Of a DNA stretch of 64,000 bases, positions 1-64,000 are shown in pieces. This DNA comes from Litoreibacter halocynthiae (lineage in GTDB: Bacteria; Pseudomonadota; Alphaproteobacteria; Rhodobacterales; Rhodobacteraceae), in NCBI RefSeq assembly GCF_004365635.1, contig NZ_SOBH01000002.1, positions 124,001-188,000 on the forward strand. Direction: 5' to 3'. The number at the start of each line of letters is the position of its first letter. Position 1 is the stretch's first letter. The notes below the pieces were generated by a model. That model saw nothing but the letters and a program-made list of their open reading frames with translations. It did not search any database and had not been told where the DNA came from. The translations under genes and the position numbers were made by a program.

Positions 1-186
1 CATCAAGATGATGTTAGCGTTATCCACAGGGTAATCCCAATTCGCCGCACCATCGGGCGATTGTTTAGCAACACTCGACAAATTCGCCCCCAAATGCTGC
101 CGCTGGGTCGTTGACTTTTGACCGCCATCAACGGACTTTCCTACAAAACGCGCCGAGAGCGCATATTCGGGCAGTGAGATATAGCT
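1..186. other. Left-edge region without a confident gene
   Basis: No gene with a credible start lies here. On the plus strand a frame is open from the window edge to a TGA at 112-114 and would give an Arg-rich tail of 37 residues ending MLPLGR. On the minus strand another frame is open to the edge but has no good start codon. Either could be the end of a gene outside the window; neither is recognisable. The rest must hold the promoter of the lipoprotein gene at 187. No clear Fur or Irr box was seen. Confidence 0.3.
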
Positions 187-1140
187 ATGATCCTTAATTC
201 CGCCGTGAAGGCCTTTGGTATTCTTTCCGTTTCCGCGCTGATTGCGTGCGGCGGTTCTGGCGACAATCCGGTGACGGGTGGCACGGTTGATACCGACGTC
301 GATCCGACGGACCCGAATGTCGTCACCGGCCAGAAGTTTGCCTTCGACAGATCGGTCGGACTGGTGGCGAACAGCATCGAGTTTCGCGAGAATGTCGCCG
401 GTGACCCGTCGGATGACCAGCTGGTGATCAACAATATCCCGTTTGACACGACGACCGGCGAATATGACCGCACGGGTACCCTACCCAATGGCTGGGGCCT
501 TTATCAAAACACCGAACGCAATCTTGAGGGCCGCCTTCAGTATTTTGCGGTGTTCAACCAATCCGCGACGGCCGACGTTGAAGGTGGCGTCGCGGCGTCC
601 CCGCAATATCGCGGCTCCATCGGGAACGCCGGCGCAGTGATCCGGCGTTCCGGCACGCCAGTGTCGCTGCCTGTGGCTGGCATTTTCAACTATACCGGCT
701 CCTATTCGGGCATTCGCGAGATCGACAATGATCTGGACACCACGGGCACCGTTCCGGGGATCACTTTGGTTACCGGCGACGCACTTGTGCGCGTTGACTA
801 TGGTGACTTCGACGTCACTGGTGACATCGTCGGCTCCATTTCCAATCGCAACGTCTACGACGTGAACGGGACCTTCTTGGGAAGCCTGTCCAATGTCAGC
901 CTTGCAGAGGCGCTTATCGACCGCCCGACCCAGACTATTAACGAAAGCGGTGCAAGCTCGCAAGACGGCCTGCTTAGCGGCACATGGGAGGGCGTGTTCG
1001 GCGGTCCGACCGGGAATGAAATCGCTGCCTATGTGATTCTCAACGGCACCACCCCCTCCACCCCCGGCGCAACGCCTACCGACCCGGTCATTCCGGGTGT
1101 AGATGTGCGCGAGCTGGGTGTTTTGCTGGTTGCCCAATAA
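187..1140 (+). CDS. TbpB-like surface lipoprotein, probable Slam substrate
   Basis: A 317-residue predicted lipoprotein. The N terminus has a short signal peptide ending in a lipobox-like LIAC at residues 18-21, followed by a Gly/Ser/Asp/Thr-rich linker. The rest is beta-rich. Two stretches resemble the barrel repeats of transferrin-binding-protein-B-like proteins: YTGSYSG near residue 162, with VDYGDFDVTGDIVG soon after, and SGTWEGVFGG near residue 260. The next gene encodes a Slam-family outer-membrane protein, the machine that moves such lipoproteins to the cell surface, so I infer this is its cargo. Ligand is unknown; it need not be transferrin in an environmental bacterium. The ATG at 187 has only a weak Shine-Dalgarno sequence, but it gives a proper signal peptide. 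Confidence 0.72.
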   Translation: MILNSAVKAFGILSVSALIACGGSGDNPVTGGTVDTDVDPTDPNVVTGQKFAFDRSVGLVANSIEFRENVAGDPSDDQLVINNIPFDTTTGEYDRTGTLPNGWGLYQNTERNLEGRLQYFAVFNQSATADVEGGVAASPQYRGSIGNAGAVIRRSGTPVSLPVAGIFNYTGSYSGIREIDNDLDTTGTVPGITLVTGDALVRVDYGDFDVTGDIVGSISNRNVYDVNGTFLGSLSNVSLAEALIDRPTQTINESGASSQDGLLSGTWEGVFGGPTGNEIAAYVILNGTTPSTPGATPTDPVIPGVDVRELGVLLVAQ

Positions 1141-1165
1141 AATCAGGCAGTGCCTTGCTCGGGGG

Positions 1166-2518
1166 ATGCGGGCGCTGCTGGTTTCACAAGTACTTGTTTT
1201 GGCGGGCACCGCGGGCCAGACCGCGCCCACGGTGATTTCCATTGCCGAAAGCCGTGACCTAGGCTTTCGTCTTCTGCTGCAAAAACAACCGCTTGCCGCC
1301 AAGGAAATTGCTCTGGCCTTGCTTCAGCGCGATGCCGAGGACGTAAAGGCGCTGCTTATCCTATCCCGTGCAGAACGGCTTCTGGATAACAGCCAGCAAG
1401 CCAAACATGCAGGAAAGCGCGCGTGGAAAGCGGCAACGACCTCCGAAGACCGCTTCACGGCAGCGATGCTTACCGCGCAGGCGATTTCCTCCTCCGGCAA
1501 CAAGATCGGGGCCCAGTTGTGGCTGAGACGCGCGGCCGAGGTCGCACCGAACGACAAGTTGAAATCCACCGCTGTGCGAGATTTGCGCCATGTACGCGGT
1601 ACCAGCCCCCTCGCCCTGTCCCTTGATGTGTCAGTCGCACCATCCTCCAACATCAACAACGGCTCCAAATCGGACTCGATAGAAATTTTCGGCCTGCCAT
1701 TTACGCTGAGTGGCGACGCACAGGCCTTGTCCGGCGTTGAGTATTCGCTCGGCGCATCCCTGTCCTACAAACTGCCGCAAAGCGGCGCTTGGAGTTTAAC
1801 TGCCGGTGCCGCAGTCGACGCGAAACACTATACGTTGTCGTCGAGCGCCAAGGCCACTGCCCCCAATGTGTCCGGTTCCGACTATGCCTTTCACCAACTC
1901 CAGTTCAGCCTGTCAGCAAGCAGGCCTGATGCGGACCGGAAAGGCGCGACGAGCCTGTATGTTAAGACGGGGCAAAACTGGTATGGCGGCTCTGTCCTGA
2001 CGCGCTTCGCCGGTGTTGGCTTGGGCCGACAAATCCGGTCGGGTGACAGATCAAGCCTGAGTTTCAATCTTGGGGCAGAGCGACAATGGCGGCAGGATGC
2101 AGCACTTCGGTCGGCTGATGTCGTAAACTTTTCAACCACTTGGGCGCATGGTCTAAAAAGCGGCAGCAGCCTTTGGGTGACTGGGTATGCCAGTGACACT
2201 TCGTCGAAATCCACCGCCATCGCGCAAGAAACCTTCGGCGCGCGTATCCGCTATGCACATGGCAAACCGATCTTTGCATCCACCAACCTGGAATTGTCAC
2301 TTGGGTATGAACAAAAGTCTTTTGACCGCGCACAATTCCCCTTCGCGAGGCGTGAGGACGACACCGTCAGCGCCTCGGCCACGATGATCTTCAACAACCT
2401 CGACTATATGGGGTTCGCCCCCACCGCGGAAGTCAGTGCAAAGCGCACGACGTCGACGCTGGGACAGTTCGACGTCGAGGACCTTGGCGTGAAACTCGGG
2501 TTGCGGTCGACCTTCTGA
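1166..2518 (+). CDS. Slam-family surface lipoprotein assembly modifier (DUF560)
   Basis: A 450-residue predicted outer-membrane protein. Residues 1-20 form a signal peptide, followed by a helical TPR-like periplasmic region (about 25-165, with repeats such as LLQRDAEDVKALLILSRAE). From about residue 175 to the end it is a beta-barrel with alternating hydrophobic strands, and it ends in a C-terminal Phe (RSTF), as outer-membrane proteins usually do. This TPR plus DUF560 barrel layout is that of Slam, which moves surface lipoproteins across the outer membrane (also called type XI secretion). I chose the ATG at 1166 rather than an upstream start at 1103, which overlaps the lipoprotein gene and spoils the signal peptide. 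The gene lies 25 bases behind its presumed cargo. Confidence 0.8.
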   Translation: MRALLVSQVLVLAGTAGQTAPTVISIAESRDLGFRLLLQKQPLAAKEIALALLQRDAEDVKALLILSRAERLLDNSQQAKHAGKRAWKAATTSEDRFTAAMLTAQAISSSGNKIGAQLWLRRAAEVAPNDKLKSTAVRDLRHVRGTSPLALSLDVSVAPSSNINNGSKSDSIEIFGLPFTLSGDAQALSGVEYSLGASLSYKLPQSGAWSLTAGAAVDAKHYTLSSSAKATAPNVSGSDYAFHQLQFSLSASRPDADRKGATSLYVKTGQNWYGGSVLTRFAGVGLGRQIRSGDRSSLSFNLGAERQWRQDAALRSADVVNFSTTWAHGLKSGSSLWVTGYASDTSSKSTAIAQETFGARIRYAHGKPIFASTNLELSLGYEQKSFDRAQFPFARREDDTVSASATMIFNNLDYMGFAPTAEVSAKRTTSTLGQFDVEDLGVKLGLRSTF

Positions 2519-2519
2519 C

Positions 2520-3422
2520 ATGACCGAGCGCCTCCCCACGACCCGCCGCCTAGAGCGCGCGCTTGGCGACTTTGTTCGCACGCGGATGCAAGGGGGCATG
2601 GGCGAGCTGCTCATGTTTTTCCTCAAGCAGGGCTGGGCGGCCTTGTTCGGGCTGCTGTTTATTATTGCGTTGATCGGGACCAAGCTGGTCTGGCAGGACG
2701 ACTGGGCGTTGCAGCGCTATGACGGGCTGTTCATTTTCGCGGTGACCACGCAGATTGCCATGCTCTATTTCAAGCTGGAGACATGGGACGAAGCGCGGGT
2801 GATCTTGCTGTTCCACATCACCGGCACCGCGATGGAGCTGTTCAAAATTCGCATGGGATCATGGTCTTACCCTGAGCCGGGATTGTTCGTGCTGGGCGGC
2901 GTGCCGATGTTTTCGGGGTTCATGTATGCCTCCATCGGCAGCTACATCGCGCGGGTTATCCGGATTTTCCACATGCGCTTTGCGCCCTACCCGCCCTTGT
3001 GGGTGACGTTCGTCTTTGGTGCCGCCATCTACGTGAATTTCTTTGCGCATCACTACACGATCGACATCCGGCTGGGGCTGTTCGCGGCGTCGCTGATCTT
3101 GTTCGCCCGCACCCGCATATGGTTCTACGCGGGCCAATCCCCGCGCTGGATGCCGATGCCAGTCGCCGCGTTCCTATGTGCCTTCGTGGTGTGGATCGCC
3201 GAAAACGTCGGCACCATGACAGGCACATGGATTTATGCGGGGCAGTCAGCGTTGCAGATGGTCAGCTTTGCCAAGATGGGATCGTGGTACCTGCTGCTGT
3301 GGGTGGCGTTTGTGACCGTCACGTTGGTGTCGCGCAAGGCATTGTCGCGCCACGCCGTTCAGCCGGAGCTTCGGCCCTCGCCATCCGCGCCAGAGGCGCT
3401 AGACTATCAGGGACAGCAATAA
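2520..3422 (+). CDS. DUF817 family integral membrane protein
   Basis: A 300-residue polytopic membrane protein with about eight hydrophobic segments. Conserved-looking features include QTGQ-free loops with TWDEARV, FKIRMGSWSYPEPG, FFAHHYTIDIR and WIAENVGTMTGTWIYAGQ. The family (DUF817, YoaT-like) has no established function. The start codon lies one base after the stop of the Slam gene, so it is probably co-transcribed with it, though it is not a known partner of Slam. The C-terminal 30 residues are Pro/Ala-rich and look unstructured. Confidence 0.75.
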   Translation: MTERLPTTRRLERALGDFVRTRMQGGMGELLMFFLKQGWAALFGLLFIIALIGTKLVWQDDWALQRYDGLFIFAVTTQIAMLYFKLETWDEARVILLFHITGTAMELFKIRMGSWSYPEPGLFVLGGVPMFSGFMYASIGSYIARVIRIFHMRFAPYPPLWVTFVFGAAIYVNFFAHHYTIDIRLGLFAASLILFARTRIWFYAGQSPRWMPMPVAAFLCAFVVWIAENVGTMTGTWIYAGQSALQMVSFAKMGSWYLLLWVAFVTVTLVSRKALSRHAVQPELRPSPSAPEALDYQGQQ

Positions 3423-3432
3423 GGAGTCCCTG

Positions 3433-3867
3433 ATGAAAGTCGAGTTTCTGCACACCATGGTCCGCGTCAAGGATCTGGATAAGTCGATCGAATTTTACAA
3501 AGTGCTTGGCCTGATCGAGCGCCGCCGTACGGATCACGAAGGCGGGCGGTTCACACTGGTGTTCCTGTGCCCACCGGATCAGGCCGACGGGCACGCCGAT
3601 GTGGAGCTGACCTACAACTGGGATGGCGATGACGGCTTGCCGTCTGACGGGCGGCACTTTGGCCACCTCGCCTACCGCGTCGAGAATATCTACGAGATGT
3701 GCCAGCAGCTCAAGGATGCGGGCGTTACCATCAACCGCCCCCCACGCGACGGGCATATGGCGTTTGTGCGCTCGCCCGACAACATCTCGATCGAGCTGCT
3801 GCAGATGGGCGATGCCCTGCCCGCCCAAGAGCCTTGGGCGTCGATGGAAAACACCGGACACTGGTAA
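3433..3867 (+). CDS. gloA: Lactoylglutathione lyase (glyoxalase I)
   Basis: A 144-residue cytosolic glyoxalase I of the VOC fold, converting the methylglyoxal-glutathione hemithioacetal to S-lactoylglutathione. Two beta-alpha-beta-beta-beta modules are visible: HTMVRVKDLDKSIEFY at the N terminus and GHLAYRVENIYEMC near residue 78. The four expected metal ligands are present as His7, Glu58, His78 and Glu121, and the length matches the bacterial Ni-type enzyme. The start ATG follows a clear GGAGT ten bases after the DUF817 stop. A large hairpin without a strong T-run follows the gene. Confidence 0.88.
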   Translation: MKVEFLHTMVRVKDLDKSIEFYKVLGLIERRRTDHEGGRFTLVFLCPPDQADGHADVELTYNWDGDDGLPSDGRHFGHLAYRVENIYEMCQQLKDAGVTINRPPRDGHMAFVRSPDNISIELLQMGDALPAQEPWASMENTGHW

Positions 3868-3874
3868 GCCTGCT

Positions 3875-3904
3875 GCCTTGGCCCGCCAAAAGCGCGGCCA
3901 AGGC
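3875..3904 (+). terminator. Hairpin after gloA, possible terminator
   Basis: A perfect 9-bp inverted repeat, GCCTTGGCC and GGCCAAGGC, sits eight bases after the gloA stop, with an inner mini-stem around CAAAA. There is no T-run after it, so it may stabilise the mRNA end rather than terminate by itself. Confidence 0.4.
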
Positions 3905-4003
3905 AACCGTCCGTGACTTTGATCTTGAACAAAGCACCCTGCCCCGCCCGCATGGTAGCAATTGGCCATTCAATCGGCCGAGCGCTTTTGGGAGGAGGCA
4001 CGC

Positions 4004-4564
4004 ATGACTGTATTAATCATCTACGCGACCATCGAGGGGCAGACGGGAAAAGTCGCCCGATTTATCGAGGCCCAGCTCAACACCGCAGGCCACGAAACGC
4101 GGCTGGTCGATGCGGCGGACAAGTTGGTGGATGTGTCGTTTGACGGCATCGACAAAGTCATACTGGCAGCCCCCGTGCATGAGCGACGTCACCCCAAGCC
4201 GTTCGAGACGCTGATCACCTCGGTGCATCGGGACCTGAATGCGCGCGACACGTTGCTGCTGTCGATCAGCATGAACGCGGCGTTTCCGGAAGGGCGAGAA
4301 GAGGCGCAAGACTATGTCGACGAGATGATGCTGCGCACGGGTGTAAAGCCGCGGACGGTTGCGCTGGTGGCAGGCGCTGTACGCAACCACCGCTACGACT
4401 ACTATGCCAGCCAGGTGCTGCGCCATGTGGTGCTGCGCAACCGCGAGTTCGATCCCGGCGCAGAGAGCCACGAGTTCACCGATTGGGACGCATTGAAGGC
4501 CAGCGTGGCGGGGTTCATCGACGCCCCTGCGAACGCCTGGAGCACAGCTTCTAAACCGGAATGA
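4004..4564 (+). CDS. Flavodoxin-domain protein, HemG-like
   Basis: A 186-residue flavodoxin-fold protein. The N terminus VLIIYATIEGQTGKVARFI is the FMN phosphate-binding loop pattern of flavodoxins, and residues around VILAAPVHERRHPKPFE fit the second FMN loop. The pattern resembles menaquinone-dependent protoporphyrinogen oxidase HemG (about 180 residues), but function is not certain: many alphaproteobacteria use other protoporphyrinogen oxidases. The ATG at 4004 was chosen because a strong GGAGG lies just upstream; an earlier in-frame ATG at 3962 has none. It converges with the minus-strand gene at 4551, overlapping by 14 bases. Confidence 0.65.
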   Translation: MTVLIIYATIEGQTGKVARFIEAQLNTAGHETRLVDAADKLVDVSFDGIDKVILAAPVHERRHPKPFETLITSVHRDLNARDTLLLSISMNAAFPEGREEAQDYVDEMMLRTGVKPRTVALVAGAVRNHRYDYYASQVLRHVVLRNREFDPGAESHEFTDWDALKASVAGFIDAPANAWSTASKPE

Positions 4565-4904
4565 GGGCGGCCCCGATGCGGCGGCCCTCGGAGAGCAGCA
4601 CGTTGTAGGTGCGGCAGGCCGTTGGGGTTGCCATCAGCTCCACGCCGATCTCCACCTCGTCCAGCGCGTCGCGCAGGGCTTTGGGGATATGGGTGATCTC
4701 GGGGCCGGTACCGATGAACAACACGTCGAGCAGCTTGGCGCGGCTCAGGATCGTTTCGCGGTCGTCGAAGCCGCCCCATTCAAAGCGCTCGGTCGGCAGC
4801 AGCAACTGACCGCCCTGCACCACCTCGCCACCGATACGAAAGAACCCCGGACCGTAGCCGTCAATCGGGGGGGCGATGTCATAGGTGATTTCGGTCAGGC
4901 GCAT
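4551..4904 (-). CDS. Mth938-like domain protein (DUF498)
   Basis: A 117-residue small soluble protein of the Mth938/DUF498 family, related to the mitochondrial complex I assembly factor NDUFAF3. The hallmark segments are GYGPGFFRIGG near residue 17, LDVLFIGTG near residue 58 and ATPTACRTYNVLLSEGRRIGAAL at the end. It lies four bases behind the tauE-like gene and follows secF and secD in the same direction, an arrangement I know from other Rhodobacteraceae. A role in assembly of respiratory complex I is possible but has not been shown for this bacterial protein. Confidence 0.75.
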   Translation of the reverse strand: MRLTEITYDIAPPIDGYGPGFFRIGGEVVQGGQLLLPTERFEWGGFDDRETILSRAKLLDVLFIGTGPEITHIPKALRDALDEVEIGVELMATPTACRTYNVLLSEGRRIGAALIPV

Positions 4905-4908
4905 GGTG

Positions 4909-5661
4909 TCAGTCCCAGAGTGGCAGGCCCATAAGGATGGCCGCCGCGATTATGGCATAAGCTATATTGCGGTAAAATACCTCAAAACGCGGAATGAAGA
5001 TCGCCTGTCCCAGCTTGGCCCCGATACCGTAGGGGATCAGCAGGATCACGCCAAGAATAATGGCCTCGGTGGTCAGGATGCCTTGCAACGCCATGCTGGG
5101 CAGCAGCAGCAGGCTGCTGATGGTCAGGAACACCAGTGAGTTCGCGCGGACCCGTGCGACCGGCTCGGAGCCGCTGAGTTGGAAGAGAAGCATCACCGGA
5201 CCCAAGAGCCCAGTTGCCCCGCCGATGAAGCCGGTGGCGACCCCGATGCCCGCTTGCGTGCTGCGCAGTGACGACAGTTTTTGCCGCCAACCGCTCATCA
5301 ACGCGGCAAGGGTTATAGCGGCCACGATCAGCACCGCCCAGCGGATATGGGTGACGTCACTGGTGCGCAGAAGGTAAATGCCGATAGGTGCGCCGAGCAC
5401 GAAGAAGGCTATCATTGTCAGCACGGACGGTCGGTCCATTTGCGGCCAAGCGCGTGGAACCAGCGTGACCAAGGACGCAAGGGCGGAGACGGAGAAGGAT
5501 GCGACGGCCAGTTCCGGCACCCAGAAGATTGTTGCGACCGGCATGAAGATCAGCGCAGCACCGAAGCCTGCAAAGCCGTAGACGATGCCCGCGATGATGG
5601 TGATGCAGGTGACCCAGCCCAAGCCCGGTTGGGCAAGAGCCGGAGCCAGAAAATCAAGCAT
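4909..5661 (-). CDS. TauE/SafE family sulfite or anion exporter
   Basis: A 250-residue inner-membrane protein with about seven or eight transmembrane segments and the internal duplication typical of TauE/SafE transporters: GIVYGFAGFGAALIFMP near residue 25 and GVATGFIGGATGLLGP near residue 140. Family members export sulfite, sulfoacetate or similar organosulfur compounds; the substrate here cannot be told from sequence. The start overlaps the 3' end of secF by eight bases, so it is translated from the secDF transcript. Confidence 0.8.
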   Translation of the reverse strand: MLDFLAPALAQPGLGWVTCITIIAGIVYGFAGFGAALIFMPVATIFWVPELAVASFSVSALASLVTLVPRAWPQMDRPSVLTMIAFFVLGAPIGIYLLRTSDVTHIRWAVLIVAAITLAALMSGWRQKLSSLRSTQAGIGVATGFIGGATGLLGPVMLLFQLSGSEPVARVRANSLVFLTISSLLLLPSMALQGILTTEAIILGVILLIPYGIGAKLGQAIFIPRFEVFYRNIAYAIIAAAILMGLPLWD

Positions 5662-6622
5662 CTATGTTGGCGTATTGCCCGCCCGCGTTCGGGTCTTTCT
5701 TGGACCAGTCGCGCTTGACGCCAAGGAACAGCAGGATCGTGGAGGCCACGAAGATCGACGAGTATGTCCCGACAATAATGCCCCAGATCATCGCGAAGAC
5801 GAAGCCACGGATCACGTCGCCGCCCAGAACGAATAGCGCGATCAGCGCCAGCAAAGTGGTGACCGAGGTCATCATGGTGCGCGACAGGGTCTCGTTGATT
5901 GACAGGTTCAGCACCTCGGACAGGTCCTTGGTTTTGTACTTGCGCAGGTTCTCACGGACGCGGTCGAAGACCACCACGGTATCGTTGATCGAATAGCCGA
6001 CAATGGTCAGCAGGGCCGCGATGATGGCGAGGTCGAACTTGATTTGCAGCTCCGAGAAGATACCGAGCGTCAGCACCACGTCATGCACAAGGGCAATCAC
6101 GGCACCGACGGCGAACTGCCACTCGAAACGCAGCCAGATGTAGATCAGCACGGCAGTGATCGCGAGGATCACGGCGATGGCGGCGGTCTGGATCAACTCA
6201 CCCGAGACTTTGGGGCCAACGGATTCAACCGACGGGAAGCTGATCTGCGGATCAACAGTTTGCAAGGCCGCCTCGACCGCGGCGATGGTTTCGGCGGTGA
6301 CCGACTCGTCGCCCTCTTGGGCTTCGATACGGACCATGGCGACGTTCTGGTCATCGGCGAAGGTCGGATCGAACACCTCGGTGATCGACACATCGCCCAA
6401 GCCCGCAGGCTCAAGTGCGGCACGGTAAGCGGCGACATCCACAGGTTGCGCGCTTTCGGTGCGGATCGTTGTACCGCCACGGAAGTCGATACCGTAGTTG
6501 AGGCCCTGGATCAGAAAGGACGCAAAGCCGATCACGATAAGCACGGCGGAGATGCCCAGCCAGAGCTTCCATTTGCCGAAGAAATCCCAAGATGTCTCGG
6601 AGGGGACGAGTTTCAATCGCAT
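5654..6622 (-). CDS. secF: Protein translocase subunit SecF
   Basis: A 322-residue six-helix membrane protein of the SecDF complex, which uses the proton gradient to pull secreted proteins out of the SecYEG channel. The SecF signature GIDFRGGTTI follows the first helix near residue 45. The periplasmic P1 domain lies at about 60-145, and the C-terminal RND-type helices contain IVGYSINDTVVVFDRVREN, with the conserved Asp of the proton path. It starts three bases after the secD stop. Confidence 0.95.
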   Translation of the reverse strand: MRLKLVPSETSWDFFGKWKLWLGISAVLIVIGFASFLIQGLNYGIDFRGGTTIRTESAQPVDVAAYRAALEPAGLGDVSITEVFDPTFADDQNVAMVRIEAQEGDESVTAETIAAVEAALQTVDPQISFPSVESVGPKVSGELIQTAAIAVILAITAVLIYIWLRFEWQFAVGAVIALVHDVVLTLGIFSELQIKFDLAIIAALLTIVGYSINDTVVVFDRVRENLRKYKTKDLSEVLNLSINETLSRTMMTSVTTLLALIALFVLGGDVIRGFVFAMIWGIIVGTYSSIFVASTILLFLGVKRDWSKKDPNAGGQYANIDA

Positions 6623-6625
6623 GGC

Positions 6626-8296
6626 TTAGACCTCGATCTGTTTGGGGCGGCGGCGTTCGAACCAGAACACGATGATCAGACGCGTCACGTAGATCGCGGT
6701 GAACACCGATGTCATGATGCCAAGGCCCAGCGTCACGGAGAAGCCGCGAACAGGGCCGGAGCCCATCACGAACAGGATAACGGCCACGATGAATGTGGTG
6801 ACGTTGGCGTCGAGAATGGCCGACAGGGCCTTCTCGTAGCCCAGCTCGATCGCGCGGGCGGGGCCTTTGGAGGTTTTCAGCTCCTCGCGGATACGCTCGA
6901 ACACCAGCACGTTGGCGTCGACCGCCATACCGATGGTCAGCACGATACCCGCGATACCCGGCAAGGTCAGCGTGGCCCCGATCAGGGACAGCAGGCCGAA
7001 GATCAGGCCCACGTTGATGATCAGCGCGATATTGGCGAAGATGCCGAAGGTGCCGTAGCTAAAGAACATAAACACCAGCACGCCGATGAAGGCGATGATG
7101 CAGGCGATCTTGCCCGCGTCGATGCTGTCTTGACCCAATTCAGGCCCGACGGTGCGTTCTTCAAGGAAGGTCATTTCGGCGGGCAACGCGCCAGCGCGCA
7201 GCAGCACGGCGAGGTTGGTGGATTCCTCAACGGTGAAGTTGCCACTGATCTGGCCGGAGCCACCGAGGATCGCCTCGCGGATGACGGGGGCGGAAATGAC
7301 CTCGTTGTCCAGCACGATGGCAAACGGTGCGCCGACATTTTCGCTGGTGAAGATGCCGAACTTGCGGCCACCGGATGTGTCGAAGCGGAAGGTCACGGAG
7401 GGGCTGCCGTTTTGATCGAATGCGGGCTGCGCGTTGGCCAGATCCTCGCCTGTCACAACGGGGGTTTGCTCCAGAATGTAGAAGGTCCCCTGCTCTTGAG
7501 GGTCGATGGAGGGCACCAGAATTTGGCGGCCCGACACGCGTTCGTTCGGGTTGGTCGTGCGTGTGATAACGGGATGGAAGGTCAGCTTGGCGGTGGTGCC
7601 GATGAGTTCTTTAAGCTCGGTGGCGGAGCCGATGCCCGGCACCTGAATAAGGATGCGGCGATCGCCTTGGCGCTGGATGGTCGGCTCGCGGGTGCCGGCT
7701 TCGTCCACGCGGCGGCGGATGATTTCGAGCGATTGCTGCATGGTGCGGTCGTCGGTGGCAACACGTTCCGCATCCGACAGCGTCACCGTCAGGATGTCGC
7801 CCTGCCCCGACACTTCGATGTCGTTGCTGCCCGCACCTGTCAGACTGACCACAGGGGTCGCCAGTTCACGCACAAGGCGGATGGCCTCCTGCATTCCGGC
7901 GGGGTTCGAGATTTTGACGCTCAGCGTTCCGGGGGCCGCGTTCTGGCGGCGGATGGTGCCCACGGTATCGCGGGCGTCACGCAAGGCGTCGCGCACCTCC
8001 GGCCAGTAGCCGTCCATACGGCTGTCATAGACGTCTTCCACATTCACCTCGGCCAGCAAATGCGCCCCGCCCCGAAGGTCGAGACCCAGATTGACCAGCC
8101 CCGACGGCAGGAACCCCGGCCAGCCGGCGGCGTCCGCCGTAAGCTCTGGAGTGGCCGCCGCCCCCGCGTCCAGCGCGGTTACGGCGTCGTTGTGCTTTTC
8201 AACGGTCGGATAGAAGCCGTTGGGCAACGCCAACGCCAACCCCACAAGCACCGTCAGCAGGATCATAACCCGCTGCCAGGAAGACATCTGAAGCAT
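6626..8296 (-). CDS. secD: Protein translocase subunit SecD
   Basis: A 556-residue SecD. The first helix is followed by LGLDLRGGAHLL near residue 72. A large periplasmic domain spans about 95-385, and a five-helix RND block at the C terminus contains IVLTIGMAVDANVLVFERIREE, with the conserved Asp. Length and domain order are normal for alphaproteobacteria. It is translated three bases after yajC, giving the classical yajC-secD-secF operon. Confidence 0.95.
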   Translation of the reverse strand: MLQMSSWQRVMILLTVLVGLALALPNGFYPTVEKHNDAVTALDAGAAATPELTADAAGWPGFLPSGLVNLGLDLRGGAHLLAEVNVEDVYDSRMDGYWPEVRDALRDARDTVGTIRRQNAAPGTLSVKISNPAGMQEAIRLVRELATPVVSLTGAGSNDIEVSGQGDILTVTLSDAERVATDDRTMQQSLEIIRRRVDEAGTREPTIQRQGDRRILIQVPGIGSATELKELIGTTAKLTFHPVITRTTNPNERVSGRQILVPSIDPQEQGTFYILEQTPVVTGEDLANAQPAFDQNGSPSVTFRFDTSGGRKFGIFTSENVGAPFAIVLDNEVISAPVIREAILGGSGQISGNFTVEESTNLAVLLRAGALPAEMTFLEERTVGPELGQDSIDAGKIACIIAFIGVLVFMFFSYGTFGIFANIALIINVGLIFGLLSLIGATLTLPGIAGIVLTIGMAVDANVLVFERIREELKTSKGPARAIELGYEKALSAILDANVTTFIVAVILFVMGSGPVRGFSVTLGLGIMTSVFTAIYVTRLIIVFWFERRRPKQIEV

Positions 8297-8299
8297 GGT

Positions 8300-8620
8300 T
8301 TATTTCGCCGGTTCGGTTTTGCTGACCACAGATGCCAAAGTCGACTTGATCACGCGGACTTTGACGCCATCAGCGATTTCGACTTCAACTTCGCCGTCTT
8401 CCTTGACCTTGGACACTTTGCCCACGATGCCGCCTTGGGTGATCACCTGATCGCCCCGACGCACGGCCTCGACCATGGCTTGGTGGTCTTTCAGTTTCTT
8501 TTGCTGAGGGCGGATCAGCAGGAAATACATGATCCCGAAAATCAGGATGAGGGGGATAAACGAAGTGAAAGCGCTTCCTGCGCCCCCGGCGGCCTGTGCG
8601 TAGGCAGGTGTGACGAACAT
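8300..8620 (-). CDS. yajC: Preprotein translocase subunit YajC
   Basis: A 106-residue single-span membrane protein that associates with SecDF. The helix at about 20-36 ends in the family signature LLIRPQQKK, followed by a soluble domain with GDQVITQGGIVGKV. The start was set at 8620 because the family begins with a short Ala-rich leader before the helix and because AAAGGA precedes this ATG. The longer open frame up to 9046 overlaps the opposite-strand gene and has no family resemblance. First gene of the yajC-secDF transcript. Confidence 0.93.
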   Translation of the reverse strand: MFVTPAYAQAAGGAGSAFTSFIPLILIFGIMYFLLIRPQQKKLKDHQAMVEAVRRGDQVITQGGIVGKVSKVKEDGEVEVEIADGVKVRVIKSTLASVVSKTEPAK

Positions 8621-8755
8621 CTGCAGTCCTTTTGTTTGTGGGCCAAAACGGCCTTTGTCAGTTGCGGCGCACCCTATCCGTGGGCTGGATGGGGTGCAAC
8701 GTAGATCGTATCCGGCTAGCTTAACAATATTGGGTGATTGATTTAAATTTAAAGG

Positions 8756-9472
8756 GTGAGCGACATGGGCGACTTCACAACCGAAAAACTTTATACACGC
8801 GGCTCTGATCTGACCGACTTGCTGATCAACGCTGCCACCGACGACGACGCATTTGCAGCGCTTACCGACATCCATATGACAGGGGATGATCCGATTGAGT
8901 TCAAAAGCTACAGCTATGAGCAAAACGTCTACCTGCCGCTTATTGCGCGGTGCTACAATGATGTTTGCGATGTGCGCTTGCTTGAGGCTTTGAACGACTA
9001 CGAAGAGCGCCCCTGCATTGTCTACCGCGTGAGCAAGCCGGGCCATGCGCAGGCCGTCGCCGATCTGTTGAAGGCTATCGAGGCTGCGCCGGAACGACTA
9101 TTGCCAGATCTGCGTCGGGAAATGGAAAAAATCCTTGAGAGCTCATCGAAGTTTCTGCCAGCAGCCAGTGACACGAGCTTCATGGCGGGCAAACACCGCG
9201 AGACCCACGCTCATCTTGAACAATCCGTGGCTGACTTCAGCCTGACGGGCGATGTGCTGCGCACATTGCTCGAAGTCAGCCCCGAGGGCGGTTTTTACCC
9301 CGGCGACGGACCCCTGGCAGTGGAGGAGTTGGGCGAGGCCCATGCCCCACGCTGTAACCTGATCGGGGCATTGGGCTACAGCTTTGGCTTCCTCAAAACC
9401 CTCGCGTCCGTCTATCGCGAAGCGGAAGCGCACGGGCTTCGCGTGCTACATCTGCAAGTCTACGGAACTTGA
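8756..9472 (+). CDS. Hypothetical protein, acidic, function unknown
   Basis: A 238-residue soluble, acidic protein that I do not recognise. It starts at GTG 8756 preceded by AAAGG, or at ATG 8765 three codons later. It has no signal peptide, membrane helix or evident catalytic motif; the middle (about 105-165) looks helical and charged, and the C terminus is rich in Ala and Leu. The upstream 135 bases, shared with divergent yajC, are AT-rich (TTTAAATTTAAA just before the start) and probably hold its promoter. Codon use looks like that of its neighbours, so I take it as real. Confidence 0.6.
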   Translation: MSDMGDFTTEKLYTRGSDLTDLLINAATDDDAFAALTDIHMTGDDPIEFKSYSYEQNVYLPLIARCYNDVCDVRLLEALNDYEERPCIVYRVSKPGHAQAVADLLKAIEAAPERLLPDLRREMEKILESSSKFLPAASDTSFMAGKHRETHAHLEQSVADFSLTGDVLRTLLEVSPEGGFYPGDGPLAVEELGEAHAPRCNLIGALGYSFGFLKTLASVYREAEAHGLRVLHLQVYGT

Positions 9473-9549
9473 GCGCCGCCCCCACTTTTCAAACCACTTG
9501 AAAGCGGCCATAAGCAGCGCGCAGATAACATTAAACGAGGACTGATCCC

Positions 9550-10839
9550 ATGCACGACATCCGCATGATCCGCGAGACCCCAGAGGTCTTTGACGCCGCC
9601 ATGAAGCAGCGCAAATCGAATGTGTCCTCGTCCGACGTTCTGGCCATCGACGCCGCCCGCCGCGCCAAGATCAGCGCCGCCGAGGAGGCCAAGGCCGCAC
9701 AGAACGCCGCCTCCAAGGAAGTCGGCGCGGCGAAGGCCAAAGGCGATGAGGCCGAGTTTGAACGCCTGCGCGCTCTGGTGGGCGAGAAGAAAGCCGAAGT
9801 GGCGCGTCTGAATGACGAGGCCAAGCTGGAAGACGACAAGCTGACCGAATTGCTGATGGGCCTGCCCAATCTTCCGATGGAGGGCGTCCCTGAAGGTGAC
9901 AGCGAGGACGACAACGTCGAGATCAACCGATGGGGCACCCCGCGCCGCTTTCCGTTTGCTCCGAAAGAACATTTCGAGCTGCCGGGCGTCGTGCCGGGGA
10001 TGGATTTTGAGACAGCGGCCAAACTGTCCGGCTCGCGCTTTGTGCTGTTGAAGGGCGCTGTGGCACGTCTTCACCGCGCGCTTTCGCAGTTCATGCTGGA
10101 TACCCATGTCGAGAACGGCCTGACCGAGACATGGACCCCCGTTCTGGTGAACGAGGCGATGATGTATGGCACGGGCCAGTTGCCGAAGTTCGGCGAGGAC
10201 AGCTACCAAACGACCAACGGCCAATGGCTGATCCCGACCTCCGAGGTGACGTTAACCAACATCGTCAACGGTGAGACTGTGGACGAGGCCAAGCTGCCGA
10301 TGCGCATGTGCGCGCACTCGCAATGCTTCCGCTCCGAAGCGGGCAGCGCGGGGCGTGACACGTCGGGCATGCTGCGCCAGCACCAGTTCGAGAAGGTCGA
10401 GATGGTGTCGATCACCAAGCCGGAGGACTCGCGGTCGGAGCTGGACCGCATGACTGCCGCCGCCGAGAGCATCCTTGAGACGCTGCTTCTGCCGTTCCGC
10501 ACGGTGGTGCTGTGCACCGGCGACATGGGTTTCGGCGCGCAGCGCACCCATGACATTGAGGTTTGGCTGCCCGGGCAGCAATTATATCGCGAGATCAGCT
10601 CGATTTCGGTCTGTGGTGCGTTCCAAGCGCGGCGGATGAACGCGCGGTTCAAGCCTGCAGATGGTGGCAAGCCTGAATATGTGCACACGCTGAACGGCTC
10701 CGGCCTTGCAGTCGGGCGGTGCCTGATTGCTGTGCTGGAGAACGGTCAGCAGGCGGATGGCTCTGTGGAACTCCCCGTGGCGCTGCACCCGTATCTGGGC
10801 GGCAAAACCACGCTGGACCCGTTCGGCACGCTGATCTAG
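9550..10839 (+). CDS. serS: Seryl-tRNA synthetase
   Basis: A 429-residue class II aminoacyl-tRNA synthetase charging tRNA-Ser. The N-terminal [17 protein letters not shown] leads into the antiparallel coiled-coil arm (about 30-100). Motif 2 is visible as [19 protein letters not shown], and motif 3 as [17 protein letters not shown] near the end. The length matches the family. The start ATG is preceded by ACGAGGA. It begins a plus-strand run of six genes extending to the nlpD-like gene. Confidence 0.96.
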
Positions 10840-10845
10840 GCGACC

Positions 10846-11415
10846 TTGGCCCGTCGCGCCTATTACCTCAGCCACCCGCAGGTTCGCATTGATCCTGATG
10901 TGGCGATTGAGGCGTGGGGGCTTTCGGATATCGGCCATGCGCGGGTTGCTGCGCTTGTCGCGCGCGGGCTGCCTGATATCGGCGTTGTGTATTCCTCCTT
11001 GGAGGTGAAGGCATTGGAGACCGCCCGCCCTATGGCGGATGCCCTGTGCTGTCCGTTGGTGACTTGCGCGGACATGGGAGAAAATGACCGCTCCACCACG
11101 GGGTTTTTGCCCCCTGCCGAGTTCGAGGCCACAGCAGATCACTTTTTCGAGGAACCGGATGTCAGCGTGCGGGGTTGGGAAACTGCCCGTGCGGCGCAGG
11201 CGAGGATCGTTGAAGCCGTGCAATCCGCATTGCTGGACATCTCTGGTGACGCGCTATTTGTGGGGCATGGCGGGGTTGGCACGTTGCTGCTCTGCGCCCT
11301 GCGCGGGGTAGAGATCGACCGCCGCTACGACCAAGGCCCGGGGGGTGGGCAGGTGTTCGACTGGAAAGTCGGGCATAAGCCAGACGCGGGCTGGAGAAGG
11401 ATGGAAGACTTATGA
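10846..11415 (+). CDS. Histidine phosphatase family protein with altered RHG motif
   Basis: A 189-residue member of the histidine phosphatase (phosphoglycerate mutase-like) superfamily. The catalytic motif, usually RHG, reads YYLSHPQV here: the His is kept but Arg is Ser and Gly is Pro. The C-terminal catalytic His is present in LFVGHGGVGTLLL. The substrate is unknown, and loss of the phosphate-binding Arg makes ordinary activity uncertain. The only early start is TTG at 10846, six bases after the serS stop, and it fits the family's N terminus. The last codons overlap the next gene by four bases. Confidence 0.75.
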   Translation: MARRAYYLSHPQVRIDPDVAIEAWGLSDIGHARVAALVARGLPDIGVVYSSLEVKALETARPMADALCCPLVTCADMGENDRSTTGFLPPAEFEATADHFFEEPDVSVRGWETARAAQARIVEAVQSALLDISGDALFVGHGGVGTLLLCALRGVEIDRRYDQGPGGGQVFDWKVGHKPDAGWRRMEDL

Positions 11416-12116
11416 AGGCTTGGGCAGTACTGATCGCGGCGATAGCGTTTGTGGTTTCGCCGCTTGTTACCGAAGGATTTGCGGGCTTCCGGCCTGACCA
11501 ATTCCCGATCCCGCAAGACGACGCCCCCGTGCAGCCGTCAGGATACGCCTTTTCCATCTGGTCGGTAATCTATCTGTGGTTGCTGGTCTCCGCCGGGATC
11601 GGCATTTGGAAGCATCGTGATAACCCTGCTTGGGAGGCCGCGCGCTTGCCGCTAATCGCGTCGCTCGCGATCGGGGCGTTCTGGATCAAGGTGGCGACGC
11701 TTTCCGTCATTTGGGCGACCGTGTTGATCTGGGCCATGCTGCTGACCGCGATCTGGGCGCTGGTCGCGGGGCGCGCGATCAAACCCGCTTGGGAATTTGC
11801 CTTGCCTGTCGGGTTATATGCAGGGTGGCTGACCGCGGCGTCTTGTGTGTCCATCGGCTTGCTGGGGGCTGGGTATGGCATTGGCGGAAACGCTGTCATG
11901 TGGGCCTTGCTGATGGTTGGCGTGGCGATGCTGATCGGCGTGCTGGTACAAAAACAAGCTTTCGGCATCTGGACCTATGCGCTGGCGCTGGCTTGGGCCT
12001 TGGTCGGCATCATGGTCCGCAATGGAGCCGAGGCCTTGTCCGTCACGCTGTTTGCGCTGGCCGGAGTTGTTGTAATTTCGGGACTGGCCTTGCGTCAGTT
12101 GCGCGCCCAAGCCTGA
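11412..12116 (+). CDS. TspO/tryptophan-rich sensory protein-like membrane protein
   Basis: A 234-residue protein with about seven transmembrane segments and many Trp residues (YAFSIWSVIYLWLL, FWIKVATLSVIWATVLIW). The pattern resembles the longer tryptophan-rich sensory protein relatives of TspO/MBR found in Rhodobacteraceae; it is larger than classical TspO (about 160 residues, five helices), so ligand and role are uncertain. The ATG overlaps the previous stop as ATGA, so translation is probably coupled. Confidence 0.65.
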   Translation: MKAWAVLIAAIAFVVSPLVTEGFAGFRPDQFPIPQDDAPVQPSGYAFSIWSVIYLWLLVSAGIGIWKHRDNPAWEAARLPLIASLAIGAFWIKVATLSVIWATVLIWAMLLTAIWALVAGRAIKPAWEFALPVGLYAGWLTAASCVSIGLLGAGYGIGGNAVMWALLMVGVAMLIGVLVQKQAFGIWTYALALAWALVGIMVRNGAEALSVTLFALAGVVVISGLALRQLRAQA

Positions 12117-12177
12117 CCCCGCTTTACCGACCGCCCAGTTTTCCCTAAAGCTAGGCTAAAAAAGGGCGGTCACTTCC

Positions 12178-12963
12178 ATGCGCATTCTGATTACCAATGA
12201 CGACGGCATCAACGCACCGGGCCTAGAGGTCATTCACGCGATCGCGACCGAGGTCGCTGGTGCCGGTGGAGAGGTCTGGACCGTGGCCCCCGCCTTCGAG
12301 AAATCCGGCGTCGCCCATTGCATCAACTACGCCCACCCCACCATGCTGGTGGAGCTGGGCGAGCGCCGCTTCGCCGCCGAGGGCGCGCCTGCGGATTGCG
12401 TGCTGGCGGGCGTACACGAGGTCATGGGACTGGCCAAGCCGGACCTGATCCTGTCAGGCGTTAACAAAGGCAACAACTCTGCCGAGAACACCGTTTATTC
12501 GGGCACCATCGGGGCCGCCATGGAAGGCGCGCTGCAAGGGGTGAAGTCGATTGCCATGTCGCAATATTTCGGCCCGGACAATGCCAAGCTGAAAAACCAG
12601 TTCGAAGCGTCAGCCCAGCATGGGGCGGCACTTGTCAAAAACCTGCTTGAAAACGGCATTTGGGGCGGTGACGGCTACCAGACCTTCTACAATGTCAACT
12701 TTCCGCCCGTTTCTGGCGCGGCCGTCAAAGGCACCCGTGTGGTGCGCCAAGGCTTGCGGAAAACCGGAGGAATGGGTGTGCAAAGCCACATGCCGCCGAA
12801 CGGGCGCAGGTATCTGTGGATCAAGGGCAATCCGCAGAACACCGACTCCGGCGAGAATACGGATGCCACGGTGAACATCGACGGCTGGATTTCGGTCACG
12901 CCGATGCGCTGCGACCTGACGGCGCATGATTTGCTGGACGATCTGGAGAGCCGCTTGTCATGA
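12178..12963 (+). CDS. surE: 5'/3'-nucleotidase SurE
   Basis: A 261-residue metal-dependent nucleotidase of the stationary-phase survival family. The N terminus [16 protein letters not shown] holds the DD metal pair, and [18 protein letters not shown] near residue 97 is the second signature. It overlaps pcm by four bases, the classical surE-pcm pair. Between the previous gene and this start there is a perfect inverted repeat, GACCGCCC at 12129-12136 and GGGCGGTC at 12164-12171, whose second arm lies where the ribosome-binding site is expected. The spacing is long and its meaning unknown. Confidence 0.95.
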
Positions 12964-13613
12964 ATGACGCGGCGACCTCTGAGGCGGAACGCAAAATGCA
13001 GTTCCTCTACGGGCTGCGCTCCAAGGGGGTGATGGACCAACGGGTTCTGACCGCTATGGAGAAGGTTGACCGTGGCGCCTTCGTCACCGGCACATTCTCC
13101 GACCGCGCTTATGAGGACATGCCCCTGCCCATCGCTTGCGGCCAGACCATTTCACAACCGTCGGTTGTGGGGTTGATGACGCAGGCGCTGGACGTGCAGC
13201 CGCGCAACAAGGTGTTGGAAGTCGGCACCGGCTCCGGCTACCAAGCGGCGGTGTTGAGCCACCTCGCCCGCCGCGTCTACAGCGTCGACCGCCATGCGCG
13301 TCTGACACGCCCTGTGCGCAAGCTGTTTCAGGACTTGGACATCCACAACGTCACCATCGTGACCGGTGACGGCAGCTATGGCTTGCCCGAACAAGCGCCC
13401 TTTGATCGCATCCTTGTGACCGCCGCCGCGGAAGATCCTCCCGGCCCCCTCTTGGCGCAACTGCGCGAGGGCGGTATCATGGTTGTGCCGGTGGGGCAGT
13501 CCGACGCGGTGCAAAGCCTGATCAAGGTGACAAAGACCCCGCAAGGGTTTGACTACGAAGAACTAATGCCGGTTCGCTTCGTCCCTCTGCTAGAGGGTTT
13601 GGGGCAGGACTAA
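12960..13613 (+). CDS. pcm: Protein-L-isoaspartate O-methyltransferase
   Basis: A 217-residue SAM-dependent methyltransferase that repairs isoaspartyl residues in damaged proteins. The segment [18 protein letters not shown] precedes the SAM-binding motif [17 protein letters not shown] near residue 80. Post-motifs [20 protein letters not shown] and [11 protein letters not shown] also fit. The length is that of the bacterial enzyme. The start codon overlaps the surE stop (ATGA). Confidence 0.94.
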
Positions 13614-13658
13614 ACCAAAAGGCCCAGACATAAGGGCCATGGATTGAGGAAGAAGATT

Positions 13659-14834
13659 ATGCGCAGCAGGCGTTTTAGCAAGATATTGCCTATGGTGGCA
13701 CTGGGATTTGGGCTGTCGGCCTGCGACGGGCAGATCGGGCAAAGCATTGCCAATCTGGATCTGGATTTGCGCGGCACTGCCGGTGGTTTGGACACGTCCA
13801 GCGCGGCTCGCCAAGCGACGGGCACGCGGCCAAGCCCCGACAACAGGGGCGTGATATCCTACCCGAATTACCAAGTGGCCGTGGCCGAACGTGGCGACAC
13901 CGTGTCCTCGGTCGCCGCCCGGATCGGGGTGAACCCGCAAGAATTGGCCAGCTACAACGGGCTGCGCCCCGACGACAAGCTGAACAAAGGCGAGGTTCTG
14001 GCCCTGCGCGGAACGGTTGCGACCGCACCTACAACGGGTGGCAACACCAAGCCACTTGACATTACCGAGATTGCGACGACCGCCATCGGGCGCGCGCCGC
14101 AATCACAGGTCCCGCAAGGCACCGCCAGCAAACGCATCGACGGGCCGGAACCCATTCGCCATCAGGTGGGTCGTGGTGAGACCGCCTACTCCATCTCGCG
14201 GCTGTATAACGTGTCCGCGCGCTCGCTTGCCGAATGGAACGGGCTTGGTCCCGATCTGGAGGTCCGCGAGGGTCAATACCTGCTGATCCCCGTGGCCAAG
14301 GACGGCTCGCCAACGGTGAAAGCGCCGGTTCAGGAGGCCGCGGTTGTGGCTCCCGGCGCTGGCAGCCCCACCCCGCAACCGCCCTCAGCGACAAAACCGC
14401 TTCCGGCCGAGAAGATCGCGCCAAAGGTCACACCGGCCGCGGCCCCTGCCGCAACACCGGCAGCCCCTGCGGCAGCAAGCAAAACGGCGAAACTTCTGGC
14501 ACCGGTGTCCGGCAGCGTGCTGCGTCCATACAAGAAACGTAAGAACGAAGGCATCGACATCTCGGCCAGCACCGGAACTCCGGTCAAAGCGGCTGCCGAT
14601 GGCGAGGTCGCCGCGATCACCCGTGACACGGATCAGGTGCCAATTCTGGTGCTGCGCCACGCCGGAAACCTGCTGACGGTGTATGCCAATATCTCGGATA
14701 TTACGGTGAAAAAGGGCGATAAGGTCTCGCGCGGCAAGACCATTGCGAAAGTTGGCAAGGGCTCCCCGAGCTTCTTGCATTTCGAAGTGCGCGAAGGGTT
14801 TGAAAGCGTCGATCCGGCGCCATTCCTGAAGTAG
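13659..14834 (+). CDS. nlpD: NlpD-like protein: two LysM domains and a degenerate M23/LytM domain
   Basis: A 391-residue exported, probably lipid-anchored protein (leader ending GFGLSACDG). LysM 1 lies at about residues 68-120 (VAERGDTVSSVAARIGV), LysM 2 at about 165-215 (HQVGRGETAYSISRLYNV), then a Pro/Ala-rich linker and a C-terminal LytM domain from about 280. The LytM zinc site is broken: the expected HxGxD reads NEGID, and the expected HLHFE reads FLHFE. Such domains activate amidases rather than cut peptidoglycan, as in E. coli NlpD and EnvC. I set the start at ATG 13659 after GAGGAAGA instead of TTG 13644. It follows surE-pcm as in many Proteobacteria. Confidence 0.88.
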   Translation: MRSRRFSKILPMVALGFGLSACDGQIGQSIANLDLDLRGTAGGLDTSSAARQATGTRPSPDNRGVISYPNYQVAVAERGDTVSSVAARIGVNPQELASYNGLRPDDKLNKGEVLALRGTVATAPTTGGNTKPLDITEIATTAIGRAPQSQVPQGTASKRIDGPEPIRHQVGRGETAYSISRLYNVSARSLAEWNGLGPDLEVREGQYLLIPVAKDGSPTVKAPVQEAAVVAPGAGSPTPQPPSATKPLPAEKIAPKVTPAAAPAATPAAPAAASKTAKLLAPVSGSVLRPYKKRKNEGIDISASTGTPVKAAADGEVAAITRDTDQVPILVLRHAGNLLTVYANISDITVKKGDKVSRGKTIAKVGKGSPSFLHFEVREGFESVDPAPFLK

Positions 14835-14885
14835 CAATTAAGGCGAAAGCGGGGAGCTTTGCAAAAACACTCCTCTCTTTCGTCT

Positions 14886-14913
14886 CAATTCGGCCCGTAA
14901 ATACCCCGAATTG
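14886..14913. repeat. Inverted repeat between nlpD-like gene and Hint gene
   Basis: A perfect 8-bp inverted repeat, CAATTCGG and CCGAATTG, with a 12-base loop. No T-run follows, so it is either a weak terminator for the upstream gene or an operator for the Hint-domain gene 44 bases downstream. Confidence 0.35.
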
Positions 14914-14956
14914 GAGGTCATTGTTCACTTAGCGTAAACAGTGATCGGGGCCTCCA

Positions 14957-16012
14957 ATGCCCATCTACTACGGATATTCCAACGCCATTTTTGGCACGCA
15001 GAGCACGGTCAACGGCTCTGCGCATAACTATGCCTTTGGCCCACCGTCGGGCGGGACATGGTCTTGGACAGGCGTATCCACCAGCTTCCATGTGCGCGAA
15101 AACGACGGCGCAACCCAGTACAATGGTGATCCGACCAACGAACAAATCAGCGCCCAAGAGCAATTTGGCGGGGTGGGCGAGCAAGTTACGCTGATCGATG
15201 GGACCTATTACCAGACGATCTGGGACTACACATTCCAAGTCACCGCGCCCGACGGCACCGTTTATCGCATCGGCGTCATCGACGTTGATTTGAACACCGA
15301 CGACGACGTCCAAGACACCGTCGGCGGGGTTGCGGAAAACGGCTATTATCTGGTGTTCCCTGACGGCGTGCCGCCTGCCGGCGTCAACTATACCATTGGC
15401 GGCATTGTCGAAAACGACAACATGACACCCCATACGGGTCTTGGCGCGCAGGTGGTGTGCTTCGCCGCCGGAACCCTGATCGAGACCGAAAATGGCCCCG
15501 TCGAGGTGCAATATCTGCAACCCGGTGACATGGTCATGACCCGCGATGCCGGGCTTCAGGAACTGACATGGACCGGCGGACGTCGCGTCGAAGCGACAGG
15601 CGATCTGGCCCCCGTCGTCATCACCAAAGGCGCACTTGGCAACGACCGCGATCTGGTGGTCTCGCCCCAGCACCGCATGCTGATCGAGGGCTGGCAGGCC
15701 GAGCTTTTGTTCGGTGAGGCGGAAGTCTTCGTGAAGGCCAAAGACCTTGTGAACGACGATACGATCTATGTCCGCGAAGGCGGCAAGGTCAATTACCACC
15801 ACATTCTGTTCGACGATCACCAAGTGGTGTTTGCTGAAGGGGCAGCTTCCGAGAGCTTCCACCCCGGCCCGCAAGCCCTTGGCGCGTTGGACCAAGGCCC
15901 GCGCGACGAGTTACTGCGCCTCTTCCCTGATCTGGCCCACGTGGCGGCCCCAGTCATGCCCGCCGCGCATATGAGCCTGAAAGGGTTCGAGGCGGCGTGC
16001 TTGCTAAACTGA
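14957..16012 (+). CDS. Hint-domain protein (intact nucleophile)
   Basis: A 351-residue protein. Residues 1-165 are an Asn/Gly/Thr-rich beta domain of unknown role. From Cys168 begins a Hint (hedgehog/intein) domain: VVCFAAGTLIET is block A with the catalytic Cys, and SPQHRMLIEGW near residue 235 is the block B-like His motif. Rhodobacteraceae carry many such Hint_2-type proteins, thought to be secreted and perhaps self-processing; the function is not established. There is no classical signal peptide, so export by a C-terminal signal is possible but not visible. The ATG follows GGGGCCTCCA, an indifferent ribosome site. Confidence 0.78.
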   Translation: MPIYYGYSNAIFGTQSTVNGSAHNYAFGPPSGGTWSWTGVSTSFHVRENDGATQYNGDPTNEQISAQEQFGGVGEQVTLIDGTYYQTIWDYTFQVTAPDGTVYRIGVIDVDLNTDDDVQDTVGGVAENGYYLVFPDGVPPAGVNYTIGGIVENDNMTPHTGLGAQVVCFAAGTLIETENGPVEVQYLQPGDMVMTRDAGLQELTWTGGRRVEATGDLAPVVITKGALGNDRDLVVSPQHRMLIEGWQAELLFGEAEVFVKAKDLVNDDTIYVREGGKVNYHHILFDDHQVVFAEGAASESFHPGPQALGALDQGPRDELLRLFPDLAHVAAPVMPAAHMSLKGFEAACLLN

Positions 16013-16139
16013 TGGCGCTCTTTGCGGACTTTGCCACCGTTTGCCTTGGGGAATTCAACGACCGCTTCCGGACCCAAAAGACTGTGACAGAAATCGACGG
16101 CTCATGGACAGACTTTTCTGATCCACCACTTTGATACTC

Positions 16140-16247
16140 TGGGTCACATACAAAGTCGACGCTGGCCGGCTTGAAGTCTATTGACCTCTGGTGCTGGTGA
16201 GGATGGTTGTAGTGATTAACGAAGATATTGATCTTCAGTGGGGCCAT
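16140..16247 (-). pseudogene. Transposase C-terminal fragment, IS3/IS481-like
   Basis: The minus-strand frame reads INIFVNHYNHPHQHQRSIDF and then KPASVDF. This fits the end of DDE integrase cores, whose pattern is F-V-x-H-Y-N-H-x-R-x-H-x-S-L, a spacer and P-A-D-V-x-F. Only about 36 codons are recognisable; nothing upstream in any frame continues the transposase, because the C45 gene ends 47 bases away. I read it as the remnant of an old insertion. No terminal inverted repeats or target duplication were seen. The flanking parts of the 16013-16293 interval show no gene. Confidence 0.5.
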
Positions 16248-16293
16248 TTACGCTTTTGTGGACAAATTTTTCATCGCAATCGAACTTTGTCCT

Positions 16294-17265
16294 TCAAGCC
16301 GCGCCAGGTATTTGGACTTGCCGCCGTCCTTCATTGAAATCATCCATCGCGAAGCTCCACGTAGTGCCGGGCCAACGGACTTCCATCTGTTGGAGCCGAG
16401 GCCGGTATATGGCAGTGTATAGCGTGCCAAAGCCAGCATCGAATGCTGTGGAATAGAGCGGAGGCTTCAGAAACGCACCGATGAACTTCTCCTCCGGGTC
16501 GCGGTGGAGCGTCAAGCGTTGCAGCAAGAACCGCTCACGCTCGACCGTGGCGGTGAACCGGGCGTGGCTGACCCATTCAACATTCTCTTGGTGGTTTGTG
16601 GCCACAGCGGCATGGGTGATGACGGCAGGCCGGTCGGGCGCCATCATCGCGGTTAAATAGCGGCGTTTGGCGTCCAAGACAGTAACGTTGTAGCTCATGT
16701 GGGTTGGAACGCGAGCCAGCACAGCGCCGGCCTCTTCCGCTGTCGCACAGGTTTGTAACACGTATCGCAAAATCAGTGGCACCCCGAAGCCATCGCCAAC
16801 AACGCGCCGCCCACCAAAAGTCAAGGAAATCGCTAGGCCCGCATCGTTCATGCCGTCGACCAATCCCCACAGCCCGTCCGAGGTGCCTAGTACCCGTCGA
16901 CCCTGCCAACCTGTATGCAGGATCAAGCTGTCAAACGCGTTAGGATTGTAGTCGTAGTTGCGTACCATGACCGGTTCTTTGCCCGGCCAAATCGCTTGGC
17001 TACAACCCGCAAGATACGGCGGCGGGCAATAGAAGCTTAGAAACCGCGCGGCCTGATCACCACCACCTGCCAAATCGCACAGGTCATCATACAGCGGCAC
17101 GATCTCGGGCATGTGCTCTTTGAGGGCACGCCTGCTTTCCAGATAACTGGCGCGCGCAGTATCCCCCTCTTTGAGCCACCAACGTTTGTAGTCAGGCCAA
17201 TATTCGGCGAAAAGCCCGGCCCATTTAGGACCGGGCGCTTCTTCGCTGAGGGCGCGCCAATGCAT
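16294..17265 (-). CDS. C45-family autoproteolytic acyltransferase/hydrolase
   Basis: A 323-residue Ntn-hydrolase-fold protein of the C45 peptidase family (acyl-CoA:6-aminopenicillanate acyltransferase-like). The likely self-cleavage site and nucleophile is Gly87-Cys88 in YLAGCSQAIW, followed by VMVRNYDYNP and GTSDGLWGLVDGMNDAGL, which match the core strands of the fold. Family members hydrolyse or transfer acyl groups on amides; the substrate is unknown here. It is the last gene of a four-gene minus-strand operon, nine bases after the ATP-grasp gene, which suggests it acts on the amide that enzyme makes. Confidence 0.78.
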   Translation of the reverse strand: MHWRALSEEAPGPKWAGLFAEYWPDYKRWWLKEGDTARASYLESRRALKEHMPEIVPLYDDLCDLAGGGDQAARFLSFYCPPPYLAGCSQAIWPGKEPVMVRNYDYNPNAFDSLILHTGWQGRRVLGTSDGLWGLVDGMNDAGLAISLTFGGRRVVGDGFGVPLILRYVLQTCATAEEAGAVLARVPTHMSYNVTVLDAKRRYLTAMMAPDRPAVITHAAVATNHQENVEWVSHARFTATVERERFLLQRLTLHRDPEEKFIGAFLKPPLYSTAFDAGFGTLYTAIYRPRLQQMEVRWPGTTWSFAMDDFNEGRRQVQIPGAA

Positions 17266-17274
17266 GCCGTCTCC

Positions 17275-18732
17275 TTAAAGAATCTTGAACGCCGGATCAG
17301 CCAGCGCAGGACCGGCATTTGCCACGGGCAGCGGCTTGCCGTCCACGGTTTTCTTGATCCCGTGGATCCATTTTTTGGCTCGTTCGTTCAGCTGGAAACT
17401 CTTGGTCATGGAGCGCCCCCGCGTCACCAGAATCCCAATGTCTGCCCCCTCGTATCGGTAGTCGCCCGGTTGCAAAATTCTCAGGAAGAACGCTTCGTTC
17501 TCGGACTCGACTGCGCGGCGGTGATAATCGAAGCGGTCGTACACGACACTACCGTCTTCGAGCATCTTGTAGATGCCAGTTTCCGGCGACTCTGTGCAGA
17601 TGTCCACGCCGTCATCGGTGTGCTTGATCACCATCTGAGACCAACTATCGATCATGTTGGGGTCGGCCCAACGATCGTTCAACTCGTCCACATCCAGATC
17701 AAATTTCTTCTTCGAGAACTCAAGCAGGTGGAACAGGAATAACGGCGCGTCCGCATGAGCGAACGCCGCGTGGTTCGTCATGGACGACGCACCAGTGATG
17801 CGCGGGTTCAGCTCTCCCAGCCACAAATCGCCTGTCTTTTTGTCAATCAGGAAGTCCAACTCAAAGTAGCCACGGTAGCCTTCTTTGCGCAGCTGTTCAC
17901 CGAACTTGAAAGTCAGGTCACGGGCCTTTTCGCGCACCTTCGGCGGGAAGGCGGTGGACAGGATTTCGTTGCCGCACCAGCCGCCGCGATAGGGTGTCAG
18001 TTCTTTAAAACCGACAAGTTCGGTCATCAGCGGGCCAACGATCGTGCCTTCCTTGGTGGCACACGCCTCGATAGCGGATCCGCGGCAGTCGATGCGCTTC
18101 ATGATCTTGATTTCACCCTCGCCTACGATCTCATGCTCGTGACGGCGGAAGTCCGCCTCGGATTTAATGAAGAACGTCGTGTGACCACTATCGCCAAACG
18201 CCGATTGCAACACCAGATCATGCCCGATGCCCGCCTTCTCGCAGGTGGCGCGTAGGTCGTCGTAGTCCTTCACCTCCGCCAGCACGTTCGGCACAGACGG
18301 CACGCCCGCCTTGTTGCCAATGCGCACGGTCTCGATCTTGTTGTCCATGCTCGTGCGCAGCTTGGCTTTTGGAAACCAAACGTCCGCGCCCAGCTCTTTG
18401 GACAGCCGTTCGGTCTCTTCGTCGAACATCAGAAACACGAATTTGGGCTTGCCGCCGCGCCGCTTTATGAAGTCGATGACTTCCTTGTGCTGAAGCAGAT
18501 AGTTGTTGATGTCCTCGATGGACTGGAATTCAGCATGGGGCTGCTCTGACGGACAGAACACGTTGGGGTGCTTGCCGCCGTAACAGTCGATGTAGCAGAT
18601 ATATTTGAAGTTCTTGACCCATTCGTCGAGACCCAGAAGGTTAAAGTTCGTGGCCGAAATAAAGTAGATGGGATCCTCGTTACGGTGGAAGAACCGGCGG
18701 ATCTCCGAGATATTTTTGAGCACTGTTGGCAT
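17275..18732 (-). CDS. Stand-alone ATP-grasp ligase (biotin-carboxylase-like fold)
   Basis: A 485-residue ATP-grasp enzyme. The N-terminal pre-ATP-grasp part spans about 1-125, the ATP-binding region starts around FPKAKLRTSMDNK (residue 120), and metal ligands are visible as Glu291 in GYFELDF and Glu307/Asn309 in WLGELNPRITGAS. About 150 C-terminal residues are specific to this group. Such proteins are often labelled biotin carboxylase, but no biotin carrier or carboxyltransferase is nearby, so a carboxylate-amine ligase is more likely. It lies between the decarboxylase (23 bases upstream) and the C45 gene. An AAAGGGA site precedes the ATG. Confidence 0.72.
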   Translation of the reverse strand: MPTVLKNISEIRRFFHRNEDPIYFISATNFNLLGLDEWVKNFKYICYIDCYGGKHPNVFCPSEQPHAEFQSIEDINNYLLQHKEVIDFIKRRGGKPKFVFLMFDEETERLSKELGADVWFPKAKLRTSMDNKIETVRIGNKAGVPSVPNVLAEVKDYDDLRATCEKAGIGHDLVLQSAFGDSGHTTFFIKSEADFRRHEHEIVGEGEIKIMKRIDCRGSAIEACATKEGTIVGPLMTELVGFKELTPYRGGWCGNEILSTAFPPKVREKARDLTFKFGEQLRKEGYRGYFELDFLIDKKTGDLWLGELNPRITGASSMTNHAAFAHADAPLFLFHLLEFSKKKFDLDVDELNDRWADPNMIDSWSQMVIKHTDDGVDICTESPETGIYKMLEDGSVVYDRFDYHRRAVESENEAFFLRILQPGDYRYEGADIGILVTRGRSMTKSFQLNERAKKWIHGIKKTVDGKPLPVANAGPALADPAFKIL

Positions 18733-18755
18733 AGTCGTCCCTTTCTTGTTCTTGT

Positions 18756-21497
18756 TTATTTGGCGGTGGCTTGAAGTGATTTCGCCTTCGGCAAGGCGGC
18801 CAATGCCTCTGGCGTGAATACCCGTAGCCCCAGATCGGGGCGGTAGCCGTGGATTTCGCTGACGTCGAGCGCCAGCATGAATGCTAGAATTTCCTGGCTT
18901 ACGACCTGCCCGGGCACCAGGATCGGAAATCCTGGCGGATAGGGTATGATGAATCCCGCCGAGACAACTTCTTGGCCTGCATCAAGTGCCTCCTGCAGCG
19001 AGCCGTCAAGCTCCAGATAATCGCAGTTGGTCTCCTCGTAGCTGAGATAATAGGCGGTGCGAATGTCCCCCTCCGGCGTCACGTGATCAGGCCGGAACGC
19101 GTCGTGGAACCTGCTGAAGTCAGGCAGCGGTGGATAGGTTTCCGTCAGGTTTTTAACCCGGCGATCAAACGATATTCGCTCCATCTTGGACGCATCATCG
19201 AGCAAATCGTCCAGCTCGTTTGCGATCTCGACCAAGACCTCGATCAGATAGGCCACCGAGGAGCGTGTCGTGCCGATGTTGGTCATAAACAAGACCGTGT
19301 TGCGCGAGGTTTTGTTGATCTGGATGCCGTATTTATCCATCAATATCTTTGTTTTAAATGTATCGCCATCCCATCCCGTGCCCCCCACGGCCAAGGTGAC
19401 GCGGGTTGCGTCCAGCACAAAATCGTCCTGCTCCCAGCAATCCCACATATCCGTCCAGCCCTGATCGTTATCAAAATAGCTGGTCACTCCACTTTGGCGG
19501 TGTTGTTCGGGGATCATGTCACCTGCGGTCAAAACCTTGAAATACTTCTGCAACTGGGGATGACTGCTGATCGCCTTGCGCATCGACATGGCGGCCTCGA
19601 TCTGGCGTTGTACAAACTCGAAGCCTTCCAACTCCACCTGTCGGCGACCCACGTCCAATGATGCGATGATCTGGTAGTTGGGCGAGGTCGACGTATGGGT
19701 CATATACGCCTCGTGAAATGACTGCTCCACTTCGCCTTTGAAGTCCTGATCGTTGATATGGATCATTGAGCCTTGGCGCAAAGAGGTCAGAGTTTTGTGG
19801 GTCGACTGTGTGGCGTAAACCCTGATCCTCGCATCGGGCGGGGCGATCAGCCGCGTATTGAGTAACGTCTCGTCCGTGGCGTCGGCCAGCTCCAACTGTT
19901 GCGCCTCGTAGGCCCGCTTGTGTGCTTCAGTCCGCAGCCGAACCCGCAGGTTGTTGGCGGTTCGCATCCCGGTACGCTGGCGGTAGGTGGGGCTAAACCG
20001 TGCGAAGGCAAACCACGCCTCATCCCACAAGAACACGAGGTCGGGCTTGATCGCCAGGCATTCCTCCATCACCCGCTCTACATTATAAACCAAGCCGTCG
20101 AACGTGCAGTTGGTAAGCAAAAGCATGCGTACCCGATGCAATTTTCCCGCCGCCTTAAGAGCCAGCAACTGGTGCTTGATTTCCTTAAGAGGCACGGCAC
20201 CGTACATGGAATATTCGTTCAGGGGGTAGCTGTCGAGATAGACAACTTCGGCGCCCGCCAGCACCATGCCGTAGTGATGCGACTTGTGGCAGTCGCGATC
20301 CACCAGAACGATGTCGCCGGGTCGTACCACGGCCTGCACCACAATCTTGTTGCAGGTCGATGTGCCATTGGTGGCGAAGAAAGTCTGCTTGGATCCGAAG
20401 GCTCGGCTGGCCAGTTCTTGAGCTTCCTTGATAGGTCCCTGTGGTTCCAACAGACTATCGAGACCACCGGACGTGGCTGAGGTTTCGGCGAGGAAGATGT
20501 TGGGGCCGTAGAACGCACCCATATCCTGAATCCAGTGGGATCGGGTGATGGACTTACCGCGGCTGATTGGCATCGCATGGAAGACGCCGGTTGGCTGTTT
20601 GGAGTACTCAACCAGCGCCGTAAAGAACGGAGTCTTGTTGCGAGCAGCAACGCCGCGCAAAATGTTGAGATGCAACTCCATAAAGTCTTCTTGGTTGTAG
20701 AAAACCCGCCTACAAATTCCCAAATCAAGTCCGGCGATGTCTTCGACAGAACGCTCGGTCACCAGATAGGCGTCCAATTCTGGGCGGACGCGGGCGATGA
20801 GGCGGCACAGTTCCGGGCCGTAGTCCTCGGGCAGCATGGCCTCGATTTCGCCGGTTTCGCTGGCATTGGTGATATACTTTCCAAGGATTTCGTTCTCGTT
20901 CTTGGATTTCAGAGCCAGTCCGGGGCGTACAACAATCGCCTGAATGTTGTGGTTGAAAAGCACTGCGATCAAGGCATCCTCAAGACTGGGGACGACGACG
21001 GCTTCGTAGTGAAACGGGTCCTCGGGGCGGCGCATGCGCGCGACATTGCTTTTTAGCCAGCGCTCTTGTTGGTCGTTGACGTTGTCGACGATCAGAACCT
21101 CGAAGTAGGGGCGGGCCATGGCGCGGGCTTCGGGCGACAGCAGTGCCTCGTCGTTGTGTTCTTCGTCATCGGTGCTGTCACGGTCAAGCGGGATGCTGCG
21201 GCGGCGATATGCCCCCGAGGTGAGCGCGCGCTTGACCCGGTTTACGGTGAATGACAGATCGTCAAAATTACCATGTTCAAACTGGCGGCGCATGTGGTCA
21301 AATGCAGACATTCCGGGAAATGCCCAATACGGTTCAATCAGCGCAAGCGAACTGAACAGATCGGCGACGCGAACCTTAATGGACGCGGCTTTCTTGGCAT
21401 TTTGCTCACGACACAGAGACGTCACGGCCTCACGCAAAGCGCTCCATCTGTCGGCGCGAAGTTGGGTCGCGGAATAATAGTCGCTGACGGAATCCAT
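18756..21497 (-). CDS. Orn/Lys/Arg-type PLP decarboxylase, unusually long
   Basis: A 913-residue fold-type I PLP enzyme of the basic amino-acid decarboxylase family. A receiver-like wing domain lies at about 130-200 (FEVLIVDNVNDQQERW). The PLP domain shows TFFATNGTSTCNKIV, DRDCHKSHHYG, FLWDEAWFAF and the cofactor Lys568 in TQSTHKTLTSLRQGS. A C-terminal domain follows (IIPYPPGFPILVPGQ). It is some 160 residues longer than the roughly 715-755 usual for AdiA, CadA or SpeF, mainly through an N-terminal extension and an insertion before the cofactor Lys (about 510-560). Substrate (Arg, Lys or Orn) cannot be decided by eye. ATG 21497 was chosen for its GGGAGAAG site. Confidence 0.85.
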   Translation of the reverse strand: MDSVSDYYSATQLRADRWSALREAVTSLCREQNAKKAASIKVRVADLFSSLALIEPYWAFPGMSAFDHMRRQFEHGNFDDLSFTVNRVKRALTSGAYRRRSIPLDRDSTDDEEHNDEALLSPEARAMARPYFEVLIVDNVNDQQERWLKSNVARMRRPEDPFHYEAVVVPSLEDALIAVLFNHNIQAIVVRPGLALKSKNENEILGKYITNASETGEIEAMLPEDYGPELCRLIARVRPELDAYLVTERSVEDIAGLDLGICRRVFYNQEDFMELHLNILRGVAARNKTPFFTALVEYSKQPTGVFHAMPISRGKSITRSHWIQDMGAFYGPNIFLAETSATSGGLDSLLEPQGPIKEAQELASRAFGSKQTFFATNGTSTCNKIVVQAVVRPGDIVLVDRDCHKSHHYGMVLAGAEVVYLDSYPLNEYSMYGAVPLKEIKHQLLALKAAGKLHRVRMLLLTNCTFDGLVYNVERVMEECLAIKPDLVFLWDEAWFAFARFSPTYRQRTGMRTANNLRVRLRTEAHKRAYEAQQLELADATDETLLNTRLIAPPDARIRVYATQSTHKTLTSLRQGSMIHINDQDFKGEVEQSFHEAYMTHTSTSPNYQIIASLDVGRRQVELEGFEFVQRQIEAAMSMRKAISSHPQLQKYFKVLTAGDMIPEQHRQSGVTSYFDNDQGWTDMWDCWEQDDFVLDATRVTLAVGGTGWDGDTFKTKILMDKYGIQINKTSRNTVLFMTNIGTTRSSVAYLIEVLVEIANELDDLLDDASKMERISFDRRVKNLTETYPPLPDFSRFHDAFRPDHVTPEGDIRTAYYLSYEETNCDYLELDGSLQEALDAGQEVVSAGFIIPYPPGFPILVPGQVVSQEILAFMLALDVSEIHGYRPDLGLRVFTPEALAALPKAKSLQATAK

Positions 21498-21563
21498 CGG
21501 TTCTTCTCCCAATTAGGGCTAAAACACGATGAACCCGCAACTTTATGCCGCAGACCCTCTGTT

Positions 21564-22538
21564 TTAGTTACCTGGTGTCTTGCCCATCGCGGGCGAAACC
21601 CCGAACCCCAGTTTCGGTTCGCGGTCAAATATTTCGGCCTCAGCGCTGGCTGGTACATCTACATGCAACCCTGCGCGGGACCCCTGATGAGGCACCTGAA
21701 GGGGCCCAAGCGTGTTCAAGAATGCGTCCGTGCCGCTGGTGCGGTCATAGACAGAGAAATCTGTGGGCCGATCGCGGAAGCTTTTGAGGACCTGACCCAG
21801 ACCTTTCATGCCCGTCTCGCGTTGGCGGCGCACCATCGACAGATCGACCTCGATCGGGAACATGTCTTCTTGACCCGCCGACTGATGCAAGACCAGAGAT
21901 GTTGGGTCAACGACGAGTGACTTGCCGACACCGCCGGCGCCCAATCCATTGACGTCAATGACATAACACTGGAACTGAGCTGCGGTCGCCCGCGCGATGG
22001 CAAGCTCCGCGTCGCGGTCAGTTGTGCCGGTCAAGACCGGGTGCAACAGCACTTCCACGCCTTGTGAGGTAAGCTGACGGGTCGTCTCGGGGAACCACAT
22101 ATCGTAGCAGATCGACAACCCAAAGCGACCCACATCTGGCACATCAAAGACGCAAAAATCCGTGCCCGCAGCGACACCCGCCTCGTAGGGGAGGAATGGG
22201 AACATCTTGGCGTAGCGGCGAATGACCTCGCCATCTGGATTGATAACCAGAGACGTATTGTAAACCTTACCGTCCTCTGGATTCGTCAAGAACATCGAGC
22301 CGGGGATCAGCCAGATCTTGTGGCGGCGAGCGGCCTCGCAGAACCGATCAATAACGTCGTTTTCGGGCGGGAGCTTGAATTTTTCCAAAGGTCCAAACGG
22401 CGCGAGCTCGCTGAACAACACCATTTGGGTCCATGGAAAGCGCATCATCAGCACATCAAGGCGCTGCATCATGCCGTCAACATTGGGCTGAAGGGCATTG
22501 ACGTACATTTGCACGCCTGCAATTGCGAAAGGGGTCAT
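21564..22538 (-). CDS. Carbon-nitrogen hydrolase (nitrilase-fold amidase)
   Basis: A 324-residue member of the nitrilase superfamily. The catalytic triad is visible: Glu44 in LFSELAPFG, Lys111 in RRYAKMFPF, and Cys144 in LSICYDMWFPE. These enzymes cleave amides or carbamoyl groups; N-carbamoylputrescine amidase is one member, which would suit a polyamine context, but the substrate is not proven. It is the first gene of the minus-strand operon; the decarboxylase starts 66 bases after it. I chose ATG 22538 (GGAG ten bases upstream) over ATG 22586, which has no ribosome site. The last 45 residues are outside the conserved fold. Confidence 0.82.
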   Translation of the reverse strand: MTPFAIAGVQMYVNALQPNVDGMMQRLDVLMMRFPWTQMVLFSELAPFGPLEKFKLPPENDVIDRFCEAARRHKIWLIPGSMFLTNPEDGKVYNTSLVINPDGEVIRRYAKMFPFLPYEAGVAAGTDFCVFDVPDVGRFGLSICYDMWFPETTRQLTSQGVEVLLHPVLTGTTDRDAELAIARATAAQFQCYVIDVNGLGAGGVGKSLVVDPTSLVLHQSAGQEDMFPIEVDLSMVRRQRETGMKGLGQVLKSFRDRPTDFSVYDRTSGTDAFLNTLGPLQVPHQGSRAGLHVDVPASAEAEIFDREPKLGFGVSPAMGKTPGN

Positions 22539-22935
22539 GTCTTGAATACTCCGTGAAAACAGAGGCGTCCCATCGGGGTCGTCCATCTCATTGTTTCACG
22601 CATCTTCTAAGCCTTTACATCCGGAACGGAAACAGGTGATCGGCGTACGCCCCGATTTGGTTTGACCAAGCATCCGTCAAGCAAAGCATAGGCAACAAGA
22701 ATTCAAAAGTCTGCCGAACTCGGCCTTCTCTTGCAACAAGATTCATAGAATTCAGGGGAATATGTTTAATATTTTTATCAAAACACGTGTATTCTGATCA
22801 AGATATGTAAGCTAACCCGCGATAATGCGCGGCGCTTGGGCCTTCTGACCCACCGCAGTTAGGTGTGCTGAGTCCAGTTAGCGTGTTTGGCGACGATGCA
22901 AACCGGCCTCGCAAGCCACGATACAAGGGCACAAA
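22539..22935. other. Divergent intergenic region between amidase operon and mgtE
   Basis: This 397-base gap has no gene. The middle (22755-22805) is AT-rich (TTTAATATTTTTATCAAAA) and is the likely site of the divergent promoters. The mgtE-proximal part can fold (see the candidate leader RNA). TGATCAAG at 22796 also occurs at 25811 before the aminotransferase gene; this is only an eight-base match. Confidence 0.5.
22811..22882 (+). ncRNA. Candidate structured leader of mgtE
   Basis: GCTAAC at 22811-22816 pairs with GTTAGC at 22877-22882 and would close a junction. Inside, CCGCG (22817-22821) pairs with CGCGG (22828-22832) around a six-base loop, and TGGG (22837-22840) pairs with CCCA (22849-22852). 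The element ends 53 bases before the mgtE start. Mg2+-sensing leaders are known before mgtE and mgtA in other phyla; I do not recognise this one as a known class, and pairing by chance is possible. Confidence 0.35.
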
Positions 22936-24318
22936 ATGAATACACCTCTAATGGATATTAGCGAAACGCGAGAGACCGATATATCAGATGCGGTCGAGGT
23001 AGCCTTCGCGCAAGAAGACGCGACCGCACTCAACGAAATCCTTGAACGTGTCACGATTAGCGAGGCGCTTCGGGTCGTTCTGGACTTCTCTTCGCAAGAC
23101 CGAGACAGCATAATATCGCTCCTGTCGCCTGAATTGGCTTCTCGGTTGATCGACGAGGCCCCGCTAGAGGTCGCAGCCGACTTGATGGAAGGGCAAACCC
23201 CAGCGAAGGCGGTAGAGATATTCGACGAGTTGGACTCAGATGTGCAGGCAGATGTCATCGCCGAGTTGGACGCCGAGGACGCCGAAGCGCTTTTGGCCGG
23301 GATCGACCCCGATGATGCCGCCGGCGTGCGCCGCTTGACCCAATACGCGGCGGGAACTGCGGGTGGCTTGATGCTCGCCGATGCCTTTCAGTTCAGGCGT
23401 GACCAAACCGTAGGGGCTGTTCTGCGCAGCCTCGCCAGCGATGACGAAGACCTTGAGCGCTACAATGGCCAACACCCCTACATTATCGACGACAACAACC
23501 ATCCAGTCGGCGTAGTCTCACTTCGCGGACTATTGACCGCGAAGCGCAGCGGTAGGCTCGAAGACATTATGGTCAAGCCGATGACAGTGCCTGTGCAAGC
23601 CTCCCTCACGGAACTTCAGGATCTGTTCAACGACTACGATTTCCTGGGCTTCCCAGTGGTCGACGAGGATGGTGCGCTTGTTGGTGTCGTTTCGCGCATA
23701 GCCGTCGACGCGGCCATTCTCGCCCGCTCCGAGACTGAAAACCTGCGTATGCAAGGTATCGTCGGGGACGAGTTGCGGACCATGCCGCTTGCCATCCGGT
23801 CACGGCGACGGCTGGCGTGGCTGTCAGCCAACATTGTGCTCAACATCATCGCAGCCAGCGTTATTTCTGCGTACGAAGAAACCCTCGCGGCTGCCATCGC
23901 CATCGCCGTCTTCCTTCCCATGGTGTCAGACATGAGCGGTTGTTCGGGCAATCAAGCTGTCGGTGTCACCATGAGAGAGCTTTCCTTGGGGCTTGTACGG
24001 CCCAAAGACGCGATGCGCGTCTGGCTCAAGGAGGTATCTGTCGGCGCGATCAATGGGGTGGTGCTGGGCATTTTGATCGGCATTGTGTGTTGGGTTTGGA
24101 AGGGCAACGCTTATCTGGGCCTCGTGATAGGTCTGGCCTTGGCGCTGAACACCATGATCGCCGTGTCAATTGGAGGCGTGGTGCCATTGTTGCTCAAGCG
24201 TGTCGGCCAAGACCCTGCCGTGGCGTCCGGCCCCTTGCTGACGACCATCACCGATATGGCCGGATTTTTTCTGGTTCTTAGTCTTGCGACACTGATGATG
24301 CCGCTACTTCTAAATTGA
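22936..24318 (+). CDS. mgtE: Magnesium transporter MgtE
   Basis: A 460-residue Mg2+ channel/transporter. It has the N-terminal helical superhelix domain (about 20-140, with repeated LDAEDAEALLAGIDPDDAA-type helices), a CBS pair (about 140-265, VMVKPMTVPV-like segment and DEDGALVGVVSRI), a connecting helix and five membrane helices. The pore segment reads PMVSDMSGCSGNQAVGV, which corresponds to the conserved MgtE selectivity region. AAGGG lies six bases before the ATG. Expression may depend on the folded leader upstream. A strong bidirectional terminator follows. Confidence 0.93.
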   Translation: MNTPLMDISETRETDISDAVEVAFAQEDATALNEILERVTISEALRVVLDFSSQDRDSIISLLSPELASRLIDEAPLEVAADLMEGQTPAKAVEIFDELDSDVQADVIAELDAEDAEALLAGIDPDDAAGVRRLTQYAAGTAGGLMLADAFQFRRDQTVGAVLRSLASDDEDLERYNGQHPYIIDDNNHPVGVVSLRGLLTAKRSGRLEDIMVKPMTVPVQASLTELQDLFNDYDFLGFPVVDEDGALVGVVSRIAVDAAILARSETENLRMQGIVGDELRTMPLAIRSRRRLAWLSANIVLNIIAASVISAYEETLAAAIAIAVFLPMVSDMSGCSGNQAVGVTMRELSLGLVRPKDAMRVWLKEVSVGAINGVVLGILIGIVCWVWKGNAYLGLVIGLALALNTMIAVSIGGVVPLLLKRVGQDPAVASGPLLTTITDMAGFFLVLSLATLMMPLLLN

Positions 24319-24323
24319 AACGA

Positions 24324-24352
24324 AAAGGGCGAACCACATTGATCCGCCCTTT
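24324..24352. terminator. Bidirectional terminator between mgtE and gabT
   Basis: AAAGGGCG pairs perfectly with CGCCCTTT over an 8-bp stem with a 13-base loop. T/A-rich flanks occur on both sides. It serves both convergent genes. Confidence 0.7.
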
Positions 24353-24375
24353 CCTCGTTAGCTCAAGGTCTCGCC

Positions 24376-25761
24376 TTAGGCGTGCTGCTCTGCAATCGCT
24401 GCTGCAAGGGATGCCTCAAAGATCGCCAACCCTTCGTCGATAATCTCGTCTGAAGCTGTCAGCGGCACCATGATCCGCAACGCATTGCCGTGCATACCGC
24501 AACCCAGCAAGATTAAGCCGCGTTGCAACGCATGGGCTATCACCGATTTCGTTAGCGCCGCGTCAGGCTTGGCCGTTTCAAAGTCGGTCACGAACTCAAC
24601 GGCCAGCATCGCGCCAAGCCCACGGATGTCCCACATACGAAGGGGCGAAATACGTGCGCCGATATCGGCAAACCGCTCGCGGAAATATGCACCGAGCGCT
24701 GTCGAGCGAGCCAGAAGACCCTCTTCCTCAATAGCCTCGATCGCGGCAAGGGCCGCAGCACAGGCAACAGGGTTGCCGCCATATGTACCGCCCAAACCGC
24801 CCGGGATGACCGCATCCATTACTTCGGCGCGACCGATCACACCGGCAATCGGATAGCCGCCCGCCATGGATTTTGCCACGGTGATCAGGTCTGGCACAAC
24901 GCCGGAATGTTCAATCGCAAACCAGGTTCCAGTCCGTCCGAAGCCCGCTTGAATTTCATCGGCGATCAGCATGATGCCATGGGTATCGCAGATTTCTCGC
25001 AGCGCTTTGAGCATTTCGAATGGCACTGGCGTATAGCCGCCTTCGCCCAGCACGGGTTCGATAATGATCGCAGCAACGCGCTCCGGCTGCGCATCGGTCA
25101 GGAACAGGTTTTGCAAACCCGTCAGTGCGTCCTGCACGGTGATGCCATCACGCAGACTTGGGAAGGGTGCGCGGAAGATATCGGACGGGAACGGGCCCAC
25201 GTCCTTTTTGTATGGCGAGATTTTGCCAGTCATGCCCAGCGTCAACAAGGTGCGACCATGGTAGCCACCGGTAAACGCGATCACGCCCGGACGTCCCGTG
25301 GCGGCGCGGGCGATCTTGACTGCATTTTCCACAGCCTCGGCACCTGTCGTGACAAGCAGCGACTTTTTGGCGTGATCCCCGGGTGCCAGCGCGTTCAGCT
25401 TTTCGGCGAGCGCGACATAGGGCTCGTAGGGGACAACTTGGAAGCTGGTGTGGGTGTAGTGGTCCTCTTGTGCCTTTGCCGCAGCAATAACCTTCGGGTG
25501 ACGGTGACCAGTGTTGAGAACTGCAATACCCCCTGCAAAGTCGACAAAGCGATTGCCTTCGACGTCCCAGAGTTCGGCATTTTCGGCATGGCTCGCGAAG
25601 ATAGGCGCGGCAGAAGCAACCCCCCGTGCAACAGCGGCTTCGCGCCGGGCCACCAGATCCGCATTGGTCTTGGTGGGCTGTACAGTTTCCGGTACAATCG
25701 AAATGCTCGGCTTGACCTTCGCGGCGGTTTTGCGAGACTTCTTTTTTGCTGTATTCGTCAT
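24376..25761 (-). CDS. gabT: 4-aminobutyrate aminotransferase (class III)
   Basis: A 461-residue class III PLP aminotransferase. Key segments are [50 protein letters not shown] and the cofactor-Lys motif [10 protein letters not shown]. They fit GABA or putrescine-derived omega-amino acid aminotransferases (GabT/PuuE). The first 30 residues are a Lys/Thr-rich extension ([15 protein letters not shown]) absent from the usual 425-residue enzymes. The enzyme would convert 4-aminobutyrate to succinate semialdehyde. It is divergent from the PuuR-like regulator gene, which suggests control by it. Confidence 0.85.
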
Positions 25762-25839
25762 TTCTGGTCGTCCTTGTAAGGCTGAAGGCCATTTCTCTTG
25801 GCGGGCCGTATGATCAAGTGTTTAAAATTCTCAGTAATG

Positions 25840-25854
25840 CGTTTATTATATGTG
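25840..25854. promoter_or_regulatory. Possible PuuR-type operator
   Basis: CGTTTATTATATGTG matches 11 of 15 positions of the reverse complement of the E. coli PuuR site as I remember it (AAAATATAATGAACA). It lies in the gabT-puuR divergent region. The region is AT-rich, so chance similarity is possible. Confidence 0.3.
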
Positions 25855-25958
25855 TCAATATGCAATCGCACAGTTCAAAGCTTTAGGTCTGAAAATCCGA
25901 AATGGTAGCAATCTGCCGTTCGAAAAGTATTTCGATGAGCTGGATCTTGGATTAGGGG

Positions 25959-25974
25959 TTGTTCTTACGAACAA
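25959..25974. promoter_or_regulatory. Palindromic operator candidate before the PuuR-like gene
   Basis: TTGTTC-TTAC-GAACAA is a perfect 6+6 palindrome with a four-base spacer, ending 21 bases before the regulator start. Its position suits an autoregulatory site. Confidence 0.45.
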
Positions 25975-25995
25975 AAACGGCAAAAGGCGCCACGC

Positions 25996-26550
25996 GTGGA
26001 TATTGGAAAAAGACTTCAAGCACTCCGAAAGGCACGTGGTCTGTCACAGCGTGAACTTGCCTATCGTGCAGGCTTGACGAACGGAACGATCTCGCTGATC
26101 GAGCAAAATAAGACCAGTCCTTCGGTCGCTTCGCTCAAGAGCCTTCTAGACGCAATTCCTATGAGTATTGCAGAGTTTTTTGCAAACATTGAACAGGAAC
26201 AACAGGCTAGCTATTTCTATGCTGCGGATGAGTTCATCGAAATTGCCCCACAATCTGATGGTGCTACCGTATCATTGCGCCAACTCGGACAAGCCAGCCA
26301 ACATGCGTTGCAACTTCTCGACGAAACTTATCCACCAAATGCCGACACCGGGCCCGAGCCGCTGTCCCATATTGGTGAAGAAGCGGGGATCGTGATCCAA
26401 GGCGAAATTGAGATCACGGTGGCGGATCAAGTTAAGGTGCTCCGAGTTGGCGAAGGGTACCTCTTTGACAGCCAATTACCCCACCGGTTCCGCAACGTAA
26501 GCGATTCCACGTGCCGGATTATCAGCGCCTGCACGCCACCGACCTTTTAG
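25996..26550 (+). CDS. puuR: XRE-cupin regulator, PuuR-like
   Basis: A 184-residue regulator with an XRE helix-turn-helix (about 4-58: LSQRELAYRAGLTNGTISLI) and a C-terminal cupin (about 115-180). The whole protein resembles E. coli PuuR, including SIAEFF after the HTH and a nearly identical C terminus (CRIISACTPPTF here). PuuR represses putrescine utilisation and is released by putrescine. The start is GTG 25996, giving the family's short N terminus. It is divergent from gabT, with the whole amine cluster nearby, so a polyamine-responsive role is likely; the exact targets are inferred. Confidence 0.85.
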   Translation: MDIGKRLQALRKARGLSQRELAYRAGLTNGTISLIEQNKTSPSVASLKSLLDAIPMSIAEFFANIEQEQQASYFYAADEFIEIAPQSDGATVSLRQLGQASQHALQLLDETYPPNADTGPEPLSHIGEEAGIVIQGEIEITVADQVKVLRVGEGYLFDSQLPHRFRNVSDSTCRIISACTPPTF

Positions 26551-26823
26551 CGTCGAAGCCCCGACAGTTCAGCTGCTTTGGGCCGACTACTACGGTATTG
26601 TCACACGAATTGTTTCGGTTGGAGTCGGCAACATTCTTGCGTAACGAATAAGTAGAAGTCCTATTTCAACCATTGAGCTGCACCGGCCCTTCCGACCCGA
26701 AAGCCAACTCTGCTGGTGGTGAAGTGGTCACGTCTGAAGGGGCGTCATTCCTATTAGTGGTCATCGGCTGCGACGCAGAAAATCTGACACTTCGGGCTCG
26801 AAGCAGACATTCACGGCAACAGC
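26551..26823. other. Intergenic region, no gene seen
   Basis: Open frames here are short and do not read as protein. The stretch around 26690-26815 (for example GCAGAAAATCTGACACTTCGG) has the flavour of degenerate intergenic sequence repeated in Rhodobacteraceae genomes, but I cannot confirm this without a search. It separates the regulator from the DUF815-tat operon. Confidence 0.3.
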
Positions 26824-27663
26824 CTAAACCGTCAGTCCCCGACGCCCCGCCAAATCGGTAAAATACTGCCACGCCACACGGCCAGAGCGGCCACCGCGGG
26901 TTTGTTGCCACTCGATGGCTTCGGCGCGCAGAGCGTCATCGTCGATCTGCACGTCATGCGCCGCGCAATAGCCGCGGATCATGTCGAGGTATTCGTCTTG
27001 CGTGCAGGGATGGAAGCCCAGCCACAGCCCGAAGCGGTCGGACAGGGATACCTTCTCCTCGGTCGCCTCGGAGGGGTTGATCGCCCCGCCCCGCTCGTTC
27101 TCGATCATGTCGCGCGGCATCAGATGACGGCGGTTCGAGGTGGCGTAGAAAATCACGTTCTCGGGGCGGCCTTCGATACCGCCATCCAGCACCGCTTTCA
27201 GCGATTTGTAATGCTGGTCGTCATGACTGAAGCTCAGGTCGTCACAATAGAGCACGAAACGATTGTCCGACGCGCGCAGCAGGTTCAGCAATCGCCCGAT
27301 GGAGGGCAGGTCTTCGCGCTGCACCTCTACCAGTTTCAGCGGCAGGCCAGCGGCCACGATGTCGTCATGCACCGCCTTCACCAGCGAGGATTTCCCCATC
27401 CCGCGCGACCCCCAAAGCAGCGCGTTGTTGGCGGCAAACCCGTGGGCGAATTGCAGGGTGTTGGCGTGCAGTGTGTCACGGGCGCGCTCGATCCCGATCA
27501 GCAGATCAAGGGCGACGCCGTTAACGCTGTGCACAGGCACAAGATGGTCGGGCTCGACATGCCACAGAAAGGCGGATGCACCGTCAAAATCGGGGGCATT
27601 TGCGGGCGGCGGCGACATGCGCTCCAACGCTTGCGCAATACGGTCCATCGGGTCGTCGATCAT
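26824..27663 (-). CDS. DUF815 family AAA-type ATPase
   Basis: A 279-residue ATP-binding protein. Walker A is LLWGSRGMGKSSLVKAV, Walker B/sensor regions read RFVLYCDDLSF and NVIFYATSNRRHLMPRD, and a C-terminal helical lid ends at RRGLTV. DUF815 proteins are MoxR/AAA-like ATPases of unknown task. The start is set at ATG 27663, ten bases after the tatC stop; ATG 27711, which overlaps tatC by 38 bases, would add 16 residues (beginning [12 protein letters not shown]) and is also possible. It is the last gene of the tat transcript. Confidence 0.82.
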   Translation of the reverse strand: MIDDPMDRIAQALERMSPPPANAPDFDGASAFLWHVEPDHLVPVHSVNGVALDLLIGIERARDTLHANTLQFAHGFAANNALLWGSRGMGKSSLVKAVHDDIVAAGLPLKLVEVQREDLPSIGRLLNLLRASDNRFVLYCDDLSFSHDDQHYKSLKAVLDGGIEGRPENVIFYATSNRRHLMPRDMIENERGGAINPSEATEEKVSLSDRFGLWLGFHPCTQDEYLDMIRGYCAAHDVQIDDDALRAEAIEWQQTRGGRSGRVAWQYFTDLAGRRGLTV

Positions 27664-27673
27664 GCCGCTCACG

Positions 27674-28591
27674 TTACGGGCCGCGATCTTCTGGATGACT
27701 CTCACCACCATCGGCATCCGCCTCGGCGTCGAGATCGTCGTCGTCGTCCCAAAGCCCCTGTTCACGCAGCTTGACCTCACGGTCCTTCTCGACGCGGGCA
27801 ACAAGGAAGATGGAGATTTCGTAAAGGCCGTAGACCACCACGAACAGGATCAGTTGGGTCGTCACGTCCGGTGGCGTCACCAAAGCGGCCACAACCAGAA
27901 TGCCGACAACGGCATATTTGCGCGTGCTGCGCAGCCCGTCAGCGGTGGCGAGACCCGCCTTGCCCATCAGTGTCAGCAACACGGGAAGCTGGAAGCACAA
28001 ACCAAAGGCGACGATCATTTTCAGCGTGATATCAAGGCTTTCGTTGACCTTACCGTTAAAGACGATGTCGATACCGGTCTCTCTGGTGGCCTCGGCCAAT
28101 TCTCCTGACGCGACCATTGCTGCGAAGAAGGAGGGCAGATCCGCAAAGCCCAGAAAGAACTGCATTGCCAGCGGAACCACGATGTAATGCGCGAAAGCCG
28201 CCCCCAGCGTGAACAGCAACGGCGACGCGACGAGGAAGGGCAGGAAGGCGTTCTTTTCGTTCTTGTAGAGACCCGGCGCCACGAAGCGCCAGAGCTGGTA
28301 GCCGATGACCGGAAAGGCCACGAACAGCCCGCCGACCATGGAAATGCGGATCAGCGTGAAGAAGTATTCCTGTGGTGCTGTGTATTGCATCACAGGGTTG
28401 GGATTGCCGAGCGAGCGCATGGTGTTCTCGATCGGAACCAGCAGGAAATCAAGAATGGCGCCGCCGAATGTGAAACAGATGATCATGCCGACGATAAACG
28501 CCATCGCCGCGCGGATCACGCGGGTGCGCAGCTCGGCCAGATGCTCGATCAACGGGGCGGAGCTGTCTTCGATATCGCTCTCGGCGCTCAT
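27674..28591 (-). CDS. tatC: Twin-arginine translocase subunit TatC
   Basis: A 305-residue six-helix core of the Tat pathway, which exports folded proteins carrying an RR signal. The N-terminal [19 protein letters not shown] is the conserved signal-peptide-binding face, and the loop [17 protein letters not shown] follows the second helix. An acidic C-terminal tail of about 25 residues extends past the usual end. It overlaps tatB by four bases. Confidence 0.95.
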
Positions 28592-29169
28592 GTGTCGGCT
28601 TTCTTGGCTTTAGGCTTGGGCTTGGCTGTGGGCTTCGCCTTCGGCTTGGCGGCAGCTTTCGGTTTTGCAGCCGCTTTAGGTTTTGCAGCTGCTTTCGGCT
28701 TGGCGGCTGGCTTGGGCTTCGCAGTGGCTTTGGGTTTGGCTGCTGCTTTCGCCTTCGCCGCTGGTTTAGGCTTTGTGGCTTCGGCTTTTGCTTCTGCCTC
28801 TTTCGCCAAACGCGTTTCGGCGGCCTTCGCAGTCGAGGCTTTGATCTTTTCGGCAGCCTCGGCGCGTTCTTTGGCCAGCTTCTTGGTCTCGGAGCCGTCA
28901 GGGAATTTGTCAAAATTGGTCGCTTCGCGGATTTTGTCGAGCCCCATCTTCTTGGGGTTTGCCGCCGCTTTCACGGTCTCCGCCACGTCCTTGACGCCCG
29001 CCTCGTCGGCGGCATCTTCCATGGCACGGCTGAACTCGCGGGCCATGCGCTTTGCCTTAGCCGTAAATTGCCCCAGCGTACGGAACATGCCAGGCAGGTC
29101 CTTGGGGCCCACCACGATCAGGGCCACGAGCCCGATCACCAACAGCTCGGTCATGCCGATGTCAAACAT
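28588..29169 (-). CDS. tatB: Twin-arginine translocase subunit TatB with long Lys/Ala/Pro tail
   Basis: A 193-residue TatB. The membrane helix [20 protein letters not shown] is followed by [14 protein letters not shown], the hinge and amphipathic helix that distinguish TatB from TatA. The second half (about 110-190) is a low-complexity tail of [11 protein letters not shown]-like units. Such tails vary strongly between species and are probably disordered. It lies between tatA (42 bases upstream) and tatC (overlap). Confidence 0.93.
28609..28790. repeat. Imperfect short repeats encoding the TatB tail
   Basis: Degenerate units of GGCTTGGCGGCAGCTTTC type recur across about 180 bases and encode the K-P-K-A-A-A pattern. 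Codons vary between units, so the repeat is old or under selection for the amino-acid pattern. Confidence 0.6.
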
Positions 29170-29211
29170 GGCCTGTGCCCCTGTTCCGCATTCCCAACCT
29201 GCTCACGAAGA

Positions 29212-29424
29212 TCAGGCTTTGTCTTTTTCGTCTTCAGGTGTGACGTCTTTGACGGCCACGTCGGCGTCGTCCAGCTCTTTGGTGCTGTCATCGACACCCT
29301 TTTTGAAAGCGGTGATGCCTTTGCCGACTTCGCCCATCAGGCCCGAGATTTTGCCACGGCCAAAAAGCACAAGCACAACGACGGCGATGAGCAGCAGGCC
29401 CGGCAGTCCGATATTGTTCAACAT
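29212..29424 (-). CDS. tatA: Twin-arginine translocase subunit TatA
   Basis: A 70-residue pore-forming Tat subunit. It has a single N-terminal helix [16 protein letters not shown] with the family's FG hinge ([18 protein letters not shown]), then an amphipathic helix and a short acidic tail. It is the first gene of the tatA-tatB-tatC-DUF815 transcript. Confidence 0.93.
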
Positions 29425-29580
29425 GATTAGGTCTCCCTTGGTCGCACCCGAAAGCTGGGCGCGGATGAGTGTGTCTGCTCTCTATCTAGGGGCTCGAAGG
29501 GGTGGGGAAAAGGCGCAAAACGCCGCTGGTGCAGGGAAATCCGCATGAAATGTCACATGGCAGTGCTTGCAGGAAGTCTC

Positions 29581-29598
29581 CTGACAGGTTTATGTCAG
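29581..29598. promoter_or_regulatory. Operator-like palindrome CTGACA-N6-TGTCAG
   Basis: A perfect 6-bp inverted repeat with a six-base spacer, 55 bases upstream of the small monooxygenase-like gene and its YafY-type regulator gene. Palindromes with TGACA/TGTCA arms are, to my knowledge, typical targets of this regulator family, so it is probably the autoregulatory site of the gene pair. Confidence 0.55.
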
Positions 29599-29652
29599 TT
29601 GTGGGGTGCCACAAAGCTCATATGGAAACAGAATCACTTCAGGAGCTACCCA

Positions 29653-29970
29653 ATGACCAATACCGCCCAACCTCAGGTCGCCGAAATCGTTACCTTCTCG
29701 CTTAAAGATGGCACAGATGAAGCCGCTTTTCTCCAGACCTTGCGCACCACCCAAACCTGGGTGGATGGGATGCCCGGTTTTTTGGGACGTCAAGTGACGC
29801 GCGGCCCCGACGGGCGCTGGACCGATCACATCTTATGGACCGATGCGACTTGTGCGAAGGCCGCACAAGACAGTTTCGGCCAACAAGACTTCGCGCCTGA
29901 TATGGGCGAGGCCTTGAACCATGAAACCGTAGAAATGCGCCATGAGACTGTGTTCATGGCCGCCCCATAA
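29653..29970 (+). CDS. Small dimeric alpha-beta barrel protein, monooxygenase-like
   Basis: A 105-residue cytosolic protein. The pattern (VAEIVTFSLKDG, then a helix with FLQTLRTTQTWV, then FLGRQVTRGPDGRWTDHILW) resembles antibiotic-biosynthesis-monooxygenase/ferredoxin-like dimeric barrel proteins. Its reaction is unknown. The start is set at ATG 29653, since AGGAG lies eight bases upstream; earlier in-frame starts lack a site. The WYL regulator gene begins seven bases after its stop, so the two form one unit. Confidence 0.65.
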   Translation: MTNTAQPQVAEIVTFSLKDGTDEAAFLQTLRTTQTWVDGMPGFLGRQVTRGPDGRWTDHILWTDATCAKAAQDSFGQQDFAPDMGEALNHETVEMRHETVFMAAP

Positions 29971-29977
29971 TGCACAG

Positions 29978-30661
29978 ATGAGACGCACCGACCGCCTTTT
30001 CGATCTAATCCTGCTTCTCAGGGATGGTCGCCTGCACCGCGCCGAGGATTTGGCGCGGTCGCTGGAGGTGTCGGTGCGCACGATCTACCGCGACATGGAA
30101 ACCTTGCAGCTGTCCGGCGTTCCGGTCGAAGGGGAGCGGGGTATGGGCTACATGATGACCGCCCCGATCACGCTGCCCCCGTTGAACCTGACACTGGTCG
30201 AATTGGAGGCGCTGCATCTTGGCATGGCCATCGTCGGCGAGGTCGCGGACGAGGAGCTGCAAAAGGCGGCGCAGTCTCTCTCTGCCAAGATCGACGCGGT
30301 TCTGCCCGAGGACCGCACCACCCCACCAACCGGTTGGGGCTTCGCGGTCTACCCGTTCAAGGATGCTGCGAGCGGGTTCCGGTTCATGCCGCAACTTCGC
30401 ACCGCCATCCGGACACGACAGAAGCTCAGCATCACCTATGCCACCGCCGACGGCGCCCCGAGCGAGCGTGTCATCCGCCCGTTGCAAATGGAGTACTGGG
30501 GTCGGGTCTGGACCGTGTCCGCATGGTGCGAATTGCGCAGCGACTTTCGCGTGTTCCGCGCCGACCGCATACGTGCGCTGAAGCCCATGGCCGAACTGTT
30601 CGTCGAGGAGCAAGGCAAGTCGCTGGCCGACTTCGTGGCCCAGCAAAAAGCCAACTGCTAG
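29978..30661 (+). CDS. YafY-type transcriptional regulator (HTH + WYL)
   Basis: A 227-residue regulator. The N-terminal winged HTH reads RTDRLFDLILLLRDGR and VSVRTIYRDMETL. A WYL-type ligand-binding domain follows at about 125-200 (KLSITYATADGAPSERVIRP). Such proteins often control the small enzyme gene encoded next to them. The ATG at 29978 gives the normal family N terminus; an earlier start at 29942 would overlap the preceding gene. The 3' end overlaps the convergent DUF6314 gene by four bases. Confidence 0.85.
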   Translation: MRRTDRLFDLILLLRDGRLHRAEDLARSLEVSVRTIYRDMETLQLSGVPVEGERGMGYMMTAPITLPPLNLTLVELEALHLGMAIVGEVADEELQKAAQSLSAKIDAVLPEDRTTPPTGWGFAVYPFKDAASGFRFMPQLRTAIRTRQKLSITYATADGAPSERVIRPLQMEYWGRVWTVSAWCELRSDFRVFRADRIRALKPMAELFVEEQGKSLADFVAQQKANC

Positions 30662-31089
30662 ACGCGCTGGAAGCGCGAAATCATCCGGTAGTCCTTCGAC
30701 GGCCCGACAACCCGCCAGATCGATTCCCACTGAGGCCAGCGGCTGAAATCGTAACTCACATGGTAGAAATCCGGATCACAGTGGTGGTCATCATCCGGCA
30801 TCAGGCGATCCAGTTCGATCAAATGGAAAGGCCGCCCGTCTTCAAACTCGACGGCGATCTTGCCCGCGTGCTCCCCTTCAAAACCGCGCCAGATATAGCG
30901 GCGGGTGGCGAGCATTGCGGCTTGCTGGCCGTAGACCAACTCCCCCTCCTCCGCGTAGAGCAACTCCAACGGCCCCACGCGGGTGAAGTTGGCGGTGCCG
31001 GATAAACGACCCTCAATGTCATTGCGGCGATCTTCGATAATGCGCGCCAGCTGCCAATCACCTTCGAATTGATCCAAGCTTATATGCAT
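30658..31089 (-). CDS. DUF6314 family protein
   Basis: A 143-residue small soluble protein with an alternating strand pattern suggestive of a lipocalin-like barrel (FEGDWQLARIIEDR, then GPLELLYAEEGEL, RRYIWRGFE, DFYHVSYDF, SIWRVVGPSKDYRM). I recognise it as the DUF6314 family of Proteobacteria; no function is known. It is a single-gene unit converging on the YafY regulator gene. Confidence 0.7.
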   Translation of the reverse strand: MHISLDQFEGDWQLARIIEDRRNDIEGRLSGTANFTRVGPLELLYAEEGELVYGQQAAMLATRRYIWRGFEGEHAGKIAVEFEDGRPFHLIELDRLMPDDDHHCDPDFYHVSYDFSRWPQWESIWRVVGPSKDYRMISRFQRV

Positions 31090-31148
31090 CCGGTCCTCTT
31101 ACTGTGCATCGACACCGATCGTCCCTGCCCCACTGTCGCCGACAAACT

Positions 31149-31445
31149 TTAAGGCCCCGTTATCCGCGTGCCGTTCCATAGTAAAGCACGCCACCCGTCG
31201 GCAGGTGACCACTGGCTGCAATATTTGTCGCCTTCAACGCGCCAATCCCCCCGATTGCCGCGCCCGTTTGTGTAGCGTGTCCGAGTAGAGGCGTAGAAAT
31301 GCCGGCTCGCTTTGTCATAGATCAAGCCGCGATCCCGCAGCGCATTCTCACTCTTGGCGCCGGTCATCGGGTCCCAACCCGTATCTGTCCAACAGGACAA
31401 GCATATCACAATTGTTGCCGCGAGGGCAGCGACGCGCTGTCTCAT
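31149..31445 (-). CDS. Small exported protein of unknown function
   Basis: A 98-residue protein with an N-terminal hydrophobic leader (ALAATIVICLSC), which could be a signal peptide or a non-canonical lipobox. The mature part is Trp/Arg/Gly-rich (GNRGDWRVEGDKYCSQW, ALLWNGTRI) with one Cys besides the leader. I do not recognise a family. No homologous neighbour helps; it lies alone between DUF6314 and the divergent purB gene. Confidence 0.5.
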   Translation of the reverse strand: MRQRVAALAATIVICLSCWTDTGWDPMTGAKSENALRDRGLIYDKASRHFYASTRTRYTNGRGNRGDWRVEGDKYCSQWSPADGWRALLWNGTRITGP

Positions 31446-31526
31446 GGGCGCTATCTGCGGTTGTTCCTTATGGGGCGGCAGTCTAAGACCCCCTCACCTG
31501 CCACATAAACTATGAGAGCGCTTGAA

Positions 31527-32828
31527 ATGATCCCTCGCTATTCCCGCCCCGAGATGGTTGCCATCTGGTCCCCCGAGACCAAATTCCGCATCTGGTACGA
31601 GATCGAGGCCCATGCCTGCGACGCGATGGCCGATCTGGGCGTGATCCCGCGCGAGAACGCTGATGCGGTCTGGAAAGCCAAAGATGTGGAATTCGACGTG
31701 GCCCGCATCGACGAAATCGAGGCCGTCACCAAGCATGACGTCATCGCCTTCCTGACCCATCTGGCAGAGCATGTAGGGTCTGACGAAGCCCGCTTCGTGC
31801 ATCAGGGCATGACCTCTTCCGACGTGCTTGATACCTGCTTCAACGTCCAGCTTGTGCGCGCCGCCGATATCCTGATCGCCGATGTGGAAGGCCTGCTCGC
31901 TGCCTTGAAACGCCGCGCGCTAGAGCACAAAGACACCCTGCGCGTTGGCAGATCGCACGGCATCCACGCCGAGCCCACCACGATGGGCCTGACCTTCGCG
32001 CGCTTCTATGCCGAGATGGACCGCAACCTGACCCGCCTGCGCACCGCCCGTGACGAGATTTCCACCGGTGCCATTTCCGGTGCAATCGGCACCTTCGCCA
32101 ATGTCGACCCCGCCGTGGAGGCCCATGTCTGCGAGAAGCTGGGCCTGACGCCTGAACCCATCTCCACCCAAGTCATCCCCCGCGACCGCCACGCCGCCTT
32201 CTTCGCGGCCCTTGGGGTTGTTGCCTCCTCGATTGAGAACATCGCGACGGAAATCCGTCATATGCAACGCACCGAGGTTCTGGAAGGCGCGGAGTTCTTC
32301 TCCATGGGCCAGAAAGGCTCCTCGGCTATGCCGCATAAGAAGAACCCGATCCTGACGGAAAACCTCACGGGTCTGGCGCGCACCGTTCGCATGGCCGTCG
32401 TCCCCGCGATGGAAAACGTGGCGCTTTGGCACGAACGTGACATCTCCCACTCCTCGGTGGAACGCATGATCGGCCCTGACACGACAATCACATTGGATTT
32501 CGCCCTCGCGCGGCTGACGGGTGTGATCGACAAGATGCTGATCTTCCCCGACAACATGCTCGACAACATGAACAAGTTTCCCGGTCTGGTGATGTCCCAA
32601 CGTGTGTTGCTCGCTCTTACGCAAGCTGGTGTCAGCCGCGAAGATGCCTACGCGATGGTGCAACGCAACGCCCTGAAAGTTTGGGAGCATCGCACTGATT
32701 TCAAAGAGGAATTGCTGGCAGACGAAGACGTCGTGGCAGCCCTCGGCGCCGATGCAATCGAAGAGAAATTCGACATGGGCTACCACACGAAGCATGTCGA
32801 CACGATCTTCAAACGCGTGTTCGGCTAA
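31527..32828 (+). CDS. purB: Adenylosuccinate lyase
   Basis: A 433-residue enzyme of the fumarase/aspartase superfamily acting twice in purine synthesis (SAICAR to AICAR and adenylosuccinate to AMP). It begins MIPRYSRPEMVAIWSPE, the usual N terminus, so ATG 31527 is preferred over ATG 31512. TSSDVLDTCFN near residue 90 is the first conserved block. The catalytic loop signature is GSSAMPHKKNPILTEN. A strong terminator follows directly. Confidence 0.95.
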   Translation: MIPRYSRPEMVAIWSPETKFRIWYEIEAHACDAMADLGVIPRENADAVWKAKDVEFDVARIDEIEAVTKHDVIAFLTHLAEHVGSDEARFVHQGMTSSDVLDTCFNVQLVRAADILIADVEGLLAALKRRALEHKDTLRVGRSHGIHAEPTTMGLTFARFYAEMDRNLTRLRTARDEISTGAISGAIGTFANVDPAVEAHVCEKLGLTPEPISTQVIPRDRHAAFFAALGVVASSIENIATEIRHMQRTEVLEGAEFFSMGQKGSSAMPHKKNPILTENLTGLARTVRMAVVPAMENVALWHERDISHSSVERMIGPDTTITLDFALARLTGVIDKMLIFPDNMLDNMNKFPGLVMSQRVLLALTQAGVSREDAYAMVQRNALKVWEHRTDFKEELLADEDVVAALGADAIEEKFDMGYHTKHVDTIFKRVFG

Positions 32829-32852
32829 GGCCGCCACGACAATACTCTGCCC

Positions 32853-32881
32853 AAAACGCCCGCCATCTGCGCGGGCGTTTT
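32853..32881 (+). terminator. Rho-independent terminator after purB
   Basis: A perfect 11-bp stem, AAAACGCCCGC and GCGGGCGTTTT, with a seven-base loop and further T residues (TGATTTTTT). Confidence 0.88.
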
Positions 32882-32939
32882 GATTTTTTACAACCTCGTG
32901 CTATCTTTCCTGTCACACACCAACAGGAGAGACTCTCAG

Positions 32940-33101
32940 ATGAAGACCAAAACGCTCTTGGCCGCTCTGGCCCTCACCCTGACACCCGCACTCGCCTCGG
33001 CAGAGTGCGCCTTTGGTCAGCACAAGCAGGCTGCGTCGTGCCAAGCGGGGTCCACATGGGACGCTGAAACAGGCACCTGCGTGGCTCAGCCAACCGGCTA
33101 A
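32940..33101 (+). CDS. Tiny exported peptide with three cysteines
   Basis: A 53-residue protein starting MKTKTLLAALALTLTPALAS, a clear Sec signal peptide with cleavage probably after ALASA. The mature peptide is only about 32 residues and has three Cys in a spaced pattern (ECAF, SCQAG, TCVAQ). AGGAGAG precedes the ATG at a good distance, and the gene is bounded by terminators on both sides, so it appears to be a real single-gene unit. I know of similar small periplasmic peptides next to purB in Rhodobacteraceae, with no assigned function. Confidence 0.75.
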   Translation: MKTKTLLAALALTLTPALASAECAFGQHKQAASCQAGSTWDAETGTCVAQPTG

Positions 33102-33114
33102 AACACTGCAATCT

Positions 33115-33146
33115 AAAGGCGGCGCGGCTCATTCCGCGCCGCTTTT
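33115..33146 (+). terminator. Terminator after the tiny exported peptide gene
   Basis: The stem AAAGGCGGCGCGG pairs with CCGCGCCGCTTTT (one G-T pair) around a six-base loop CTCATT, ending in a short T-run. Confidence 0.82.
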
Positions 33147-33256
33147 GCTGCATTTGGCTAAAACCCCTCCTATCTCCCCCCGCTCTCCTCACAATCCGTT
33201 AACGCCTGCTTGGTCTACTGCGCGGTGCGAGAATACAATTGGGGACGGGACATGCC

Positions 33257-34354
33257 ATGGATTTGGTAGCACAACCGCGTGCGGGCGCGGGATTTGGCAT
33301 TGGTGGCAAGGTTGCCACCACGGCTTTTGCATTTGACGGGTCAGACAAGCCACTGCACCTCAGCGGCGCGCAAAAAGCGGCGGTGATCGTGCAAATGATC
33401 CTGCACGCGGGCGGAGCGATCCCGCTCTCGGTGATGTCCGAGGCCACGCAGGTGCATCTGGCCCGCGTCTATGCCTCCATGGGCCCGATCAACAAGGCGA
33501 CAGTGGCCTCGGTGCTGGCGGAATTTGCCGAGCATCTGGACGCGCATGGTCTCAGCTTTCCCGTCGACACCTCCGCCGCGCTGGATGCGCTGGAAGGCAA
33601 TCTCAGCGACAGCCTGTTGGCGCGCATGCGCCAGATCCATAGCCCGACCCTGCCCAAGAACACATGGGAGATGATTGCCGAGATTCCACCCGAGGAACTG
33701 GCCAAACGTATCACCACGGAAAGCCCGCGGGTGGCCGCGATCATCATGTCCAAGTTGCCGCCCGCCGCCTCCACCAATGTGATGGATTTGCTTGACATTG
33801 AAACGGCAAACGCCGTGACATTCGCGATCTCGGAAACAGGGGCGGTTCAATCTGAAACCGTTGATATTGTTGCGCAAACCATTCTTCAAAGCGGTGATGC
33901 CGGCACTGAAAGCGGAGCATTCACAGCCAAGCCTGTGGCCCGCGCGGCTTCCCTGCTCAACGCGGCAGGCGCCACCCAGCGCGACGCGGTGCTTGATGCA
34001 TTGGACACACTCGACGCCGTATTCGCCGCGCAGGTGCGCAAGGCGATCTTCACCTTCGCCGACATTCTGACACGGTTGCAGCCGACGGATGTGCCAGCTC
34101 TTATCCGCGTCCTGCCGGGCGACGAGTTGAACGCAGCCTTGAAAGCCGGATCGGAAGAACACGGAGACGTCGTCGATTTCATTCTGGAAAATCTGTCCAA
34201 ACGCATGGCCGACGCCATCCGCGAAGAGCTGGGCGAGATATCCCAGCTGACCGGCAAAGCCGCAGAGGCGGCGATGGGCAAGCTGACCGCTGCGATACGA
34301 CAGCTGGAGGAATCGGGCGATATAACCCTGATCGCTATCGAAGACGACGCCTAG
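33257..34354 (+). CDS. fliG: Flagellar motor switch protein FliG, isolated gene
   Basis: A 365-residue FliG, the rotor protein that meets the stator and transmits torque. Visible parts: N domain (LSGAQKAAVIVQMILHAGG), middle EHPQ-like segment in divergent form (HSPTLPKNTWEMIAEIPPEELAKRI), and C-terminal domain with VLPGDELNAALKAGSEE and FILENLSKRMADAIREEL, the torque helix region. The family match is good though divergent at the EHPQ motif. Start ATG 33257 follows GGGGACGGGA. No other flagellar gene is in the window. Confidence 0.83.
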   Translation: MDLVAQPRAGAGFGIGGKVATTAFAFDGSDKPLHLSGAQKAAVIVQMILHAGGAIPLSVMSEATQVHLARVYASMGPINKATVASVLAEFAEHLDAHGLSFPVDTSAALDALEGNLSDSLLARMRQIHSPTLPKNTWEMIAEIPPEELAKRITTESPRVAAIIMSKLPPAASTNVMDLLDIETANAVTFAISETGAVQSETVDIVAQTILQSGDAGTESGAFTAKPVARAASLLNAAGATQRDAVLDALDTLDAVFAAQVRKAIFTFADILTRLQPTDVPALIRVLPGDELNAALKAGSEEHGDVVDFILENLSKRMADAIREELGEISQLTGKAAEAAMGKLTAAIRQLEESGDITLIAIEDDA

Positions 34355-34710
34355 CGGAGTTCCAGCAGTTCGATCCGGTTTCCGAAAGGGTCATTCACAT
34401 AGACGCGCCTGATGTCCGGCAAATCCGTGTCGGTGCGTGGCTCTACCCCGTGCGCCTTCAAATGCCGGATGGCTGCATCCAACGACGTGACCTGAAATCC
34501 GGGATGCGCTTTCTTGGCTGGTGCAAATGGCGTCTCGACGCCTAGATGCACCCGCACCGATCCCGCCTCGAACCAGACACCACCACGCCCTTGCAACGCC
34601 GCGGGCTTGGGAGTTTCAGTGAAGAGCAAAACACCGCAGTAGAACTTCCGCGCGTCGTCTTCGCCTCCGGCGGGCATCGCCAATTGTATATGGTGTAGCG
34701 CGTCAATCAT
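34351..34710 (-). CDS. VOC/glyoxalase-fold protein
   Basis: A 119-residue single-module VOC protein: HHIQLAMPAGGEDDARKFYCG, then VWFEAGSVRVHLGVE and VNDPFGNRIELLE at the end. Ligands would be His in HHIQL and Glu in IELLE; substrate unknown (dioxygenase- or lyase-like). The ATG at 34710 is preceded by AGGGGG and gives the family length. It overlaps the fliG end by four bases in convergent orientation. Confidence 0.75.
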   Translation of the reverse strand: MIDALHHIQLAMPAGGEDDARKFYCGVLLFTETPKPAALQGRGGVWFEAGSVRVHLGVETPFAPAKKAHPGFQVTSLDAAIRHLKAHGVEPRTDTDLPDIRRVYVNDPFGNRIELLELR

Positions 34711-34739
34711 CGCGCCCCCTTTTCCGGTCCACAATTGCG

Positions 34740-34767
34740 AAAAGGGCGGACCCTTACAGGCCCGCCC
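34740..34767 (-). terminator. Terminator after lon
   Basis: On the minus strand GGGCGG and CCGCCC form a short GC stem followed by TTTT. It lies 33 bases past the lon stop. Confidence 0.65.
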
Positions 34768-34799
34768 CAATCTTTAATACTCAAACCCGGCACGCCGGA

Positions 34800-37208
34800 T
34801 CAATGCGTAACCGCACCGGATCCTTCGCCACCTTTGGCAGCCAGTGCCGCCGCCGCCGCTTCTTCCGCAGCCTCGTCCCATTCGATGGACTCAGGCTCGG
34901 ACACAAGCGCCAGTTTCAGCACTTCCGAGACATGGCTGACCGGAATGATGTCCAGACCCGCTTTCACGTTGTCCGGAATTTCGGGCAGGTCTTTCTCGTT
35001 CTCTTTCGGGATCAGAACGGTTTTGATACCGCCCCGCAGCGCCGCCAACAGCTTTTCTTTCAAGCCGCCGATAGGCATCGCATTGCCGCGCAAGGATACC
35101 TCGCCCGTCATAGCGATATCCTTGCGCACCGGAATCTGCGTCAGCACCGATACGATCGACGTCACCATCGCCAAACCGGCCGACGGGCCATCCTTCGGGG
35201 TCGCCCCGTCCGGCACGTGCACGTGGATATCAATTTTGTCGAAGGTAGGTGGTTTCACACCAATCTTCGGCGAGACGGAGCGCACATAAGATGACGCCGC
35301 ATCAATCGATTCCTTCATCACGTCGCCCAGCTTACCGGTGGTTTTCATCCGGCCTTTGCCCGGCAGGCGCAGCGCCTCGATGGACAGTAATTCACCGCCG
35401 ACTGAGGTATACGCCAAGCCCGTCACAACACCGATCTGGTCGTCCTGTTCGGCCAACCCGTAGCGATATTTCTTGACGCCAAGATAGTCGTCCAGATTGT
35501 CCGGCGTGATCTTAACCGAAGTCTTATCTTTACGGACGATTTGGGTCACGGCTTTGCGCGCCAGCTTGCCGATTTCACGCTCCAGATTCCGCACGCCCGC
35601 CTCACGGGTATAGGTGCGGATCATTTCCATCAGCGCCTCGTCGGTCAGCTCGAACTCGCCTTTTTTCAGGCCGTGATTCTTGATCTGCTTGGCGATCAGG
35701 TGCTGCTTGGCAATCTCGGATTTTTCGTCCTCGGTGTAACCCGCCAGCGGGATGATCTCCATGCGGTCCAGAAGTGGCCCAGGCATGTTGTAGCTGTTCG
35801 CTGTGGTCAAAAACATCACGTTCGACAGATCATATTCCACCTCAAGGTAGTGGTCGATGAACGTGCTGTTTTGCTCCGGATCAAGCACCTCAAGCATGGC
35901 CGACGCAGGGTCGCCACGGAAGTCCTGCCCCATCTTGTCGATTTCATCGAGCAAGATCAGTGGGTTGGTCGTTTTTGCCTTTTTCAGCGCCTGAATGATC
36001 TTACCGGGCATAGAACCGATGTAAGTCCGGCGGTGACCGCGAATTTCAGATTCGTCGCGCACACCCCCAAGGGAGATACGGATGAACTCGCGCCCCGTCG
36101 CCTTGGCCACGGATTTCCCAAGCGAGGTTTTACCCACGCCGGGAGGGCCCACAAGGCACATGATCGGGCCTTTGAGCTTCTTGGAGCGTTGTTGCACGGC
36201 CAAGTATTCGACGATGCGTTCTTTAACCTTTTCAAGACCATAGTGGTCGTCATCCAGCACTTTCTGGGCTTTGACCAAGTCCTTCTTGGTGCGCGAGTTC
36301 ACGCCCCACGGAATCGCCAGAATCCAGTCCAGATAGTTGCGCACGACGGTGGCTTCCGCAGACATCGGGCTCATGTTCTTGAGCTTTTTCAGTTCCGCAT
36401 CGACCTTTTCCTTGGCCTCTTTGGACAGCTTGGTCTTGGCGATTTTCGCTTCCAGCTCGGCCACTTCGTTCTGGCCTTCCTCGCCGTCGCCCAGCTCCTT
36501 CTGAATGGCTTTCATTTGCTCATTCAGATAATATTCACGCTGGGTGCGCTCCATCTGGTTCTTGACGCGGGATTTGATCTTTTTCTCGACCTGAAGCACG
36601 GACATTTCACCCTGCATCAGCCCGTAGACCTTCTCCAGACGCTCGGCCACGGACAGCGTTTCCAGCAGCTCTTGTTTCTGGTGCACTTCGACGCCCAAAT
36701 GCCCGCCCACAAGGTCGGCGAGCTTCTCGGGAGCTTCGGATTCCGCAACCGAGGCCAGGGCCTCTTCGGGGATGTTTTTCTTCACTTTGGCGTAGCGGTC
36801 GAACTCTTCACCGACCGATTTGACCAGCGCGTAAATCGTTGTCTCGTCGCCCAGAGTTTCTTCCAACTCCACGGCTTTCGCTTCGAAAAAGCTATCATTT
36901 TCAACGTACTCGACAATTTTCACACGCGAGCGGCCTTCGACCAGTACCTTTACGGTACCGTCGGGCAGCTTCAGCAATTGCAGCACATTTGCCAGCACGC
37001 CAACTTCATAGATTCCGTCAGAGGACGGATCATCCTCGGCAGGGTCCATCTGGCTCGACAGCAAGATTTGCTTGTCGTCCTTCATCACCTCTTCCAAGGC
37101 GCGCACGGACTTATCGCGACCCACGAACAGCGGCACGATCATATGCGGGAACACCACGATATCGCGCAGCGGCAAGACGGGGTAGGACAAGGTTGTTTGC
37201 TCGGTCAT
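34800..37208 (-). CDS. lon: ATP-dependent Lon protease
   Basis: An 802-residue LonA protease of normal length. It has an N-terminal substrate-binding domain (SYPVLPLRDIVVFPHMIVPL), a long coiled-coil part, the AAA module with Walker A GPPGVGKTSLGKSVAKATG and sensor LTTANSYNMPGPLLDRM, and a serine-lysine protease domain with DGPSAGLAM (catalytic Ser) and GGLKEKLLAALRGG (catalytic Lys). The start was set at ATG 37208, where the family begins (MTEQTT) and an AAGGA lies upstream; the open frame continues 48 codons further without family resemblance. Confidence 0.96.
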   Translation of the reverse strand: MTEQTTLSYPVLPLRDIVVFPHMIVPLFVGRDKSVRALEEVMKDDKQILLSSQMDPAEDDPSSDGIYEVGVLANVLQLLKLPDGTVKVLVEGRSRVKIVEYVENDSFFEAKAVELEETLGDETTIYALVKSVGEEFDRYAKVKKNIPEEALASVAESEAPEKLADLVGGHLGVEVHQKQELLETLSVAERLEKVYGLMQGEMSVLQVEKKIKSRVKNQMERTQREYYLNEQMKAIQKELGDGEEGQNEVAELEAKIAKTKLSKEAKEKVDAELKKLKNMSPMSAEATVVRNYLDWILAIPWGVNSRTKKDLVKAQKVLDDDHYGLEKVKERIVEYLAVQQRSKKLKGPIMCLVGPPGVGKTSLGKSVAKATGREFIRISLGGVRDESEIRGHRRTYIGSMPGKIIQALKKAKTTNPLILLDEIDKMGQDFRGDPASAMLEVLDPEQNSTFIDHYLEVEYDLSNVMFLTTANSYNMPGPLLDRMEIIPLAGYTEDEKSEIAKQHLIAKQIKNHGLKKGEFELTDEALMEMIRTYTREAGVRNLEREIGKLARKAVTQIVRKDKTSVKITPDNLDDYLGVKKYRYGLAEQDDQIGVVTGLAYTSVGGELLSIEALRLPGKGRMKTTGKLGDVMKESIDAASSYVRSVSPKIGVKPPTFDKIDIHVHVPDGATPKDGPSAGLAMVTSIVSVLTQIPVRKDIAMTGEVSLRGNAMPIGGLKEKLLAALRGGIKTVLIPKENEKDLPEIPDNVKAGLDIIPVSHVSEVLKLALVSEPESIEWDEAAEEAAAAALAAKGGEGSGAVTH

Positions 37209-37501
37209 CTTTTTTCCTTTTTGGCAAGATCGCCAAGGTCCCGCTGAGGCAGCAACCATTGGGCAATCTCCGGTATCGGACTCAAAGGTGGGGACCACCC
37301 GCACCTCTTTCAACCATCCACCGAATTGGTTGACGCCAGTGTGACCGCGCAAAGCGCCGGATACAAGCGGATCACAGGGTAAATTTCGTCCAAATTCACC
37401 CTAGATGAGACATTGGAAACGCCAATTCCAGCCTCACTCATGCCCAATTGCTTGGCTAGCTAAAGGTATAACAAGTGAAACAAACCTACAGGCACATCTG
37501 A
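37209..37501. other. Divergent intergenic region, lon and a membrane protein gene
   Basis: This 293-base gap holds the lon promoter on the minus strand and that of the gene at 37502. I looked for a heat-shock type CTTG element and saw CTTGTAT on the minus strand near 37370, but no convincing -10 partner. No further gene was seen. Confidence 0.35.
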
Positions 37502-38365
37502 ATGCTCACGCTTCTTATACGTCATTATCGCCGCTTCGCCGTATTTTCGGGCGGGTTGGCGTTGTTCTGCGCGGCAGAGCTGGCTGGATCAGGGCTGAAC
37601 CTTTCCCTGCTCAGCTATGTCGGCACCTTCGTTGTGTCGTTCATACTGTTCTCAATTGTGGCTGTCGGCGTTTACGCCGTCGTTCCGCGCTATCGCGGTC
37701 TGCTGGAAATCACCGGAATTGCCGCCTTCGCCACAGCGGCATTATTGTTTTACGCGTCCAAGTACGGCTTTGACGGCCATCTGCACGGCATCGGCGGGAT
37801 CGTCATCCTTGTCCTGCTCACAGGGCTTTTCTGGGCCGGGCTTCACAGCAAACTATCGCGCAAGATCGGGGCCGAAACGACCTGGCGTGATCGCTATTCC
37901 GGCCATGTGCCCTACCCTGCCCGCCTGATCTGGCGTCATGTCATTCCGGGTGCCGCAGAGCCGTCAGACCATTGCACCGGCATGATGGCCCGCTATGACG
38001 AAGACGAAGAAGACCCCGACACCGTTCATGTGACCTTCAAAGGCCGCAAGGACCGTGCCGCAAAATACATGCTGACCTTTCTGGAGCGCGACCAGCCATC
38101 AGCCTGCCGCTTCTTTTTTCAAGGTACAGAGGCTGACGGCACCGTTGTCGACGGCATCTTCTCGCTGCGGACAACGGTTTTAGAGCGCAACACCTGCTTC
38201 CTGTCCTGCGTGGAAGAGCGGTCGGGCCTGAGCATCGGCAGCCTTGTAGAGCGTTGGTTCGACGACTCCCTTGGCTACCAGCACGACAAGCTTCTGGAGA
38301 TGCTCGACGCGCGGTATGGCGAAACCTACGGCACCCGCAAATCAAGCATGTTGGCGACCGAATAA
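37502..38365 (+). CDS. Hypothetical membrane protein with C-terminal soluble domain
   Basis: A 287-residue protein that I do not recognise. Residues 1-115 form four membrane helices (about 12-30, 37-60, 67-85, 96-113). The remaining 170 residues are cytoplasmic or periplasmic and strand-rich, with an acidic patch RYDEDEEDPDTVHVTFKGRK. No catalytic motif stands out. It precedes the YcxB-like gene by 55 bases in the same direction. Confidence 0.6.
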   Translation: MLTLLIRHYRRFAVFSGGLALFCAAELAGSGLNLSLLSYVGTFVVSFILFSIVAVGVYAVVPRYRGLLEITGIAAFATAALLFYASKYGFDGHLHGIGGIVILVLLTGLFWAGLHSKLSRKIGAETTWRDRYSGHVPYPARLIWRHVIPGAAEPSDHCTGMMARYDEDEEDPDTVHVTFKGRKDRAAKYMLTFLERDQPSACRFFFQGTEADGTVVDGIFSLRTTVLERNTCFLSCVEERSGLSIGSLVERWFDDSLGYQHDKLLEMLDARYGETYGTRKSSMLATE

Positions 38366-38420
38366 GCCACCGGTCAAACACATCTGGCGCAAGCGGGCTT
38401 AACTGGTCTAGCCTGCGCCT

Positions 38421-38918
38421 ATGATCACCCTGACTTACGACATCGAGGAAGCCGAATTCATGGACGCCGCCGGCGCGCTCTGGTCGTATCGGGGCATCGG
38501 TGATCTGGGCAATTGGATACTGGCGGCGATCTCCCTGTTTTCAGGCCTGAGCCTGATTTACTGGGGTCTCGATATCGGCTGGATTTGGGTCGGCACCGCC
38601 GCCCTGTTCGTCGTCATAACGCTGCTGCGGAATTTTCTTTGGCGACGCGCCTACCGGCGGATGACGAAATACAGCGCACCGATTACCGCCATCTTTACCC
38701 GAGACGAGGTTCAGACCAGCTCTGCCGAAGGCCAGTCCAAGCTGCCTTGGACGGCGTTCAAGAAATACGCCGAAACACCGGACTACTTTTTCCTGCTCAT
38801 GCCACCACGCGGGCTTTCGATCATCCCCAAGCGCGCGGCCAAGGACGATTGGGAGCTTGAAACCCTGCGCGACATGATCACAGGCAACCTGCCCCGCGCC
38901 AAAATGCGCTGGACGTAA
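38421..38918 (+). CDS. YcxB-like membrane protein
   Basis: A 165-residue protein with two adjacent membrane helices (about 30-50 and 55-72) followed by a soluble domain. The segment LPWTAFKKYAETPDYFFLLM and IIPKRA near the C terminus match the YcxB-like C-terminal domain, in which a PH-like fold is assumed. Function unknown. It converges on tgt with a gap of three bases. Confidence 0.68.
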   Translation: MITLTYDIEEAEFMDAAGALWSYRGIGDLGNWILAAISLFSGLSLIYWGLDIGWIWVGTAALFVVITLLRNFLWRRAYRRMTKYSAPITAIFTRDEVQTSSAEGQSKLPWTAFKKYAETPDYFFLLMPPRGLSIIPKRAAKDDWELETLRDMITGNLPRAKMRWT

Positions 38919-38921
38919 ACC

Positions 38922-40052
38922 CTATAGCGGCTCGATATCCCCAAGCGCACGGGTCTCGTGGAAGGTCTTCACGAAGCCGGCCAAATCACCCGCAGCAATC
39001 GCAGCGCGCAGCCCCGCCATCAACTCCTGATAATAGTGCAGGTTGTGCCACGTCACGAGCATTGACGAGATCATCTCCTGCGCACGGAACACATGGCTCA
39101 GATAGGCCCGCGAATACTGCGTGCAACACGGGCAGGTGCAATCTTCGTCCAGCGGCCTCGGGTCATCCATGTGACGCGCATTCTTGACGTTGACCACGCC
39201 GCGGCGCGTAAAGGCCTGCCCCGTGCGACCGGACCGTGACGGCAGGACGCAATCGAACATGTCGATGCCCCGCTCTACTGCGCCCACGATGTCGTCAGGC
39301 TTGCCCACGCCCATCAGATAGCGCGGCTTGTCTTGCGGCAACTGCTCCGGCGCGTAGTCGAGACAGCCGAACATCGCCTCCTGCCCCTCACCCACGGCAA
39401 GGCCGCCAACCGCGTAGCCGTCAAAGCCGATCTTGGTTAACGCCGCAGAACTTTCAGCGCGCATGTCCTGCTCCAACCCGCCTTGCTGGATGCCGAACAA
39501 CGCGTGGCCGGGGCGGTCGCCAAACGCCTCACGCGATCGTGCGGCCCAGCGCATCGACAATTGCATGCTTTCGTTGATCCGCGCCCGATCTGCAGGCAAC
39601 GCGGGGCATTCGTCAAAGCACATCACAATATCAGAGCCGAGCAGCTTCTGGATTTCCATCGACCGTTCGGGGGACAGCATATGCTTGGAGCCGTCGATAT
39701 GCGATTTGAACGTCACGCCTTCCTCGGTCAGCTTGCGCAACTCGGCAAGGCTCATCACCTGAAACCCGCCGCTATCGGTCAGGATCGGGCGGTCCCAGTT
39801 CATGAATTTGTGCAGGCCACCAAGCTTGGCAATCCGCTCCGCCGTCGGGCGCAGCATCAAATGATAGGTGTTGCCCAGCAGGATATCGGCCCCCGTGGCG
39901 CGCACACTTTCTGGCATCATCGCCTTAACTGTTGCGGCTGTCCCCACCGGCATGAAGGCCGGCGTGCGGATGTCGCCACGCGGGGTGGAAATGATGCCCG
40001 TGCGGGCCTTGCCGTCAGTGGCGTGAATGTCAAACTGAAATCTCTGTGTCAT
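38922..40052 (-). CDS. tgt: Queuine tRNA-ribosyltransferase
   Basis: A 376-residue TIM-barrel enzyme exchanging guanine-34 for the queuine precursor in GUN-anticodon tRNAs. Visible: general-base segment [15 protein letters not shown], nucleophile region [19 protein letters not shown], and the zinc site [18 protein letters not shown] with three Cys. The start ATG 40052 gives the standard length; a longer open frame upstream overlaps the divergent gene. No other queuosine gene is in the window. Confidence 0.95.
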
Positions 40053-40104
40053 GGCTGTCGCTTTAGGGCTAAAAGTGAACTCTGCGCAAGGGAGAGGCCC
40101 CAAT

Positions 40105-41505
40105 ATGAACGACGATTCAATTCTAAAACTCGGCTGGGAAGAATGGCTGAGCCTGCCGGACCTGTCCTTGCCAACCATCAAGGCAAAGATCGACACCGGT
40201 GCCAAAACCTCGGCGCTGCACGCGTTTGATATCGAGCCTTTCGGCTCTGCCTCGCGTCCCAAAGTGCGCTTTGCCATTCACCCGATTCCGGGCAACGAGT
40301 CGCTGACGATCCCCTGCTCTGCTCCGATCATCGACCGTCGTGACGTCATCTCGTCAAACGGCGAATCGGAAATGCGCTATGTGATCGAAACCATGCTGTC
40401 GGTCGGCGGTCAAAGCTGGCCCATCGAGGTGACGCTGACCAATCGCGGTTCCATGGCTTATCGCATGTTGCTGGGCCGTCAGGCCTTGCGCGAAAACACC
40501 GTTGTTGCCCCGTCCGAACGGTTCTGCCAGCCGGACCTCAGCTATGACGTCTACACCGCCTCCAAGCTGCGCACGGCCACCAAGGCGCGCGCGTTACGGA
40601 TCGCGGTGCTATCACGCGAGCCGGGCAGCTATTCCACCGCCAAGCTGGTCAGCGAGGGCGAAGCACGCGGCCATGTGGTCGAAGTTATCGACACAACCCG
40701 CTGCTATATGGCGATCAACGCCAAAGCCCCCGAGGTCTATTATGATGGTAAGCGCCTGCCCCGTTTCGACGCGGTGATCCCGAGGATCGGTGCGTCGATC
40801 ACCACCTATGGCTGCTCCGTGCTGCGCCAGTTCGAGACCCTCGGCACGTATTGCGTCAACGGCTCGGCCGGGATTGCCGCTTCGCGCGACAAGTTGCACG
40901 CGCATCAGGTGCTGGCCCGCCACCGCATCGGCATGCCGATGACCGCCTTCGCCGCATCCCCCAAGGACACCAAGAACCTGATGGATCTGGTCGGGACAGC
41001 CCCGATGATCGTGAAACTACTGGAATCCACCCAAGGCAAGGGTGTGGTGCTGGCCGAAACCAAAAAGGCTGCCGAATCCGTCATCGACGCGTTCCGTGGC
41101 CTCAAGGCCAGCTTCCTCGTGCAGGATTTCGTGAAGGAATCAGCGGGCGAAGACATTCGCTGTCTGGTGATTGGCGGCAAGGTTGTGGCGTCCATGAAGC
41201 GCAGCTCCGGCGGGGATGACTTCCGCTCCAACCTTCATCGCGGCGGTACTGCCGTGGTCACCCGCATCTCCAAGACCGAGCGCGACATGGCCACCCGTGC
41301 GGCCAAAGCGTTCAAGCTTGGCGCGGCAGGCGTTGATTTGCTGCGCTCCTCCGAAGGCCCGAAAATTCTGGAGGTCAATTCTTCCCCCGGACTGGAAGGC
41401 ATCGAAAAAGCCACCGGCAAGAACATCGCAGGGCTGCTGATGGACCAGATCGAAATGCGCGTGCGCCCCGCTCCGTTGAAGAAGGCACCAAAGAAAACAC
41501 CATGA
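40105..41505 (+). CDS. rimK: Fusion: ATP-dependent zinc protease domain + RimK-type ligase
   Basis: A 466-residue two-domain protein. Residues 1-140 are the retropepsin-like domain labelled ATP-dependent zinc protease (RimB-like), with the hallmark [19 protein letters not shown]. Residues 165-460 are a RimK-type ATP-grasp ligase ([58 protein letters not shown]). RimK adds Glu residues to ribosomal protein S6; the protease partner removes or tunes them when separate. Here both are one chain. ATG 40105 follows GGAGAGG. It overlaps the next gene by four bases. Confidence 0.85.
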
Positions 41506-42197
41506 ACCGGCGCGCGCTCCTCCTCGGCCTGCTGGCCACCACGGCGCGACCTGCTTTCGGGCAGTCCGCGCGCTACGAGTTGGAGAACTCCCTGACCGAG
41601 CGCGCCAAATGGCGCAGCTTCGGCAACAAGGATTGGATCACCGGTGACCCGATCGAGCGCGCCCGATCAGGCCGCGCCCGCATCACAACCTACGAGCTGA
41701 CGCATGTGGGCGGCAGCACTCCGGTGGCGCGTTTGAAATCGCTGATTGCCTTGGCCGAGGCTGGCCCGAAAGGCTATGACGCCGTGCATGTTGGTGCATC
41801 CGTTAAACCGCCGAAGCGACCTACTCAGATGAGCCTCGGCCAAATCCTCGCATGGATCAAACGCACCCCCGGCCAGCCCCACGCCATCGGGCGCTATCAG
41901 TTCATTCCATCCACCTTGCGGGTCCTGATCGCGCGTGCGGGGCTGTCCACCAAGGCCCGTTTTTCACCGCAGGTTCAGGATCAACTGGCGGATTTGTTGC
42001 TAGCCGATGCGGGGCTTGCCAAGTTTCAAGCTGGCCGCATGTCGCGCAAACGCTTTATGAACAATCTAGCGCGAATATGGGCCGGACTGCCGACCTCGTC
42101 GGGCAAAAGCTACTATGACGGCTACGCAGGCAACCGCGCCACCCTGACCCGCGCCTATTTCGACGCGAGAATGCGTGAGTTCTTTCCAAAAGCTTAA
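41502..42197 (+). CDS. Exported lysozyme-like protein (GH104-like)
   Basis: A 231-residue protein with a signal peptide (cleavage near ARPAFG/QS, residue 20). The mature region resembles phage-lambda-type lytic transglycosylase: a candidate catalytic Glu86 in LIALAEAGPKGYDAV, then AIGRYQFIPSTLRVLI, QDQLADLLLADAG, and NNLARIWAGLPTSSGKSYYDG. It would cleave peptidoglycan strands in the periplasm. Its ATG overlaps the rimK-fusion stop (ATGA), so both are made from one mRNA, an unexpected pairing. Confidence 0.65.
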   Translation: MNRRALLLGLLATTARPAFGQSARYELENSLTERAKWRSFGNKDWITGDPIERARSGRARITTYELTHVGGSTPVARLKSLIALAEAGPKGYDAVHVGASVKPPKRPTQMSLGQILAWIKRTPGQPHAIGRYQFIPSTLRVLIARAGLSTKARFSPQVQDQLADLLLADAGLAKFQAGRMSRKRFMNNLARIWAGLPTSSGKSYYDGYAGNRATLTRAYFDARMREFFPKA

Positions 42198-42322
42198 CGC
42201 GGCTGCTAGCCAATGCACGGCCCCTCACACGGGGGCGTGACAAATTGGTGCTGGTGCAGCACTGGACGATGCCCAAGCTAATCCTTATATCTTTACTCAA
42301 CTATCCCTGATGGATGTAAGAA

Positions 42323-42685
42323 ATGAACCAGCCAACAGAACAACTCGAAGGCGCGCCGCTGATCAAGCCGTCCTCCACCGACCATCCGCTCTACGACAAT
42401 ATCGTGGAGGCGTGTCGCTCGGTCTATGACCCTGAAATTCCAGTCAATATCTACGATCTGGGACTGGTCTATACCATCGAGATCAGCGCCGAGAACGAGG
42501 TGTCGATCATCATGACCCTGACCGCCCCCGGCTGTCCCGTCGCAGGCGAAATGCCCGGCTGGCTCGCTGAAGCGGTGGAGCCCCTTGCGGGCGTGAAACA
42601 GGTCGATGTGGACATCACGTGGGATCCGCCTTGGGGCATGGAAATGATGTCCGACGAGGCGCGTCTGGAACTGGGGTTTATGTGA
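42323..42685 (+). CDS. SufT/DUF59 Fe-S cluster assembly factor
   Basis: A 120-residue MIP18/DUF59 protein: VYDPEIPVNIYDLGLVY and TLTAPGCPVAGEMPGWL with the conserved Cys, then DITWDPPWGMEMMSDEAR. Members (SufT, PaaD-like) help load Fe-S clusters on target proteins. It is the first gene of a small operon; the next gene, an A-type carrier, overlaps its stop, which supports an Fe-S role. Confidence 0.88.
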   Translation: MNQPTEQLEGAPLIKPSSTDHPLYDNIVEACRSVYDPEIPVNIYDLGLVYTIEISAENEVSIIMTLTAPGCPVAGEMPGWLAEAVEPLAGVKQVDVDITWDPPWGMEMMSDEARLELGFM

Positions 42686-43050
42686 TGTTTTCCATCCCCG
42701 GCAAACAAGCGGTTTCCATTACCGATCGGGCCGCTGCCCAGATCGCCAAACTGATGGCGCGCGACGGGCATAAGGCGTTGAAAATAGGCGTAAAAAAGGG
42801 TGGCTGCGCAGGCATGGAGTACACCATGGACTACGTGGATGAAGTCGCGCCCAACGACGAAGTGGTCGAGCAAAACGGCGCCCGCGTGATCATCGCACCC
42901 ATGGCGCAGATGTTCCTGTTCGGCACCCAGATCGACTATGAAACCAGCCTGTTGGAAAGCGGGTTCAAGTTCATCAACCCCAATGTCTCCGAGGCCTGCG
43001 GATGTGGCGAGTCGATCAAGTTCGACGAAAGCCTCTTCGCCAAGGAATGA
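42685..43050 (+). CDS. HesB/IscA-type Fe-S carrier
   Basis: A 121-residue A-type iron-sulfur carrier. The three cluster-binding cysteines are Cys41 (KKGGCAGMEY) and Cys105/Cys107 (SEACGCGESI). The start codon shares the stop of the preceding SufT gene (TGATG), showing tight coupling. I cannot tell SufA from IscA by eye. Confidence 0.92.
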   Translation: MFSIPGKQAVSITDRAAAQIAKLMARDGHKALKIGVKKGGCAGMEYTMDYVDEVAPNDEVVEQNGARVIIAPMAQMFLFGTQIDYETSLLESGFKFINPNVSEACGCGESIKFDESLFAKE

Positions 43051-43370
43051 GCGTAGGCGAAGCGGATATCGCCTTCGCACGCGAGCTCTTCGCCGCCATC
43101 CCCGCCATATCGACCCGCAAAATGATGGGTGGACTCTGCCTCTATTCGGACGGGCAAATTTTTGCCCTTCTGCATTCCGACGGTCAGATATTCCTCAAGG
43201 CGCAGGGCGACTTTATCCCCGAAATTGAAGCGCTTGGCGGAACACGCTGGACCTACACGCGCAAGGACGGCAAAGTGACGGGTATGCCCTACTGGTCGCT
43301 GCCCGACCAGTTTCTCGACGACCCGTCCGAGGCCAGCGCCCTTGCTGCCCGTGCTTTGGAACATCTCTGA
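43047..43370 (+). CDS. TfoX/Sxy family protein (N-terminal domain)
   Basis: A 107-residue protein of the TfoX N-terminal type: IPAISTRKMMGGLCLYSDGQIFALLHSD and YWSLPDQFLDDPSEASALAARAL. Full-length TfoX/Sxy is a competence regulator in gamma-proteobacteria; these short alphaproteobacterial proteins have no proven function. ATG 43047 overlaps the stop of the Fe-S carrier (ATGA). Confidence 0.8.
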   Translation: MSVGEADIAFARELFAAIPAISTRKMMGGLCLYSDGQIFALLHSDGQIFLKAQGDFIPEIEALGGTRWTYTRKDGKVTGMPYWSLPDQFLDDPSEASALAARALEHL

Positions 43371-43382
43371 AGGACACCGCTC

Positions 43383-44135
43383 ATGCGCCGCAAACTCGCC
43401 GCTGGAAACTGGAAAATGAACGGCTTGTCGGCCGAATTGGCCGAGGTTGAAGCGCTGTGCGCGGCCCACCCTGATCCAAAGGTCGATCTGTTAATCGCAC
43501 CCCCTGCGACGTTGATCTCGTCCATGGTCGTCACCGCTTCGGATCACCGCATTGCGGTCGCAGGCCAAGACTGCCACGTGAAAGAAAGCGGCGCGCATAC
43601 CGGTGACATCTCGGCCCAGATGCTGAAAGACGCCGGCGCGTCCCATGTCATCCTTGGCCATTCCGAGCGCCGCGAAAATCACAACGAAAGCGACGACGAC
43701 GTGCGCAGCAAAGCCCGCGCCGCACTGGCTGCTGGTCTGAAGATCATCATATGCATCGGCGAAAGCTTGGAAGAACGCGAAGCCGCGAACACGCTCGACA
43801 TCATTGCGGGCCAACTCGCGGGCTCTCTGCCCGACATCCTGACTGGCGAAAATACCATCATCGCCTATGAACCCATCTGGGCCATCGGCACAGGCAAGGT
43901 ACCGACGCTGGGTCAGATCGGCGAGGTCCACGACTTTATCCGCACCAAGCTGGAAGCCCGTTTTGGCGAGGGCGTGGGCCGTTCCATCCGGCTGCTTTAC
44001 GGCGGTTCAGTTAAACCAAGCAATGCCTCCGACATCTTTGCGGTGTCCAATGTGGACGGGGCATTGGTCGGCGGAGCTTCCCTGAAGGCAAGCGACTTTT
44101 CCGGCATAATCAAAGCCTTGGAAGGCGCCATCTAA
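43383..44135 (+). CDS. tpiA: Triosephosphate isomerase
   Basis: A 250-residue TIM barrel. Catalytic residues appear as Lys11 (AAGNWKMNG), His in [10 protein letters not shown] near residue 96, and Glu in [12 protein letters not shown] near residue 163; the phosphate loop is [12 protein letters not shown]. Length is normal. It is followed with no gap by the P450 gene. Confidence 0.96.
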
Positions 44136-45296
44136 ATGGAACGCGTCTCGCAGTCGCCCACTGATCCGGCGCTGAACCAGAACCCCTACCCGTTCTATGA
44201 CCGCATCCGCCCGCTCGGTCTGCTTGTCTGGTGGGAAGACTACAACATGCCTGTCGCCGCCTCACAGCCTGCAGTTTCGGCCTTGTTGCGTGACCGCCGT
44301 TTCGGGCGCGAAAATCCGACGCCGCCGATCATTCCCGATCACCAGAAACCGTTCTACGCGATCGAGGCGCATTCCATGCTGGAGCTGGAGCCGCCCCGTC
44401 ACACCCGTCTGCGCGGCTTGGTCTTGCGGGCGTTCACCTCGCGACGGATCAAGGAACTTGCCCCCGAAATCGAGGCCCTCAGCTACCAGCTGATCGACGC
44501 GTTCCCCAATGAGCCTTTCGACCTGCTGACCGGATTTGCACAGCAACTTCCGGTGATTATCATCGCCCGCCTGCTGGGCGTCCCCGAAGAAAAAGCCCCC
44601 GATCTGCTGCGCTGGTCCAACGCGATGGTGCGCATGTATATGGCCGCCCGCACCCGCGCCGACGAAGAGGCCGCCGCGCAAGCCGCGCAGGATTTTTCGA
44701 CCTATCTTGCGGAATATGTCAAAGCTCGTCGTGCAGCCCCTGCCGATGACCTGATCACCCAATTGATCGCCGCAGAAGAGGACGGCGAGCGCCTGACCAC
44801 CGACGAGTTGATCACAACCTGCATCCTGCTGCTCAACGCAGGTCACGAGGCGACGGTCCACACCCTTGGCAACGGCGTCAAAACTGCGCTTCAAACAGGC
44901 CTGCGCCCCGACGATCCCGACCTGTTCGCCGAGGAAGTCCTGCGTTTTGATCCGCCGCTCCATATGTTCACCAGATACGCGATGGAGGATTTGGACGCCT
45001 TCGGTCACCACTTCAAAAAGGGCGAGCAAGTCGGGCTTTTGCTGGGGGCCGCCAACCGCGACCCCGAAGTTTACGCAGACCCGAACCGCTTCGATCCCGC
45101 CCGCGAACTGCTGCCGCATTCCAGCTTCGGCTCAGGCCTGCATTTCTGTGTCGGTGCTCCATTGGCGCGGTTGGAGCTGTCAATCGCGCTCAAAACTCTG
45201 TTTGACCGCTGCCCCGATCTGGCACTGGCGGAGGACCCTGAATACGCCACAAGCTACCATTTCCACGGGCTGACCCGTTTGATGGTGACGCGCTAA
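44136..45296 (+). CDS. Cytochrome P450
   Basis: A 386-residue soluble bacterial P450. The heme ligand is Cys338 in SFGSGLHFCVGAPLARLEL. The I-helix reads LLNAGHEATVHTLGNG, where the usual acid-Thr pair is Glu-Ala, with Thr one position later. RFDPPLHMFTRYA follows the ExxR region. Substrate is unknown and no ferredoxin partner lies beside it. The ATG begins on the base after the tpiA stop, so it is expressed with tpiA or uses a promoter within it. Confidence 0.9.
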   Translation: MERVSQSPTDPALNQNPYPFYDRIRPLGLLVWWEDYNMPVAASQPAVSALLRDRRFGRENPTPPIIPDHQKPFYAIEAHSMLELEPPRHTRLRGLVLRAFTSRRIKELAPEIEALSYQLIDAFPNEPFDLLTGFAQQLPVIIIARLLGVPEEKAPDLLRWSNAMVRMYMAARTRADEEAAAQAAQDFSTYLAEYVKARRAAPADDLITQLIAAEEDGERLTTDELITTCILLLNAGHEATVHTLGNGVKTALQTGLRPDDPDLFAEEVLRFDPPLHMFTRYAMEDLDAFGHHFKKGEQVGLLLGAANRDPEVYADPNRFDPARELLPHSSFGSGLHFCVGAPLARLELSIALKTLFDRCPDLALAEDPEYATSYHFHGLTRLMVTR

Positions 45297-45349
45297 TCGG
45301 CCCTCAAAGCGCCAATCAAAATGTCGCGCCGCGCAGCGGCTCATTTAGG

Positions 45350-46420
45350 TCAGGCCGGAAAAACAAAGCAGCGTTCGCGGCGCATGGTAAGCCACAAGGT
45401 CGTGCCCTCTTTTGGCAGGAACACCGCTGGCACCGTGGCCTTCAGATGCGATCCGTCCGAATCCATGCGGAATTCCACCAAGCTCTCGCGGCCCATGAAA
45501 CGCGCGCGCTCTACGATGGCGCGCGCGGGCGTGCCGTCTTCGGGTGTCGGATTCGGTCCCTGCCCTTGCCGGTCAAAGTCGATTTTCAGGTGCTGCGGGC
45601 GGATCACGATTTCAACCGCGCCGCCATCCGGATGCCCCGGCGTCAGGAATTGACCGAACGGCGTGTCCGTCAACGCGCCATTGGACTGACTACGTATCAC
45701 ATTGATATCGCTAAAGAACGCTGCGGCTTCCTTGTCCACCGGCGCGTTGTAGATATTGTAGGGGTTGCCCTGCTGCACGATCCGCCCGCCACGCATCAGC
45801 GCGATCTCGTCAGCCATACGCATCGCCTCATGCGGCTCATGGGTGACCAGCAAAACGGCGGTGCCTTCTTCCTTCAGCACCGACAACGTCTGGTCACGGA
45901 TACCGTCGCGCAAGCGATCATCAAGGCCCGAGAACGGCTCGTCCATCAGCATGATTTTCGGACGCGGAGCCAGTGCCCGCGCCAAAGCCACGCGCTGCTG
46001 TTCGCCGCCAGACAACTCATGCGGGTATTTCGCCTCGAAGCCGTCCAGACCAACGCGGTCCAGCAGTTCCATCACGCGGGTATGCGTCTCGGATTTGCTG
46101 CCCGTCAGCCCGAAGGCCACATTCTGCGCGACGCTCAGATGCGGGAACAGCGCGAAATCCTGAAACATCAGCCCGATGGAGCGCCCTTCCGGCGGCACAC
46201 GTATCCCGTCGCCGCAGATCAGATTGCCGTCGACCCATAGCTCACCGCTGGTCTGACGCTCGACCCCTGCGATGATCCGCAAAGTCGTGGATTTACCGCA
46301 GCCCGATGGTCCCAAAAGGCAGGTCACCTGACCCGGTGCCACACTTAGTGACAGGTCGGACACGACCCGTTTTCCTGCAAATTCCTTGCAGATATTTTTC
46401 AACTCAAGCCTTGGGGTCAC
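45350..46420 (-). CDS. ABC transporter ATP-binding protein, FbpC/PotA-like
   Basis: A 356-residue ATPase: Walker [16 protein letters not shown], signature [15 protein letters not shown], Walker [16 protein letters not shown], and a C-terminal TOBE-like domain from about 245 ([11 protein letters not shown]). This is the iron(III)/spermidine/sulfate-type importer ATPase. No permease or binding protein gene is next to it in the window; the upstream neighbour is a broken symporter. It may serve a transporter elsewhere. Confidence 0.85.
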
Positions 46421-46488
46421 GTCACTTGCCGCCTCTTACCCGATCAAAACAATCGGAAAACTCGGGGGTTTTGGTAACAGCCCCGCCC

Positions 46489-46944
46489 CTAGTCGGCAAC
46501 CCTGCGCGCGCCGATCAGCACTGCGGCAAAGCCGACCACCAGCAGGTTCGCGAATACCTCGGACAGCAACCGCAAAGCGATGACGGCGTTGTAGGTACCC
46601 GTGCCGCCCTCCCCGAACAGCGCCCCAAGCCAGTCCTGCGCCGAGGTCGCTTCACGGATGCGCAACTGGCCAATGATGTAGCCCCCCGTCAGGAAGGACA
46701 GGTAGTAGGCCGCGTAGGCCAGCGTCCCCGCCGCACCGTAGTAGTAGCCAAGGATCGCCGAATTCATCAGCGAGCGGGCGAAAATCCATGTGGTCACTTG
46801 GCTCAGCACCCGCGTCCAAAGCCCCAGCGCACGTCCTGCAAGCTGCCCCGCAAAGAACCCTTCGACCTAGGCGCGGCGCGGTGCCATCAGGAACGAGACC
46901 ACAATAACCGCGCCAAAGGCGGCGATGACATAAAGGCTGAGCAT
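46489..46944 (-). pseudogene. Truncated sodium:solute symporter with internal stop
   Basis: From ATG 46944 the frame reads MLSLYVIAAFGAVIVVSFLM and then PRRA, followed by a TAG (46867-46869) and VEGFFAGQLAGRALGLWTRV. It continues in frame through helices such as TWIFARSLMNSAILGYYYGA and LLSEVFANLLVVGFAAVLIGA, ending at 46489. Sequence on both sides of the TAG belongs to one sodium:solute symporter N terminus, so codon 26 has mutated to stop. The gene also ends after about 150 codons, where a symporter needs about 500. I read it as a decayed gene; the 3' part is gone. Confidence 0.7.
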
Positions 46945-46988
46945 GGGACGGTCCCGTGTTGGCAAACTTGCAGTTCTGCGCACATAAC

Positions 46989-47015
46989 AAAGCCCCGCCC
47001 GACGGGCGAGGCTTT
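46989..47015 (-). terminator. Terminator after the SDR gene
   Basis: On the minus strand AAAGCCTCGCCC pairs with GGGCGGGGCTTT (one mismatch) around a three-base loop and is followed by TTTGTTAT. Confidence 0.7.
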
Positions 47016-47043
47016 AGAACCGTTCCGATAAAAACGTGATGGA

Positions 47044-47823
47044 TCAAAGGGTTGAGTTTACCCCGCCTCCGTCCAGCAAGATGTTCTGCCCGACGATAAA
47101 CCCGGCATGTTTGGAACACAGGAACGCGCAGGTCGCGCCGAATTCCTCGCGGGTGCCATAGCGGCGGGCGGGTATCGTGGCCTCACGCGCCGCGCGCGCG
47201 TCGTCTATGGTGATCCCTTGCTGCGTGCTGACACCCGTGTCCAGCGACACCGCGCGGTCGGTCGCGTGGATGCCCGGCAGCAAGTTGTTCATGGTCACGC
47301 CCGAGGGCGCCACCTGCCGCGAAGTTCCCGCGACATAGCCCGTCAGCCCGGCACGGGCGGAGTTCGACAGCCCCAGCACCGCAATCGGCGCTTTCACCGA
47401 TTGCGAGGTGATGTTGACCACACGACCCCAGCCACGCTCCATCATAGCGGGCACCAGCGCTTTGATCAGCGCTATCGGAGTCAGCATATTGGCATCCAGC
47501 GCGGCGATGAAATCTTCACGCTCCCAGTCCGTCCACATGCCCGGAGGCGGCCCGCCTGCGTTGTTCACCAGAATATCCACCTGCCCCGCGGCTTTCAGCA
47601 CCTTGGCGCGTCCGTCTTCGGTTGTGATGTCAGCCGCGACGGCAACCACCTCGACGCCAAACCGGTCACGTATGGTTTGTGCGGCCTCTTGCAACGGGCC
47701 GTCGGTGCGCGCGTTCATCACCAGATCAACGCCTGCTTCCGCCAAAGCCTCGGCGCAGCCAAGGCCCAGCCCCTTGCTCGACGCGCACACCAAGGCGCGT
47801 TTCCCTTTGATACCTAGATCCAT
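47044..47823 (-). CDS. SDR family oxidoreductase
   Basis: A 259-residue short-chain dehydrogenase, 3-oxoacyl-ACP-reductase-like. The cofactor site is ALVCASSKGLGLGCAEALAE, NNAGGPPPG follows the second conserved Asn, and the C terminus FIVGQNILLDGGG is typical. The catalytic Tyr expected as YxxxK is not obvious: the matching region reads SNSARAGLTGYVAGTS, so Tyr is displaced and the Lys missing. ATG 47823 was preferred (GGGGTTGAG upstream) over ATG 47838. Substrate unknown. Confidence 0.82.
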   Translation of the reverse strand: MDLGIKGKRALVCASSKGLGLGCAEALAEAGVDLVMNARTDGPLQEAAQTIRDRFGVEVVAVAADITTEDGRAKVLKAAGQVDILVNNAGGPPPGMWTDWEREDFIAALDANMLTPIALIKALVPAMMERGWGRVVNITSQSVKAPIAVLGLSNSARAGLTGYVAGTSRQVAPSGVTMNNLLPGIHATDRAVSLDTGVSTQQGITIDDARAAREATIPARRYGTREEFGATCAFLCSKHAGFIVGQNILLDGGGVNSTL

Positions 47824-48184
47824 CTCAACCCCGTTCATTTCATTGTAAAATCTTCGCTCTGTTTAAGGCGTAGCAACTAACGGTCGCCGGGAGAAGAGGC
47901 GCGACATGAACTTATCGATTCGCGGCGCGGCTCTGGGTGCGCTCTCCGCCCTAAAGTGCGAGGTAGTCAAAACGCCCATACCGCGGGGATTGTTTCGCTG
48001 ATCATTCAGTTTTGCGACACATTTAACCAAATTCCCCTGAAAACATTGCAACAGGTCGGGCATACAGGGTAGGTCTTTCCTTACTATGGCGGTGGGGTTC
48101 GTCAGGGGATGTCGGCGTGGGGGCGCTCGGTATCGTGATCTGATTAAGCCGTTCACCGCTGTATGTTTAAGAGTGAGCTGCCAC
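47824..48184. other. Divergent intergenic region, SDR and second Hint gene
   Basis: About 360 bases without a convincing gene: the frames seen are short and Arg/Cys-rich. The promoter of the Hint gene must lie here. TTTAACCAAATT near 48020 and TTGCAACAGG near 48047 are the only AT-rich elements of note; neither is strong. Confidence 0.35.
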
Positions 48185-49201
48185 ATGCAACACCATCTGC
48201 CGACCGATTTCGTCGCCAATCATGCCTTTCTGGTTTATCCAGCCGCGGAATTCCGCGTGACCAACGGTGTGAACCATGGCGATCCGGTTGCTGGTATCAG
48301 CGACATTTGCCTTGGTGACGGCTACTGCCTGAAGCGCAGCGCGCAAATTTACTCGATGGACCTTTCAGAATGCGTCGGCACCGGCCTGCGCCCTGTTTTT
48401 TCTGTTTCCGACGGCAGCCAGATCGAAGTCCCGGGCACGCGGACCCGCATCGCGGCCCGCCTGACCTTCATGACCCAGATCGGGGCCTCCGTGGACGCTT
48501 TGGTCATTTCTTGCGACGCGCCTCTGGCACGTAACTACTTTTACCCGCTTGGCCCGATCGAGTCCGGTGTTGAGTACACCCTGATCGCCGTCGAAGACGC
48601 ACCACGCGAAATCCCGCTCGCCGATCTGACAGGCATGAGCTTTGGACGCGGCACCCGCATCACCATGTCCGACGGCTCTCAACGCCCTGTCGAGCAACTT
48701 AAAGCCGGTGATCGCGTTCTCACCCGCGACAATGGCATGCAGGAAGTCCGCTGGGTCGGCTCGCGCACTGTGCAAGGTGCGGGCGAGTTCGCGCCTGTCG
48801 TGATCTCGCATGGCGCAATGGGCAATGCCGAGGATATCACCGTCAGCCAGCAACACCGCATGCTGGTCTCTGACTGGCGGGCCGAGGTTATGGTCGGCTC
48901 CCGCGATGTGCTGATTTCCGCGATTGATCTGGTCAATGACGACACGATCTTCATCCGCAAAGGCGGCTTCGTCGAATACACGCAGCTGGTCTTCGACCAG
49001 CACCAAATTCTCTATGCCGAGGGCGTGCCGACCGAAAGCCTGCACATGTCACGCCAGATCCTCAAAGGTCTGCCCGACGACATCGCAACCGAAGTGCTGC
49101 AACTCTTTCCGGACCTGCCTTCGTCCGAGCCAAAATTCAGCCGCGTCCCGCTGGAAAGCAAAGACGCGGCAAACCTGCTGAGGCAAACCGGACGGCTTTA
49201 G
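48185..49201 (+). CDS. Hint-domain protein with Cys-to-Ser change
   Basis: A 338-residue paralogue of the Hint protein at 14957. Residues 1-145 differ from that protein and are unknown. The Hint domain starts at about residue 150 with MSFGRGTRITM: the nucleophile Cys is Ser152 here. Block B is VSQQHRMLVSDWRAEV, and the C-terminal portion (DLVNDDTIFIRKGG, FDQHQILYAEGVPTES, LFPDLP) is closely similar to the first protein. Ser can still act as a nucleophile, so activity is not excluded. ATG 48185 follows GAGTGAG; an upstream ATG at 48086 has no site. Confidence 0.75.
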   Translation: MQHHLPTDFVANHAFLVYPAAEFRVTNGVNHGDPVAGISDICLGDGYCLKRSAQIYSMDLSECVGTGLRPVFSVSDGSQIEVPGTRTRIAARLTFMTQIGASVDALVISCDAPLARNYFYPLGPIESGVEYTLIAVEDAPREIPLADLTGMSFGRGTRITMSDGSQRPVEQLKAGDRVLTRDNGMQEVRWVGSRTVQGAGEFAPVVISHGAMGNAEDITVSQQHRMLVSDWRAEVMVGSRDVLISAIDLVNDDTIFIRKGGFVEYTQLVFDQHQILYAEGVPTESLHMSRQILKGLPDDIATEVLQLFPDLPSSEPKFSRVPLESKDAANLLRQTGRL

Positions 49202-49202
49202 A

Positions 49203-49571
49203 TTACTCGCCCGCGTAGAAGAACTCTTCGCGCACGATCTTCCCGTCCGCGACGTGATAAACGGCGACTTCTTTCATCACTTCCATCTCGCCGGTTTCCT
49301 TGCTCTTTGCATTCATCTCGAAAGTCACCGCAAACCGGTCATCCCCATGCGGGAACGGGTCTGACACTTCGCCCCCCAAAATTTCGTACATGCTGTCGAA
49401 CCACGCATGTTTGGCCTTAATGCCTTCAACTCCGGTAATTTCACGCCCGTTGCCCATGTCCATGGCTTCCACCGACACGGCATCCTTGGCGTAAAGCTTG
49501 TCCAGATTGGCAAGTTCGCGGTTTTCACGGCATCCGGCGACCAACTCGTTGGCAACATCCATCAATTTCAT
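49203..49571 (-). CDS. SnoaL-like / NTF2-fold protein
   Basis: A 122-residue cone-shaped NTF2-fold protein: MDVANELVAGCRENRELANL, LYAKDAVSVEAMDMG, ITGVEGIKAKHAWFDSM, then VAVYHVADGKIVREEFFY. Such folds serve as isomerases, cyclases or binding proteins; no task can be given. GGGAGA lies seven bases before ATG 49571, so this start is preferred over ATG 49577. A perfect LexA-type box lies just upstream of the ribosome site. It converges with the second Hint gene at a distance of one base. Confidence 0.75.
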   Translation of the reverse strand: MKLMDVANELVAGCRENRELANLDKLYAKDAVSVEAMDMGNGREITGVEGIKAKHAWFDSMYEILGGEVSDPFPHGDDRFAVTFEMNAKSKETGEMEVMKEVAVYHVADGKIVREEFFYAGE

Positions 49572-49589
49572 ATTCATTCTCCCACATAT

Positions 49590-49604
49590 GTTCTATCTAT
49601 GTTC
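49590..49604. promoter_or_regulatory. Alphaproteobacterial SOS (LexA) box
   Basis: GTTCTATCTATGTTC is an exact GTTC-N7-GTTC direct repeat, the LexA site of alphaproteobacteria. It lies 19 bases upstream of the SnoaL-like start on the minus strand and 86 bases upstream of prfC. The position next to the minus-strand gene suggests that gene is the target. Confidence 0.6.
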
Positions 49605-49689
49605 TCACTATGGCCGAGTCCCCCGCCCCGATCAAGACAGGCGTTGTGACCGATTGCGGAACCCCGCCGACGCCTCTATATCCCGTCCC

Positions 49690-51297
49690 ATGTTAGACCG
49701 CGCACATAACCAGCCAGAACTTCCGCCCGAGATTGCTCGGCGCAGGACCTTCGCCATCATCTCGCACCCTGATGCGGGCAAGACGACGTTGACCGAGAAG
49801 TTTCTTCTTTATGGTGGCGCGATCCAGATGGCTGGCCAAGTGCGCGCCAAAGGCGAAGCGCGGCGTACCCGCTCCGACTTCATGCAGATGGAAAAGGATC
49901 GCGGGATTTCGGTGTCGGCCTCCGCCATGTCCTTCGACTTCGACGGGCATCGCTTCAACCTTGTCGACACGCCCGGTCACTCCGATTTCTCAGAAGACAC
50001 CTACCGCACGCTGACGGCGGTCGATGCGGCCGTCATGGTCATCGACGGGGCCAAGGGTGTGGAGAGCCAAACGCAAAAATTGTTTGAAGTCTGCCGCTTG
50101 CGCGACCTTCCTATCTTGACCTTTTGCAACAAAATGGACCGCGAAAGCCGCGATACATTCGAGATTATTGACGAAATCCAAGAAAATCTGGCGATTGACG
50201 TCACACCCGCCTCTTGGCCCATCGGCGTCGGTCGCGACTTCATTGGCTGCTACGATCTAATCAATGATCGCCTTGAATTGATGGACCGTTCCGACCGCAA
50301 CAAAATCGCGGAAAGCATCAAGATCAGCGGGCTGGACGATCCGAAACTGGCCGAGCATGTGCCCGCTGCGCAGTTGAGCCAGTTCCTTGAAGAGATTGAA
50401 ATGGCAAAAGAATTGATGCCCGAGTTCAATCACCAAGACTTTCTTGACGGCACTCTGACACCGATCTGGTTCGGCTCCGCCATCAACTCGTTCGGGGTGC
50501 AGGAACTGATGCAAGGCATCGCGGATTACGGCCCGCAGCCGCAGCCACAAAAAGCCAGCCCGCGCGCAATTTCTCCGGAAGAGCCAAAGGTTTGCGGCTT
50601 TGTCTTCAAGGTGCAGGCCAATATGGACCCCAAGCACCGCGACCGCGTGGCGTTTGTGCGCCTCGCATCGGGGCATTTTCTGCGGGGCATGAAGCTGACC
50701 CATGTGCGGTCCAAAAAGCAGATGGCTATTACCAACCCCGTGCTGTTCCTCGCCTCCGACCGCGAACTGGCCGAGGAGGCTTGGGCCGGTGACATCATGG
50801 GCATCCCGAACCACGGCCAGCTGCGCATCGGCGACACGCTGACCGAGGGCGAGATGATCCGCGCCACTGGCATCCCCTCTTTTGCGCCAGAACTTCTGCA
50901 AACCTGCCGTGCGGGTGACCCGATGAAGGCCAAGCATCTGGAAAAAGCCCTGATGCAATTTGCCGAAGAAGGCGCGGCCAAGGTATTCAAACCCGCCTTC
51001 GGCTCCGGCTTCATCGTCGGGGTCGTCGGCGCGTTGCAATTCGAGGTGCTCGCCTCTCGCATCGAGTTGGAATACGGCCTGCCCGTGCGGTTCGAGGCGT
51101 CGCAATTCACCTCCGCCCGTTGGGTCACCGGCGACAAAGCCGCGGTGGACAAGTTCATTGAAGCCAACAAGCAGCATATCAGCCACGACAATGACGGAGA
51201 TGTGGTCTTCCTGACCCGCCTGCAATGGGACATCGACCGCGTGGCGCGGGACTATCCCGACGTGACGCTCAGCGCGACCAAGGAGATGATGGTTTAG
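49690..51297 (+). CDS. prfC: Peptide chain release factor 3
   Basis: A 535-residue translational GTPase that removes RF1/RF2 from the ribosome. G1 is IISHPDAGKTTLTEK, G2 region KDRGISVSASAMSF, G3 LVDTPGHSDFSEDTYRTL, G4 FCNKMDRES. Domain II and III follow with AQTPQP-like linker in divergent form (GPQPQPQKASPR). ATG 49690 gives the family N terminus; the longer open frame upstream runs through the SnoaL promoter region. Confidence 0.96.
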   Translation: MLDRAHNQPELPPEIARRRTFAIISHPDAGKTTLTEKFLLYGGAIQMAGQVRAKGEARRTRSDFMQMEKDRGISVSASAMSFDFDGHRFNLVDTPGHSDFSEDTYRTLTAVDAAVMVIDGAKGVESQTQKLFEVCRLRDLPILTFCNKMDRESRDTFEIIDEIQENLAIDVTPASWPIGVGRDFIGCYDLINDRLELMDRSDRNKIAESIKISGLDDPKLAEHVPAAQLSQFLEEIEMAKELMPEFNHQDFLDGTLTPIWFGSAINSFGVQELMQGIADYGPQPQPQKASPRAISPEEPKVCGFVFKVQANMDPKHRDRVAFVRLASGHFLRGMKLTHVRSKKQMAITNPVLFLASDRELAEEAWAGDIMGIPNHGQLRIGDTLTEGEMIRATGIPSFAPELLQTCRAGDPMKAKHLEKALMQFAEEGAAKVFKPAFGSGFIVGVVGALQFEVLASRIELEYGLPVRFEASQFTSARWVTGDKAAVDKFIEANKQHISHDNDGDVVFLTRLQWDIDRVARDYPDVTLSATKEMMV

Positions 51298-51330
51298 CCT
51301 CCAGGGCGCGCGCCGAGTATCGCCAATCGG

Positions 51331-51759
51331 TCAGCTGACCAGATTGGCATCCATGGTTATGTCGCAGTCCAGCAGCTTGGAAATCGGGCAGTTTTCCTTT
51401 GCGCCAGTGGCCGCTTCCATGAACGCCTCCTCGGTGGCGTCAGGGATACTCGCTTTCACCGTCAGGTGCGATTTGGTGACGGTAAACCCGCCCGCCTTTT
51501 GTTCCAACGTGATATCCGCAGAGGTCTCGATGCTGTCTGCCGTCAGGTCATGCTCCCCCAGCACCATCGACAGCGCCATGGAGAAGCACGAAGCGTGCGC
51601 CGCACCAATCAGCTCTTCGGGATTGGTTCCGGGTGCATCCTCGAAGCGGGTGTTGTAGCCGTAGGGCTGATCTTTCAACGCGCCGCTTTTTGTGGACACA
51701 TGGCCTTTGCCCTCTTTGAGAGTGCCGGACCATTTTGCGGATCCTGTATTAACTGACAT
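51331..51759 (-). CDS. osmC: OsmC-family organic hydroperoxide reductase
   Basis: A 142-residue OsmC-type thiol peroxidase. The two catalytic cysteines are Cys58 (AAHASCFSMALS) and Cys124 (KENCPISKLL), with Arg38 and Glu49 nearby in FEDAPGTNPEELIGA. OsmC reduces organic hydroperoxides in the cytosol. AAAGGAGAT precedes ATG 51759 perfectly, ruling out the longer start at 51789. Confidence 0.9.
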   Translation of the reverse strand: MSVNTGSAKWSGTLKEGKGHVSTKSGALKDQPYGYNTRFEDAPGTNPEELIGAAHASCFSMALSMVLGEHDLTADSIETSADITLEQKAGGFTVTKSHLTVKASIPDATEEAFMEAATGAKENCPISKLLDCDITMDANLVS

Positions 51760-51926
51760 GGTGATCTCCTTTACTTGGGTGGGGTTCATAAGCCAACGTC
51801 TGCCAAGGCCACACGGTTCCGCCGCGCATCAGTGTCGATTTGCGCAGGCACATCTGTTATGCTTACAGTAACAAGGCCGGAAAACGGTCAATAATATAAT
51901 AACAACAAATAGATAGAGCAGCGACA

Positions 51927-53261
51927 GTGAGCATATCCCAAGCAAAAGAGAAGATGCCCAAGGGCCTCTTGGCCGCAGCCACGTGGGCGGCGGAGCGTAC
52001 CCCCGACAGCCGCAACCGCGCGGTAGACCTTTACCGCGCCATTGCGATCATGTTCGTGATCTTGGGCCATTGGCTGTTGGTCGCGGGCGTCATCCGTGAC
52101 GGGGAGTTGGAATTCGTCATCCTGCTCGCCGAACAGCGCTGGACCCACTACGCCACATGGTTGTTCCAAGTCATGCCGGTGTTCTTCTTCGTCGGCGGAT
52201 TCTCCAACGGGTTGTCATGGACGTCGGCCCGCAAGGACCCTGTGAAAAAGAGCGCTTGGGCCGCCTCCCGCCTGTCGCGCCTGCTGAAGCCAACCGTTCC
52301 TGTGGTGCTGGTCTGGGCCATCGCGGGCGCTGTGGCCCATGCCATGGGCGTGTCGGTCGACCTGATTTCAAGCGTCTCGCAAGCCGCCCTCGTACCGGTG
52401 TGGTTCCTTGCCGTCTACATCATCATGACCATGGCCGTGCCGGTAACAGTCGCCCAGTGGGACAGGCTCGGGGTCGCATCTGTTGGCCTGCTGGCCCTTG
52501 GCGCAATCCTCGTAGACGCCATCGCATTCGGCGCAGATCAGGGCTGGTTGCGCTGGTCAAACTACGCCTTCGTCTGGCTCGCGGTGCACCAGCTTGGATA
52601 CTGGTGGGGCAGCGCCGAGCGGCCAAAGCCATGGGCGCTTGGCTTCATCGCTCTGGGTGTCGCGTGGCTTTATATCCTGATCGTCCAGTTCGGCTTTCCC
52701 GTGGCTATGGTCAGCGTCCCGGGGGCCGAAATGTCGAACACCCGCCCGCCCACGACCGCAATGCTGGCCGTGGGTGCCGTGCAAATCGGTGTCATTCTAC
52801 TGCTCACCGATCTGGCGCAAGCTTGGCTTCGGAACGTGCGAGTTTGGGCTTGGGTGATCGTGTTCAACCAGATGATCATGTCGATCTATCTGTGGCACAT
52901 GACAGCCCTGCTCATCGTCGTCGGTATCGCCGCCTATATGTTCGGCGGGGCCGGATTGCACGAGCCTCCCGGAACCGGTCTTTGGTGGGCAGTGCGCCCG
53001 ATCTGGGTCGTGCTGTTCACCCTCGTCCTCATCCCGTTTGTGCTGGTCTTCGTGCGCTTCGAGGCGGGCAGCAAAACTACCGCCGACATGCGCCCCGGCC
53101 CATGGCAGGCGATGCTGGGCGCTGTCATGACCTGCTCGGGGTTGGTCGTGATGGCAATGGTCGGGCTGGGCAAGGAGAACGCCATTGGCGTGAACTGGCT
53201 GGCTGTCGGGCTTGTGGTACTTGGCGTATTCGTCGCAACCCGCCGATTCTCTCGCAGTTGA
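51927..53261 (+). CDS. Acyltransferase-3 family membrane protein
   Basis: A 444-residue protein with about ten membrane helices. The N-terminal segment RNRAVDLYRAIAIMFVILGHW is the acyltransferase-3 pattern with the conserved His of the family. VMPVFFFVGGFSNGLSW and LVPVWFLAVYI fit helices two to four. Members O-acylate sugars or lipids at the membrane; the acceptor is unknown. The start codon is GTG 51927. A strong terminator follows. Confidence 0.82.
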   Translation: MSISQAKEKMPKGLLAAATWAAERTPDSRNRAVDLYRAIAIMFVILGHWLLVAGVIRDGELEFVILLAEQRWTHYATWLFQVMPVFFFVGGFSNGLSWTSARKDPVKKSAWAASRLSRLLKPTVPVVLVWAIAGAVAHAMGVSVDLISSVSQAALVPVWFLAVYIIMTMAVPVTVAQWDRLGVASVGLLALGAILVDAIAFGADQGWLRWSNYAFVWLAVHQLGYWWGSAERPKPWALGFIALGVAWLYILIVQFGFPVAMVSVPGAEMSNTRPPTTAMLAVGAVQIGVILLLTDLAQAWLRNVRVWAWVIVFNQMIMSIYLWHMTALLIVVGIAAYMFGGAGLHEPPGTGLWWAVRPIWVVLFTLVLIPFVLVFVRFEAGSKTTADMRPGPWQAMLGAVMTCSGLVVMAMVGLGKENAIGVNWLAVGLVVLGVFVATRRFSRS

Positions 53262-53279
53262 GCGACCGGATTCCGGACC

Positions 53280-53312
53280 AATGGCCGCCGATACCCATGA
53301 TCGGTGGCCATT
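53280..53312 (+). terminator. Terminator after the acyltransferase gene
   Basis: AATGGCCGCCGAT pairs with ATCGGTGGCCATT (13 bp, one G-T pair) around a seven-base loop, followed by TTATGTAG. Confidence 0.8.
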
Positions 53313-53345
53313 TTATGTAGTAAATGGCTGAACTCCCTGTATTTG

Positions 53346-53374
53346 TTGACCTTACGATCCGGTCAGGATAAACG
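53346..53374 (+). promoter_or_regulatory. Probable sigma-70-type promoter of the helicase gene
   Basis: TTGACC at 53346-53351 is a good -35; TAAACG at 53369-53374 with a 17-base spacer is a weak -10. The start codon lies 110 bases on, leaving a 5' leader of about 100 bases. Confidence 0.4.
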
Positions 53375-53484
53375 CTCCCTACCTGTGGAAAACGTCCGCA
53401 GGTCGACGCAGGGACGCGTTGAAACCTGCGTCCCCAATTTCTGCCGCATCTTGCCCATTAAGGGCCCGCGCAATTTGGATATAC

Positions 53485-55038
53485 ATGACAAAATTCTCAG
53501 ACCTGAAGCTCCACGCTAAAGTACTCAAAGCCATCGAAGAAGTCGGCTATACAGAGCCCACCCCCATTCAGGCGGGTGCTATCCCCCCTGCCCTTGAAGG
53601 TCGCGACGTTCTTGGCATCGCCCAGACCGGCACCGGCAAAACCGCCGCCTTCACCATGCCGATGATCACGTTGCTGAACCGTGGGCGCGCGCGGGCGCGG
53701 ATGCCCCGCTCCTTGGTTCTGGCTCCAACGCGTGAACTGGCAGCGCAAGTCGCTGAAAACTTCGACCTCTACGCCAAGCACACCAAACTGACCAAAGCCC
53801 TGCTGATCGGCGGCGTGTCGTTCAAGGAACAAGACGCCAAGATCGACCGTGGCGTTGACGTGCTGATCGCCACTCCGGGCCGCCTTCTGGACCATTTCGA
53901 ACGCGGCAAGCTGATCCTATCGGACGTGAAAGTCATGGTTGTCGATGAAGCCGACCGGATGCTCGACATGGGCTTCATTCCCGATATCGAGCGCATCTTC
54001 CAGATGACGCCTTTCACCCGCCAGACGCTGTTCTTCTCGGCCACTATGGCGCCGGAAATCGAGCGGATCACCAACACCTTCCTGTCGAACCCCGAGCGGA
54101 TCGAAGTGGCGCGCCAGTCCTCGGCCTCGGCCACGATCACCCAGCTATTGTTCGAACTTCCCGGCACCCGTCGCGACGCTCAAGCCAAGCAAAAGCGCGA
54201 CTTCCTGCGCAAGCTGATCGACCAGGAGGGCGAGAAAGTCACCAACGGCATTATCTTCTGTAACCGCAAGGTTGATGTCGACATTGTCGCTAAGTCGTTG
54301 AAAAAATACGGTCATGATGCCGAACCGATCCACGGCGATCTGGACCAGTCACATCGCACGCGGACGCTGGAAGGTTTCCGTGACGGCAAAATCCGCTTCC
54401 TCGTGGCCTCCGACGTCGCCGCGCGCGGCTTGGACATCCCCAATGTAAGCCACGTGTTCAACTTCGACGTTCCCGGTCATGCCGAGGACTATGTCCACCG
54501 CATCGGCCGCACCGGTCGCGCAGGTCGTTTGGGCACGGCAATGATGATCTCGACCCCAAAGGACGACAAGCTTCTGGCCGCGATTGAAAGCCTGATCGAA
54601 ACCACGATCCCCCGCGGTGATGTGGGCGAGCAGCAAGCGCCTGTGTCCAAAGCGTCAGAGGCGGACGTTGCCGCTGACAGCAAGGACGAGCGTCCGAAAT
54701 CGCGCTCACGGTCCCGCTCTCGCAGCAGCTCGAAACCCAAAGACGAGGTGAAGGCTGACGCGCCGGACACGGTCACCCAGACCAAGCCGGAGGCTAATGC
54801 GAAGCCAGAACCAAAAGCGAAATCCGAACCCAAGGCAAAACCGGAACCACGCGTAAATCCGGAGCCGAAGGCCTCTGAAGCCGCATCAAATGACCAGTCC
54901 CGCGGCGACACCCAGTCCCGCTCTCGCGGTGGTAAAGGTCGTGGCCGGAACGAGGATCGTGGCCCGAAAGTGGTCGGTCTTGGCGATCACCTGCCGACCT
55001 TTATCGAAAAAAGCTTCGCTGACCGCCGCACCGACTAA
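53485..55038 (+). CDS. rhlE: DEAD-box RNA helicase, RhlE-like
   Basis: A 517-residue ATP-dependent RNA helicase. Visible motifs: Q motif EPTPIQAGAIP, motif I AQTGTGKTAAF, motif II VVDEADRMLDMGF, motif III SAT, motif VI HRIGRTGRAGR. After the core (about residue 385) comes a basic, Arg-Ser- and Lys-Pro-Glu-rich tail with an RGG-like end, likely an RNA-binding extension. ATG 53485 was chosen where the family begins (MTKFSDLKL); it lacks a strong Shine-Dalgarno site. RNase J is encoded just downstream, convergently. Confidence 0.9.
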   Translation: MTKFSDLKLHAKVLKAIEEVGYTEPTPIQAGAIPPALEGRDVLGIAQTGTGKTAAFTMPMITLLNRGRARARMPRSLVLAPTRELAAQVAENFDLYAKHTKLTKALLIGGVSFKEQDAKIDRGVDVLIATPGRLLDHFERGKLILSDVKVMVVDEADRMLDMGFIPDIERIFQMTPFTRQTLFFSATMAPEIERITNTFLSNPERIEVARQSSASATITQLLFELPGTRRDAQAKQKRDFLRKLIDQEGEKVTNGIIFCNRKVDVDIVAKSLKKYGHDAEPIHGDLDQSHRTRTLEGFRDGKIRFLVASDVAARGLDIPNVSHVFNFDVPGHAEDYVHRIGRTGRAGRLGTAMMISTPKDDKLLAAIESLIETTIPRGDVGEQQAPVSKASEADVAADSKDERPKSRSRSRSRSSSKPKDEVKADAPDTVTQTKPEANAKPEPKAKSEPKAKPEPRVNPEPKASEAASNDQSRGDTQSRSRGGKGRGRNEDRGPKVVGLGDHLPTFIEKSFADRRTD

Positions 55039-55060
55039 GCGTGCGCGAATAACAAAAGAA

Positions 55061-55099
55061 AAAGCCCCCGAAGCATTCACTGCTTCGGGGGCTTTTTTT
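55061..55099. terminator. Strong bidirectional terminator between rhlE and RNase J genes
   Basis: A perfect 15-bp stem, AAAGCCCCCGAAGCA and TGCTTCGGGGGCTTT, with a five-base loop, then TTTT. The A-rich left side gives a T-run on the other strand. Confidence 0.92.
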
Positions 55100-55118
55100 G
55101 TCTCAATAGCTTAAGCAG

Positions 55119-56783
55119 TTACGCAGTCAGCCGTGAAATCAGCACCACCACTTCGGGCTTCTTGCCAATTTCCTTTTGCGACGCTTGGCGCACGATCCGT
55201 TTGATCTGCTCTTCCAGCTTGTCGTCACTGGCAATCGTCTTGGCATCGGCGCGGCCAAGGAACTGGCCCACCTCTTCTTCCAAAATATCCTGCAACGGCG
55301 CTTTGGAGTGCCCTTTCTCAGGCAACCCACGCAACTCGCACCACGCATCCGTTAGTGGTTCGTCATCTTCATCGATCAGAATACCAATCACCGCCTGCCC
55401 GTTCAGCGCCATACGGATACGGTCGCGCACGACCCCGTCCAACGCGCCGATTTGCACCGAGCCATCCAGATACAAACGGCCCGTCTCGACAAACTCGACC
55501 ACCTCGGGCCGGTTGCCCGACAGCGATACCATCGTGCCATTAGGGGCGACGACGGATGCAATGCCATTGGCCTCGCCCACCTTCGCGTGCTCACGCAACA
55601 TGCGGTGCTCGCCATGGTTCGGGATCAGAATTTGCGGCTTCAACAATCGGTGCATTTCTTCCAGATCGGGGCGGTTGGCGTGGCCGGAGACGTGAATATC
55701 CGCCATCTTGTCGTCGATCACATCGACGCCCAACTCACTGAAATTGTTGACGATCTGGCCAACAGAAGTTTCGTTGCCCGGAATGGTCTTGGACGAGAAC
55801 AGCACTGTGTCGCCTTCGCGCAAGGATATCCCAAGGAACTTGCCCCGTGAAAGTTGCGCGGTCGCTGCGCGCCGCTCGCCCTGTGATCCGGTCGCAAGGA
55901 TCATCAGGTTCTCGCGCGGCACATCGCGGGCTTCTTCGGGCAGAATGTAGGGTGGGAAGTTCTTAACCACACCGGTCTCGACGCCCGCCTTCACCATGCG
56001 CTGCATGGAACGGCCCATCAGCACAACCGAACGTCCCGCCTCGCGGCCAGCTTCCGCCAGCGTCTTCACCCGCGCGATGTTCGACGCAAACGTGGTCGCC
56101 ACGACCATGCCCGTCGCCTCGCGGACGATCGGCACGATATTCGGGCCAACGGTCGCTTCGGAGCGACCCTCATGGCGCGAGAACACGTTGGTCGAGTCGC
56201 AGATCAGCGCCTTAACCGGTGCCAAAGCAGCCCAAGCGTCATGATCAAACGGCTCACCCACGCCCGGCGTCACGTCAATTTTGAAGTCGCCGGAATGCAC
56301 CACACGCCCGTCCGGCGTGTCGATCACAAGGCCGGAGCTTTCTGGGATCGAGTGCGAGATCGGCATGAAGCCCACCTTGAACTTGCCCACCTGAACCTGT
56401 TCCGGCATCTTGTCGACCACAGTGATCTCGGATCCGTCATAGCCATGCTCCGCCATTTTCAGCGCCGCAATATGGGCTGTAAACTTGCGCGCATAGATCG
56501 GCGCTTTCAGACGGCCATAGAGGTGTCCGATAGCACCAACATGATCCTCATGCGCGTGGGTGATAAAGATTGCATCCAGCTGCTTCGCGCGGTCCGCAAT
56601 CCACTCGATGTCGGGGAAAATCAGGTCGACACCCGGGGTGCCGTCCATATCGGGGAAGGTCACTCCCGCGTCGACCAGTATGAACCGCTCCTTGCCCGGT
56701 TTCCCGTAGCCGTAGAGATACATATTCATGCCGACTTCACCCGCCCCGCCAAGGGGAAGGTAGACCAATCGTTCGCCTGCCAT
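55119..56783 (-). CDS. rnj: Ribonuclease J
   Basis: A 554-residue metallo-beta-lactamase/beta-CASP ribonuclease with endo- and 5'-exonuclease activity. The metal site is His76-x-His78-x-Asp80-His81 in THAHEDHVGA; further ligands lie in SHSIPESSGL and HSGDFKIDVTPG. The beta-CASP domain has ATGSQGERRAATAQLSRG, and GHANRPDLEEMHRLLKP follows. Length matches alphaproteobacterial RNase J. It starts one base after the coaX stop. Confidence 0.92.
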   Translation of the reverse strand: MAGERLVYLPLGGAGEVGMNMYLYGYGKPGKERFILVDAGVTFPDMDGTPGVDLIFPDIEWIADRAKQLDAIFITHAHEDHVGAIGHLYGRLKAPIYARKFTAHIAALKMAEHGYDGSEITVVDKMPEQVQVGKFKVGFMPISHSIPESSGLVIDTPDGRVVHSGDFKIDVTPGVGEPFDHDAWAALAPVKALICDSTNVFSRHEGRSEATVGPNIVPIVREATGMVVATTFASNIARVKTLAEAGREAGRSVVLMGRSMQRMVKAGVETGVVKNFPPYILPEEARDVPRENLMILATGSQGERRAATAQLSRGKFLGISLREGDTVLFSSKTIPGNETSVGQIVNNFSELGVDVIDDKMADIHVSGHANRPDLEEMHRLLKPQILIPNHGEHRMLREHAKVGEANGIASVVAPNGTMVSLSGNRPEVVEFVETGRLYLDGSVQIGALDGVVRDRIRMALNGQAVIGILIDEDDEPLTDAWCELRGLPEKGHSKAPLQDILEEEVGQFLGRADAKTIASDDKLEEQIKRIVRQASQKEIGKKPEVVVLISRLTA

Positions 56784-56784
56784 A

Positions 56785-57558
56785 TTAGATATTCTTTCTG
56801 TTATGCTCGTTGATGACCACCAAGCCGTGCATGGTCAGGTCATCGTTAAATTCGTCAAATAGGGCCTCGGCCTGTTGGAACAACGGCGCCAGCCCCCCGG
56901 TAGAAATTACTTTCATATCGCGGCCGTGCTCGGCCTTGATGCGGGCGCAGATCTCCTTGATCAGCCCGATATAGCCCCAGAACACACCCGACTGCATACA
57001 CGCAACCGTATTCGTGCCGATGACGTTCTGCGGTTTGGTGATGTCGACATGCGGCAACGCCGCCGCCGCTTGGTGCAACGCCTCAAGCGACAGGTTCACA
57101 CCGGGCGCGATCACGCCCCCTATATAGGCTCCGTCCGTGTCCACCACGTCAAAGGTGGTCGCGGTGCCGAAGTCGACGACGATCAGGTCGCCCCCATACA
57201 GATTGTAGCCCGCAACCGTATTTACAAGGCGGTCCGGTCCCACGGCCGTGCCTTCGTCCACCCGTACCTCCACGGGAAGCTCGCAGCCCTCCTTGCCCAC
57301 CACGATGGGGCGGGTGTTGAAATAACGGTCCGCGAAGACCCGCAGGTTGAACACAACACGCGGCACTGTAGACGACACAATCACCTCGGTGATGTTCACG
57401 TCGATCTTTTGGAAATGCATCAGCGTCGACAGCCAGACGTAATATTGGTCCGCCGTGCGCTGCCATTCGGTCGAGGTCCGCCACGTCGCGATAAACCGCT
57501 CCCCGTCCCAGATGGAAAACACGGTGTTGGTGTTGCCGCAGTCAATCGCCAGTAGCAT
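56785..57558 (-). CDS. coaX: Type III pantothenate kinase
   Basis: A 257-residue ASKHA-fold kinase for the first step of coenzyme A synthesis. The P-loop-like N terminus LLAIDCGNTNTVFSIWDG carries Asp6; DEGTAVGPDRLVN is the pantothenate site; VVDFGTATTFDVVD and GVIAPGVNLSLEAL complete the signature. It lies between birA and the RNase J gene in the same direction. Confidence 0.95.
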   Translation of the reverse strand: MLLAIDCGNTNTVFSIWDGERFIATWRTSTEWQRTADQYYVWLSTLMHFQKIDVNITEVIVSSTVPRVVFNLRVFADRYFNTRPIVVGKEGCELPVEVRVDEGTAVGPDRLVNTVAGYNLYGGDLIVVDFGTATTFDVVDTDGAYIGGVIAPGVNLSLEALHQAAAALPHVDITKPQNVIGTNTVACMQSGVFWGYIGLIKEICARIKAEHGRDMKVISTGGLAPLFQQAEALFDEFNDDLTMHGLVVINEHNRKNI

Positions 57559-57847
57559 TTCTCAAGCCCTTTCGCCTTTTGCCCCGTCTCTACAGTGCGT
57601 AACCGTCAGGGTCAAAGCGCACCGCGCGATGCCTTTGCGCGCCGTTAACCTGTTCCACGCTATACCCTGCACCGCTAGCACAGGCCGCCGACGGAGGTTT
57701 AACCCGACGTGGCCACCCAAAGGACCAGATTGCACGAAAGCCGCAATCACCGGTGAGACAAGGCTGACCCATGTGCAGCGTCCGATACAAGCTCGGGCGG
57801 CGCCGCCTTTCCTTTCCCCCGTAGGGTGGGTTTTCAACCCGCCATCC
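57559..57847. other. Gap between birA and coaX with a repeat-like hairpin
   Basis: About 290 bases with no convincing gene. GGTGGGTT-TTC-AACCCGCC at 57826-57844 is a compact inverted repeat (one G-T pair) of a kind seen as dispersed element in other bacteria, and GGCGGCGCCGCC lies at 57797-57808. They may be a small intergenic repeat inserted in the operon. Confidence 0.35.
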
Positions 57848-58600
57848 TCACGAGAAATAGACATCCGCCGCTGTAATCACGTGTGCGCCTTTTGGCGTGC
57901 GCAGGATCAGGTTGCCTGCTTCGTCGATACTTTCGAACGTGCCGGTGATCTCCTCGCGCGAGGTGCGTGCGGTGATGACCTCCCCCAGCCGCGCCGCTCG
58001 TTTCAGCCAATCCTCGCGAATTCTGGCAAAGCCCAGCTCCGCAAAAATCGCCTCCTCGGTCGCATAGTTCGCCGACAGTTCTGCCAGAAATTCTTCGGGA
58101 CTGACCGCGTCGCCATGTTTCGCAAGTGATGTCGGTGGGAAGGCTGCATCCTGAACGCCTTCGGGCACCGCAACCAGATTGACGCCGACGCCAATCGCCA
58201 GCCAGTCCAGCCCCTGCGCCGTCCCCATACTTTCCAACAAAATGCCCGCAACCTTGCCGCCTGATAGCAGCACGTCATTGGGCCATTTCACCGCCAGCTT
58301 GGTGCGATCCACATGCAGCGCCAGCGTTTCGAACAATGCATTCGCCGCCATAAACGAGCGTAACGCCGCATCTGCCGGACCGCCCAACGGGCGCATCAGC
58401 AATGTTGCGGCCAGATTGCCTTCGGGGTTTTGCCAAGCCCGCCCCTGCCGCCCGCGAGCGGCAGTCTGGCGATGGGCCATAATCCATGCCGGACGCTTCA
58501 GCTCGGGGGCAAGACGCGCCGCTTCGGCCATGGTGCTGTCGACCTCATCAAGAATGATGCGGTCGACGCCTTCGGGCCACAGATCAGTTGACAAGCGCAC
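57848..58600 (-). CDS. birA: Biotin-[acetyl-CoA-carboxylase] ligase
   Basis: A 250-residue biotin protein ligase without the N-terminal DNA-binding domain (class I). Biotinyl-AMP motif: [20 protein letters not shown]; then [23 protein letters not shown] and [11 protein letters not shown]. It attaches biotin to carboxylase carrier proteins and cannot be a repressor here. The start is GTG 58600, inside the last 17 bases of nuoN. Its place behind the nuo operon is typical of Rhodobacteraceae. Confidence 0.94.
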
Positions 58601-60023
58601 CTGCGGCGGCCATCGCCAGCCCTTCGATGCCGAACAGGTTCACGACGCCCAGCACCATCACCACCGCCGAGCCGACCAGCAGCAGCCAGTTGACCATCGG
58701 CATGGAGCCATTCAGTGCGTCGCGCTCTTCGCCGAAATACATGTAGTAGATGATGCGCAGGTAGTAGAACGCGCCGATCACCGATGCGATCACACCTGCC
58801 ACAGCCAGCCATGTCATATTGGCGTCCACGGCGGCTTTCAGCACATAGAACTTCCCGAAGAAGCCCACCAGCGGCGGGATGCCTGCCAGCGAGAACATCA
58901 ACACCAGCATCGCCAGTGCGCGTGTCGGCTCTTTCTTGGAGTAGTTCTGCAACGCATCGATATCCGTCACCGGCTGGCCGTCCTTCTCCATCGACAGGAT
59001 GAAGGCGAAGGTGCCGATATTCATCGTCACATAGATCGCCATATAGATCAGCATCGCCTGCACGCCCTCGGCGGTGCCAGCAGCCAAGCCCATCAGCGCA
59101 AAGCCCATATGCGCAATCGAGGAATAGGCCATCAGGCGTTTGATGTCGCGCTGGCCAATCGCTGCGATTGCGCCAAGGAACATGGAGACCACGGACAGGA
59201 ACGCCACGATTTGGCTCCAGTCCGCTACGGCCCCGCCAAACGCGTCATGCACGACGCGGGCAAACAGACCCATCGCCGCCACTTTCGGCGCGGTCGCAAA
59301 AAACGCGGTGATCGGCGTGGGGGAGCCTTCGTAGACGTCCGGCGTCCACATGTGGAACGGTGCTGCGGAAACCTTGAAGGCCAAACCTGCGACGACGAAG
59401 ACCAGACCAAACAGCAGCCCAAGCGAGATATCCCCCGCGTTCACGGTCGAGAAGATGCCGGAGAACAGCGTCGTACCCGCATAGCCATAGACCAGCGAGG
59501 AGCCGTAGAGAAGCATGCCCGACGACAAGGCCCCCAGCACAAAGTATTTCAGGCCAGCCTCGGTGGATTTCACCGAGTCGCGACGCAGGGAGGCCACGAC
59601 ATACAAAGCCAGCGATTGCAGCTCCAGCCCCATATACAGCGCCATCAGATCGCCTGCCGAGACCATCATCATCATGCCGACAACCGACAAGGCCACAAGG
59701 ATCGGATACTCGAACCGCAGCAGGCCCTCACGGGTCATGAAGTCTTGGCTCAAGACCAGAATGGCGGCGGCGGATAGCAGGATCGTCACCTTGGCAAAGC
59801 GCGAGAACCCGTCATCGACGAAGGCTCCGCCGAAGGCCGCATTCGTGCCCTCGCCGTTGACCCCGATCCATGCGGCAAGCAGCACAAACACAAGGCTGGT
59901 GGCCCACAGGACCAGCGGCGCGGATTTGTCCTTGGTCGTGTAGACCCCGCCCATCAGCGCCAGCATGGCGAAAACCGCCAGTAGAACTTCGGGCAGAACG
60001 ATATTCAGGTCAGCTTGGATCAT
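58584..60023 (-). CDS. nuoN: NADH-quinone oxidoreductase subunit N
   Basis: A 479-residue antiporter-like membrane subunit of complex I with about 14 helices. [20 protein letters not shown] and [18 protein letters not shown] carry the conserved proton-path residues. Last gene of the nuo operon; it lies 11 bases after nuoM. Confidence 0.95.
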
Positions 60024-60034
60024 CTTATCCGTCC

Positions 60035-61576
60035 TTAGTGTCCGGCCACAGCCGTGGTCACGCCGCTATCAAGCAACGCGGTATCATAATTGGAGACCAG
60101 CGCTTCCACGCTTGGCCCGATCAGGTCCAGCACCAGCGCGGGGTAGACGCCCAGCAGGATGGTCATAAAGACCAATGGCGCAAAGATCGCACGCTCTCGG
60201 GTGGTCATGTCGGTGATCGACTTCAGGCTTTCCTTGATCAGGTCGCCCATGACCACGCGGCGGTAGAGCCACAGCCCGTAGGCCGCAGACAGAATCACGC
60301 CGGTGGTGGCAAACATCGCAACCCACGTGTTCACTTGGAACACGCCCATCAATGTCAGGAATTCCCCGACAAAGCCCGATGTCCCCGGCAAGCCGACATT
60401 GGCCATGGTGAAGAACATGAAGATCAGCGCATAGGCCGGCATGCGGTTCACAAGCCCGCCATAGGCATCAATCTCGCGGGTGTGCATCCGGTCGTAGATC
60501 ACGCCGACACACAGGAACAACGCGCCCGAGATAAACCCGTGGGAAATCATCTGGAAGATCGCTCCGTCCACGCCCTGTTGGTTGGCCGCAAAGATACCCA
60601 TGGTCACGTAGCCCATATGCGCGACCGAGGAATAAGCGATCAGCTTTTTCATATCCGACTGCGCGAGTGCGACCAGCGAGGTGTAAATAATCGCAATCGC
60701 CGACAGCCACAGCACATAGATGCCCAGCACCTCTGCCCCGACAGGGAACATCGGCAGCGAGAAGCGCAGGAAGCCGTAGCCGCCCATCTTCAACAGGATC
60801 GCCGCCAGCACCACGGAACCCGCAGTCGGTGCCTGAACGTGCGCGTCAGGCAACCAAGTATGAACCGGCCACATCGGCATCTTCACCGCGAAGCTGGCAA
60901 AGAAGGCAAGGAACATCAGCGTCTGCAAACCACCCACAACGGTGACCCCCGCAACGCTGAACGTCTCGGACGCGAAGGTATGGGTCAGCAACGTCGGAAT
61001 ATCAGTGGTGCCCGCGTCCATATACATGGCGATCATGGCGACCAGCATCAGAACCGAGCCAAGCAGCGTGTAGAGGAAGAACTTGAACGACGCATAGATA
61101 CGGTTCACCCCGCCCCAGATACCGATAATCAGGAACATCGGGATCAGGCCAGCCTCGAAGAACAGGTAGAACAAGATCAGGTCCAGCGCGCAGAACACGC
61201 CAAGCATCAGCGTCTCCAGCAGCAGGAAGGCGATCATATAGTCCTTCACCCGCGTCTTCACATCCCAGCAGCTGGCGATCACCAGCGGCATCAGGAACGT
61301 GGTCAGCAGCACGAAGGTGACGGAAATTCCGTCCACGCCCATCTTGTATTGCAGGCCCATGAGCCAGTCGCGCTCTTCCACGAACTGGAAGCCGGTGTTG
61401 GAAGCGTCGAAGCCGGTATAGACAAAGATCGACAGCAGGAACGTCACGCTGGTGGCGATCAGTGCCAGCCACTTGGCGTTGCGCTGCGACGCCTCGTCGT
61501 CGCCACGCAGGAACAGCGCAAGGATCAGCGCCGCGACAAGCGGCATGAAGGTGATAACGGAAAGCAGGTTGTCCAT
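60035..61576 (-). CDS. nuoM: NADH-quinone oxidoreductase subunit M
   Basis: A 513-residue complex I proton-pumping subunit. [18 protein letters not shown] and [18 protein letters not shown] are the family signatures. ATG 61576 overlaps the nuoL stop by one base (TAATG) and gives the normal N terminus [12 protein letters not shown]; the longer upstream frame lies inside nuoL. Confidence 0.95.
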
Positions 61577-63675
61577 TATTCGGCCCCCCCGATGCTCGGG
61601 CCGCCGATGGCGAACCATGTGATAATCAGCACCACGCCGATGACCATGGCGAAGGCATAGTGGAACATGAAGCCGGACTGCGCGCGGCCTGCAAGGCGGG
61701 TCAGGAACGGCACCGCGCCCATGGCCACCCCGTTGATAGAGCCGTCGATGACCTTGCCATCGCCCCGCGTCCACAGGAAGTTGCCAAGCCATTTGGCCGG
61801 ACGGATGAAGATCACGTCATAAAGCTCGTCAAAATACCACTTGTTCAGCAGGAACTGGTACAGATGCGGCTGGTTTGCCGCCAGACGTCCCGGCAGGCTC
61901 GGGTTTTTGATGTAGAACATCCATGCGGTGAACAAGCCTAGCAGCATCGCGATGAAGGGCGAGACCTTGACCCATGCGGGTGCATGGTGCGCGTTGTCCA
62001 TCGTGTGGTTGTCGGGGGCCATGTAGATGGCACCCTGCCCCGGCAGCGCGGCTTCACCTTCGCCGCCTTCAACGTCGCCCTCCTCGGAGGTGGCAGCGAC
62101 CGCAGCCATGCTCAGGGTCTCGGGATTTACCAGCGCATGTTGCTCGCCTTGGGTAATGCCAAAGAACTTCTCAACGTCGTGGTGATCACCGAAGAACGGC
62201 TTGAAGAACACCATCCCCGAGAACACTGCGCCGATCGCCAGAACACCCAGCGGGATCAGCATGGTTTTCGGGCTTTCATGGGCGTGCTCATGGGTGTGCT
62301 TGTCGCCCCGCTCGGTGCCGAAGAACGTCATGAACATCAGACGCCACGAATAGAACGAGGTGAACACAGCCGCGATAACCAGCAGCCAGAACGCGTAGCC
62401 GGAGCCACCGCCCCATGCGCTTTCGATGATCGCGTCCTTGGACAGGAAGCCAGCGAAACCGATATGGGTCAACGGGATGCCGACGCCGGTAATGGCCAGC
62501 GTGCCGATCATCATCGCCCAGAACGTGTAGGGGATTTTCTTACGCAGGTTGCCGTAGTTGCGCATATCCTGCTCGTGGTGCATCGCGTGGATGACCGAGC
62601 CCGCGCCAAGGAACAACATCGCCTTGAAGAACGCGTGTGTCAGCAGGTGGAACATGGCGACCGAGTAGACGCCAACGCCCGCCGCCACAAACATATAGCC
62701 CAGCTGCGAGCAGGTCGAATACGCAATCACGCGTTTGATGTCGTTTTGCACAAGGCCCACGGTCGCCGCAAAGAACGCGGTGGAGGCACCGATGATCACG
62801 ATGAAGGCCTTGGCCTCTGGCGCGAACTCGATCAGCGGCGACATGCGGCAAACGAGGAACACACCCGCCGTCACCATGGTCGCGGCGTGGATCAGGGCCG
62901 ACACAGGGGTCGGGCCTTCCATCGCGTCCGGCAACCACGTGTGCAGGAACAATTGCGCAGATTTGCCCATCGCACCGATGAACAGCAGGAATGCCAGCAG
63001 GTTGGCGGCGTTCCATTCCGTCCACAAGAAGTGCAATTGCGTCTCGGCCAGCGTCGGGGCGGCCTCGAAAATGTCGGAGAAGTTGATGCTGTCGGTCAGG
63101 AAAAACAGCCCCATGATACCAAGCGCGAAGCCGAAGTCACCCACTCGGTTGACCACAAACGCCTTGATCGCGGCGGCATTGGCCGACGGCTTTTTATAGT
63201 AGAAGCCGATCAACAGATACGACGCGACGCCCACGCCTTCCCAGCCAAAGAACATCTGGACCAAGTTGTCCGAGGTCACCAGCATCAGCATCGTAAAGGT
63301 AAAGAACGACAGGTAGGCAAAGAAGCGCGGCTTGTAGCTGACGCCTTCGCCGAAGTGCTCGTCATGGGCCATGTAGCCGAAGGAATACAGGTGCACGAGG
63401 CTCGACACCGTGGTCACCACGATCAGCATGATCGTCGTCAACCGGTCCATACGAATGGACCAAGACGTGTCCAACGTGCCGGACTGGATCCAGCGCATGA
63501 TTTCAATGGTTTCCGTCGTCCCGTCAAAGGTCAGGAAGACAATCCAGCTGAGCAAAGCCGACAGGAACAATAGCCCCGTTGCAATGATGCAGCCCGCCTG
63601 CTCGCCGATGAACTTCCAGCCGAAGCCGCAGATCAAGGCACCGATCAGAGGGCCAAAAAGGATGATGGTTTCCAT
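61576..63675 (-). CDS. nuoL: NADH-quinone oxidoreductase subunit L
   Basis: A 699-residue complex I subunit with 16 helices and the lateral amphipathic helix near the C terminus. [21 protein letters not shown] and [18 protein letters not shown] are diagnostic. A His-rich loop [14 protein letters not shown] (about residue 455) and an acidic loop [16 protein letters not shown] (about 545) are visible between helices. It lies six bases after nuoK. Confidence 0.95.
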
Positions 63676-63681
63676 AGTGAC

Positions 63682-63987
63682 TTAGCCCTTCATCACGTTG
63701 ACGTCTTCCACGGCGATGGAGCCGCGGGTTCGGAAGAAGCAGACCAGAATGGCCAGCCCGATTGCCGCCTCAGCCGCCGCGACCGTCAGCACGAACAAGG
63801 TAAATACCTGCCCTGCGAGGTCGCCGAGGTAGCTGGAGAAGGCCACGAAGTTGATATTCACCGCGAGCAACATCAGCTCGATAGACATCAAAATGATGAT
63901 GACGTTCTTGCGGTTCACGAAGATGCCGAAAATGCCGATGACGAACAACGCCGCCGCGACTGTGAGGTAGTGTTCAAGTCCGATCAT
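63682..63987 (-). CDS. nuoK: NADH-quinone oxidoreductase subunit K
   Basis: A 101-residue three-helix subunit of complex [21 protein letters not shown] contains the conserved Glu of helix 2, and [17 protein letters not shown] the conserved Glu of helix 3. The gene is complete; upstream nuo genes (nuoJ and others) lie beyond the right edge. Confidence 0.95.
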
Positions 63988-64000
63988 TTTGCATCTTTCT

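Follow-up and report, generated by a model that had tools for sequence, protein, structure and literature searches.

Four adjacent genes of Litoreibacter halocynthiae, located in a 64-kb window (the whole stretch of DNA analysed), form a real, co-inherited unit. These minus-strand open reading frames (ORFs) are arranged as an operon and encode a C45-family hydrolase, an ATP-grasp ligase, a decarboxylase and a nitrilase-fold amidase (Table 1). With a probability of roughly one half, the operon is a gabT-linked catabolic module that would convert a basic amino acid or a diamine into a GABA-type omega-amino acid via a temporary amide. This reading draws on the co-occurrence of the four genes, the distribution of a gabT subtype, a motif common to the operon and gabT, and the catabolic character of the neighbouring genes. 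It draws further on a ligase that lacks carboxylase motifs and ties in fold with the amide ligase PylC, and on a C45 protein whose fold lies near an amide-cleaving acyltransferase.

Table 1. Features of the operon and of the adjacent gabT region (window coordinates).
Feature	Position	Strand	Remarks
C45-family Ntn hydrolase/acyltransferase, 323 aa	16294..17265	-	Cys88 nucleophile following Gly87 (presumed site of autoprocessing)
ATP-grasp ligase, 485 aa	17275..18732	-	NCBIfam NF005096 'biotin carboxylase'; without the biotin-carboxylase bicarbonate/biotin motifs
PLP-dependent Orn/Lys/Arg-type decarboxylase, 913 aa from ATG 21497	18756..21497	-	full-length relative of Rv2531c (PDB 9n0n)
Nitrilase-superfamily amidase, 324 aa	21564..22538	-	Glu-Lys-Cys triad
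Intergenic region, presumed operon promoter	22539..22935	-	flanked by the nitrilase gene and the divergent mgtE
Motif TATTAAACA (WWTTAAACR), putative operator, common to gabT	22763..22771	-	one of two copies in the 64-kb window
gabT, 4-aminobutyrate-2-oxoglutarate transaminase	24376..25761	-	TIGR00700, 550.1 bits versus cut-off 506.65
Motif TTTTAAACA, gabT promoter region	25819..25827	-	other copy in the window
HTH-cupin regulator, PuuR-like	25996..26550	+	NF007408, 155.6 bits, under cut-off 211

The four enzymes

An earlier note, made from the sequence, had described the four genes, their coordinates, their families and intergenic gaps of 66, 23 and 9 bases, all of which are borne out by ORF calls and profile scores. 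The gaps apply with the nitrilase start at ATG 22538, placed by homologue alignment (the ORF-finder start at 22586 is too long), and with ATG 21497 adopted for the decarboxylase. The catalytic residues that the note saw in all four proteins are likewise confirmed, by homologue alignment for the nitrilase, ATP-grasp and C45 proteins and by comparison with solved relatives for the decarboxylase lysine.

The nitrilase belongs to its superfamily by profile score (CN_hydrolase, PF00795; 101.5 bits versus a cut-off of 23.2) and by its Glu44-Lys111-Cys144 triad, numbered from the ATG and invariant among 16 sequences, and scores far under the N-carbamoylputrescine amidase (AguB) model TIGR03381 (56.1 versus 410.25). 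The decarboxylase is assigned to the fold type I Orn/Lys/Arg family from the score of its major domain (OKR_DC_1, PF01276; 267.8 bits versus 27) and its PLP lysine (STHK, Lys568 from ATG 21497), which aligns with that of solved relatives. Its C-terminal domain is just below the PF03711 cut-off (22.1 versus 24.2), and the named lysine, arginine and ornithine decarboxylase models are not reached (best 222.8 versus a cut-off of 968). Over its full length it matches PDB 9n0n (E 2e-242) and resembles the amino acid decarboxylase Rv2531c of M. tuberculosis. In the excerpted text of PMC12910592, PDB 9N0O is assigned to Rv2531c, and this closest solved decarboxylase is given no known activity. Relatives of the decarboxylase that occur without the ligase adjoin AspT-type antiporters (L189-L191), in one case together with an HdeA/HdeB-family gene (L189).

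The ATP-grasp ligase scores 757.4 bits on NCBIfam NF005096 (PRK06524 'biotin carboxylase'; cut-off 684) and matches no Pfam family in the profile search. Its place in the superfamily follows from the ATP-grasp fold of its AlphaFold model (pLDDT 85.4) and the ATP/Mg residues (K, E-x-N-x-R), with Lys132, Glu307, Asn309 and Arg311 invariant in an alignment of 27 sequences. The biotin carboxylase motifs ERDCSxQRRxQK and RIQVEH (QVEH), which we take to bind bicarbonate and biotin, are missing, and the aligned positions read GFKELTPYRGGWCGNE and RITGAS. A biotin-carboxylase function was set aside because these motifs are missing, and on the same grounds the enzyme is best read as something other than a carboxylase. 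The predicted fold matches PylC as well as it matches carboxylases: among the families listed in the fold comparison, the best rows for carboxylase, PurK and amide ligase are within 1 Z of each other, so that the comparison cannot separate the three.

The C45 protein exceeds the cut-offs of PF03417 (106.7 bits versus 23.2) and NF040521 (183.4 versus 85), and these scores, together with its Gly-Cys site, place it in the C45/AAT family. Cys88 is invariant and Gly87 nearly invariant among 22 aligned sequences, and the pair is presumed to be the autoprocessing site. Sequence matches to the PDB are weak (E 0.01 or worse), whereas the fold comparison is clear: the predicted fold resembles isopenicillin-N acyltransferase, the nearest structure is an amide-cleaving acyltransferase, and residue 88 of the model matches residue 1 in penicillin V acylase chains. 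Among loci carrying C45 only, one paralogue is found beside a PHB-depolymerase-family esterase. Inspection of these loci and of those with only the decarboxylase brought out no common substrate.

Co-inheritance and genomic context

Strong ligase matches (E <= 1e-280) are present in 8 of 61 related genomes, and the same eight carry the decarboxylase (8/61) and the C45 gene (8/61); the nitrilase is found in nine, the additional genome being G037. In one scan of one genome collection, at least 549 stretches encode an NF005096-type ligase. The closest 80 of these matches were fetched, which over-represents near relatives, and all four genes are present in 77 of the 80 loci, the remaining three being cut by a contig end. 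Pairwise distances correlate across the four proteins (rho 0.67-0.80) in the 79 loci with four near-full-length proteins, out of at most 107 with the ligase. The possibility, raised in the earlier note, that the families rarely occur together is refuted by this co-occurrence. The set is also found, sometimes in a changed order, on plasmids and in further classes of Proteobacteria. The nitrilase is missing from the six Rhizobium/S. meliloti stretches, and three other loci (L120, L124, L129) have the nitrilase, ligase and C45 genes with no decarboxylase within the fetched stretch; both observations count against the catabolic reading. The L120 plasmid does contain a decarboxylase relative, far from the other three genes. 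A 97-aa minus-strand ORF (15954-16247), 46 bases beyond the C45 gene, was rejected as a fifth operon gene because, among the fetched loci, only L029 gave a match.

gabT is located 2 kb from the operon, beside the gene for the PuuR-like regulator. Both genes, 2-4 kb away, are absent from the earlier note's finding. The Litoreibacter arenae locus (L029) likewise combines the operon with gabT and the HTH-cupin gene. The GABA-transaminase subtype (E <= 1e-200) is present in 6 of the 61 genomes, all within the operon-bearing eight (hypergeometric 5e-7, the genomes not being independent). Its absence from the other two of the eight counts against the catabolic reading, as does the regulator's failure to reach the PuuR model. 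The motif WWTTAAACR was derived from 17 gabT upstream regions including that of the window, with the core GTTTAAAA in 14 of the 17, and it has only two copies in the 64 kb, upstream of the operon and of gabT. Since gabT upstream regions defined the motif, its match at gabT is by construction, while the match at the operon is independent. Against the catabolic reading, the motif is missing upstream of the nitrilase gene in 8 of 16 regulator-type loci. The operon and gabT promoter regions share no long common words (18-mers with at least 15 matches), and three stretches of the same genome with ureohydrolases and agmatine deiminase show neither a motif copy nor a link to the operon.

Operon neighbours are mostly uptake systems and catabolic enzymes, the latter comprising GABA transaminase, agmatinase, ectoine hydrolase/deacetylase and arginine-route enzymes. 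TRAP permeases and AT3/gabT-type transaminases are each found in 45 of 80 loci and TAXI proteins in 39, counts that are rough and probably low because the ORF picking took the wrong strand at some places close to the core. For unannotated loci, neighbourhoods came from a simple longest-ORF picker, and several neighbours (USP, TAXI and the L130 genes) were at first named by eye. In L132 the set lies within an ectoine cluster whose DoeA, DoeB, EutB and EhuR are over cut-off. In L120 and L124 the nitrilase, ligase and C45 genes belong to an arginine cluster that also encodes 2-ketoarginine decarboxylase, agmatinase, aldehyde dehydrogenase, D-amino acid dehydrogenase and racemase. The route beside the three genes in L120, L124 and L129 needs no protection step, which counts against the catabolic reading. 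Also against that reading, no amine oxidase, amine dehydrogenase or aldehyde dehydrogenase occurs among the scanned window neighbours, and only 11 of 113 loci yielded an ALDH-family gene in the ORF picking. Nitrilase relatives also occur apart from the ligase: one, in an open but unannotated reading frame, lies near a 2-ketoarginine decarboxylase gene (L195), and another has an Opp transporter on one side and an omega-aminotransferase on the other (L193). On rhizobial plasmids, a sigma-54-like site precedes the set in five of six loci, four of them with a NifA-like site, and two rhizobial loci are near nif genes.

A proposed catabolic route and its alternatives

In the proposed route, the PLP enzyme would act on arginine, ornithine or one of their close homologues, which in the ectoine clusters may be 2,4-diaminobutyrate, and produce a diamine or agmatine by decarboxylation. 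The ATP-grasp enzyme would then couple this amine, or an intermediate further along, with a carboxylic or amino acid at the expense of ATP, yielding an amide that shields the amine. The free end may be oxidised outside the operon by an aminotransferase/aldehyde dehydrogenase pair or an amine oxidase encoded elsewhere. The C45 hydrolase would release the omega-amino acid, the nitrilase-fold amidase may act on a second or small amide, and GabT would lead on to succinate semialdehyde. The order of the middle three steps, the oxidation itself, the acyl partner and all substrates are conjectural. The route retains from the earlier note an ATP-grasp amide of the decarboxylation product that is cleaved by the C45 and nitrilase enzymes. 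The note's further idea, a conjugate or small molecule made for its own sake, is less well supported, given the catabolic neighbours and the distribution and motif of gabT.

Such a polyamine or amine conjugate (a signal, osmolyte, siderophore-like or antimicrobial amide, built by the ligase from an acid and the decarboxylase's amine and trimmed or released by the C45 and nitrilase enzymes) is rather unlikely to be the product. In its favour, a ligase together with a decarboxylase makes a biosynthetic pair, ATP-grasp enzymes of the PylC kind, with which the ligase fold ties, build amino acid-lysine amides, and some rhizobial copies are near RiPP genes (L122, L125, L126). However, most neighbours are importers and catabolic enzymes, a single ligase is accompanied by two hydrolases, and the operon shares both its occurrence and its motif with gabT.

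An unlikely oxidative variant would make the PLP enzyme an O2-using, amide-forming decarboxylase, its omega-amino or guanidino amide being hydrolysed by the nitrilase ahead of GabT, while the ligase and C45 enzymes deal with a by-product or serve to recycle an acyl group. DavA hydrolyses 5-aminovaleramide, and PLP amide-forming decarboxylases have a precedent. Nitrilase relatives next to an omega-aminotransferase gene and in or near 2-ketoarginine clusters are consistent with this variant, as is an annotated amidase after the transporter genes in three loci without the nitrilase (L122, L126, L127). Yet some stretches retain the nitrilase, ligase and C45 genes without the decarboxylase, the ligase-free decarboxylase relatives adjoin AspT-type antiporters as ordinary decarboxylases would, and the C45 and ligase enzymes would be left unexplained.

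We consider it very unlikely that the ATP-grasp enzyme carboxylates an amine or guanidino group and that the nitrilase hydrolyses the ureido or carbamoyl product. The NCBIfam name, the similarity of fold to biotin carboxylase and PurK, and an N-carbamoyl-amino-acid-hydrolase-like ORF in a Cupriavidus locus (L130, by eye) point that way, but the bicarbonate and biotin motifs are missing, no biotin carrier or carboxyltransferase is annotated next to it in the plasmid gene tables, which are incomplete, and the nitrilase falls far short of the N-carbamoylputrescine amidase model. We give scarcely any credence to an acid-stress system in which decarboxylation serves to consume protons, the remaining genes doing no more than dispose of the amine: the antiporters and the HdeA/HdeB-family gene beside ligase-free relatives fit it, but no antiporter occurs among the scanned window neighbours or in the L119 annotation next to the four genes, and the nitrilase, ligase and C45 genes are found without a decarboxylase in their stretch.

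Relation to known systems

The gabT-linked catabolic route is best read, by analogy, as a non-homologous counterpart of the gamma-glutamyl Puu pathway. In the available portion of PMC9397018, the E. coli pathway (PuuA-E, PuuR) comprises ATP-dependent amide protection, a hydrolase, a GABA transaminase and the PuuR repressor. The window resembles it in having gabT, which scores above the TIGR00700 cut-off, and a PuuR-like gene. The operon differs in adding its own decarboxylase and nitrilase, and its four genes include no PuuA-family ligase and no PuuB, PuuC or PuuD. Its ligase is of the ATP-grasp type and its hydrolase of the C45 type, families other than those of PuuA and PuuD.

A second parallel is the insect Ebony/Tan pair, where, according to the part of PMC5085778 consulted, a ligase conjugates an amine and Tan, which resembles isopenicillin-N acyltransferase and is self-cleaved at Gly-Cys, hydrolyses beta-alanyl amines. 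Conjugation by a ligase and release by a C45-type hydrolase are likewise proposed for the operon, but Ebony is NRPS-like rather than ATP-grasp, and GABA catabolism is not involved. The pyrrolysine ligase PylC has 10% identity to the operon ligase and a biosynthetic context. The arginine transamination network of S. meliloti bacteroids (CATCH-N) catabolises arginine to GABA in nitrogen-fixing cells, and the main text of PMC7268258 has no occurrences of nitrilase, ATP-grasp or glutamyl. The earlier note knew of no described pathway with exactly this set, and none emerged from searches of open-licence PMC papers, in which neither PRK06524 nor the combinations ectoine/ATP-grasp/nitrilase and ATP-grasp/agmatine/guanidinobutyrate were encountered.

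It is possible, and we suggest it only tentatively, that the set represents a hitherto undescribed route to GABA, starting from basic amino acids and relying on amide protection (ATP-grasp plus C45), that is laterally mobile in proteobacteria and under NifA/sigma-54 control in rhizobia, where it may allow nitrogen-fixing bacteroids to draw carbon and ammonia from basic amino acids or peptides supplied by the host. A testable function is thereby offered for the NF005096 family, misleadingly named 'biotin carboxylase', and for Rv2531c-type decarboxylases. If true, the route would be a second, chemically parallel answer to the amine-protection problem that gamma-glutamylation solves, and should the promoter-like sites in rhizobia function as their appearance suggests, it would add an enzyme set to the question of bacteroid metabolism during nitrogen fixation.

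Organization, distribution and descent of the four-gene operon

The genes for the nitrilase (NIT), the Orn/Lys/Arg-type decarboxylase (DC), the ATP-grasp ligase (GRASP) and the C45 Ntn hydrolase form a unit, separated by intergenic gaps of 66, 23 and 9 bases. The nearest family-named genes are mgtE, divergent on the 5′ side, and a Hint-domain gene (PF13403), convergent to the 3′ end. The ATP-grasp protein exceeds the cut-off of a single NCBIfam model, named ‘biotin carboxylase’ (757.4 bits vs. 684), and a Pfam search matched it to no family. A 97-aa ORF directly beyond the C45 gene was left out of the operon; it has a match in one other fetched locus only. At two loci elsewhere (L160, 11606–13258; L162, 11963–13783), the longest ligase frame has a long Lys/Ala-rich N-terminal extension with a putative start.

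Coordinates and family matches of the operon genes and neighbouring features in the window
Feature	Position	Strand	Family match
Nitrilase	22538–21564	minus	clear
Decarboxylase	21497–18756	minus	clear
ATP-grasp ligase	18732–17275	minus	NF005096 only
C45 Ntn hydrolase	17265–16294	minus	clear
Hint-domain protein	14957–16012		PF13403
gabT (GABA transaminase)	24376–25761		TIGR00700, 550.1 vs. cut-off 506.65

Among 61 related genomes searched alike for each gene, strong ligase matches occur in eight, and the decarboxylase and C45 genes are found in the identical eight; the nitrilase is present in these and in one other member of the class. Fifteen further genomes gave weak ligase matches only, in frames of 887–1283 aa, the size of pyruvate carboxylase. 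A genome-collection scan returned at least 549 relatives, and the best 80 were fetched. All four genes are present in 77 of these 80 loci, the other three ending at contig ends, which bears out the co-occurrence that the earlier note had proposed to check. The order NIT-DC-GRASP-C45 predominates across 113 ligase loci (92), followed by DC-GRASP-C45 (9), NIT-GRASP-C45-DC (3) and other arrangements (9).

Wider presence is sparse: the ligase was found in 11 of 398 genomes phylum-wide, the decarboxylase in 11 of 385 class-wide and C45 in 15 of 372, each count including the genome under study. Within the genus, the operon is carried by 4 of 21 genomes. Identity to the copies from four other genera is 94, 93, 88 and 81%, compared with 84% for one from the same genus, which suggests spread by lateral transfer. 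Protein distances are correlated pairwise among the four (rho 0.67–0.80), as measured over the 79 loci where each of the four is near full length; 300 permutations for every protein pair produced no value as high. This correlation is evidence that the proteins descended or were transferred together, and not of what they do.

Gene neighbourhoods in other genomes and plasmids

In many roseobacters, the four-gene set lies with a TAXI-TRAP transporter, a universal-stress-like gene (assigned by eye) and transaminases. A Roseobacter plasmid combines it with gabT, an FMN glutamate-synthase-type gene and a peptide/dipeptide ABC transporter. A locus from another class of the phylum (L132) comprises EhuR, DoeA, DoeB, an Lrp-type gene, nitrilase, ligase, C45, decarboxylase, aldehyde dehydrogenase, transaminase and EutB; EhuR, DoeA, DoeB and EutB each score above model cut-off, and those genes that were compared in L134 are arranged alike. 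On two plasmids (L120 and L124), the nitrilase and an Lrp gene face a cluster of permease, agmatinase, 2-ketoarginine decarboxylase, aldehyde dehydrogenase, ligase, C45, D-amino acid dehydrogenase, racemase and RidA. No operon-type decarboxylase was found in these two stretches; the L120 plasmid carries one elsewhere. Agmatinase genes also occur near the four-gene set above cut-off in L094 and L162, and by clustering in L161. L195, which has no ligase, places a nitrilase relative close to a 2-ketoarginine decarboxylase gene, the nitrilase-type frame being open for 414 codons where the record annotates an opposite-strand gene. The thread common to these neighbourhoods is the breakdown of basic and omega-amino acids.

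Relatives of single genes were also observed. In L193 (7310–15955), again without the ligase, a nitrilase relative is flanked by an Opp-type ABC transporter on one side and, on the other, by an omega-aminotransferase that scores as AptA (634.4 vs. cut-off 500). Decarboxylase relatives without the ligase (L189, L190, L191) lie beside AspT-type aspartate-alanine antiporters. On a Sulfitobacter plasmid (L196, 6914–9083), the gene for a PHB-depolymerase-family esterase is followed immediately by that for a C45 paralogue of about 45% identity, a differing pairing.

Rhizobial plasmid loci and promoter-like sites

The rhizobial loci examined were six, all on plasmids of R. leguminosarum and S. meliloti. 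In five (L122, L125–L128), a peptide-type ABC transporter comes after the decarboxylase, ligase and C45 genes, of which C45 is broken in some loci; all five have an RpiR regulator and all except L125 an amidase. The three genes adjoin nifHDKEN in L127 and lie about 10 kb from nifA-nifB in the sixth locus, L121; no nif genes were seen in the other rhizobial stretches.

Sites were scored against -24/-12 and TGT-N10-ACA consensus patterns, which we take to be sigma-54-like and NifA-like, respectively. A -24/-12-like site with 10 of 11 consensus letters precedes the decarboxylase in five of the six loci, about 95–208 bases from its start in four and 628 in L125, where the annotated start is internal; the five are not independent, since four share identical letters. 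The L127 site has 9 of 11 letters and does not stand out from shuffles (38 of 200). An exact TGT-N10-ACA lies 102–106 bases upstream of the site in four of the six loci, with a one-mismatch copy at 105 in a fifth. The pairing recurs at 12 of all 19 -24/-12-like sites in the six loci, some before other genes, so this promoter-like unit is repeated on the plasmids concerned. Such repeats occur in L121, L122, L125, L126 and L128, with TGT-N10-ACA 102–106 or 80–91 bases upstream of the -24 site, and some copies do not precede the decarboxylase.

Operon genes appear disrupted in both L121 and L125, S. medicae plasmids hold partial matches, and the decarboxylase, ligase or C45 gene is broken or incomplete on several rhizobial plasmids, which suggests turnover of the module there.

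Association with gabT and possible function

The 4-aminobutyrate transaminase gene gabT is separated from the operon by mgtE, and is divergent from a PuuR-like HTH-cupin gene (155.6 bits, under the cut-off of 211). Its subtype (E ≤ 1e-200) is found in 6 of the 61 genomes, all among the eight operon carriers; hypergeometric values for this co-occurrence are nominal, as the genomes are kin. Within the genus, the subtype at ≥80% identity is present in exactly the four operon carriers, and two other genomes have relatives of 54–57% identity. Members of the subtype (in the window, L029, L030, L034 and L036) have a lysine-rich N-terminal tail before the catalytic domain.

A motif core, GTTTAAAA, is present upstream of gabT in 14 of 17 regions compared, including the window's own. 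In the form WWTTAAACR, this putative operator motif has just two copies in the 64-kb window, one upstream of gabT and one upstream of the operon. Among 16 loci with the regulator and without TRAP genes, eight have it no more than 300 bases ahead of the nitrilase gene (0.2 expected from shuffling), representing about two lineages, and is absent there from the other eight. Corresponding counts are 1 of 30 in loci with neither regulator nor TRAP (0.3 expected) and 3 of 50 in TRAP-type loci (0.4 expected). Of 45 TRAP-type loci, 12 have the motif ahead of the transporter gene, with 0.012 per region expected from motif density, unshuffled.

The simplest account of the operon would be amide protection, by which a basic amino acid or diamine would be converted to GABA. 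The gamma-glutamylated putrescine (Puu) route of E. coli likewise uses amide protection en route to GABA, as described in PMC9397018; the proposed scheme would share this principle, although the enzymes of the operon differ. We put amide protection in this form at roughly even odds. Its main difficulty is the arginine clusters without the decarboxylase, as protection is not obviously needed there. A biosynthetic role, such as yielding the polyamine conjugate that the earlier note suggested, appears unlikely beside neighbourhoods largely concerned with amino acid breakdown. A catabolic operon with a link to GABA or to omega-amino acids is probable, at about 0.75.
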